Part shown: positions 1 to 36,162 of the stretch, one piece after another
Position numbering within the stretch: position 1 is the stretch's first letter
Layout: each line of letters starts with the position of its first letter
Origin: an uncultured Litoreibacter sp.
GTDB taxonomy: Bacteria; Pseudomonadota; Alphaproteobacteria; Rhodobacterales; Rhodobacteraceae
Direction: 5' to 3'
Length of the DNA stretch: 36,162 bases
NCBI GenBank assembly: GCA_938030665.1
Contig: CALHHY010000081.1
Coordinates: 1-36,162, forward strand
Notes under the pieces: generated by a model
Database searches by the model: none
What the model saw: the letters and a program-made list of their open reading frames with translations, nothing else
Told to the model about the DNA's origin: nothing
Position numbers and translations under genes: made by a program

Positions 1-195
1 CGAGGCCGACCATAACTGCCGAGACTGAGACGCGATTGTTCTTTGATGTGAGCCAGCGTGACCAGATCAGACCGCTGTCGGCGGCTGGCTGGGCGGCTGC
101 GGAATGCACGTAATCCACGTGTGCTGACCCCAACAACGCCACACAAGCGGTTGGTTGGGAAGTCGGCTATGTTCTTTGACAAACCTAAATCTCAT
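1..195 (-). pseudogene. IS3-family transposase OrfB, N-terminal part, frameshifted and cut by window edge
   Basis: OrfB is the DDE transposase subunit of IS3-family elements; only its N-terminal region lies in the window and the gene continues past base 1. The ATG at 195-193 overlaps the orfA stop in an ATGA arrangement, as in intact IS3 elements. The first nine codons read as expected (MRFRFVKEH). The family-like reading (DFPTNRLC, then RGLRAFRSRPASRR, then SRLSLGSYGRP) then continues in another frame from about base 170, so a small indel near 170-175 has broken the gene. The direct frame reaches a stop within about 40 codons. What is seen is the frame break; that the element was once active is inferred from the family. 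It is very unlikely to make a working transposase. Confidence 0.75.
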
Positions 196-218
196 TGCTT
201 TAGGCCCGCAAAGAACTG

Positions 219-259
219 CCCTCTCGGCAGATTACTACGTAATCGCCTGCCGGGTAATA
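219..259 (-). repeat. Palindromic mini-element, copy C (41 nt)
   Basis: Read on the minus strand it begins ATTACCCGGCAGG, forms a 9-bp hairpin with a GTA loop and one bulged T, and ends CCGAGAGGG. It aligns without gaps to the 41-nt copy at 418-458, with 12 differences. Six of these fall in three base pairs of the stem and keep the pairing. It interrupts the end of orfA between the codons for KKAT and the expected QFFAGLKQ tail. I do not recognise a named family. Confidence 0.75.
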
Positions 260-417
260 GGTGGCCTTTTTTAAGATTTCCCTCTCCTCCTTGAGAAGAC
301 GGTTCTCGCGTCGAAGCCGGTCATTCTCCTTGGCGAGGTCCAAATCCTCTTTCGATACCACATCCGTATCTCGATGTGCTGTGATCCATTTGTTCAGTGT
401 CGACATCCCGACGCCCA

Positions 418-458
418 CCTTCTCGGGACATTGCTGCGCAATGCCCTGTCAGGCAATG
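418..458 (-). repeat. Palindromic mini-element, copy A (41 nt)
   Basis: Read on the minus strand it begins CATTGCCTGACAGGG, has a stem with a GCA loop and one bulged T, and ends CCCGAGAAGG. The hexamer CATTGC occurs twice, at element positions 1-6 and 16-21, and its complement once at 25-30, so two alternative hairpins are possible. It splits the Asp-Asp-Leu codons of the orfA helix-turn-helix exactly, leaving no obvious target duplication. Confidence 0.75.
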
Positions 459-480
459 GATCATCAGCAACCTGCTTGCG

Positions 481-518
481 CCCCTCTCATCGAAACTGCG
501 TTTCGACTGCCAGGCAAT
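481..518 (-). repeat. Palindromic mini-element, copy B (38 nt)
   Basis: Read on the minus strand it begins ATTGCCTGGCAG, has a perfect 7-bp stem TCGAAAC/GTTTCGA around a GCA loop, and ends TGAGAGGGG. The outer arms and loop match copies A and C while the stem sequence is entirely different. It lies 22 bp from copy A, inside the same short helix-turn-helix coding stretch of orfA. Confidence 0.7.
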
Positions 519-689
519 GGTCAGCCCACTGGTTAACGCGATGCGCACCGCATCTTTGCGGAATTCGTCCGTCCGTTTCTGTCCCATAGTTAATCTCCTT
601 TGGTGCAGTAAATGCTGTCAAAGGAGCGGCATCAAACCGCGACAGGTCCAGATCAACTACGAAAGGACTGCCGCTGAGGGGCTGGAATC

Positions 690-780
690 TCTAAGCCCGT
701 AATCGTCCACGAAGCCGGGGGAACTCCAGTCAGAAGGCTGAAGAAGGAGTTGGCTCGGGTTACGGAGGGACATGTGCTTG
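690..780 (+). pseudogene. Fragment of a second IS3-type orfA
   Basis: On the plus strand, bases 723-770 encode TPVRRLKKELARVTEGH, which resembles the leucine-zipper part of IS3-family OrfA proteins (usually followed by RDILKKA). The frame is open from at least 690, but upstream residues are not recognisable. The similarity stops within ten bases of the flgI stop codon. No terminal repeat or start was found. This is a short remnant in the opposite orientation to the larger element next to it. The call depends on about 17 residues and could be chance. Confidence 0.4.
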
Positions 781-1890
781 CTAACGAACAATAAACTCTG
801 CGTGCATTGCTCCCGCGGCCTTAATACTCTTTAGGATATCGATCATATCCAAAGGTGGCACTCCAAGCGCATTCAAGCCTTTAACAACTTCCGAAAGAGA
901 AGTGGCTTCAGGTACCTCTGCAAACCCATTTCCTATTTCCTGCTCAATTTGAATACTTGTCCTGGGTACAACGATAGTTTCCCCATCACTAAAGGGGCTT
1001 GGCTGAATGGCAATTGGACTTTCTTCAATCGTAAGAGTTAGATTCCCCTGGGCAACTGCAACAGGGGATATCGTTACACTATTCCCAAGAACGATCGTTC
1101 CAGATCTCTGATCGACTACTACTCGAGCTGCTGTTTGAGGTGAAACTGAGAGTTGCTCAATGGAGCTTAGGGCATGTGCAGGTGAAGTAGAATTTGATAG
1201 TTGAAGGTTCAAAATGACTGTACCTGAGTCAATCATTCTCGCTACCGTTGTCCTGTAGAACTCATTGATTACACGTTCAATTTGAGCGGCTGTTGAAAAA
1301 TCCGGATCCCTGAGAGCAAGAACAATTTCTGAAAGACTTGAGAGGTCGAAATCCACCTCTCTTTCGATACGTGCTCCTGAAACGATGGTTCCCGTTGTCG
1401 GTACCCCGTGGACGATACGGCCGGCATCACCGTCAGCAGAGATACCTCCGGCGATGATGGACCCTTGTGCTACCGCGTAGGTGTGGCCATCTGCGCCGCT
1501 TAAGGGTGTCATGATGAGCGTTCCGCCTAAGAGACTTTTTGCATCGCCTATAGCGGATACCGTCGCATCAAGGCGGCCGCCTGCCCTTGCAAATGGTGGG
1601 AGAACCGCGGTTACTATAACTGCCGCAACATTGCGTGGCCTGAATTGTTCGCCGGATACGTTTATGCCAAACCTCTCCAGAACGGACGACAGTAACTCTT
1701 CCGTGAAAGGCGAATTTCGAATACCGTCACCGGTTCCATCTAAGCCAACAACAAGCCCATATCCGACAAGATCATTTCCACGTACGCCGCCAAAATCAAC
1801 AAGATCTTTCAGACGAACTTCTGCTGATGATGCTGGGAAGCAAATCACCATAGCTATGGTGAACATCAGGCACAGATCACGTAAAATCAT
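781..1890 (-). CDS. flgI: Flagellar P-ring protein FlgI
   Basis: FlgI is the periplasmic protein that builds the P ring around the flagellar rod at the peptidoglycan layer. The 369-aa length is normal for the family. A Sec signal peptide is visible (hydrophobic core at residues 8-17, cleavage probably after PASSA near residue 23), followed by the typical start of the mature protein, EVRLKDLVDFGGVRGNDLVGYGLVVGLDGTGD in outline. The C-terminus (LGVPPLDMIDILKSIKAAGA, then MHAEFIVR) is intact. The ATG overlaps the flgL stop as ATGA, so the two are translationally coupled. The stop codon touches the IS-derived DNA at 780. GC content is clearly lower (about 48% in a sampled line) than in the rest of the window. 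Confidence 0.97.
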   Translation of the reverse strand: MILRDLCLMFTIAMVICFPASSAEVRLKDLVDFGGVRGNDLVGYGLVVGLDGTGDGIRNSPFTEELLSSVLERFGINVSGEQFRPRNVAAVIVTAVLPPFARAGGRLDATVSAIGDAKSLLGGTLIMTPLSGADGHTYAVAQGSIIAGGISADGDAGRIVHGVPTTGTIVSGARIEREVDFDLSSLSEIVLALRDPDFSTAAQIERVINEFYRTTVARMIDSGTVILNLQLSNSTSPAHALSSIEQLSVSPQTAARVVVDQRSGTIVLGNSVTISPVAVAQGNLTLTIEESPIAIQPSPFSDGETIVVPRTSIQIEQEIGNGFAEVPEATSLSEVVKGLNALGVPPLDMIDILKSIKAAGAMHAEFIVR

Positions 1891-2891
1891 CGTATGAAGT
1901 TTGCAAAATTTAATTGGGAGGTCTTAGAGATTACTAAGTAGTACCTCTCTAGTTGGCTTTGGATTTCTTCTAGGCGGGTGGCAGTAGAAAATAAATCAAC
2001 ATTACTAATCTCGTTTCTACTTTTTGATAAGAAATAAGAATCAGACTGGTTTTCCGCAACTGCTTCCTTTATGCGTCCTTGCTCTAAGCCAATTCCTGCG
2101 TGAAGCAAAGTTAAACTTTTTTGCGAAGCAATTAAGTTATGCGAGTTAGCTTCAATTATGAGCTCTTCTTGTGTGCGATCGCCCGGAAAAGTACCTTCTC
2201 CCACGAGCGAATAAACCGCCAGGTCTCGCAGAACGCTACGTATCGAACCGTTCGCTGCCGTGGTTCCTCCGGCGCTGGATACTGTTGAAGATAGCTTTAC
2301 TGATTCAGCCTTTATATCTCCCCCAGTATAGGCAATGGTATCAAAGCCTTCCCCCTCATCTAGAAAAAAGCTATCAACCACAGCCATGAACGTAGCTGCG
2401 TCTGAAATGCCGGCAACCTCAATACGTAAGGATTCGAGAATTTCTGCCGCATCCAACAGCGGTGGCGTAGTACTATTCTGACCAGAAAAAACGAACTGAC
2501 CTCCGACGCTTGTCTGAAGCGCTGTAACGACGTCAGAAAACTTCTGCGAACTGGCGTTAATGACTGGGGTTAGTACGCCTTCTCCACCAGATAGTCCAGC
2601 TATCGCTTGAGGTCCTAAGCCTTCTATTGAACTATTAATCTTTGTAAGTACGGTATCTATAACACTAAAATTTTGTTCTGCTTGGCGCGAATTTTCTTCG
2701 TAAGACGCAACTAGTCTAATCTTTCGATCAATTGAGGCTATAGCGCTATTGTTTCCTAGAAGAGAAGCCGAAATATCTGACTTTTTTCCTGTCCCCACCT
2801 CTGTGGTCAGTTGGATGAGTTCAGAACGAATATTACTATTCACTCGTTTAGCGATAATAGTCTGATGCAGATCACCAAGTGAAGTTATCAT
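1887..2891 (-). CDS. flgL: Flagellar hook-filament junction protein FlgL
   Basis: FlgL (HAP3) joins the hook to the filament together with FlgK and is exported by the flagellar type III apparatus. The 334-aa protein has the flagellin-like N-terminal helix region (residues 1-110, with SELIQLTTEVGTGKKSD) and a C-terminal helical region ending in LFSTATRLEEIQSQLERYY, which is how FlgL and flagellins polymerise. The middle is divergent, as is usual for the family. It starts 3 nt after the flgK stop and overlaps flgI by 4 nt. The base composition is striking: sampled lines are 35-38% GC, against about 63-67% in neighbouring operons, giving many A/T-ending codons. Confidence 0.92.
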   Translation of the reverse strand: MITSLGDLHQTIIAKRVNSNIRSELIQLTTEVGTGKKSDISASLLGNNSAIASIDRKIRLVASYEENSRQAEQNFSVIDTVLTKINSSIEGLGPQAIAGLSGGEGVLTPVINASSQKFSDVVTALQTSVGGQFVFSGQNSTTPPLLDAAEILESLRIEVAGISDAATFMAVVDSFFLDEGEGFDTIAYTGGDIKAESVKLSSTVSSAGGTTAANGSIRSVLRDLAVYSLVGEGTFPGDRTQEELIIEANSHNLIASQKSLTLLHAGIGLEQGRIKEAVAENQSDSYFLSKSRNEISNVDLFSTATRLEEIQSQLERYYLVISKTSQLNFANFIR

Positions 2892-2894
2892 GGC

Positions 2895-4340
2895 CTATAT
2901 CCTTAAGAGAGATTGAAGCATTTCGTCGATCGCTTCAATCAGTTTTGCATTGGCGGCATAGGATTGCTCGATCGCAAGCAGGTTCTGCAGTTCTTGATCA
3001 GTATCGACTCCGAAAACGCCTTCAGCTTCAAGCAGGCTGCCGATCTTGGCTTCATTGAAAGCCAGAGACGCTTCAGAAGATATTCTTGCTGAGGACAAGG
3101 ATGACGTAAGGCTCGTAGCGCTTGAAAAAATGGACATATCCGAGGCGGGAGTTCCGTCCGGTTCGGTTCCACTGAAGACATTAGTAAGCGAGGTTAGAAC
3201 ATCCTGAAACCCAACTGGCATAGGTGTAGTTGAATTTACTCCGTCGCGGATACGGGTGATGTCACCTCCCTTGTTAGGATCTACAGATGGATTGACTAAT
3301 ATGCGGCTCGCTAGACCTATCTCGTCAACGGGATCAAATGCGTTTCCCGCATCGGAGAATAGTCCGGGTCCAGTAGTTATTGATGAGTCTACTTGCGGAT
3401 CTGTGACAAGCTCGATGAGTTTAGCTGCAAAGCCATCCAGCTCCTGCTGAGTTTCCGGGCCTATGTGGTCTCGTATCATAAAGTTGGCATCAAGTGAACC
3501 ACCGGCGATCACATCGGATACGGAGCCTGCTGAGCTGGATGCACCTTCAAGGGTCAAGCCGGATAAGGCTCCACTTGCCAGTGTCATCTCGGAGGTGATG
3601 ATCGGTGTGGTCCGGAAAGAGAATTTTGCAGCACCATCGGCTACCAGCAGTGTTCCATTCGGGCTGGCGAGCGCGACACGACCAAACTCTTTGGGTATTT
3701 CTCTAATTGGAATGAGGTCACTGATGGCATCAATTTGTCTTTGGCGTTCATCCTGCAGTCCCGAGATGTTACCACCGGATACAGCGATAGCCTGGATCCT
3801 ATTGTTTAAATCATCGACTGCGGAGAGCGATGCGTTAATTGTGTCCACTTGGAACGAGATTTCTTGATCCGCTGCTTGCCGTTGTTTCTGAATTTCCCGC
3901 GAAGAAGAGTTTAGAGTGTCTGCAAGCTGATTGGCGGCACGCAGGACATTGGCTAACTGGATTTCATCAGAAGGATTGGCCGCTGCGCTAACGAGGCTTG
4001 CTTCCAAGTTTGTGAGGCGGCTGGTCAATGAGCCTTCGGAGGTTGGGTCGGCGAGCACACGTTCAATCGTTTGATAGAACCCTAGTTCTTTCTGGACGAA
4101 GCCAAGATCAGATTCAGATAACCTCCTGTCGTTGGTCACAGTGTGGTTCATGATCCGTTCAATGCTGGCAACGGTTACGCCACCACCCTGACCACCTACA
4201 GAACTTGATGCCAGCCGGATTTCGCGCCTGGCATATCCTTCGGTTAGCGCATTTGCGACGTTACTAGAAACCACCTCAGCGGATCGCGTTGCTGCGGTAA
4301 GGCCAGAGGTCGCATTGTTGAGGGCAGCAGATAAGCTCAT
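2895..4340 (-). CDS. flgK: Flagellar hook-associated protein 1 FlgK
   Basis: FlgK (HAP1) is the first junction protein placed on the finished hook. The N-terminus (SLSAALNNATSGLTAATRS, then VVSSNVANALTEGYARREI) is the conserved flagellar rod/hook signature, with the SNVANA motif near residue 25. The C-terminus (NLLAIEQSYAANAKLIEAI, then DEMLQSLLRI) is the matching hook-type helix. At 481 aa it is typical for Rhodobacterales. It follows flgE after 22 nt and precedes flgL by 3 nt, so flgE-flgK-flgL-flgI are probably one transcript. GC is intermediate between flgE and flgL. Confidence 0.95.
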   Translation of the reverse strand: MSLSAALNNATSGLTAATRSAEVVSSNVANALTEGYARREIRLASSSVGGQGGGVTVASIERIMNHTVTNDRRLSESDLGFVQKELGFYQTIERVLADPTSEGSLTSRLTNLEASLVSAAANPSDEIQLANVLRAANQLADTLNSSSREIQKQRQAADQEISFQVDTINASLSAVDDLNNRIQAIAVSGGNISGLQDERQRQIDAISDLIPIREIPKEFGRVALASPNGTLLVADGAAKFSFRTTPIITSEMTLASGALSGLTLEGASSSAGSVSDVIAGGSLDANFMIRDHIGPETQQELDGFAAKLIELVTDPQVDSSITTGPGLFSDAGNAFDPVDEIGLASRILVNPSVDPNKGGDITRIRDGVNSTTPMPVGFQDVLTSLTNVFSGTEPDGTPASDMSIFSSATSLTSSLSSARISSEASLAFNEAKIGSLLEAEGVFGVDTDQELQNLLAIEQSYAANAKLIEAIDEMLQSLLRI

Positions 4341-4362
4341 TACGATTTACCCGATCTAGGCG

Positions 4363-5664
4363 TTAACGTTTAATATTGGTGGTTTCTTGCAGCATCTCAT
4401 CGACGGTTTGGATGACCTTGGCGTTCGAGGAATACGCGCGCTGTGTTTGAATGAGCTGAGTTAGTTCACCGGCGACGTCTGTTGTCGATTCCTCAAGGGC
4501 GTACCCCAGGACATCTCCTGTCGGACCCTCCCCCGCATCCCAAAGGAAGAAAGAACCGCTCTCGTTTGTTGTTTGATACGTCTGGTTATCCAGCGCGCGT
4601 AGCCCATTTGGGTTGGGGAGGTCGACAAGTGGAATTTGGTACACTGTCCGCGTGATGCCAATGTCGAAAGTTGCCTGAACAAATCCGTTTTCATCAACAT
4701 CAACAGATATCATATTTCCGACTGGTGAGCCGTCCTTCGTAATCTGTGTCGGCGCAAAGCTGTCAGACAATTGTGTGAGGCCGACCCCTTCATTTAAGCC
4801 GCCAATACTGATCTCAATTGGCCCGCCAGCAACCTCGATTTCGAAAGAGCCTGTCGCCATGTCATAGGTGCCACCCGCGGATAGCCGTGTCACTGCGTCA
4901 AGCGTTCCGCCACTTCCCCGCGTGTCATTGAAATTGAGCTGATATTCACCAACAACGGTCCCAAGTGCGGAATCGGTTAGGGTCATCACCCACTCATTGG
5001 TGCTGCCCGTCGCGGGTACATTTGGCTGAAATGTAACGTTTACGTTCTGGGATGTTCCCAAATTATCATAGTACTCGACATTGAGCTGCAAAGGGGTGCC
5101 ATCTGCGCCGGCTTCTGTATCTGTCGCGGGTAGGTTGACGCCAAGATCCATGCGGGTTGTCGGGTCACCTGCGAATTGGTTGACGTTGATTTTGACCGGT
5201 TCAAGCGCATCTGCGGTGTCTCGCGTAAATTCGGGAACTGTCCCGTCAGCTGAGGCTGGCCAGCCCAGCAGAACCATCCCGGTCTCGGTCTGAAGGTAGC
5301 CTTGAGAGTCTGTTCTGAAAGAACCGGTTGTAGCAAGACGGAACGGATAGTCGCCAGAATCACCGTTCAGGGATGCGGAGGTCGTGACGGGCAGGAATCC
5401 CCGGCCGCGCACAGCCAGGTCGGTGGAGTTGTCGGTTGTGACCAACGAGCCCGCTTGATCAATCAAACGTTGCGTTGTTACCCGGACACCACCGGCTGAA
5501 TAGGTGCCGCTTCCTTCTGAAATGACGAGCGAATGGAAACTGGTTTCCGCCCTCTTATAACCGAAAGTGCTTGAATTCGCGATATTGTCAGAAATCGTGG
5601 AAAGCCGGCTTGCATTGGCGGCCAAACCGGCCACGCCAGCATTCAGCGAAGAGGAAATCGTCAT
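4363..5664 (-). CDS. flgE: Flagellar hook protein FlgE
   Basis: FlgE polymerises into the flexible hook outside the outer membrane. The 433-aa protein opens with the rod/hook signature (LNAGVAGLAANASRLSTISD, then NIANSSTFGYKR). It has the flgE-type central domains with the GRGFLPV and GLRALDNQTYQTT regions, and closes with LTQLIQTQRAYSSNAKVIQT followed by VDEMLQ. A ribosome binding site (AAAGG) lies 9-10 nt before the ATG. It is separated from motB by 91 nt, enough for its own promoter, though no convincing flagellar sigma-factor site was seen there. Confidence 0.95.
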   Translation of the reverse strand: MTISSSLNAGVAGLAANASRLSTISDNIANSSTFGYKRAETSFHSLVISEGSGTYSAGGVRVTTQRLIDQAGSLVTTDNSTDLAVRGRGFLPVTTSASLNGDSGDYPFRLATTGSFRTDSQGYLQTETGMVLLGWPASADGTVPEFTRDTADALEPVKINVNQFAGDPTTRMDLGVNLPATDTEAGADGTPLQLNVEYYDNLGTSQNVNVTFQPNVPATGSTNEWVMTLTDSALGTVVGEYQLNFNDTRGSGGTLDAVTRLSAGGTYDMATGSFEIEVAGGPIEISIGGLNEGVGLTQLSDSFAPTQITKDGSPVGNMISVDVDENGFVQATFDIGITRTVYQIPLVDLPNPNGLRALDNQTYQTTNESGSFFLWDAGEGPTGDVLGYALEESTTDVAGELTQLIQTQRAYSSNAKVIQTVDEMLQETTNIKR

Positions 5665-5755
5665 TTAAGCGCCTTTCTGAAGCAAACTAGATATTCGATG
5701 CCACTATCCGCACGCGGGCTTAATGTTGGCCTAACAAATAAAATATGATCCATTT

Positions 5756-6592
5756 CTACCGTTGTTCTTTTCTCAACAGGGTAATTTCGAGCCTGTTGTT
5801 GCGGGTAGCCATAGGGTCGTCGAAACGTGGCGATTGCTGCCCATGCCCGGTCACACGCGCTGTGCGGGAGGGGTTCAAACCGCCGCCTTCCAACAGCACG
5901 CGCGTGGCTTGGGCGCGATCACTGGTTACCTGCCAAGACCTGTTGTCCAGGCGTAGCGGAGATACTGCCGCGCTATGTGCCGCCACAGAGACGGAGTTGG
6001 TGACCAGCGCAAACGACTCATTAAGAATGTCGCTTATGGCCTCCATCACGGGGGTAGGGTTGTCGGTGCCAGGTTGAAACAAAGGGGCGCCTTCAAGGTC
6101 GAAAACCTCGATCAGAAGCCCTTCATCGGTGAGCCGGGTTGCGATATGTTTCTTCGCCATTTCCTGGACCAGACTGTCGCCGCCGCGGCCGACAATGCCA
6201 AGCTGCACGTGTTCCAGGTCGCTAAGTTCGCGCGGGCCGTCCGCGCTATCGGCACCATTGTTTTCGTCTGGCCAATCCACGGGGGGAAATTGCGCGAAAC
6301 CCCCGGTTCCGCTTTCGGAGAGCGCCTCTCCAGTCATAAGGCTGTCGCCGGAGAACGCGCCGTCCCCGCCGCCAGACACGCGCGCGATTGCAATTGTTGG
6401 GCTGAAATAATCGGCAAGGCCTTTGCGCTGTTTTTCGGTCGTGGCGTTGAGCAGCCACATCAGCATGAAAAACGCCATCATTGCTGTCACGAAATCGGCA
6501 TAAGCAACTTTCCATGCGCCGCCGTGATGGCCGTCGCCGGCGGTCACTTTCTTGCGCTTTATGATAATGGGACGTGTTGCGTCGTCTGACAT
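5756..6592 (-). CDS. motB: Flagellar motor stator protein MotB
   Basis: MotB is the peptidoglycan-anchored stator subunit that forms the ion channel with MotA. With the start at 6592 the protein is 278 aa. The basic N-terminus (IIIKRKKV) and WKVAYADFVTAMMAFFML are the MotB hallmark. Asp33 in the single membrane helix (about residues 28-48) is the ion-carrying residue. The C-terminal half (roughly 160-275) is an OmpA-like domain ending in ATRNNRLEITLLRK. An in-frame upstream ATG at 6631 would add 13 residues not expected in the family, so the inner ATG was preferred, although its ribosome binding site is weak. MotA is not in the window. Confidence 0.93.
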   Translation of the reverse strand: MSDDATRPIIIKRKKVTAGDGHHGGAWKVAYADFVTAMMAFFMLMWLLNATTEKQRKGLADYFSPTIAIARVSGGGDGAFSGDSLMTGEALSESGTGGFAQFPPVDWPDENNGADSADGPRELSDLEHVQLGIVGRGGDSLVQEMAKKHIATRLTDEGLLIEVFDLEGAPLFQPGTDNPTPVMEAISDILNESFALVTNSVSVAAHSAAVSPLRLDNRSWQVTSDRAQATRVLLEGGGLNPSRTARVTGHGQQSPRFDDPMATRNNRLEITLLRKEQR

Positions 6593-6667
6593 TGAACCGC
6601 TCGTTACAACTATTGCGCATTGCGTATCCAAAAAGGCTGAACCGCTGCTTAACGGTGACCAGCAAAA

Positions 6668-7093
6668 TCAGGCGCGAGCGAGCAGCAAGCAGGTTTCGCT
6701 GTTCAGGACGCCGTCAATCTCGCGCACCTCGCGCAGCACGCGGTCGAAGTCATGCAGTGTTGCCGTCTCAATCTGTGCGACGAGATCCCACGCGCCGTTG
6801 GTTGAATGCAGATCTGTGATCTCAGGTTTGCGACGCAGCGCGGTCGAGATGCGCCGGGCAAGCCGCCCCTGCAGCTCGATCAGCATTACCGCGCGCACCC
6901 GGTCCGTGCGCGCCTCTTCGGCCAATTCCACCGTGAATCGCCGGATCACGCCGTTTTCGAGAAGTCTGGACAGGCGGGTCTGAACCGTTGCCCGCGCCAG
7001 ATTGAGCTGCCCTGCAAGGGTTGTGACCGAGGCCCGCCCGTCATTGGTCAGTGCATCAATAAGCGCGCGGTCGGTTTTGTCTAAAGGCTCCAT
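6668..7093 (-). CDS. Lrp/AsnC family transcriptional regulator
   Basis: This is a 141-aa DNA-binding regulator of the leucine-responsive type. The N-terminal winged helix (LDKTDRALIDALTNDGRASV, then LARATVQTRLSRLLENGVI) is followed by an RAM ligand-binding domain (AVMLIELQGRL to EIDGVLNSETCLLLAR). The start at 7093 is chosen because AGGA lies at a good distance upstream and MEPLDKTDR is where the family begins. Upstream in-frame ATGs at 7111 and 7153 lack such a site. It stands divergent to arginase and ornithine cyclodeaminase. By analogy with other Lrp-type catabolic regulators it probably senses an amino acid, arginine or ornithine being the obvious candidates, and controls both directions. 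The ligand is inferred from position only. Confidence 0.88.
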   Translation of the reverse strand: MEPLDKTDRALIDALTNDGRASVTTLAGQLNLARATVQTRLSRLLENGVIRRFTVELAEEARTDRVRAVMLIELQGRLARRISTALRRKPEITDLHSTNGAWDLVAQIETATLHDFDRVLREVREIDGVLNSETCLLLARA

Positions 7094-7128
7094 CTTCGGA
7101 GTTCCTGCCATTACGTGCAGATTAATAT

Positions 7129-7144
7129 CCATTTTGATAAATGG
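7129..7144. promoter_or_regulatory. Inverted repeat between lrp-type regulator and arginase, candidate operator
   Basis: A perfect 16-bp dyad, CCATTT-TGAT-AAATGG, lies in the A/T-rich gap between the divergent start codons. Lrp-type proteins bind such A/T-rich dyads, often in series. A second short palindrome, TGATCA, follows at 7148-7153. That this is the regulator's binding site is inferred from position and symmetry. Confidence 0.4.
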
Positions 7145-7168
7145 AATGATCATATTTGTCTATTTAAT

Positions 7169-7198
7169 CTGCCAGAAAACGATCATTTCGCATATAAT
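7169..7198 (+). promoter_or_regulatory. Candidate promoter of arginase operon
   Basis: TATAAT at 7193-7198 is a perfect -10 hexamer. The best -35 at 18 bp spacing is CTGCCA at 7169-7174, four of six matches to TTGACA. It lies 20 bp before the rocF start, leaving a short leader that contains the ribosome binding site AAGGAGA. Confidence 0.4.
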
Positions 7199-7218
7199 TG
7201 CTAGAAAGGAGAACCGCC

Positions 7219-8151
7219 ATGCAACACCGCCATTGCACCCTTGTGGGCGCCCCAGTGCAATCGGGTGCCAGCCAACCGGGCTGTCTGATGGGGCCAGATG
7301 CCTTCCGCACGGCAGGTCTGGCGACTGTGCTCCAGGCGCTTGGGCATACGGTGTCAGATCTCGGTAATGTTGTACCAGCCGACCGTTCGGAGATCGCGCA
7401 TAGCAACGCGGCGGTTCACGACCTCGCCCAAACCGTCGCCTGGGGGCATGCCTTGCGCGATGCGGCGATTGCCGCCTTCGCGAATGACGCGCTGCCGATT
7501 TTTCTGGGCGGCGATCACAGCCTGTCCATCGGCACCGTGCCAGGTGTGGCGGAGTATAGCGCTCAGCAGGGGCGGCCGCAATTCGTGCTTTGGCTCGACG
7601 CGCATCCCGACATCCATTCGCTGGATACGACCGAAAGCGGCAATCTGCATGGAACGCCCGTGGCTTATTTCACCGGGCAGTCGGGGTTTGACGGGGTATA
7701 CCCCAAGCTGGCCTCGCCGGTGCCGCCCGGCAATGTCTGCATGATCGGTATCCGCTCCGTTGACGGGCCGGAGCGCGACGCGATTGCCGAAACCGGGGTT
7801 GAGGTGCACGACATGCGCGCCATTGACGAGAACGGCATTCGCAAGCCCCTGCGGAGCTTTCTGGAGCGGGTCGCGGCGGCAAAAGGTGCGTTGCATGTCA
7901 GCCTTGATGTGGACTTTCTGGACCCCGATATAGCGCCGGCCGTCGGCACCACTGTGCCAGGCGGCGCCACCTTTCGGGAGGCGCATCTGGTCATGGAGAT
8001 GCTCTGCGACAGCGGGCTTGTCACATCCCTCGATCTGGTGGAGCTGAACCCGTTTCTGGACGAGCGCGGGCGCACCGCGAAGCTGATGGTAGACCTCTGC
8101 GCCAGCCTCATGGGTCGCACCGTGCTTGACCGCAAGACCCGGAGCTACTGA
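7219..8151 (+). CDS. rocF: Arginase
   Basis: Arginase hydrolyses L-arginine to ornithine and urea in the cytoplasm, using a di-manganese centre. The 310-aa protein carries all family metal motifs: GGDHS with His100, DAHPD with Asp127, His129 and Asp131, and SLDVDFLDPD with Asp230 and Asp232. The start at 7219 has an AAGGAGA site 6 nt upstream; an upstream in-frame ATG at 7198 has none. Its stop is one base before the ornithine cyclodeaminase start, so the two are co-transcribed and the product ornithine is passed to the next enzyme. Agmatinase and formiminoglutamase share the fold, but the pairing with ornithine cyclodeaminase favours arginase. Confidence 0.92.
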   Translation: MQHRHCTLVGAPVQSGASQPGCLMGPDAFRTAGLATVLQALGHTVSDLGNVVPADRSEIAHSNAAVHDLAQTVAWGHALRDAAIAAFANDALPIFLGGDHSLSIGTVPGVAEYSAQQGRPQFVLWLDAHPDIHSLDTTESGNLHGTPVAYFTGQSGFDGVYPKLASPVPPGNVCMIGIRSVDGPERDAIAETGVEVHDMRAIDENGIRKPLRSFLERVAAAKGALHVSLDVDFLDPDIAPAVGTTVPGGATFREAHLVMEMLCDSGLVTSLDLVELNPFLDERGRTAKLMVDLCASLMGRTVLDRKTRSY

Positions 8152-8152
8152 C

Positions 8153-9211
8153 ATGACGCCAGCCCCTTCAAAACTTGCAATGGTGCCCTTCGTCAGCGTC
8201 GACGATATGATGAAGATCGTGAACAAAATTGGCCCCGCCCGGGTCATGGCCGAGATGGCCGCCTATATCGAGGCCGATTTTCTGAGGTGGGAGCAGTTCG
8301 ACAAAACCCCGCGCGTCGCGGCCCATTCGGAGGAGGGTGTGATCGAGCTGATGCCCACCTCGGATGGGGAGACCTACGGCTTCAAATATGTCAACGGCCA
8401 CCCGGCGAACATGGCGCGGGGTTATCAGACGGTCACGGCCTTTGGGGTGCTGGCGCGGGTCGACAATGGCTACCCGGTGCTCCTGTCCGAGATGACGGTG
8501 CTGACCGCCCTGCGCACCGCCGCAACCTCCGCCGTGGCGGCGAAATACCTGGCGCCCAAGGGTGCCAAGACAATGGCCATGATCGGCAATGGCGCGCAAT
8601 GCGAATTTCAGGCTTTGGCGTTTCAGGAGGTCGTCGGCATAGACACGGTGCGGCTTTACGACATTGACCCGGAGGCGACGGCCAAAGCGGCGAAGAACCT
8701 CGAACATACCGGCCTGGCGGTCATCACATGCGGCTCGGCCCAAGACGCCGTCACGGGCGCCGAGATCATCACCACCTGTACCGCCGACAAGCAATACGCG
8801 ACCATCCTGACCGATAACATGATCGGCGCGGGTCAGCACATCAACGCCATCGGCGGCGACTGCCCCGGCAAGACGGAGCTGCATAAGGACATCCTGCTGC
8901 GCTCCGACATCTTTGTGGAATACCCGCCGCAAACCCGCATCGAGGGCGAGATACAGCAACTGCCGAAGGACCATCCTGTGACCGAGCTGTGGAAGGTGAT
9001 CGCCGGCAAGGCGGAGGGGCGCAGGGATGCCAGCCAGATCACCTTGTTTGACAGCGTAGGGTTCGCGACCGAGGATTTCTCCGCCCTGCGTTACATTCGC
9101 GACAATCTGAAGGACACCGGGCATTTCACGCTGCTTGACATGCTGGCCGACCCCGATGACCCGCGCGATTTGTTCGGGATGCTGCGCCGGGCGGAGGGGA
9201 AGACGCGCTAG
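8153..9211 (+). CDS. Ornithine cyclodeaminase
   Basis: This NAD-dependent enzyme turns ornithine directly into proline with release of ammonia. The 352-aa protein belongs to the OCD/mu-crystallin family. The substrate-side N-terminal part has FKYVNGHPANMARGYQTV; the Rossmann part begins near residue 135 with KTMAMIGNGAQCEFQA (GxGxQ pattern) and has the family's ALRTAATSAVAAKYL helix. The start at 8153 follows the arginase stop by one base, with GGAG 7 nt upstream. Together with arginase it gives a two-step arginine-to-proline route. Its stop codon shares the tetranucleotide CTAG with the stop of the convergent gene. Confidence 0.92.
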   Translation: MTPAPSKLAMVPFVSVDDMMKIVNKIGPARVMAEMAAYIEADFLRWEQFDKTPRVAAHSEEGVIELMPTSDGETYGFKYVNGHPANMARGYQTVTAFGVLARVDNGYPVLLSEMTVLTALRTAATSAVAAKYLAPKGAKTMAMIGNGAQCEFQALAFQEVVGIDTVRLYDIDPEATAKAAKNLEHTGLAVITCGSAQDAVTGAEIITTCTADKQYATILTDNMIGAGQHINAIGGDCPGKTELHKDILLRSDIFVEYPPQTRIEGEIQQLPKDHPVTELWKVIAGKAEGRRDASQITLFDSVGFATEDFSALRYIRDNLKDTGHFTLLDMLADPDDPRDLFGMLRRAEGKTR

Positions 9212-10236
9212 CGCTGCTCCATGGAGCTGACCCAGCTGCGCAGAAATGTCTCACGGCGCATTTTGTCCAGGAAGACCAGAAGGCCCGGCCCCAAACGGAT
9301 CGGGCGGCGTTCCGGCGCCTCGTTCGGCCTGAGCGGCACTACGGCCGGAAGGCCTGTCTGCGCCACAAGGTCCGGTCGCGCGCTCAAGGTTGCCAGGAAG
9401 TCGATCATGCGCCCGCTCTCATCTGCGGACCGTGCGGTGACGGGGATCAGGGCCGACCGCAGCATGACCGAGACGTAGTCATCCATCTCGACAATCTCGA
9501 TCCCCGGTGTGTCGGCCAGACGGGACTGCGCGTAGCTGCCCAGCACGTTATAGGCAATCGCAAGCCTGCCGTCGCCCACATCGCGGATCATCTGGCCGGA
9601 ACAGCAGTAGAGCCGGGCGTTCAGGCGGCCCATCACCTCGGTCAGCTGCCAGAAATTCTCCGTATTGCGACTGTCCTGGGTGGCAAACAGATAGCCCGCG
9701 CCGGAGGTTCGCACGTCATAGGTGCCGATTCTGCTGTCAAAAATGTCGGGCCGAGTCCTGAGAAGCTCGATCAGCGCGCTGCGGCTGCGGGGCACGGGGA
9801 CACCCTCCAGAGCGGCCTTAGAAATAACCAGAACGGTCGGTTCCTGGGTGAAGGCGAAAACCTGGTCATGCCACGTGGCCCACCCCGGCAGGCTTTCGGT
9901 CGCGGCGGAGCTGTAGCTGAGCGCCAGCCCGTCATTGGCCAATTTGATTTGCAGGTCCATCGCCGAGGACAGCGCGATATCGTAGGCTGCTCCCTCTTCG
10001 TACAGGCCGCGCATGACTTCTGAGCTGCTGGCCACGTCATATTGCACGGTTGTGGCGGGATTTTCCTGCTGGAATGCGAGGATAATCGGCTCGAACACCT
10101 CGACATCGGCGGTTGACAGGACCCGAAGTTCGGATTGCGGATCGGCAACTTCGTAGCGGCGGCTTTCTTCCAGTTCCAGCGCGCCCGCAGTCTGGGCAAG
10201 CAGGATCAAGAGAGCGGCAAAACCAATGTGACGCAT
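9208..10236 (-). CDS. Periplasmic solute-binding protein linked to the two-component system
   Basis: This is a 342-aa protein with a clear Sec signal peptide (hydrophobic residues 4-18, cleavage near AGA, residues 17-19). It resembles type II extracellular binding proteins of the iron/polyamine group (LRVLSTADVEVFEPIILAFQ, then VQYDVASSSEVMRGLYEEGA, then YDIALSSAMDLQIKLANDG). An adjacent cysteine pair (YCCSG) lies near residue 210. It has no ABC permease or ATPase neighbour. Its start lies 31 nt inside the end of the kinase gene, so it is the third gene of a regulator-kinase-binding protein operon. The likely job is to capture a ligand and present it to the kinase's periplasmic domain; this is inferred from operon structure. 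Confidence 0.8.
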   Translation of the reverse strand: MRHIGFAALLILLAQTAGALELEESRRYEVADPQSELRVLSTADVEVFEPIILAFQQENPATTVQYDVASSSEVMRGLYEEGAAYDIALSSAMDLQIKLANDGLALSYSSAATESLPGWATWHDQVFAFTQEPTVLVISKAALEGVPVPRSRSALIELLRTRPDIFDSRIGTYDVRTSGAGYLFATQDSRNTENFWQLTEVMGRLNARLYCCSGQMIRDVGDGRLAIAYNVLGSYAQSRLADTPGIEIVEMDDYVSVMLRSALIPVTARSADESGRMIDFLATLSARPDLVAQTGLPAVVPLRPNEAPERRPIRLGPGLLVFLDKMRRETFLRSWVSSMEQR

Positions 10237-11588
10237 GCGCCGGGTCCTTCCTGGTTTGAGCAGATGTCAAGCGCGCCGCCATGCGCGCGCGCCACGTCAT
10301 CAGCGATGGTCAGTCCCAGCCCGGAGCCTACCACGTCATCGACGTTCTTCCCTCGCGAGAAGCGGCTGGTCAGCTGGGTCAAATCGGCCTCTCCGAAGCC
10401 GCGGCCCTGGTCGATAAAAGCCATTTGGCACGCCCCCTCGCCGGATAGCTTGATGAGGATATCCGTGTCAGCTGGCGAATACTTGATCGCGTTGTCGACC
10501 AGATTGCGGACGGCATTTTGCAACAGGATGATGTCGCCCCTGACCGTCACCGGGTCGTCATCAAGTTCAAGCGCAAGGTGGATATCCTTCAGCTCAGCCG
10601 TGGGTTGCAGCCGGTCGACGACGTCCCGCAGCAAGTCGGCGGCGTTGATTTCCTGCGTCTCCAGCTGGTCGGAGCGGAAGGTGACCATCGCGTGGTCCAG
10701 CAGCTGACCGGCGGAGCGGGAACTTTCGTCAACGGCCCGGATCATCTCCCGAAGGGCCTTCTTGCTTGCTGGGTGATCAGTCTGGCGGTGGATGACCTCG
10801 GCCTGGGTGCGCACCGTTGCCAGTGGCGTGCGCACCCGGTGCGCGGCTTCGGTGATCAGGTCCTCGGACCGGGTCAGCGCCTGGCGCAGCCGTTCCATGA
10901 AGCTGTTCAGCCCGCCCACCAATGGCACAAGTTCCACCGGGGCAGCGGCGGTGACCGGGCGCAGGTCATTCGGGCCCCGTCGCGCGACGACCTGTGCCAG
11001 GCGGTCCAGCGGTGCAATTGCGTTTTGGGCGGCCAAGAAGCTCAGCGCTGTGGCAACAAGGAAAAACGCCGTGCCGATCGCGACCGCGTTCGTGGTGATA
11101 CGGGAGGAAATTGCGCCCAGCCCCAACCGCGTCTGCCCCACAACCACATTCACCTGCCGGGGCTGGTCCTGAACCGACAATGTGCGGGCGACCTGAACCG
11201 TGCGCAGGGCCTCCCCCCGGAACGGGTAGGTGTCAAAGACGGGTCCGATGCCGGTCGCACGGCCCTCCGGCAGGGGCAGGTCGTCATAGCCGGTGATCGT
11301 CTCACCATCGACCAAGACACGGTAGAACACCCGGTCCTCGCTGACAGTGCTTAGCATCGTGATGGCGGAATATGGCAGCTCCAACCGCACCTCGCCGCTG
11401 TCGGAGTAGACCGCCTCCACGATGGAGGTCGCGGAGGCAGCCAGGATGTTGTCCTGCGTATCGGTCGCGGCCTTTTCGGCCACCACGCGGACCGCCAGGA
11501 AGAAGGCGATGGACAGCAGCGCCGTCACCAGCCCAAGCTGCACAACCAGCCGCCGTTTGATCGACCCGGTGGCGTCGCCTGATCTCAT
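10206..11588 (-). CDS. TctE-like sensor histidine kinase
   Basis: This 460-aa membrane histidine kinase has helices at about residues 13-33 and 168-187. These enclose a periplasmic sensor region of some 130 residues, followed by a HAMP-like linker. The phospho-acceptor is His250 in TEAAHRVRTPLATVRTQ. The ATPase domain has the N box NLVDNAIKYSP, a GRGFGE G box and GSGLGLTIADDVARAHGG. It overlaps the response regulator gene by 4 nt upstream and the binding protein gene by 31 nt downstream. Kinases with this layout next to tctCBA act as TctE and switch on the transporter. The symbol is left blank because the substrate is not known. Confidence 0.9.
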   Translation of the reverse strand: MRSGDATGSIKRRLVVQLGLVTALLSIAFFLAVRVVAEKAATDTQDNILAASATSIVEAVYSDSGEVRLELPYSAITMLSTVSEDRVFYRVLVDGETITGYDDLPLPEGRATGIGPVFDTYPFRGEALRTVQVARTLSVQDQPRQVNVVVGQTRLGLGAISSRITTNAVAIGTAFFLVATALSFLAAQNAIAPLDRLAQVVARRGPNDLRPVTAAAPVELVPLVGGLNSFMERLRQALTRSEDLITEAAHRVRTPLATVRTQAEVIHRQTDHPASKKALREMIRAVDESSRSAGQLLDHAMVTFRSDQLETQEINAADLLRDVVDRLQPTAELKDIHLALELDDDPVTVRGDIILLQNAVRNLVDNAIKYSPADTDILIKLSGEGACQMAFIDQGRGFGEADLTQLTSRFSRGKNVDDVVGSGLGLTIADDVARAHGGALDICSNQEGPGACVTLVLPLS

Positions 11589-12253
11589 TGCTCCAGAACC
11601 ATTCGGTAGCCCAGCCCGCGCACGGTTTCGATCGCGACTTGGGAGGGTTCCAGTTTCTTGCGCAGCCGGCCGACATAGACCTCGATGGCATTTTCCGACA
11701 CTTCCTCGCTGAAGGAGAACAGGCGGTCCATCAGATGCGTCTTGGAAAAAATCTGGCCGGGTGTGCCGAAAAAGACTTCCAGCAGGCGCATCTCCCGGTT
11801 TCGCAGCTGCAAGGCTTCTCCCGCCACGCTCAGGCTGCCGGACGTCGTATCAAAAACCACGTCACCGAAGGTCTTGCTGTTATTCGCGACCCCGCCAAAG
11901 CGGCGCATGACGGCGCGGATCCGGGCCTCAAGCTCTGAGAAGTCGAAGGGTTTGGTGATGAAATCATCCGCGCCGAGATCCAGCAACCCGACGCGGTCCG
12001 ACACTTCTGACCGGGCCGTAAGCACAATAACGGGCGTCGGGTTGTTGGCGCTGCGATGCGCGCGCAGGAATTCCCGGCCGTCGCCGTCGGGCAACATAAT
12101 ATCCAGCAATATCATGTCGTAAGCCACCGTGCGCATGCTCAGCTCAGCATCCGACAGGCAATCCGCGTGGTCTGCCACATGCCCCTCCAAGGCGAAGCGG
12201 TCGCAGATCGCCTGCGCCAGTTTCACATTGTCCTCGATCAGCAGGAAGCGCAT
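11585..12253 (-). CDS. TctD-like OmpR-family response regulator
   Basis: A 222-aa response regulator. The receiver domain starts MRFLLIEDNVKLAQ, has the phosphorylated Asp51 in MILLDIMLPDGDG and the conserved Lys in DDFITKPFD. The C-terminal winged helix (from about residue 130, LRNREMRLLEVFF to ENAIEVYVGRLRKKL) is of the OmpR/PhoB type. The start at 12253 has GAGGG 8 nt upstream; the in-frame start at 12271 does not fit the family. It is divergent to tctC with 102 nt between, and this gap contains direct repeats suited to its own binding. It probably activates tctCBA and the enzymes after it. Confidence 0.92.
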   Translation of the reverse strand: MRFLLIEDNVKLAQAICDRFALEGHVADHADCLSDAELSMRTVAYDMILLDIMLPDGDGREFLRAHRSANNPTPVIVLTARSEVSDRVGLLDLGADDFITKPFDFSELEARIRAVMRRFGGVANNSKTFGDVVFDTTSGSLSVAGEALQLRNREMRLLEVFFGTPGQIFSKTHLMDRLFSFSEEVSENAIEVYVGRLRKKLEPSQVAIETVRGLGYRMVLEQ

Positions 12254-12279
12254 TGCGCAGGCCCTCGTCATATGCGTGA

Positions 12280-12297
12280 CAGGTTGATGTCAGGTTG
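12280..12297. promoter_or_regulatory. CAGGTTG direct repeat, candidate OmpR/PhoB-type operator
   Basis: Two identical heptamers CAGGTTG start at 12280 and 12291, exactly 11 bp apart. This is the spacing that OmpR/PhoB-family regulators use to bind head-to-tail dimers. The pair sits between the divergent tctD-like and tctC genes, 58 bp before the tctC start. Assignment to the neighbouring regulator is inferred. Confidence 0.5.
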
Positions 12298-12318
12298 TTA
12301 GCCTCTGGTTCTCAAATG

Positions 12319-12334
12319 CGCGGATAACTCCGCG
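12319..12334. promoter_or_regulatory. Inverted repeat in tctC leader
   Basis: A perfect dyad CGCGGA-TAAC-TCCGCG lies 21 bp before the tctC start and 10 bp before its ribosome binding site GGGAGG. It could be a DNA operator or a small leader hairpin. No T-run follows, so it is not an intrinsic terminator. Confidence 0.35.
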
Positions 12335-12355
12335 TGTGTCAAATGGGAGGAACCA

Positions 12356-13336
12356 ATGACAAGAACGCTTTTAAAAGCGCTCATGACGAGCGCTGTGGTT
12401 GCCGTATCGGCAACCGGTGCAACCACGCTTTCCGCCTCGGCCGCCGAGTGCATCGCGCCCGCCAACCCCGGTGGTGGCTGGGACTTCACCTGCCGTCAGA
12501 TCGGCAAAATCCTGTTCGATATCGGTGCGGTCGACAAACCGGTGCAGGTCACCAACATGCCCGGTGCGGGCGGCGGTCTGGCCTATAACACGGTGGTGTC
12601 GGAGCGGGGCAGCGACGAAGATCTGATCGTGGCCGCGTCTTCCGCGACGACCACCCGTCTTGCGCAAAATGCCTATGCCGGCATGACCGCTGATCAGGTG
12701 CGTTTCGTGGGTGCCATCGGTGCTGATCCGGGCGTGATCGTGGTAGCGGCAGACAGCCCTTACCAGTCCCTCGGTGATCTGGTTGAGGCGATCAAGGCCG
12801 ATCCCGGCTCCGTCGCTTTCGCGGGCGGCTCGGCTGTGGGCGGGTTTGACCACCTGAAACCACTGATGGTCCTCAAAGAGGGCGGCTTCACCGACATCAC
12901 CAAGGTGAAGTATATCGGTGTTGACGGCGGCGCGGATGCGATCACCCAAACCGTGGGTGGCTTCACGCAGGCCATGACCGGCGACATGTCTGAGGTCGTC
13001 TCCTTCCTTGCCAACGGCGATATCCGCGTCATCGCGGTGCTTACCGACCAGCGGGTGCCGGGCTTTGACGACATCCCAACCGCGAAAGAGCAGGGCTATG
13101 ACGTCGTTGCCGTGAACTGGCGCGGGCTTTATGTGCCAAAGGACATTTCCGACGCCAAGTTCGAGGAATGGGCAGGCAAGCTGCAGCAGGTTGCTGATAG
13201 CGACGCGTGGGCGCAGGCGATGAAGGATAACGGGCTGGCACCGTTCACCCGTGTGGGCGGCGACTTCCAATCCTATGTCGACGGGCTGGTCACCGAGATC
13301 AACACCATGTCGAAAGAGCTGGGGGTTCTCCAGTAA
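12356..13336 (+). CDS. tctC: Tripartite tricarboxylate transporter binding protein TctC
   Basis: TctC is the periplasmic high-affinity binding protein of a TTT-family secondary carrier; members bind citrate, related carboxylates or aromatic acids. The 326-aa precursor has a Sec signal peptide ending around SASAA (residue 30). The mature part has the family's N-terminal pattern (IAPANPGGGWDFTCRQIGKI), the VTNMPGAGGGLAYN loop and the FAGGSAVGGFDHL loop that contact the carboxylate. GGGAGG precedes the ATG by 5 nt. The stop overlaps tctB (TAATG). The substrate cannot be read from the sequence. Confidence 0.93.
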   Translation: MTRTLLKALMTSAVVAVSATGATTLSASAAECIAPANPGGGWDFTCRQIGKILFDIGAVDKPVQVTNMPGAGGGLAYNTVVSERGSDEDLIVAASSATTTRLAQNAYAGMTADQVRFVGAIGADPGVIVVAADSPYQSLGDLVEAIKADPGSVAFAGGSAVGGFDHLKPLMVLKEGGFTDITKVKYIGVDGGADAITQTVGGFTQAMTGDMSEVVSFLANGDIRVIAVLTDQRVPGFDDIPTAKEQGYDVVAVNWRGLYVPKDISDAKFEEWAGKLQQVADSDAWAQAMKDNGLAPFTRVGGDFQSYVDGLVTEINTMSKELGVLQ

Positions 13337-13824
13337 TGGCATCAGACCGTATTTTCGGTCTGATCACTCTGATCACGGCGGTCGCGTATATCGCGGCCGC
13401 CACTCAGATCCAGACCAATTTCTTCTCCGGTGAATACCTGCCGAAGCTGTTCCCGATGCTGATCGGAGCCGTGGCTGCGATCTGTTCTCTCGTCCTGATT
13501 TTCAAACCCGACCCTGACCCGGACTGGCCGATGGCGCGCACCTGGGGCAATCTGCTGGTCGCGATTGTGGTGCTGGCCATCTACTCCGTGCTGATGACGC
13601 CCCTTGGCTTCATCCTGCCAACGGCCGTTGCCGCAGCCATTCTAAGCTACCAGATCTCGCCGAACGCCAAACAGGCAGTGCTTGCAGGCATCGGCCTGTC
13701 GCTGGGGCTGTTCGCGGTCTTCAAATTTGTGCTGATGCTGGGCAATGTCGTCGCCTACCGCATCCCGACGCCCGCCAAGCTGTGGGACGCGCTGACAATT
13801 CTTATTCCGTTCGTGGGGCATTAG
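13336..13824 (+). CDS. tctB: Tripartite tricarboxylate transporter small membrane subunit TctB
   Basis: TctB is the small four-helix membrane subunit of the TTT carrier (DUF1468). The 162-aa protein has hydrophobic segments at about residues 5-22, 36-54, 72-100 and 112-137, which fits. Sequence conservation in this family is low, so the call rests on topology and position between tctC and tctA. The start codon overlaps the tctC stop, and tctA begins 3 nt after its end. Confidence 0.92.
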   Translation: MASDRIFGLITLITAVAYIAAATQIQTNFFSGEYLPKLFPMLIGAVAAICSLVLIFKPDPDPDWPMARTWGNLLVAIVVLAIYSVLMTPLGFILPTAVAAAILSYQISPNAKQAVLAGIGLSLGLFAVFKFVLMLGNVVAYRIPTPAKLWDALTILIPFVGH

Positions 13825-13827
13825 GTC

Positions 13828-15333
13828 ATGGAAACGCTTGCTAATCTCGCGCTTGGCTTCTCGGTCGCGCTGTCGCCCTACACGCTGATGCTGGCCGTAA
13901 TCGGCTGTTTCATTGGCACGATCATCGGGGCGCTGCCGGGTCTGGGGCCGTCCAATGGCGTGGCCATCCTGATCCCTATTTCCTTCGCTCTGGGGCTCGA
14001 CGCGACTGCCGCACTGGTTCTGATGACGGCCGTTTACTATGGCGCGATGTATGGCGGGCGGATCAGCTCCATCCTGCTCAACATCCCCGGGGATGAACCC
14101 GCGCTGATGACCACGCTGGACGGCTACCCCATGGCCAAACGGGGGGAGGCCGGCAATGCGCTGGTCCTGTCCGGCGCGGCCTCCTTCGTGGGCGCGTTTC
14201 TGGCGACGATTGGCCTGATCCTGCTGGCCCCGGTTCTGGCGCGTGTCGCGTTCCTGTTCGGCCCGGCTGAGTATTTCGCGCTCTATCTGCTGGCCTTTTG
14301 CACTCTTGGGGGCATGGCCTCCAACAACCAGGCGAAATCCGCCATTTCGGCCTGTATCGGTCTAGGCATTGCGATGATCGGGGTGGATTCCACCTCCGGC
14401 CTGCCGCGCATGACCGGCGGCAATCTGCACCTCTATGACGGGGTCGACTTCCTTGTGGCCATCGTTGGCCTCTTCGCCATCGCGGAGCTGTTCTTCTTCA
14501 TCGAAAGCCACGGCAAGGGGTCTTCAATCGGGGTGGTGCTCGACAAGGTGACGATCCCCTGGAAATACATCCGGCAGACCGTGCCGACGATGCTGCGCGC
14601 CTCTGGTGTGGGCTTCGTCGCTGGCGTGCTGCCGGGCGCGGGGGCGTCGCTTGGGTCCTTCCTCGCTTACATGACGGAGAAATCCATTGCGGGCGAAAAG
14701 GGCGGTTTCGGTACCGGCGTGCCCAAAGGCGTCGCGGCCCCCGAGGCGGGCAATAACGCGGCAGCAGGCGGGGCCTTGGTGCCGATGCTGACGCTGGGTG
14801 TGCCGGGCTCTGGTACCACCGCGGTACTGCTCGCGCTGTTGATGACGCTCAATATCACACCGGGGCCGACCTTGTTTCGGGACAACCCGGACGTGGTCTG
14901 GGGGCTGATCGCCTCCCTCCTGATCGCCAATGTCGTGCTGCTGATCATGAATGTGCCGATGGTCAAAATCTTCGTCAAAATTCTGTCGGTGCCCGCGTGG
15001 ATCCTGTTGCCGGGCGTGACGATGGTGTCCACCACCGGGATTTTCGCGCTGACGGGCAGCTATTTCGACCTGCTGATGCTGGTTGGCTTCGGGGTGCTGG
15101 GGTATTTCCTGCGCAAGCTTGACGTGCCGACAGTGCCGGTGATCCTGGGTATCCTGCTGGGCGGCAACATGGAGGACGCGTTGCGCCGCGCCATGACCCT
15201 CTCGGACGGCGATCCCAGCTACCTGTTTTCAAGCCCCATTGCCATCGGGCTTTGGATTGCAGCCATTGCGGGTTTCGTCGCCCCGATGTTCCTGCGCGGG
15301 CTATTGAAAAAGCCACAAGCTGTGAGTGACTGA
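13828..15333 (+). CDS. tctA: Tripartite tricarboxylate transporter large permease TctA
   Basis: TctA is the large membrane subunit, with about 12 helices, that moves the substrate with a cation gradient. The 501-aa length is standard. Family motifs are plain: GTIIGALPGLGPSNGVAIL near residue 30, YYGAMYGGRISSILLNIPGD near residue 70, GVLPGAGASLGSFLAY near residue 265 and the LGVPGSGTTAVLLALL motif near residue 325. It overlaps the start of the AtuA-like gene by one base, tying the transporter to the enzymes downstream. Confidence 0.96.
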   Translation: METLANLALGFSVALSPYTLMLAVIGCFIGTIIGALPGLGPSNGVAILIPISFALGLDATAALVLMTAVYYGAMYGGRISSILLNIPGDEPALMTTLDGYPMAKRGEAGNALVLSGAASFVGAFLATIGLILLAPVLARVAFLFGPAEYFALYLLAFCTLGGMASNNQAKSAISACIGLGIAMIGVDSTSGLPRMTGGNLHLYDGVDFLVAIVGLFAIAELFFFIESHGKGSSIGVVLDKVTIPWKYIRQTVPTMLRASGVGFVAGVLPGAGASLGSFLAYMTEKSIAGEKGGFGTGVPKGVAAPEAGNNAAAGGALVPMLTLGVPGSGTTAVLLALLMTLNITPGPTLFRDNPDVVWGLIASLLIANVVLLIMNVPMVKIFVKILSVPAWILLPGVTMVSTTGIFALTGSYFDLLMLVGFGVLGYFLRKLDVPTVPVILGILLGGNMEDALRRAMTLSDGDPSYLFSSPIAIGLWIAAIAGFVAPMFLRGLLKKPQAVSD

Positions 15334-16688
15334 TGGTCAAGGTGCTGGTCCCCTCGGGCGCGCTTGGCCTCAACTATGACAAGCAGGCGCTCGCCCGGGG
15401 GATCGCAGCGCGGCCGGATATCATCGCCATCGACGGCGGCTCCACCGATAGCGGGCCGTCTTATCTGGGTCGGGGCGTGTCGAAATACGCGCGTAGCTCC
15501 ACCAAGATCGAATGGGCCGGCCTGATGGAGGCGCGCGCGCAGGCCAGTTGCCCCCTGCTGATCGGCACCGCGGGTACCTGCGGGACGGATAGCGCGGTTG
15601 ACTGGATGCTCGACATCACGCGGGAGATCGCGGCGGAGCAGGGCAGGCCTGTAAAAATCGCGGTGCTGCGCAGCTCGCAAGACGCGAAGGAGATGGCGGA
15701 GGCGTTTGACCAAGGCCGGATCAGCCCGCTGCCAAATGCCCCCGAAATCGACGCAGGAACGTTTGCAAGCTGCACCAACATCGTCGCGCTGGCGGGTGTG
15801 GAGCAGATCACCGCCGCCCTGGCAACGGGGGCCGATATCGTCATCGCAGGGCGCACTACGGATACGGCCATCATCGCTGCCCTGCCGCTGCGCGAGGGCT
15901 GTCATGCGGGCGGCGCGTGGCACGGGGCCAAGATCGGGGAATGTGGCGCGCTTTGTGCGACCAACCCGCAATCGGGTGTCATCTTGATCGACTTCGACGC
16001 GGAGGGGTTCACCGTCACGCCGCTTGCCGATGGGGCGCAGGCGACGCCGCACACGGTCTCCGCCCATATGCTCTATGAGAACTCCGACCCCTTCATCCTG
16101 CATGAACCCGGCGGGCATCTGGATGTGACGCAGGCGCGCTACGCGGCGCTGGACGCCCGCTCGGTCCGGGTAACGGGGTCCGAATGGGTGCCGTCAGACC
16201 GCTACACGGTGAAGCTGGAAGGCGCGCGCGGGGCGGGGTTTCAAACCGTGGTGATGGCGCTGATCCGCGACCCGCATTACGTCGCGCATGCGGAGGAATG
16301 GGCCGACGACATCATCCAGAAATGCAGCGCCAAGGTGCGCGACCGGTTGGGCGCCGACCCTGACGACTTCACGATTGAGATCCGCATCATTGGCAAAACT
16401 GCCAGCTTTGGCACGCTGGAGACCAATCACGACCTTCCCCCGGAAGTCGGCGCGATTGGCATCGTCACCGCCAAGACGGAGGCGCTGTCGCAGGAGGTTG
16501 GCAAGCTTCTGAACCCCTACCTTCTGCACCATCCGCTCACGGTGGAGGAGGAGGTGCCGACCTTCGCGTTCCTCTTTTCCCCGCCGGAAATGTATCGCGG
16601 TCAGACCTATGAGTTCGTGCTGAACCACGTGCTGCAGCTCGATGATCCGATGGACGCCTTTTCGCTGGAGGTGCATGAGGTTGGCTAG
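15333..16688 (+). CDS. AtuA-like protein (DUF1446, acyclic terpene utilisation family)
   Basis: This 451-aa soluble protein belongs to the AtuA/DUF1446 family, named after a Pseudomonas gene for citronellol and geraniol degradation whose biochemical role is not settled. Recognisable stretches are IAIDGGSTDSGPSYLGRG near residue 33, LIGTAGTCGTDSAVDWMLD near residue 73, IVIAGRTTDTAIIAALPLR near residue 170 and PFILHEPGGHLDV near residue 255. It overlaps tctA at its start and the DUF4387 gene at its end. In other bacteria AtuA-like and DUF4387 proteins occur side by side, as here. I infer that they process the acid imported by TctABC; the reaction is not known to me. Confidence 0.85.
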   Translation: MVKVLVPSGALGLNYDKQALARGIAARPDIIAIDGGSTDSGPSYLGRGVSKYARSSTKIEWAGLMEARAQASCPLLIGTAGTCGTDSAVDWMLDITREIAAEQGRPVKIAVLRSSQDAKEMAEAFDQGRISPLPNAPEIDAGTFASCTNIVALAGVEQITAALATGADIVIAGRTTDTAIIAALPLREGCHAGGAWHGAKIGECGALCATNPQSGVILIDFDAEGFTVTPLADGAQATPHTVSAHMLYENSDPFILHEPGGHLDVTQARYAALDARSVRVTGSEWVPSDRYTVKLEGARGAGFQTVVMALIRDPHYVAHAEEWADDIIQKCSAKVRDRLGADPDDFTIEIRIIGKTASFGTLETNHDLPPEVGAIGIVTAKTEALSQEVGKLLNPYLLHHPLTVEEEVPTFAFLFSPPEMYRGQTYEFVLNHVLQLDDPMDAFSLEVHEVG

Positions 16689-16980
16689 GCTCAAGGATAT
16701 CGCCGCCAAGGTGCGTAGCAAAAATGCGGGGCCGTTCTGGCTGACCGTCGACATTTTCTGCGGCTCGTCAGAGGCTTTCGCCGCCGTGCAACAGCGCCTC
16801 GACACCGCGAAGGCCGCGCATCTTTTCGGCGCGGAGCCACAGCTGATGAAACGGTTCGAGATGCCTGATCTGAACGTGATCAAGCTGTCCCTGCCACGGC
16901 CCGAAATCCAGGGCGCGCCTGCGGACCGCGACATGCACGGCGCGTCATGGGCGGCGCTTCTGGCCGAGATGGAGGTCTAG
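16675..16980 (+). CDS. DUF4387 family protein
   Basis: A small 101-aa protein of the DUF4387 family, the usual partner of AtuA-like proteins (ARLKDIAAKVRSKNAGPFWL, then TVDIFCGS near the start). The ATG at 16675 lies within the end of the AtuA-like gene, only 3 nt after GGAGG. A TTG at 16681 has the same site at an ideal 9 nt and would give the family-like start (M)ARLKDIA, so TTG may be the true start. The stop shares CTAG with the stop of the convergent copA. Function unknown; possibly a subunit or folding partner of the AtuA-like enzyme. Confidence 0.82.
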   Translation: MRLARLKDIAAKVRSKNAGPFWLTVDIFCGSSEAFAAVQQRLDTAKAAHLFGAEPQLMKRFEMPDLNVIKLSLPRPEIQGAPADRDMHGASWAALLAEMEV

Positions 16981-19187
16981 GCGCGCCGCAGCCGCAGCGC
17001 GTTGGTGACGACAAGCACGCTCGACAAGGCCATGGCAGCGGCGGCGAGCATGGGCGACAAAAGCATGCCGGTGAACGGGTACAATACCCCTGCCGCCACC
17101 GGGATCAGCGCCACATTATAGGCAAATGCCCAGAAGAGGTTCTGCTTGATGATGCGCATCGTGGCCCGGCTCAGATCGAAAGCCCGCGTCACCCCGTCCA
17201 GCGCGCCCGAGACCAGCACCACATCCGCCGCCTCAATCGCGACATCCGTGCCGGTGCCAATGGCTATGCCAATGTCAGCCGCGGCGAGGGCCGGGGCGTC
17301 ATTGATGCCGTCGCCGATAAAGGCCAGCCGTCCGGTCTGCTTCAACTCCTCAACCGCGTGCGATTTGCCGTCGGGCAAGACGCCAGCCGTGACCTGCCCG
17401 ATCCCCAACTGATCCGCGACATGCCGGGCCGCTGCAGGGACATCGCCGGTGATCATGGCCGTAGCGATGCCTTCATGATGCAACGCCGCAATCATCCCCC
17501 GCGCAGACGTTTTCACCCGATCCGCGATGGCAAACAGTGCCGCGGCTTTCCCGTCGATGGCGGCATAAACGGGTGTTTGCCCTTTAACGGCGATAGCCGC
17601 AGCCTGCGGTTCTAGGCCGTCAAGCGCGACGCCCTGCGTCTCAAGAAATCGGGCGGAACCTAAGGCAACCTTCTGCCCCTCAACCGATCCCGTGGCTCCG
17701 AGGCCGGGGACAGCCCGAAAACCAGTGACCTTGGGGTAGGGGCCCCGCGCAGCATCGCAAATGGCTTTGGAGATCGGGTGCTCCGACAGGGCCTCCACCG
17801 CGCCGATCATCGGCAGATAGGTGTCAGCATCAGTGGCGTCCAACCAGATCGTCTCGGCCACAGAGGGGCGGCCTTCCGTCAACGTGCCCGTCTTGTCGAA
17901 GGCCACGCAGCGGACGCCTGCCAACAGCTCCAACGCGGCGCCGTTGCGAAACAGCACGCCGCCTTCCGCCGCGCGGCCGGTGCCGACCATAACGGCGGTC
18001 GGCGTGGCAAGGCCCAGGGCGCAGGGGCAGGCGATGATCAGGACCGAGACGCCCGCGACCAGCGCGAAGGAGAGGTTGGGGCCAAAGATCAGCCAAATCG
18101 CAACCGTCAGTGCTGCGATGGTCAGGATGACGGGAACAAACCACGCGATGATGCGGTCAAGCTGCGACTGTATGGGAAGTTTCGCGCCTTGGGCCTCAGT
18201 CACCAGCCGGGCAATTCCGGCAAGAACGGTATCGCCGCCCACAGCCGTTGCCCGCACCGTCAGCCCATGGGGGCCATTTACCGTACCGCCATAGACCGCG
18301 TCACCCTCCGTCTTGGCCACGGGGATCGGCTCCCCAGTCAGCATGCTTTCGTCGATATGCGTTGAACCCTCGACCACAACCGCATCGACGGCCGCGCCTT
18401 CGCCTGGCCGCAACTGCACCAGATCACCGATGCGCACGTCCTCCCGTGCGATATCCTGCCACGCGTCATCGCGCAATACGCGGGCCGTGGCGGGCTGCAG
18501 GCGTAGCAGGGCGTCAATGGCCGCGCCGGTGCGTGTCTTGGCCCGTGCCTCCAGCCAGCGGCCCAGAAGGATCAGGGTGACGATGACGGCGGCGGCTTCG
18601 AAATAGACGGCGGCATTGCCCGGCCCCAGGACTGTCGGCGCGAAAAGGGATAGCGTCGAAAAGGCCCAGGCCGCCGTGGTGCCGATGGCAACCAGCGCGT
18701 TCATATCGGGGCGACGGTTGGTCAGTGCGGGGAAGCCGAGCGTCAGAAACCGTCGTCCCGGCCATGCCATGACGAGTGTGACCAGCACGAACTGGATCAT
18801 CCACGCGGTCTCCCGCCCGATGCTCGTGTCAACGGCCTCGCGGAACGCGGGAACGAGGTGGCTCCCCATCTCCAGAATGAACACGGGCAAGGTCAGAATG
18901 GCCGCGATCACCGTGTCCCGCCCAAGCCGGCTTGCGTCTGCGCTTTGCTTGAGCGTGGTGGCGTCAGCGTCGTCCGCCGCGATGGTCGTAGCGGGATAAC
19001 CTGCGCCCGCCATGATCGCGGCAATCTCTTGCGGGGTGGCGTCAGGATGCCAGCTGACCCGTGCCGTATGATTGGCCAAATTCACGGCTGCAGAGGTCAC
19101 GCGCGGGTCAGCGGTCAGCGCTTTTTCAACCCGCCCCACGCAGGAGGCACAGTGCATGTTCTCAACCTGAAAGCGCGCGTGTTTCAT
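16977..19187 (-). CDS. copA: Copper-exporting P-type ATPase CopA
   Basis: This P1B-type ATPase pumps Cu(I) out of the cytoplasm. The 736-aa protein has one N-terminal heavy-metal-associated domain (residues 1-68) with the CASC metal site at Cys13 and Cys16. Eight membrane helices are expected. The channel motif CPC lies at residues 387-389 (ACPCALGLATPTAV), the phosphorylated Asp431 in FDKTGTLTEG and the SEHP motif about 60 residues later. The actuator has SMLTGEPIPV and the hinge GDGINDAPALAAADIGIAIG. CPC plus SEHP marks Cu(I) specificity. No MerR-type regulator or clear copper operator is next to it. Its last codon overlaps the convergent DUF4387 gene. Confidence 0.94.
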   Translation of the reverse strand: MKHARFQVENMHCASCVGRVEKALTADPRVTSAAVNLANHTARVSWHPDATPQEIAAIMAGAGYPATTIAADDADATTLKQSADASRLGRDTVIAAILTLPVFILEMGSHLVPAFREAVDTSIGRETAWMIQFVLVTLVMAWPGRRFLTLGFPALTNRRPDMNALVAIGTTAAWAFSTLSLFAPTVLGPGNAAVYFEAAAVIVTLILLGRWLEARAKTRTGAAIDALLRLQPATARVLRDDAWQDIAREDVRIGDLVQLRPGEGAAVDAVVVEGSTHIDESMLTGEPIPVAKTEGDAVYGGTVNGPHGLTVRATAVGGDTVLAGIARLVTEAQGAKLPIQSQLDRIIAWFVPVILTIAALTVAIWLIFGPNLSFALVAGVSVLIIACPCALGLATPTAVMVGTGRAAEGGVLFRNGAALELLAGVRCVAFDKTGTLTEGRPSVAETIWLDATDADTYLPMIGAVEALSEHPISKAICDAARGPYPKVTGFRAVPGLGATGSVEGQKVALGSARFLETQGVALDGLEPQAAAIAVKGQTPVYAAIDGKAAALFAIADRVKTSARGMIAALHHEGIATAMITGDVPAAARHVADQLGIGQVTAGVLPDGKSHAVEELKQTGRLAFIGDGINDAPALAAADIGIAIGTGTDVAIEAADVVLVSGALDGVTRAFDLSRATMRIIKQNLFWAFAYNVALIPVAAGVLYPFTGMLLSPMLAAAAMALSSVLVVTNALRLRRA

Positions 19188-19375
19188 GGTGACCTGGGGA
19201 TCGGGGGCCTTGGGTGGCCGGAGGTTATCCGTAACGTATGTCTTCAGGTGCCCCGTTCCAAGCCGTTGCGTGCGTTGTTGTCGGCGCCAGTGCCAGGCGG
19301 CGAGCCCGTCCCAAATTCTTGCTTTTTGCTATTGTGCCGCGCCGAATCCACCGTTAAGACGCTGTTCTCAGTTGG

Positions 19376-19452
<77 letters not shown>

Positions 19453-19462
19453 ACTTGAAAGA

Positions 19463-19486
19463 CCCGCCGTCGCAGGCGGGTTTTTT
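19463..19486 (+). terminator. Intrinsic terminator of initiator tRNA
   Basis: A 6-bp G-C stem, CCCGCC/GGCGGG, around the loop GTCGCA is followed directly by six T. This is a standard rho-independent terminator. It lies between the tRNA and the convergent aminotransferase and serves the plus strand. Confidence 0.85.
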
Positions 19487-19514
19487 CGTTTTTGGACCCC
19501 GCAAGCCGCCCCCC

Positions 19515-20867
19515 TCAAAGAGCGCTGACCGCAGCTTCAATCGCGTCGATCAGCGTGGTCACTTCCGCCTGCGCGATCACCAGAGGCGGAGACATCAGCA
19601 GGTTGTTCCCGCCGATGCGCACCATGGCGCCGCTGGCGTAAGCGGCCTCGAAAGCGGTCTTCATCGCTTGGGGCGAGGCTGGGGTTTTGGCGTCGGCGTC
19701 GCTGACCAGTTCCACCGCGGTCATCAAGCCATGCCCACCGCGCACGTCGCCGATCACCGGGTACTTGGACTGCAGCGCACGCAGCCCGTCAAACAGCTGG
19801 GTGCCGCGCGGGGCGGCAAGTTCGGGCAGGCGCAGCCGCTGGCTTTCGCGGATGCACGCAAGCGCTGCCGCCGCGCCCACGGGGTGGGCCGAATAGGTGT
19901 AACCGTGCCAGATGCTTGCCAGCTCCGCATCGCCTGTCTCAAACACCTCGGCCACGGCCTCGCTGATCATGCAGGCGCCGAACGGGAAGTAGCCAGAGGT
20001 GATCCCCTTGGCCATCGTCATCATGTCCGGCTGCACGCCCCAATGGCGCGAGCCCGACCAGTCGCCGGTGCGGCCAAACCCGCAAATCACCTCGTCCGCG
20101 ATCATCAGGATGCCGTGCTGGTCGCAAAGCGCCCGCATTGCGGGCATGTAATGGGCGGGTGGCACGATCACCCCGCCCGCGCCCTGAATGGGCTCCATGA
20201 TGAAGCAGGCGATGGTGTTGGGGCCTTGAAACTCGATCTCGTCTATGGCGGCCTTCACGCACAGGTCGCCCAGCTTTTGCGGGTCGGTCTCGTCAAACGG
20301 GTTGCGGTAGGCATAGGGCGTCGGCAGGTGGAAGCAGCCCGGCATCAGCGGCTCGTAATTGATACGGAACCGGTTATTGCCGTTAACGCTGGCCCCGCCG
20401 AAATGGGTGCCGTGATAGCCCTTCTTGAGCGACAGGAACTTGGTGCGCTGCGGTTGCCCTTTGACCTTGTGATATTGCCGGGCAAGGCGCAGTGCGGTTT
20501 CCACGGCGTCCGACCCGCCTGAGGTGAAGAACGCGCGGCCCATCCCGTCAGGGGCAAACATCTCTCGCAGCTCATAGCTAAGCTCAATTGCGGGCTCGTT
20601 GGTGGTGCCCCCGAAAGCTGAATAATAGGGCAGGACTTGCACCTGATCGGCAATCGCCTTTTTGATAGGGTCGCAGGAATAGCCCACATTCACGCACCAT
20701 AGCCCGCCGACGCCGTCGACCACGGTATTGCCGTCGCGGTCGGTGATTTTGGACCCTTCGGCGGTTTTGATGATGCGCGGCGGGTGCTGCTGCATTGCGC
20801 CGGGATGGGCCATCGGGTGCCACATGTGGCGGGCGTTATTCTCGTTCAGGAAGTTTTCGTCTTTCAT
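19515..20867 (-). CDS. Class III aminotransferase (omega-amino acid or polyamine:pyruvate type)
   Basis: A 450-aa PLP-dependent aminotransferase of fold type I, class III. The PLP lysine is Lys287 in TMAKGITSGYFPFGA, with IADEVICGFGRTGDW upstream (Asp of DEV holds the pyridine nitrogen) and FTSGGSDAVETALRLARQY binding phosphate. The N-terminus (HMWHPMAHPGAMQQHPP) is of the omega-transaminase type, seen in enzymes that use putrescine, beta-alanine, GABA or taurine with pyruvate as acceptor. The substrate cannot be fixed from sequence. It is a single gene, with a terminator-bearing tRNA downstream and the divergent peptidase upstream. Confidence 0.9.
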   Translation of the reverse strand: MKDENFLNENNARHMWHPMAHPGAMQQHPPRIIKTAEGSKITDRDGNTVVDGVGGLWCVNVGYSCDPIKKAIADQVQVLPYYSAFGGTTNEPAIELSYELREMFAPDGMGRAFFTSGGSDAVETALRLARQYHKVKGQPQRTKFLSLKKGYHGTHFGGASVNGNNRFRINYEPLMPGCFHLPTPYAYRNPFDETDPQKLGDLCVKAAIDEIEFQGPNTIACFIMEPIQGAGGVIVPPAHYMPAMRALCDQHGILMIADEVICGFGRTGDWSGSRHWGVQPDMMTMAKGITSGYFPFGACMISEAVAEVFETGDAELASIWHGYTYSAHPVGAAAALACIRESQRLRLPELAAPRGTQLFDGLRALQSKYPVIGDVRGGHGLMTAVELVSDADAKTPASPQAMKTAFEAAYASGAMVRIGGNNLLMSPPLVIAQAEVTTLIDAIEAAVSAL

Positions 20868-20992
20868 GGCGCCGCCTTTTTACGCTGTGAGGTCCCAGTT
20901 TCGCGGCAATCGTCGGATAAGTGCGGCACTGCTGCAAGCCTGTTTCCGACATGGCCTTGTTTAGTGGTCATGCCCCCTCTACATCACAGCGC

Positions 20993-21793
20993 ATGAGACG
21001 TTTCATCCCCTTCCTGAAATCCGAGCCATCGGTGGCGGTCGTGCGCCTGTCCGGCGTCATCGCGGCAGGTGGGCGCGGGCAAGTGCTGAATGACGCGGGC
21101 GTAGCGCCCCTGTTGGAGAAAGCCTTTCGCAAAGGAAAGCCCAAGGCGGTCGCGCTGGTCATCAATTCCCCCGGCGGCAGCCCGGTGCAATCCTCCCTGA
21201 TCGGGGCGCGCATCCAAAGGCTGGCAGCCGAGCATGAGGTAAAGACCTACGCCTTTGTTGAAGACGTCGCGGCCTCCGGCGGTTACTGGCTGGCGGCAAG
21301 CGCGGATGAGATTTGGGTTGATGAAAGCTCGATCACGGGCTCCATTGGGGTGATCTCGGCCAGCTTCGGCTTCAGCGAGCTGATGGCGCGTTATGGCGTC
21401 GAGCGGCGCGTCTACACCGCGGGCAAGGATAAATCCATGCTCGATCCCTTCCGCCCGGAAAAGGCAGAAGATGTGGACCGGCTGAAGGCGCTCCAGCAGC
21501 AGATCCACGACAATTTCATCACCCATGTCAAAACCCGCCGAGGCGACCGGCTGTCTGATGACAAGGACCTGTTCACCGGCGAGATCTGGGTGGGCGACAA
21601 GGCCCGCGAGGTTGGCTTGGTCGACGGGGTCGGACATGTCGTGCCAAAGATGAAAGAGCTGTTTGGCGACAAGGTGAAATTTCAGGTCTATGGTCCAAAA
21701 CGCGGCCTATTGGCCCGGTTCGGGGCGCAAATCATGGCCGATGCGGCGGGTCACATGGATGACCGCGCGCTCTGGGCGCGGTTCGGTCTTTAG
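20993..21793 (+). CDS. S49 family peptidase (SppA-like signal peptide peptidase)
   Basis: A serine/lysine-dyad protease of the S49 family, 266 aa, the short single-domain form. The probable nucleophile is Ser95 (VAASGGYWLAASADEIW) and the base Lys147 (TAGKDKSMLDPF). The 52-residue spacing equals that of the dyad in Bacillus SppA as I remember it. ALVINSPGGSPVQSS near residue 55 is the oxyanion region. No obvious membrane anchor is present. The start at 20993 fits the family (MRRFIPFLKS) but has no ribosome binding site; an in-frame ATG at 20951 is the alternative. It is directly followed by a membrane microprotein gene. Confidence 0.88.
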   Translation: MRRFIPFLKSEPSVAVVRLSGVIAAGGRGQVLNDAGVAPLLEKAFRKGKPKAVALVINSPGGSPVQSSLIGARIQRLAAEHEVKTYAFVEDVAASGGYWLAASADEIWVDESSITGSIGVISASFGFSELMARYGVERRVYTAGKDKSMLDPFRPEKAEDVDRLKALQQQIHDNFITHVKTRRGDRLSDDKDLFTGEIWVGDKAREVGLVDGVGHVVPKMKELFGDKVKFQVYGPKRGLLARFGAQIMADAAGHMDDRALWARFGL

Positions 21794-21961
21794 ATGCTGT
21801 TCAAGATCATCACCTTCTTCCTGATCGGCATGGCGGTGCTCGCCATGTTTGGCAAGCTGCGGATGCCCAAGGTCAAAGCGCTGAACGCGCGCAAATGTAA
21901 GAAATGCGGGGCCTTCAGGATCGGCAAATCCCCCTGCGTCTGTGAAAGACCCAAAACCTGA
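21794..21961 (+). CDS. 55-aa membrane microprotein with four cysteines
   Basis: An ORF of 55 codons begins directly after the peptidase stop (TAG then ATG, no gap), and its TGA overlaps the antiporter start as ATGA. The spacing strongly suggests a real coupled gene. Residues 4-20 (KIITFFLIGMAVLAMFG) form one membrane helix, followed by a basic linker. A cysteine cluster, CKKC then 12 residues to CVC, looks like a small zinc-binding knuckle on the cytoplasmic side. I do not recognise a named family. Possible roles are a partner of the S49 peptidase or of the antiporter; this is inference. Confidence 0.7.
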   Translation: MLFKIITFFLIGMAVLAMFGKLRMPKVKALNARKCKKCGAFRIGKSPCVCERPKT

Positions 21962-22923
21962 TGAACCTGATCATTAACGAGTTCACGCTGGCCGCAGTCG
22001 GCCTTGTCCTTTTGCTATTTGCGGGCGACGCACTGGTCAAAGGTGCGGTCAATCTGTCGCTGCGGATGGGCGTCCCTGCATTGATCGTGAGCCTGACCAT
22101 CGTGGCCTTCGGCACCTCGGCGCCGGAATTGTTGATCTCTGTCCAGTCGATCCTTGACGGGCAGCCGGGGCTGGCCATCGGTAACGTGGTGGGCTCGAAC
22201 ACCGCCAATGTGCTGCTGGTGCTGGGTGTCCCGGCCCTGATGGCGGGGCTTGCGGCTTCCCAGTCGGATACGCGCAAAAGCTACATCACCATGCTGGCGG
22301 CGACGATCCTGTTCATTGTGCTGGCCTATTTCGGGCCGATCACGTGGTGGCATGGGGCGATTCTGCTAACCGCGCTGGCGCTATCCCTGCTCGATAATTT
22401 CCGTGACGCGCGCGGGCACATGAAATCCGATGCAGCGGAGGAAGAACCCGAAGGCGCGGACCCCGATATGCGGGGCTGGAAAATCGCGGCCTTTCTGATT
22501 GCGGGTCTGATTGGCTTGCCGCTGGGCGCAAAGCTGCTGGTCGACAACGCTGTGATCATTGCTACTGATTTTGGCGTCTCCGCCACCGTCATCGGTCTGA
22601 CGCTTGTGGCAATCGGGACCTCGCTGCCCGAACTGGCGACAACCGTGATGGCCGCCTTCCGTAACAAGGCGGATGTGGCCTTGGGCAATGTCATCGGATC
22701 CAATATGTTCAACCTGCTGGCCATTATCGGCATCGCGTCCTTCGTGGGGCCGATGCCGGTGCCGGCGGCTTTCCTGACGCTGGATTTGTGGGTGATGCTG
22801 GGCGCGTCGATCCTGATCGCGCCGGTTGTCTTCCGAAACCAGCGGATGGGGTACCGCTGGGGCATAGGCTTGACGCTGGCCTATGTTGTCTATCTGTATT
22901 TGGTGTTGACCAACGGAGCCTGA
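21961..22923 (+). CDS. Calcium/sodium antiporter (CaCA family, YrbG-like)
   Basis: An inner-membrane cation exchanger, 320 aa with about 10 helices. The two inverted halves carry the alpha repeats that form the ion site: GTSAPELLIS with GNVVGSNTANVLLVLG in the first half, and GTSLPELATT with GNVIGSNMFNLLAIIG in the second. A charged cytoplasmic loop (about residues 145-175, rich in Asp and Glu) separates them. The acidic residues of both alpha repeats are present. The physiological ion (Ca2+ against Na+ or H+) is by family only. It overlaps the upstream microprotein by one base and precedes the SDR gene by 4 nt. Confidence 0.92.
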   Translation: MNLIINEFTLAAVGLVLLLFAGDALVKGAVNLSLRMGVPALIVSLTIVAFGTSAPELLISVQSILDGQPGLAIGNVVGSNTANVLLVLGVPALMAGLAASQSDTRKSYITMLAATILFIVLAYFGPITWWHGAILLTALALSLLDNFRDARGHMKSDAAEEEPEGADPDMRGWKIAAFLIAGLIGLPLGAKLLVDNAVIIATDFGVSATVIGLTLVAIGTSLPELATTVMAAFRNKADVALGNVIGSNMFNLLAIIGIASFVGPMPVPAAFLTLDLWVMLGASILIAPVVFRNQRMGYRWGIGLTLAYVVYLYLVLTNGA

Positions 22924-22927
22924 CATC

Positions 22928-23710
22928 ATGAACAAAGCAGCCCTTGTCACCGGAGCCGGCGACCGTCTGGGCCGCGCCATGGCGGTTCATCTTGGCAAAA
23001 GCGGCTATGCGGTCGCAGTGCATTATGCCTCCTCCGCGGCGGGCGCGAATACCACCGTCAACATGATCGAGGAAGCCGGCGGCAAAGCCGTGGCGCTGCA
23101 AGCAGACCTTCTGGACATGGACCAGACCGAGGGATTGGTGGACCGCGCCGCCGCTGCATTAGGCCGGCCCCTGACCTGCCTGGTCAACAACGCGTCGATT
23201 TTTGAGTATGACACGATTGAAACCGCGACGCAGGAAAGCTGGGACCGGCATATAGGTTCCAACCTACGGGCGCCCTTTGTGCTGACGCAGCGCTTTGCCC
23301 AACAGGCCCCGCCCGCCGTCAGGGACGGCCGTGACGAGCCGCAGGCGCGGTCCGTGGTGGTCAATATGCTCGACCAGCGGGTACGCAAGCTGACGCCGGA
23401 GTTCATGACCTACACGATTGCCAAGATGGGGCTGTGGGCCTTCACCCAGACAGCGGCACGCGCGCTGACCCCCAATATCCGCGTAAACGCGATCGGGCCG
23501 GGTCCGACCCTGCGCGGTGGCCGCCAGACGGAGGAGCATTTCGCTGCGCAACGTGCCAACACGATCAGCGGTCGTGGCTCAAACCCCGAAGACATCGTCG
23601 GCGCGTTGGCCTACATCTTGTCGGCCCATGCGGTGACGGGGCAGCTTTTTTGCGTGGATGGGGGCCAGCATCTTGGCTGGCAGACGCCCGATGTTCTGGG
23701 CGTGGAATAA
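22928..23710 (+). CDS. SDR family oxidoreductase, pteridine reductase/FolM-like
   Basis: A 260-aa short-chain dehydrogenase. The cofactor motif is TGAGDRLG at residues 8-15, fitting the TGxxxRxG pattern of pteridine reductases rather than the common TGxxxGxG. NNAS is at about residue 88. The catalytic Tyr162 and Lys166 (YTIAK) are present, while the position 13 residues before the Tyr is Asp149, not Ser, as in PTR1 and FolM. These features suggest NADPH-dependent reduction of pterins or dihydrofolate. A general SDR of unknown substrate remains possible. It closes the run peptidase-microprotein-antiporter-SDR; uvrC is 309 nt downstream. Confidence 0.85.
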   Translation: MNKAALVTGAGDRLGRAMAVHLGKSGYAVAVHYASSAAGANTTVNMIEEAGGKAVALQADLLDMDQTEGLVDRAAAALGRPLTCLVNNASIFEYDTIETATQESWDRHIGSNLRAPFVLTQRFAQQAPPAVRDGRDEPQARSVVVNMLDQRVRKLTPEFMTYTIAKMGLWAFTQTAARALTPNIRVNAIGPGPTLRGGRQTEEHFAAQRANTISGRGSNPEDIVGALAYILSAHAVTGQLFCVDGGQHLGWQTPDVLGVE

Positions 23711-24019
23711 GACGGATTTTCCTGGCAAAATTTCCGTATCTGCCTTGACTTGTCCACTTTGGCGAAATTCGTCGCGAATCTGTTACGAATATTTAATGTT
23801 TTTCAGGGGGTTACTTCGATCGCATAAAATATGTAACAAAATCAGCGTCTTAATAAGTGCCTAATTTTTAGGCACTCCGGGGGCGGCATAGAAAACTAAG
23901 GCAAAATCAGGGCAGGCCGGGTTTATCCCACAAGCTTATCCACAGAAACAGTGGAAAGAATTTACCTTGATCTGGGCCTCTTCAAGAGGCAGCGACACGA
24001 AGAATCGGGAGGGCGCAAC
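23711..24019. other. 309-nt A/T-rich intergenic region before uvrC
   Basis: No protein gene is supported here. The stretch is much richer in A/T than its neighbours. It holds a dyad ATTCG-TCG-CGAAT at 23767-23779, a perfect 8-bp hairpin AGTGCCTA/TAGGCACT at 23856-23876 without a T-run, and a perfect DnaA box TTATCCACA at 23936-23944. A near-copy, TTATCCCACA, lies 14 bp before the box. A TTGACT at 23745 could be a -35 box but no good -10 follows. It could hold the uvrC promoter, a small RNA, or a DnaA-responsive control site. Confidence 0.5.
23936..23944 (+). promoter_or_regulatory. DnaA box
   Basis: TTATCCACA matches the consensus DnaA box exactly and lies 76 bp before the uvrC start. A perfect 9-mer has a chance of roughly one in four in a window of this size on either strand. 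A regulatory role is possible but unproven. Confidence 0.35.
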
Positions 24020-25888
24020 ATGCAGGACGATCAAAGCACTCAGACCCTTCGCGGCCATGCCTGCATCCAAGCCTATCTGAAAACGCTCGACAATTCGCCC
24101 GGCGTTTACCGCATGCTCGATGAGCAACAGCGGGTGCTCTATGTCGGCAAGGCGCGCAACCTTAAGAAACGGGTTGCCAACTATGCGAAGCCTTCCGGTC
24201 ACAGCGCGCGCATAGCGACGATGATCTCCCGCACCACGGCGATGATGTTTCTGACCACAAAGACGGAAACCGAGGCGCTGCTGCTGGAGCAGAACCTGAT
24301 CAAGCAGCTCAAGCCCAAATACAACGTGCTGCTGCGCGACGACAAAAGCTTCCCAAATATCCTTGTGGCAAAGGGCCATGCCTTCCCGCAGATCAAGAAA
24401 CATCGCGGCGCCAAGAAGGAGAAGGGGGATTACTACGGCCCCTTCGCCTCCGCTGGGGCGGTGAACCGGACGCTGAACCAGCTTCAACGCGCCTTCCTGC
24501 TGCGCGATTGCACCGATAGCAATTTCGAGTCGCGAACGCGGCCTTGCCTGCAATACCAGATCAAACGCTGCTCGGCCCCCTGTGTCGGCCATATCAGCCC
24601 CGAGGACTATGGCGCTTTGGTCAAGGATGCGGAGCGGTTCCTGTCCGGGCGCTCGACCCGTGTGCAGGAACAACTGGCGCAGGAGATGCAGAAAGCATCC
24701 GAGGAAATGGCCTTTGAACGCGCCGCCGCATTGCGTGACCGGATCCGGGCGTTGACGCAAGTGCAGACAGCCCAGGGGATCAACCCCAAAGGCGTGGCCG
24801 AGGCGGACCTGATTGCCCTGCATATGGAACACGGACAGGCCTGCGTGCAGGTATTCTTCATCCGTGCAAACCAGAACTGGGGTAACAAGGATTACTATCC
24901 GAAACTGCCCAATGACAGCGCGCCCGCCGAGGTGATGGAAGCTTTCATGGGCCAGTTCTACGGCGACAAGGAACCGCCCCGCCAGGTGATCCTCAGCCAC
25001 GATATCGAGAATGACGACCTGATGGCGGACCTTCTGTCTGACAAGGCTGGCCGCAAGGTCGATATTCTGGTGCCGCAGCGGGGCGAGAAGATGGAGCTGA
25101 TCGCGGGTGCCACCCGCAACGCCCGCGAAAGCCTCGCGCGCAAAATGAGCGAGACGGCGACCCAGACCAAATTGCTGCGCGGCATAGCGGAGGCGTTCGA
25201 GCTGGCCGTGCCGCCAAACCGGATCGAGGTCTACGACAACTCTCATATTCAAGGGACGAACGCTGTGGGCGGCATGATCGTGGCAGGCCCCGAAGGCTTC
25301 ATGCGCAACCAATACCGGAAATTCAACATCCGCGGGGAGGAGCTGACGCCGGGCGACGATTTCGGGATGATGCAGGAGGTGCTGACACGGCGTTTCAAGC
25401 GCTTGCTGAAGGAAGACCCCAACCGCGAGAAAGAGATGTGGCCCGACCTGTTGCTGATCGATGGCGGCGCAGGGCAGGTCAGCGCGGTACGCGAGATTAT
25501 GCGCGAAATGGGGGTCGAGGGTATCGCGATGGTGGGCGTGGCCAAGGGCATCGACCGCGACGCCGGGAAGGAGGAGTTCCACCGCACCGGCAAACGCCCC
25601 TTCGCACTGCGCCACAACGATCCCGTCTTGTATTTCGTCCAACGGCTACGCGACGAGGCGCACCGTTTTGCCATCGGTACGCACCGCGCCAAACGCGCCA
25701 AGGCCCAGATCAAAAGCCCGCTGGATGAAATCGACGGCGTGGGGCCCAAGCGCAAGAAGGCGCTGTTGCAACATTTCGGTTCTGCAAAGGCTGTCGGGCG
25801 GGCCAATGTCGCGGATCTGATGGCGGTAGAGGGCGTGTCCGAGGCGATGGCGCAGCAGATCTACGACTTTTTCCACGAGAAAGGATAA
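24020..25888 (+). CDS. uvrC: Excinuclease ABC subunit UvrC
   Basis: UvrC makes the dual incisions in nucleotide excision repair after UvrA/UvrB have marked the lesion. The 622-aa protein has the full layout: an N-terminal GIY-YIG nuclease (PGVYRM to [14 protein letters not shown], residues 28-51), the Cys-containing [18 protein letters not shown] region, and a UVR motif that contacts UvrB near residue 210 ([15 protein letters not shown]). An RNase H-like endonuclease domain ([20 protein letters not shown]) and C-terminal helix-hairpin-helix repeats ([17 protein letters not shown], then [16 protein letters not shown]) follow. The start at 24020 has GGGAGGG 6-7 nt upstream; the in-frame ATG at 23951 lacks one. 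Confidence 0.96.
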
Positions 25889-25921
25889 GGGCTCGACGCA
25901 GGCTCCGCCCGCGCCGACCGG

Positions 25922-25958
25922 CTGGGGGTTCCACCCCCAGACCCCCAGGAGTATTTTT
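25922..25958. repeat. C-rich hairpin with T-run between uvrC and pgsA
   Basis: An 8-bp perfect stem CTGGGGGT/ACCCCCAG (25922-25940) is followed by a second ACCCCCAG copy at 25941-25948 and then GGAGTATTTTT. It could end uvrC transcription. The block ACCCCCAGGAGTATTTTTG resembles, as I remember, a sequence repeated in intergenic regions of many Rhodobacterales genomes, so it may be a dispersed element. Confidence 0.55.
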
Positions 25959-26027
25959 GAAGCAATGATGAGGGAGGGCGCGCGATGGTGACTTCCCCCC
26001 ATGCGCTTGCCGGGGTAGAGATCTGAC

Positions 26028-26687
26028 ATGAACTGGAACCTGCCCAATATCCTGACCCTCTTGCGCCTTCTGGCTGCACCCGGCGTGGCGGTCATGTTTC
26101 TTTATTTCGCGCGTCCCTATGCCGATTGGTTCGCGCTGATCTTGTTCGTCTTCGCCGCGCTCACCGATTATGTGGACGGCTACCTGGCCCGCGCCTGGAA
26201 GCAGGAAAGCAAGTTCGGCGCGATGCTGGACCCGATTGCAGACAAGGCGATGGTGATCATTGCGCTGTTGGTCATCACCGGGTTCTCAGGAATGAACCCC
26301 TGGATCCTGCTGCCCGCGACAGTCATCATTTTCCGCGAAACCTTCGTTTCGGGGCTGCGGGAGTTTCTGGGCGATACAGCGGGCCTGCTGAAAGTTACCA
26401 TCCTTGCGAAATGGAAAACCACCGCGCAGATGGTGGCCATCGCTGTTTTGTTTGCGACGGGGCTTTTCAATCATGAGTTTTTGGACCGGACGTCGGGCAT
26501 GGATCAGGCAACGCTTGATGCGATCATGACAGGTGCCACGGATGATCCGCTGGGACTGAGATGGTACTCGGAGGCTGCGAATGCGACCTTCCTGGTGGGC
26601 ACCATTTTGCTGACCATCGCCGCCGTGCTGACGCTGGTGACCGGATTTGACTACTTGCGCAAGGCGATGCCCTATCTGAAAGGATGA
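26028..26687 (+). CDS. pgsA: CDP-diacylglycerol-glycerol-3-phosphate 3-phosphatidyltransferase
   Basis: PgsA makes phosphatidylglycerol phosphate, the committed step to phosphatidylglycerol and cardiolipin, in the inner membrane. The 219-aa protein starts NWNLPNILTLLRLLAAPGVA, as PgsA does. It carries the CDP-alcohol phosphotransferase signature DxxDGxxAR...GxxxDxxxD (TDYVDGYLARAWKQESKFGA, then MLDPIADKAM) at residues 46-72, with five or six hydrophobic helices. The ribosome binding site is weak. It leads into moaD with only 5 nt between stop and start. Confidence 0.94.
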   Translation: MNWNLPNILTLLRLLAAPGVAVMFLYFARPYADWFALILFVFAALTDYVDGYLARAWKQESKFGAMLDPIADKAMVIIALLVITGFSGMNPWILLPATVIIFRETFVSGLREFLGDTAGLLKVTILAKWKTTAQMVAIAVLFATGLFNHEFLDRTSGMDQATLDAIMTGATDDPLGLRWYSEAANATFLVGTILLTIAAVLTLVTGFDYLRKAMPYLKG

Positions 26688-26692
26688 CCGCG

Positions 26693-26941
26693 ATGCTGGA
26701 TGTGATGTATTTCGCCTGGGTCCGGGAACGGATCGGCCTGCCGAAAGAGCGGGTCGAGACGCAAGCTGCTACCGTTATGGACCTCGTTGATGAACTGCGC
26801 GGGCGGGAGGAGCGCTATGCCGCGGCCTTCGCCGACCTGTCGGCTCTGAAAGTGGCCGTCGATCAGGAGCTGGCCGAATTTGACGCCCCCTTGAAAGGCG
26901 TGCGCGAGGTGGCGTTTTTCCCGCCGATGACGGGGGGCTGA
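26693..26941 (+). CDS. moaD: Molybdopterin synthase sulfur carrier subunit MoaD
   Basis: MoaD is the ubiquitin-like carrier whose C-terminal thiocarboxylate supplies sulfur to molybdopterin. The 82-aa protein ends in the required Gly-Gly (PPMTGG). The start at 26693 is preferred over the in-frame ATG at 26684 because AAAGG lies 9 nt before it and MLDVMYFAWVRERIG is the family start. It is followed by moaE after 3 nt; the two proteins form the synthase heterotetramer. Confidence 0.94.
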   Translation: MLDVMYFAWVRERIGLPKERVETQAATVMDLVDELRGREERYAAAFADLSALKVAVDQELAEFDAPLKGVREVAFFPPMTGG

Positions 26942-26944
26942 GCG

Positions 26945-27385
26945 ATGGCCGTGCGGGTGCAGGAAGAAGCCTTTGACGCGGGCGCGGAGCTGAATGCATT
27001 CTCCAAGACCGGTACGGATGTGGGCGGAATTGTCAGCTTCACCGGGCTGGTGCGCGACGTGGCCGGCGGGCTGGATGTGATGGAGATCGAGCATTACCCC
27101 GCTATGACCGAACGCGCGATTGCAGGCATCGTGAGCGAGGCGCAGGCGCGTTGGTCGCTGGCTGATGTGCTTGTTATCCACCGCTTTGGCAAGCTGCGCG
27201 CGGGCGAGACGATCATGATGGTGGCCACGGCCTCCAAACACCGCGCGGATGCCTTTGCCGCAGCGGACTTTCTGATGGACTACCTGAAATCCCGCGCGCC
27301 GTTCTGGAAGAAAGAGACCACCGGAGAGGGCGCTGCCTGGGTTGAAAGCAAGGCGGAAGACGAGGACGCTTTGAAGCGCTGGTAG
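26945..27385 (+). CDS. moaE: Molybdopterin synthase catalytic subunit MoaE
   Basis: MoaE converts cyclic pyranopterin monophosphate to molybdopterin using MoaD thiocarboxylate. The 146-aa protein has GGIVSFTGLVRD near residue 27, MEIEHYPAMTERAI near residue 46, VIHRFGKLRAGETIMMVATA near residue 78 and the C-terminal LKSRAPFWKKETTGEGAAWV with the active-site lysines. It is translationally close to moaD, and the pair is a common arrangement. Confidence 0.95.
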   Translation: MAVRVQEEAFDAGAELNAFSKTGTDVGGIVSFTGLVRDVAGGLDVMEIEHYPAMTERAIAGIVSEAQARWSLADVLVIHRFGKLRAGETIMMVATASKHRADAFAAADFLMDYLKSRAPFWKKETTGEGAAWVESKAEDEDALKRW

Positions 27386-27454
27386 CGGGCTTGCCCGAAA
27401 AGCGGCCCCGCGCTACGGTTTGAGGCAGGAGATACCGACCGGGTTTAGTGACCA

Positions 27455-27781
27455 ATGCTTTGTGTGATTTACGCCAGCGTGGCGGAAGAAGGCACGTCGG
27501 AGGAAAACGTGGCCGACATCGTGGAACAGGCGGAAGCGGCTAACAGCCGTGCTGGAATAACCGGCGCGCTGGTCTTTGATGGCAAACGGTTCTGCCAGCT
27601 TCTTGAAGGCGACGAGCAGGCCGTGATGGCAACGCTGGAGCGGATCTACGGGGACACAAGGCACCGCGATATTGATGTCATAGGCTCCTCCCCCGCAACG
27701 GAACGACGTTTCCCCGGTTGGGCGATGCTGCGGATTGACGATTCCGAGTTTCAGACCATTCTAACCGCGATGAAAGGCTAG
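27455..27781 (+). CDS. Stand-alone BLUF-domain blue-light sensor
   Basis: A 108-aa protein that is essentially one BLUF domain, which binds FAD and senses blue light. Aligned by eye to AppA, the photocycle residues are present: Tyr6 (VIYAS), Asn30 (EAANSRAGITGAL), Gln48 (KRFCQLLEG), Trp89 and Met91 (FPGWAM). There is no output domain, so it must act by protein contact, as short BLUF proteins do. In-frame TGA at 27449 makes 27455 the first possible ATG. No ribosome binding site is seen at a usable distance, hinting at leaderless or weak translation. No obvious partner gene is adjacent; the GrpB-family gene is convergent. Confidence 0.87.
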   Translation: MLCVIYASVAEEGTSEENVADIVEQAEAANSRAGITGALVFDGKRFCQLLEGDEQAVMATLERIYGDTRHRDIDVIGSSPATERRFPGWAMLRIDDSEFQTILTAMKG

Positions 27782-27838
27782 CCCTTGCGTCACAACACAC
27801 CGTCTATCGGAGATCGATTTTGCGGCTTGAAGGATCGC

Positions 27839-28366
27839 TTAACCGCCAAGCGCTGATGCGATGAATTCGGATTTGGCGGGTGCGTAGGCGGCTCTGTTTC
27901 CTTGGTAGCGCCGCACAAGATCGGCCTTCAACTGCTTGTAGTTTGCCCTCAGCGCCGGGTTCTCCCGTAGCCGGTCGCGAAAGGTCAAATGACGGACAAG
28001 TTCCGGATCGCCTGTGTCGAACAGGTGTAGGTTATGAGTGCGTATGTCGTGGTCCCGCAGCCGGATGAACAGCCAGCCGCTGCGCATCCCACGATCAATA
28101 TAGCCCAACCCGGTCAATGCTGTCGCAATGTCGTCGTGCTGCCCGACCGGGGCAACCATGGCGATATCGAGGATTGGCTTCGCGGCGAGACCTGCAACAG
28201 CGGTGCTGCCGATATGATGCAACTTCATCGTCAGGTCTGGTAGTGCCGCTTTGATCCCCGCGCATTCGGTTTCAAAAAGCGCAGGCCAGGACCGGTCGTA
28301 TTCTGAAAGCAGGAGGGCGCCCTGCTTCAGGCCGAGCGGGTGACTGCCCTCAGGGCTAGCCGACAT
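27839..28366 (-). CDS. GrpB family protein (UPF0157)
   Basis: A 175-aa member of the GrpB/UPF0157 family, which belongs to the nucleotidyltransferase-like fold; the biochemical role is not established. Family features are HHIGSTAVAGLAAKPILDIA near residue 50 (GS...D motif, with the Asp likely binding metal) and HNLHLFDTGDPELVRHLTFR near residue 112, followed by YKQLKADLVRRYQGNRAAYA. The ATG at 28366 overlaps the end of the coiled-coil gene by 11 nt, so it appears to be the last gene of the ubiA-ompA-coiled-coil run. Confidence 0.85.
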   Translation of the reverse strand: MSASPEGSHPLGLKQGALLLSEYDRSWPALFETECAGIKAALPDLTMKLHHIGSTAVAGLAAKPILDIAMVAPVGQHDDIATALTGLGYIDRGMRSGWLFIRLRDHDIRTHNLHLFDTGDPELVRHLTFRDRLRENPALRANYKQLKADLVRRYQGNRAAYAPAKSEFIASALGG

Positions 28367-28682
28367 TCGCGCGGTCAAGCTGGCCGCGCAGCTCTTCCGC
28401 CTCGTGGCGGGCGTCGCGCAGGCCGTCCATGGCGGCGCGCAGCTCGGCCTCCGTTTGTGAAAGCTGGTTCGTCAGCTCGGCCTCGCGCTGCTGCAGATAC
28501 GTGATCGCCTGATCGCGGGTTTCTTCCGCGTCGTGCAATGCCTTTGCCATCTGGTCCAGCTCGGCCACATCGGCGGTGGAAACGCGGCTGAACCGCTGCA
28601 CAAGCCAGCACATCAGGTAGCCCACGGTAAAGGCCACCATCAAAATGATGGCCGTGGCGATAACGAACTCGGTTCTATTCAC
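28356..28682 (-). CDS. Membrane-anchored coiled-coil protein, unknown function
   Basis: A 108-aa protein with one N-terminal membrane helix (about residues 5-25, FVIATAIILMVAFTVGYLMC) and then a long charged coiled coil (about 38-105, with ELDQMAKALHDAEETRD and REAELTNQLSQTEAELRAA). A GTG start at 28682 is chosen: it overlaps the OmpA gene's end by 8 nt, has GAGGG upstream, and gives the start (M)NRTEFVIA; an upstream TTG at 28703 is less likely. Coupling to the OmpA-family gene suggests both work at the envelope. The function is not known to me. Confidence 0.75.
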   Translation of the reverse strand: MNRTEFVIATAIILMVAFTVGYLMCWLVQRFSRVSTADVAELDQMAKALHDAEETRDQAITYLQQREAELTNQLSQTEAELRAAMDGLRDARHEAEELRGQLDRANVG

Positions 28683-30567
28683 TCGGACTACCCTCGGTCT
28701 CAACAGTGCTGCCGGCCTCGGTGGCGGCTGCGGCCTCCTCAGTGGCGGGGGCGCGGGCGTCTGTCAACAGCTTGAACTCGATCCGGCGGTTCGCTTCTCG
28801 TCCTGCTTCGCTGCCATTGTCGGCAATGGGCTGGGCCTCGCCATAGCCGCGCGCGGTCATGTTGCCGGTGCGCACGCGGCGTTGTTGCAGGGCGATAAGC
28901 ACGGCGTCGGCGCGTTGCTGGCTGAGTTCTTCATTCATGATCTCGCGGCCCTGGCTGTCGGTGTGGCCGCCGATCTCCATTTGTACGCGCTCGCATTGTT
29001 TGGCTATCGCGGCAATGGCCTCGATCGTGGCTTCGGCGCTGCCGGAGATATCGGCGGAGGACGGTTCGAACGCGATTTTCCCTGCCGCCAGAACCCCATT
29101 GATCCGGTCCACGCATTCCTCCGGGGTGGGGATGTTCAGGGTCGTATCCAGCAGCTCGTCATAGCGCACGGCAATCTCGAAATTGTCGTTGTCGGCCAGT
29201 TTGTCGGCCAGCAAGCGCGACACGGTGTCGGAGGCCTGCTTGTCCCCGCTCACGCCGCGCAGTTCCAGATAATCTTCCTGCACGATCACCGCCCCATGTT
29301 CGAGCAGTGCCAGCGCCTCAAGACCGGCCAGCACCCGGACAGGCCAATTGGTGGGCAGGTTTTCGTCGTCGCGGGTGGCCAGATACACTTGATTGCTGCC
29401 AAATTGCGCGCGGGCATAGGAGCCTACGATCTCCTCCACACTGTCGCCAGGCAGGCGGCCGCGCATTTGCAGCAGGCCTTCGGGGCTATGGGTGGCGACG
29501 AATTCGGGGATCTCCCCCTCCCCGTCACCGCTCGTGTCGATCTTCTCGGGGAGGACGGCGTGTAGCGAGAATACGTCCGGCAAGGTCGCGTCCAGATCGC
29601 CCACCACCCGGTCAAACGTGGCCTGCGGCGTGTCGTCCAGCGCGACAAGCGTGATGTCGGCATCGGAGAATGTCAGCGCGCCGCCGCCCATCTGGTTTAG
29701 CCCGTTGATTGCGATCTCCACGGCTTCCGCCCAGCTGCCAGAGGGCACACCCAAACCGATGGCGCAGGTAGGGCGGTCGGGCAGGGTGGCGACGGCCCCC
29801 GCGGCACGCAGGATCGCGTCGCGCGCCTCCGCCGTATCGGCGGAGCAGGCGTCAAACGTGCCCGCGCCATCAGCGATCTGGTAGCGCAGCGTGAACGGGC
29901 TGATTACGGGGCGGGGCGCCGTGATGTTGAGGACCAGCTGCACATTGCTGGGCGCGGCGCGGGCAAGCTCCGTCTCGATGCGGCGCTTGTCCTCGGGGCT
30001 TTCGGAGATCGCGGTGATCTCCACCCGGTTGGCGGAAACTGAGATTTTTGATTTCGGCAGGTCGTTCAGCGCCCGCGTGGCGTAGCCCACAGCCAGATCC
30101 CACCCGCGCGGGGTCGGAAAATTGGCGGTTTCCAGCATCTCGGTGACTTCGCTGTCATCGGTCATCAGGTCTTCGATGGTGGCGGCAAAGGCGTCCCGGC
30201 CGGCTTCTTCCGGGATCAGCCCGATCAGGGAGACGCCGTTTTCGTTGCGCAGCATCTCGACGGCAAAGCGGGGCGGCTCGATCAACTCGGACGCCTGGAC
30301 GCCCATGTCGTCAACGATCCTGTCAGGGTCCACAATCCGGCCCACGGCGCTGACAAGGCGGAACCGGGTGGCCTCATCCGGGGCGGTGCCGCGCAGCAGT
30401 ACCTGCAGCCCGTCGGTCGACACCTCCGCCCAGTCATGCCCGCCAACAATCAACGCGTCATTCACAACCTGGGCCGACCGCGTCTCGATCCAGCCCGCGG
30501 CAAGGTATGCCCCCCCGACGGAGAGCCCGCTGGCAACAAGGAACGCAACAATCGTCTTGGGCTTCAT
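28675..30567 (-). CDS. Large OmpA-family envelope protein with BON-like repeats
   Basis: A 630-aa protein with an N-terminal signal or anchor helix (residues 5-25). A long central part has BON-like segments (for example VEVSTDGLQVLLRGTAPDEA-type strands near 50-70 and ALNDLPKSKISVSANRVEIT near 165-190). The C-terminal OmpA domain (about 500-605) has GHTDSQG and REANRRIEFKL, holding the Asp and Arg that bind diaminopimelate in peptidoglycan. An Ala/Glu-rich tail follows. It probably links peptidoglycan to membrane-bound partners. It follows ubiA by 59 nt and overlaps the coiled-coil gene. The BON assignment is tentative; the OmpA domain is firm. Confidence 0.85.
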   Translation of the reverse strand: MKPKTIVAFLVASGLSVGGAYLAAGWIETRSAQVVNDALIVGGHDWAEVSTDGLQVLLRGTAPDEATRFRLVSAVGRIVDPDRIVDDMGVQASELIEPPRFAVEMLRNENGVSLIGLIPEEAGRDAFAATIEDLMTDDSEVTEMLETANFPTPRGWDLAVGYATRALNDLPKSKISVSANRVEITAISESPEDKRRIETELARAAPSNVQLVLNITAPRPVISPFTLRYQIADGAGTFDACSADTAEARDAILRAAGAVATLPDRPTCAIGLGVPSGSWAEAVEIAINGLNQMGGGALTFSDADITLVALDDTPQATFDRVVGDLDATLPDVFSLHAVLPEKIDTSGDGEGEIPEFVATHSPEGLLQMRGRLPGDSVEEIVGSYARAQFGSNQVYLATRDDENLPTNWPVRVLAGLEALALLEHGAVIVQEDYLELRGVSGDKQASDTVSRLLADKLADNDNFEIAVRYDELLDTTLNIPTPEECVDRINGVLAAGKIAFEPSSADISGSAEATIEAIAAIAKQCERVQMEIGGHTDSQGREIMNEELSQQRADAVLIALQQRRVRTGNMTARGYGEAQPIADNGSEAGREANRRIEFKLLTDARAPATEEAAAATEAGSTVETEGSPSE

Positions 30568-30626
30568 GACAGATGACTCGCTATTGGTGGCTGGCGGAGA
30601 CTACCGGCTGGCGCCTGGGGTTTCAA

Positions 30627-31607
30627 TCAAAGCAGCGCGGCAAGCGCGAGAAACAGCGCAGCGATCAGCCCGGCATCGCGGTTGGACCGAAAGAGGCGCA
30701 TGCAGTTTTCCCAGTCCTCCGTGTCAAGCTGTCCCAGCTGCCACATCATGTGCAACCCGATCCCCCAAGGCCCCGCCAACGCGAGGGCCAGCACCAACAC
30801 GTTGCGATCCTCACCCGGTACCAGCGCCAGCAGCACCGCCAGCCCCATCAGAAGCACCGTGGCGATCAGGAAGACGCGCAGCCATTTCCCCGTGTTTTCA
30901 CCGAAAAGCCGCGCCGTGGATTTGACCCCGATCAGGGCGTCATCCTCCTTGTCCTGATGGGCGTAAATCGTGTCATAGAAGAGCGTCCAGGCGATGCCCG
31001 ACAGGTACAGAACCACCGCAGGCCAGCCGAGCGACCCGGTATGCGCCGTCCAGGCCAACAGCGCGCCCCAGTTGAAAGCGAGGCCCAGAAACACCTGCGG
31101 CCACCATGTGAAGCGCTTGGCAAAAGGGTAGACCGCCACCGGCAGCAACGCCAAAATGCCTAGCCCGATGGCCGCCACGTTGAAGGTCAACAGGATGGCA
31201 AAGGCCACCAGTGCCTGCACGACCAGCCAGACCATCGCCTGTTTGACGCTGACCTGCCCTGACGGGATGGGCCGCGACCGGGTGCGGGCGACTTGTGCGT
31301 CGATGGCGCGGTCCGTGATGTCGTTCCACGTGCACCCCGCCCCGCGCATCAGGAAGGCGCCGATGGCGCAGCCCGTGATGATCCAAAGATCAAACCACCG
31401 CAGGGAGGTGGCCGCCGCTGCCAGCAACACGCCCCACCAGCAGGGCAACAGCAGCAGCCATGTGCCAATCGGCCGGTCCGCCCGGCTGAGCCGCAGGTAG
31501 GGCCGCGTCCAAGCAGGCGCGTGGCGGTCGACCCAATTGTCCGGCACCGCGTCAATGACTTGGCCGTCAGCCGTCAGCCCCTCTGGCGCTTGCGCGTTCT
31601 CGGTCAT
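30627..31607 (-). CDS. ubiA: 4-hydroxybenzoate polyprenyltransferase UbiA
   Basis: UbiA attaches the polyprenyl tail to 4-hydroxybenzoate in ubiquinone synthesis, in the inner membrane. The 326-aa protein has the two Asp-rich motifs that bind Mg-diphosphate: WNDITDRAIDAQVARTRSRP near residue 94 and YDTIYAHQDKEDD near residue 215. PYLRLSRADRPIGTWLLLLP near residue 36 is the family N-terminus, and eight to nine helices follow. GAGGG lies 6 nt before the ATG. Only 11 nt separate its start from the divergent rsmE start, so each promoter must lie within or very near the other gene. Confidence 0.95.
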   Translation of the reverse strand: MTENAQAPEGLTADGQVIDAVPDNWVDRHAPAWTRPYLRLSRADRPIGTWLLLLPCWWGVLLAAAATSLRWFDLWIITGCAIGAFLMRGAGCTWNDITDRAIDAQVARTRSRPIPSGQVSVKQAMVWLVVQALVAFAILLTFNVAAIGLGILALLPVAVYPFAKRFTWWPQVFLGLAFNWGALLAWTAHTGSLGWPAVVLYLSGIAWTLFYDTIYAHQDKEDDALIGVKSTARLFGENTGKWLRVFLIATVLLMGLAVLLALVPGEDRNVLVLALALAGPWGIGLHMMWQLGQLDTEDWENCMRLFRSNRDAGLIAALFLALAALL

Positions 31608-31618
31608 AGGTTGCCCTC

Positions 31619-32344
31619 ATGGCGGAAGCAAAGATCAGATTATCTGTAGAGCAGGACCTGGCCCCCGGCAATTCGGTTCCGCTGGACCGGGACCAGGCGA
31701 ACTACCTGTTCAACGTTATGCGGCTTGGGCTTGGCGCGTTGATCTTGCTGTTTAATTCCCGTGACGGGGAGTTTTTGGCCGAGGTCGTGGATGCGGGCAA
31801 ACGCCGCGGCATGCTGCAGGTGAAGGGTCAGACAAAACCGCTGCAACTGCCCCCCGACCTTTGGCTGCTTTTCGCGCCGATCAAGAAGGCGCGCACCGAC
31901 TTCATCGTCGAAAAGGCGGCAGAGATGGGCGCGGCCCGCATCTGCCCCGTGACTACGCAATTCACCAATTCGGACCGGGTCCGGCAAGACAAGCTGCAGG
32001 CCCATGCTCGCGAAGCGGCGGAGCAATGTGGCGGCACCTATGTGCCGCAGGTGGCGGAGCTCGCCCGGCTGTCATCCGTCCTGAACGACTGGCCCGCGGA
32101 CCGGCAGCTGATGTTCTGCGACGAGGCAAGGGTGGGGCCGGCCGAGACTTTGACGCCGGCAAGTGGCTGCAAATGGGCCATTCTGATTGGGCCGGAAGGC
32201 GGGTTTTCGCAAGACGAACGCGCCCGGCTGCATGCGTTGCCGCAAACCCTGCCGATCAGCCTTGGCCCAAGAATTCTGCGCGCCGACACGGCGGCGGTCG
32301 CAGCCCTGACCCTGTGGCAGTTCAGCTTGGGGGATTGGGCATGA
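31619..32344 (+). CDS. rsmE: 16S rRNA (uracil(1498)-N(3))-methyltransferase RsmE
   Basis: RsmE methylates U1498 of 16S rRNA on the 30S subunit with S-adenosylmethionine. The 241-aa protein has an N-terminal PUA-like part (YLFNVMRLGLG near 29) and a SPOUT C-terminal part with knot motifs: KKARTDFIVEKAAEMGAARI near 89, REAAEQCGG near 128, ILIGPEGGFSQDE near 188 and LGPRILRADTAAVAAL near 215. Its stop overlaps the acetyltransferase start (ATGA). Confidence 0.94.
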   Translation: MAEAKIRLSVEQDLAPGNSVPLDRDQANYLFNVMRLGLGALILLFNSRDGEFLAEVVDAGKRRGMLQVKGQTKPLQLPPDLWLLFAPIKKARTDFIVEKAAEMGAARICPVTTQFTNSDRVRQDKLQAHAREAAEQCGGTYVPQVAELARLSSVLNDWPADRQLMFCDEARVGPAETLTPASGCKWAILIGPEGGFSQDERARLHALPQTLPISLGPRILRADTAAVAALTLWQFSLGDWA

Positions 32345-33198
32345 CCGTCAGCCCCGTCACCGAAGGGGACCTTCCCCAATGTCTCCATTTCATGGAAGGC
32401 CATACCCGTGACGCCATGTTTCCGCTTGGCAACCTGCAGGATTTCGGGCTGGCCTGCCCTGAAAACACCGCACCGCGCGCCATGTCCTTTTTTGCGTTTA
32501 GGCAAGGCGGTGCGATCATCGCAGTTCTCGGCCAATCCCGCGAAGGCGCGCTGTTTCCGATCTTTGGCGATACCCCGCCTGACCTTTATGCTGCGTTCCT
32601 GCCCTTTATCGGCAAGACTGTGTCGGGGGTAATGGGGCCGCAATCCCAAGTACGCCCGCTTCTGGATCTGCTTGGTGTCGACAAGGACCGAAAGCTCGAC
32701 ACAGATGAGCCGCAGCTTGACCTCGATCTGGCCGATCTAAGCTTGCCTCAAGAAGGTGAGATCAGCCTGACGCCAATCACCCCGGATCTGTTTGAACAAG
32801 CCTTGGATTGGCGCGCGCAATATGACGTTACCTTACTGAACACACCGCCGGATCAGGCACGGATCGGGGCCCGCCACAATATCGCCCGCTACATCGAAAG
32901 AGACAGCCACCGTATGCTGCTGCGGGGCGGCACCCCCGTCGCCATGACCGGCTTTAACGCGCGTTACGACGGCCATGTTCAGATCGGCGGTGTCTTCACC
33001 CCGCCCGCTTTGCGCGGCCATGGCTATGCGGGCATCGCCATTTTGTTGCATCTGGCAGAGGCCCGATTGGAAGGGGCCGCCCATGCCACGCTCTTTGCGG
33101 CGAGCGACAGCGCCGCCCGCGTCTACCGCCGTATCGGCTTTGCCGATTGCGGCCGTTACTCTCTGGTGCTGTTCAGCCCTCAAGAGGGGCGCGCATGA
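32341..33198 (+). CDS. GNAT family N-acetyltransferase
   Basis: A 285-aa acetyltransferase. The C-terminal third holds the acetyl-CoA motif RGHGYAG (about residues 223-229) preceded by GGVFTPPAL, and ends with a family-like AARVYRRIGF. The N-terminal half is less conserved and may be a second, degenerate GNAT fold. The start at 32341 overlaps the rsmE stop as ATGA; the frame stays open upstream inside rsmE but that is not supported. The substrate is unknown. It is coupled at its end to the next gene by another ATGA. Confidence 0.82.
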   Translation: MTVSPVTEGDLPQCLHFMEGHTRDAMFPLGNLQDFGLACPENTAPRAMSFFAFRQGGAIIAVLGQSREGALFPIFGDTPPDLYAAFLPFIGKTVSGVMGPQSQVRPLLDLLGVDKDRKLDTDEPQLDLDLADLSLPQEGEISLTPITPDLFEQALDWRAQYDVTLLNTPPDQARIGARHNIARYIERDSHRMLLRGGTPVAMTGFNARYDGHVQIGGVFTPPALRGHGYAGIAILLHLAEARLEGAAHATLFAASDSAARVYRRIGFADCGRYSLVLFSPQEGRA

Positions 33199-33716
33199 TA
33201 CGCCCCGAAGTCATCGCCCTATTCCGCCGCTACGCGGAGGTCATTGCCGGAGCGCTGATTGCCGCAATCGGCATTTGGCTGCTGACCCGGCCGAATGTTC
33301 TGGCCAAGATCATCGGCGCGCTGGTTTTGGGCACTGGTCTTGTCATGGCGGCAGCGGCTTTGCGCCGCATCGCCTTCAAGACCGATCGAATCGGCCCCGG
33401 CGTGGTGGAGGTCGACGAGCGGCAGATCAGCTATTTCGCGGCGGACCAGGGCGGCGCGGTTTCCATCGAGGCGCTGGTGCGGGTCACCGTGGTCACCACC
33501 AGCGACGGGCCGTGGGCCGAGGATATGCACTGGCTGCTCGAAGAAGACGGCGGCGCGCGGCTGCTGATCCCGAACGCGGCTGCCGGGACCGAGAAGCTGT
33601 TTGACGCCTTCGCCGCCCTGGACGGCGTGGACTATTCGATGGCGACCAAGGCCATGGGGTCGGTCGGCAATGACAGCTATGTGATTTGGGCCAAACCCCG
33701 CGCCGCGCTGCATTGA
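33195..33716 (+). CDS. Small membrane protein of unknown function
   Basis: A 173-aa protein with two close hydrophobic segments (about residues 14-30 and 36-56), then a soluble part of about 115 residues with alternating strands (GPGVVEVDERQISYFAADQG, then VSIEALVRVTVVTT). This resembles small membrane proteins with a cytoplasmic beta-rich domain, but I do not recognise the family. Its ATG overlaps the acetyltransferase stop. It sits between rsmE and gshA, which I remember as near neighbours in related genomes, so it and the acetyltransferase may be later additions. Confidence 0.75.
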   Translation: MIRPEVIALFRRYAEVIAGALIAAIGIWLLTRPNVLAKIIGALVLGTGLVMAAAALRRIAFKTDRIGPGVVEVDERQISYFAADQGGAVSIEALVRVTVVTTSDGPWAEDMHWLLEEDGGARLLIPNAAAGTEKLFDAFAALDGVDYSMATKAMGSVGNDSYVIWAKPRAALH

Positions 33717-33773
33717 CTTCCCCGCCCTCGCGTTTCATCCCTGCCCGCAACAACCCAAGATCGGAGCCAGCAC

Positions 33774-35144
33774 ATGTCCATACCACAATCCGGCGGCGGC
33801 CCGATCACCGATCATTCCCAACTGGCGGGCTATCTGGCCGATGGCTGCAAGCCCAAAGAAGCCTGGCGAATCGGCACAGAGCACGAGAAATTCGGCTATT
33901 GCGAGGATACCCACCAGCCGCTGCCCTATGACGGTGCGCGCTCCATCAAGGCGATCCTTGAGGGGCTGCGCGACGAGTTTGGCTGGCAAGCGGTCAATGA
34001 AGGCGACACGATTGTGGGGCTGGTCAAGGACGGGGCCAATGTCTCGCTAGAGCCGGGCGGGCAGTTGGAGCTATCCGGCGCGCCGCTTGAGACCATCCAC
34101 GAGACCTGCGACGAGGTGAACCAGCACCTCAAGGAGGTGCAGACCGTGGCCGACCGCATCGGCGCGAAGTTCATCGGTCTGGGGGCTGCGCCCGAATGGA
34201 CGCATGAGCAGATGCCGCTGATGCCCAAAGGCCGCTACAAGCTGATGGACGCCTATATGGACACCGTCGGCACCCACGGCAAACAGATGATGCGGCGGAC
34301 ATGCACGGTGCAGGTCAATCTCGACTTCTCGTCCGAGGCCGACATGGTCAAGAAGATGCGCGTGGCCGTCGCACTGCAGCCGATTGCGACGGCACTTTTC
34401 GCCAACTCCCCGTTTTTCGAAGGCGCGGTAAACGGCCACAAATCCTGGCGCTCCCGTGTATGGCGGGGCCTGGACGACGCGCGCACCGGGATGGTGCCTT
34501 TCATCTTTGACGAGGGGTTTGGCTTTGAGGCCTGGGCGGAATGGGTGCTCGATGTGCCGATGTATTTTGTTTACCGCGATGGCAAATATGTCGACGCGCT
34601 CGGACAGTCCTTCCGCGATTTCCTGAAAGGGGAGCTCCCCGCGCTGCCCGGCGAAACGCCGACCCTGTCAGACTGGGCCGACCATCTGACCACCGTTTTC
34701 CCGGAGGCCCGGGTCAAGAAATTCATCGAAATGCGCGGCGCCGATGGCGGCCCGTGGCGCAGGCTTTGCGCGCTGCCGGCCTTCTGGGTCGGGCTGACCT
34801 ATGATCAAAGCGCGCTGGATGCGGCCTGGGATATGGCCAAAGGCTGGGATGCCGAGACGCGGGAGGCGCTGCGCGTGGCCTCCTCCGTCGATGGGCTGCA
34901 TGCGCAGGTGGGCGGCTTGAAAATGCACGATCTGGCGCGCGAGGCCGTCGAGATCGCTGAGCTTGGCCTGAAGAACCGGGCGCGTCCCGGTGCGGGTGGG
35001 CTGGTGCCGGACGAGACGCATTTCCTGAATGCTTTGAAAGAGAGCATTGCAAGCGGCGAGGCGCCAGCAGATGAGCTGCTGCGCCATTATCATGGCGACT
35101 GGGGCGGCGATCTGAGCCGGATTTACGAGGCCTATAAATATTAG
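33774..35144 (+). CDS. gshA: Glutamate-cysteine ligase (plant/alphaproteobacterial type)
   Basis: The enzyme joins glutamate and cysteine, the first and rate-limiting step of glutathione synthesis. The 456-aa protein is of the plant-type class found in Alphaproteobacteria: WRIGTEHEKFGYCEDTHQP near residue 31, VSLEPGGQLELSGAPLETIH near residue 90, MRRTCTVQVNLDFSSEADMV near residue 173 and KFIEMRGADGGPWRRLCALP near residue 316. The start at 33774 lies 57 nt after the previous stop, so a separate promoter is possible. A hairpin follows the stop directly. Confidence 0.94.
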   Translation: MSIPQSGGGPITDHSQLAGYLADGCKPKEAWRIGTEHEKFGYCEDTHQPLPYDGARSIKAILEGLRDEFGWQAVNEGDTIVGLVKDGANVSLEPGGQLELSGAPLETIHETCDEVNQHLKEVQTVADRIGAKFIGLGAAPEWTHEQMPLMPKGRYKLMDAYMDTVGTHGKQMMRRTCTVQVNLDFSSEADMVKKMRVAVALQPIATALFANSPFFEGAVNGHKSWRSRVWRGLDDARTGMVPFIFDEGFGFEAWAEWVLDVPMYFVYRDGKYVDALGQSFRDFLKGELPALPGETPTLSDWADHLTTVFPEARVKKFIEMRGADGGPWRRLCALPAFWVGLTYDQSALDAAWDMAKGWDAETREALRVASSVDGLHAQVGGLKMHDLAREAVEIAELGLKNRARPGAGGLVPDETHFLNALKESIASGEAPADELLRHYHGDWGGDLSRIYEAYKY

Positions 35145-35175
35145 CGGCGCCCCCGTTAGGGAACGCCGCGTTTAT
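35144..35175. terminator. Bidirectional terminator-like hairpin after gshA
   Basis: A perfect 6-bp stem GCGGCG/CGCCGC (35144-35149 with 35164-35169) encloses 14 nt that can extend the pairing (CCC with GGG). GTTTATT follows on the plus strand and an A/T-rich stretch lies on the other side. It lies between the convergent gshA and the minus-strand membrane protein gene ending at 35180. Confidence 0.5.
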
Positions 35176-35179
35176 TGGT

Positions 35180-35503
35180 TCATGGGGCAGGTGTTGCAAC
35201 CGCCTTCAGATTTGCGATGGCCTGAGTGAAGCCCAGACCCAGGCAAAGGCTGGCCACCCCAAGGCCGGTCAGCAACCCGAATTGCCAGAATTGCCCGAAT
35301 ATCGGGACGATCAGGGCCGCCAGAAACACGCCGCCAATCCCGATGGCGACAAAGGCCGTGGTGATGCTGGTCACCGCCGCTTTCAGCGCGGGCACCGCGT
35401 TCGGACATTCGGTCATCGAAGTCCCGATCCGGGTGATCATCACGGCCAGCATGAACAGCACGCCGAAGGCAATTACGAAGTAGGTCAGAAGTGTCAGGGC
35501 CAT
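35180..35503 (-). CDS. Small four-helix membrane protein, unknown function
   Basis: A 107-aa protein with hydrophobic segments at about residues 4-22, 42-60 and 65-95, probably three or four helices. Two short polar loops (TRIGTSMTECPNAVP) contain its only cysteine. The start at 35503 has a perfect AAAGGAGG site 6 nt upstream; longer in-frame starts inside the upstream gene lack one. It lies 13 nt after the next membrane protein gene, so the two are one operon. I do not recognise a family. Confidence 0.72.
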   Translation of the reverse strand: MALTLLTYFVIAFGVLFMLAVMITRIGTSMTECPNAVPALKAAVTSITTAFVAIGIGGVFLAALIVPIFGQFWQFGLLTGLGVASLCLGLGFTQAIANLKAVATPAP

Positions 35504-35516
35504 TTGGGGCCTCCTT

Positions 35517-35975
35517 TCAAGGTTGGGTTGGGGTGAAGCGCGGACGCCGGAAGCGGCCATAGAGGTAGGCAAAGGCGGCGGACCAGAGCGGCGCGAAGAA
35601 GCTGCCAAAGAAAAGATACATGCCTACGGTGTCCTCGACATCGCTAGCGCTGGCCAAGCTTCCGGCGGCAATAGCCGCCACGACGATAAAGTTTAAAAGC
35701 AGTCCCAGTGCAGCAAATTGCAGCTGTCCCATTTGGCCGCGGGCCAGCAACCACAGATAGGCCGGTGTGCCCAAAGTAAGATACATTGGCGCGCCAAGGG
35801 GGATTGCGAAAACCGGGATCAGCAGAACCCAGAAGAACAGCAAGGCGATCATAAACGGCGCGAGCAGAAGCGCCCCTACAAACGCCAGAGGGTCGATGAT
35901 TTGTGTCGGGCGGCTCGGGCTCATCTGAAACCATGGTCGCGAAAGTATTCCTTGCCTTGCAGTTATTTCTGTCAT
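35517..35975 (-). CDS. Membrane protein, unknown function
   Basis: A 152-aa protein with four likely membrane helices (about residues 28-50, 52-68, 83-103 and 117-138) and a basic C-terminus (GRFRRPRFTPTQP). Cytoplasmic N-terminus with TARQGILSRPWFQM. Its 3' end directly abuts the ribosome binding site of the smaller membrane protein gene. No motif allows a function to be named. Both genes are well-behaved in codon use for this genome. Confidence 0.65.
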   Translation of the reverse strand: MTEITARQGILSRPWFQMSPSRPTQIIDPLAFVGALLLAPFMIALLFFWVLLIPVFAIPLGAPMYLTLGTPAYLWLLARGQMGQLQFAALGLLLNFIVVAAIAAGSLASASDVEDTVGMYLFFGSFFAPLWSAAFAYLYGRFRRPRFTPTQP

Positions 35976-36024
35976 GAGAGAAACTCCGGTTCAAAATTTT
36001 TTGCCAAAAAGGGCGTCGGTCAGG

Positions 36025-36162
36025 TCAGCTTTTGGATTTCGGTAAGAAGCGGGCGATCTTGGCGCCTAGTTTCAGCGCCGCCAGTTGGGTGCCGCGCGGC
36101 AGGTCGCGCACCTCTTTGTACCAATCGTCAAACATTTGCATCGTCTCCAACGTCTCCACCAT
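36025..36162 (-). CDS. Short ORF at the window edge, 45 residues, possibly partial
   Basis: An open frame runs from an ATG at the last base of the window to a TGA at 36025. Residues from about 9 on (MFDDWYKEVRDLPRGTQLAA, then LKLGAKIARFLPK) look like a real amphipathic and basic C-terminus. Whether the ATG at 36162 is the start or an internal Met of a longer gene cannot be told. No family is recognised. The 49-nt gap to the membrane protein gene would suit an operon. Confidence 0.4.
   Translation of the reverse strand: MVETLETMQMFDDWYKEVRDLPRGTQLAALKLGAKIARFLPKSKS

Follow-up and report, generated by a model that had tools for sequence, protein, structure and literature searches.

Bacterial genomes commonly contain very small palindromic repeats. 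The palindromic elements of Rickettsia keep the reading frame. Cyanobacterial small dispersed repeats, which Elhai et al. are said to have described in 2008, are reportedly very small (21–27 nt) and mobile and show compensatory stem changes; their sequences and contexts are said to differ from those of the elements presented below. The closest described system is that of the CGTC-tagged REPs. In the sections of the source covered here, these are prevalent in alphaproteobacteria and have no known transposase (Di Nocera et al., 2013, PMC3733652). An unpaired CGTC (or TGTC, CCTC) tag is located at one end, the stem of 8–9 bp opens with complementary A-T positions, the loop measures 4–5, and the tail is CCA. 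The repeats are mostly intergenic and predominantly arranged as head-to-head dimers. For want of a known enzyme, the way in which very small CGTC-like palindromic repeats move was left open (PMC3733652, same sections).

The elements presented here are hairpins of 35–48 nt. With a probability of about two in three, they are non-autonomous mobile elements that occur nearly only in one alphaproteobacterial family, are moved as folded strands by an enzyme acting in trans and travel as passengers of insertion sequences (IS). A literature search covering few subscription journals found no description of this hairpin family among the papers listed. It is apparently undescribed and belongs to the very small palindromic mobile elements, outside any named family. 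Three copies interrupt one gene of the window, the whole stretch of 36,162 nt analyzed (contig CALHHY010000081.1, uncultured Litoreibacter sp.):

1..650, minus strand: left part of an IS3-family element that the contig end truncates; its terminal TGGACCTGTC lies at 650.
192..587, minus strand: IS3-family orfA with three interruptions; start codon 587–585, stop from the empty-site alignment.
482..519, minus strand: element A, 38 nt, class C-ATTG, in the LT^RKQ region of orfA (empty-site alignment with L164/L165; model E 2.3e-8).
418..458, minus strand: element B, 41 nt, class C-ATTG, in the helix-turn-helix of orfA (ADD^LGVG) (empty-site alignment; model E 1.5e-9).
219..259, minus strand: element C, 41 nt, class T-ATTA, near the end of orfA (empty-site alignment; model E 3.9e-9).

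The orfB of this IS starts at about 190 on the minus strand. Frames resembling the flagellar genes flgI, flgL and flgK (by eye) adjoin the truncated IS at 781–4340, minus strand. An IS3 on a plasmid, L164 (CP049030.1, 93.6% identical), lacks exactly 38 + 41 + 41 = 120 nt, and a second relative, L165, is also without elements A, B and C. The three segments proposed in the initial annotation are thus real and lie on the minus strand according to the empty-site alignment; its boundaries 481–518 were one position off the exact 482–519. Its proposal that removal of the segments restores orfA was confirmed by the normal reading obtained once the 120 nt are gapped against L164/L165. The absence of the segments from both relatives also contradicts the possibility, raised at the same time, that they are ordinary IS3 coding sequence. 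The genome has another, truncated copy of this IS on contig C19, which shares the insertion of element C and bears a fourth element of 35 nt in its orfB. The supposed common orientation holds for A, B and C and fails for this fourth element, which is reversed. Exact empty sites are available for all four elements of this IS. The covariance model was built from 42 copies, and the E values of A, B and C are flattering because their own sequences make up three of the 42 rows; the next-best match in the window has an E value of 0.047. Chance or ordinary coding sequence is ruled out by the empty-site alignment, the reversed-pattern control and the model scores. An Rfam scan of the window at the gathering score yielded a tRNA gene at 19376–19449 as the only match and none to the elements.

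In element orientation, the plan is Y-ATT-R-CCC-GRCA-(variable stem-loop)-GAGA-GGG. CCC and GGG form an outer helix, GRCA and GAGA a constant internal loop, and the ATT arm is without partner. Deduplication reduced 193 hits to 157 unique sequences. Among 137 unique sequences, with relatedness ignored, covariation links base 1 to base 5 (C/G in 122, T/A in 10; p = 2e-13) and the third C of CCC to the first G of GGG (C-G in 114, T-A in 14; p = 3e-14). Neither of these two outermost pairings had been selected on. Element B has T...A as third outer pair and ends in GAGAAGG. The triplet after the first base varies too (ACT, GCC, GTT). The stem is paired at seven of seven positions in 124/136 copies, versus a mean of 5.40 of 7 with arms exchanged between elements; this high pairing is partly by construction, because copies with fewer than six stem pairs were left out of the stem statistics. 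Omission of the stem filter gave 13 hits lacking a hairpin among 162 folded pattern hits. In the 42-row alignment, 98.3% of the cells are paired; shuffles reach 80.1%, and sliding leaves no more than 46.6%. The covariation score is 0.545 versus 0.211 in shuffles. Sequence is conserved at the ends and in the internal loop; in the stem, it is mainly the pairing that is preserved.

The insertion site is defined by empty relatives. Among the fetched loci, 42 of 140 unique strict copies have such a relative, several of them only ~70% identical, and 33 of the 42 show the same one-base offset. A target duplication was found neither at the four exact empty sites nor at the 33 with standard offset. The target reads approximately CRTC^G and amounts to 4.3 bits as a whole. 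CRTC is the commonest 5′ flank and belongs to the target sequence according to the empty sites, with an extra C or T between CRTC and ATT. In the ATTG class, the +1 base is G in 120/130 copies. The ATTA class has C at +1 and T at −1, each in 10/10. Many copies are located directly before an aspartate codon, as the motif reads C^GAY in gene-antisense orientation, and some of these aspartates are conserved or catalytic (by eye). Targeting of catalytic codons is suggestive by eye and is not claimed, since the formal test was weak: insertions near a catalytic residue occurred in 4 of 16 evaluable genes versus 1.30 expected (sd 1.08). In homologous transposases of ~70% identity, the same site sometimes holds elements with different stems, which points to independent insertions. 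Element pairs of opposite orientation were found near each other.

These properties define the relation to known elements. CGTC-tagged REPs share a hairpin of 20–40 bp, an occasional location inside genes, occurrence in alphaproteobacteria and the lack of a dedicated transposase, and their one-sided short unpaired tag resembles the CRTC target (PMC3733652, sections covered). Unlike theirs, the present stem combines an unpaired ATT arm, the outer CCC/GGG helix and a GAGAGGG end in place of the A-T start and CCA tail, and CRTC is part of the target, not of the element. REP/REPIN, too, combine a hairpin with an adjacent preferred tetranucleotide (PMC3733652, sections covered). RAYT-moved members of that group differ in having GTAG instead of CRTC as flank, and a Y1 gene was found in only 10 of 61 genomes positive for the element pattern. 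Unlike MITEs, the elements have no target-site duplication and no terminal inverted repeats; neither end is an inverted copy of the other. Yeast mitochondrial GC clusters such as GC42 are likewise palindromic units (42 nt) present or absent at homologous sites; in the sections of the source covered, they differ in AG or ACT repeats at the flanks, which resemble a target duplication, and in their mitochondrial, mostly intergenic location (PMC4478555). Rickettsia palindromic elements are palindromic insertions within alphaproteobacterial genes as well (PMC3733652, sections covered). In contrast to them, the window lineage contains elements of 38, 41, 41 and 35 nt, and the length is divisible by three in 27 of 137 unique elements.

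The strict pattern occurs at 129 places in 61 of 295 sampled genomes of the family, about 11 of them without hairpin by eye and attributable to chance; the reversed control gave 1. The initial annotation had allowed for the segments having no copies elsewhere, which these places contradict. Together with the empty sites, the pattern scan bears out its suggestion of a mobile, frame-breaking palindromic unit, and further copies occur across Rhodobacterales. A narrower pattern, with G after the unit and ATTG, was present in 2 of 385 genomes sampled from the class (2/5 of the own family, 0/380 others). This pattern misses family genomes such as G055, so rare copies elsewhere are possible. In a scan of named genomes (80 of at least 120 matched stretches), hairpin copies were nearly confined to Rhodobacterales or unnamed alphaproteobacteria; among the matches listed, Cohaesibacter and Labrenzia also carry them. 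A plasmid search with a 43-base query matched 75 records, and the 60 listed are all from genera that we take to be Rhodobacterales. The covariance model (E ≤ 0.1) was run on six genomes with 150 candidates scored in each, and gave 61 matches in G007, 40 in G013, 35 in G245, 15 in G250, 7 in G171 and 6 in the genome of the window, weak matches possibly being due to chance. Phage records gave no match to one 43-base query. Ten stretches were obtained from a scan of viral contigs; L158, L160 and L161 contain hairpin copies, and the others look like chance. Plasmid pDSHI04 of Dinoroseobacter shibae (L178, L180) harbors the same element with its flanks at three places with no listed genes. A plasmid of Octadecabacter arcticus carries element copies. 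In the sections covered, the genome paper of this species reports many transposon-linked pseudogenes, and neither "palindrom" nor "hairpin" occurs in the corresponding main text (PMC3646047). Rhodobacter and Roseobacter are not mentioned in the covered part of the RepRanger paper (PMC12306157).

Host genes were sought in 40 loci drawn at random from 90 with a copy, of which 38 offered a frame on one side that could be tested. Pfam assigned 24 of the 38 sites to transposase-type families, two weakly to general helix-turn-helix proteins and one to RelE, and 11 were without match. In a control of 20 chance matches without hairpin, mostly from other taxa (22 less two with stretches <50 aa), no transposase was found and other families were hit in 15. 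Twenty further sites were chosen from model hits in G000, G171 and G007, and several of these represent copies of a single IS; they comprised eight transposases, one FAD synthetase (a weak, partial match) and 11 without match. Specifically named hosts were transposases in 32 of 34 cases, while 24 of 58 sites received no name or only a vague one. When 146 neighboring stretches were scanned as a pool, 37 families were matched; transposases or helix-turn-helix domains account for 23 of the 25 listed. The Pfam hosts comprise rve, DDE_Tnp_1 (IS4/IS5), IS240 (IS6), IS66, Transposase_20 (IS110), Transposase_mut (IS256), DDE_3, Y2_Tnp/IS91 and DUF772 transposases. The rve hosts are presumably of the IS3/IS481 type, and the IS family assignments of DDE_3 and DUF772 are likewise assumed. 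The earlier suggestion that the unit targets the IS lineage of the window was therefore too narrow, as transposases of many IS families serve as hosts by Pfam. This spectrum is unlike the mostly intergenic location of CGTC-tagged REPs (PMC3733652, sections covered). Among the 38 sites, the only clear Pfam host other than a transposase is a RelE-type gene in L044, next to the copy at about 1345–1385.

A second habitat is apparently intergenic. It comprises nine longer-stemmed copies in partly similar flanks from several genera (L010, L031, L057, L083, two in L086, L087, L104 and L189). The longer-stemmed element comes after GC-rich upstream sequence whose end lies near CATC, and before a hairpin similar to GGCTGGCGATTTGG, which is exact in three. 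This intergenic repeat was not seen without the element among the fetched loci. The bias toward transposase genes is most likely a combination of tolerance of insertion and hitchhiking.

The fate of interrupted IS was followed in G013. Six near-identical IS3 copies of 1385 bp on two contigs (L166, L169, L172, L174, L176) each carry four elements in orfB, two per orientation and 154 nt in total. Without the elements, orfB is an open frame of 287 codons. Both ends were read for three distinct copies, one of which has AAG on either side. No close intact IS3 copy was found in G013; longer open IS3-type frames are ~25–37% identical, and the more similar IS3 pieces are short, some with stops. Comparison of five of the six copies revealed 12 nonsynonymous against 3 synonymous changes, together with the loss of one orfA start codon. 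Element insertion thus looks fatal to the transposase, a view based on 15 coding changes in G013, and these copies were most likely moved by a transposase in trans that has since been lost. A ratio test addressed pairs with likely shared old insertions, 13 of 20 listed pairs being analyzed. L025/L108 looks relaxed and has stops, and L066/L110 looks relaxed. L058/L106 from Leisingera aquimarina, with a ratio of 0.10 and without stops, does not look dead.

Handling as a folded single strand would fit the exact ends, the preference for a 5′ target, the missing target duplication and the pairing of the 3′ end with CCC beside the 5′ arm. The folded strand would be the substrate of the mover, its two ends lying next to each other as for IS200/IS605-type elements and REPs. 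The enzyme would be supplied in trans. Interrupted IS copies would be moved by a related transposase, also in trans, and the elements may spread as their passengers. Neither coding capacity nor an autonomous form of the element was found. Of the two alternatives in the initial annotation, a mobile or self-copying unit, mobility is supported; self-copying is not, no coding capacity and no driver enzyme having been found. Y1 (PF01797) was detected in 10/61 pattern-positive and 20/234 negative genomes (p = 0.09), and Y2 (PF04986) in 11/61 and 17/234 (p = 0.024), a difference that the general IS load could explain. G007, the richest of the six model-scanned genomes, has both. Y1 and Y2 were rejected as required drivers, since each is absent from most positive genomes, Y2 being mildly associated. 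Searching 295 genomes with one exact 15-base 5′ end revealed no larger element that shares it. Of the 46 places obtained, 33 are whole strict-pattern elements, nine are whole elements with an altered 3′ end, one has the left end repeated inverted and three are chance. In the inverted case (L188, ~335, minus strand), the left end recurs inverted at the right end (CATTGCCCGGCAG...CTGCCGGGCAATG). This hints at snap-back copying; it is a single case and may be an assembly artefact.

Membership in the REP world, with an HUH transposase (Y1 or related) acting on single-stranded DNA and CRTC as cleavage tag like GTAG for RAYT-driven REPs, is conceivable, though rather unlikely. The hairpin between short unpaired arms, the preferred 5′ CRTC, the missing target duplication and the mild association with Y2 agree with it. 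Yet no Y1 match was obtained in 51 of 61 positive genomes, including G013, G245 and G250, which are rich in copies, and the elements prefer a +1 base, which Y1 targets are not known to require. The concentration of CGTC-tagged REPs in alphaproteobacteria fits, but stem and tail fall outside the definition of these repeats (PMC3733652, sections covered). In the part of a further source covered, alphaproteobacteria have no or few tnpAY1 genes, which also counts against such a driver (PMC6006769).

A defence-like or competitive process that puts hairpins into transposase genes and thereby silences IS would account for named hosts that are, with few exceptions, transposases from many unrelated IS families, for different elements at the same site of homologous transposases, and for several insertions directly before conserved or catalytic aspartates (by eye). 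It is judged improbable, given the weak excess near catalytic residues, a target motif of 4.3 bits, the apparently intergenic habitat and a search, for Y1 and Y2, that found no linked system. That interrupted transposases still work, with the elements made silent in the RNA (as mini-introns) or during translation (by ribosomal bypass), is very improbable. Ribosomal bypass has a precedent in the byps of Magnusiomyces, the four-element IS copies of G013 multiplied although no close intact copy was found there, and their orfB is one open frame with the elements left out. Insertion in both orientations within one gene and the 12:3 ratio of changes disfavor both mini-intron and bypass, and the lost start codon and the stops in L025/L108 add to this. 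Excision footprints of a larger transposon, finally, could combine two conserved ends with a variable middle; this origin is hardly credible in view of the whole elements or chance matches at the 46 places, the lack of target duplication and a stem that covaries as a unit. The passenger element moved in trans as a folded strand is the preferred reading.

Clean empty sites, a defined unit, two covarying target classes and named hosts such as Dinoroseobacter shibae make the question of movement testable. It is doubtful that dedicated machinery places this 40-nt hairpin in transposase genes of unrelated IS families, with the target base set by the first and fifth bases of the element (C^G for the C/G class, C^C for the T/A class). 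If true, the hairpins would be among the smallest mobile elements and, in effect, a natural IS inactivator in one bacterial family. In Rhodobacteraceae, the elements may explain some of the "frameshifted" transposases.
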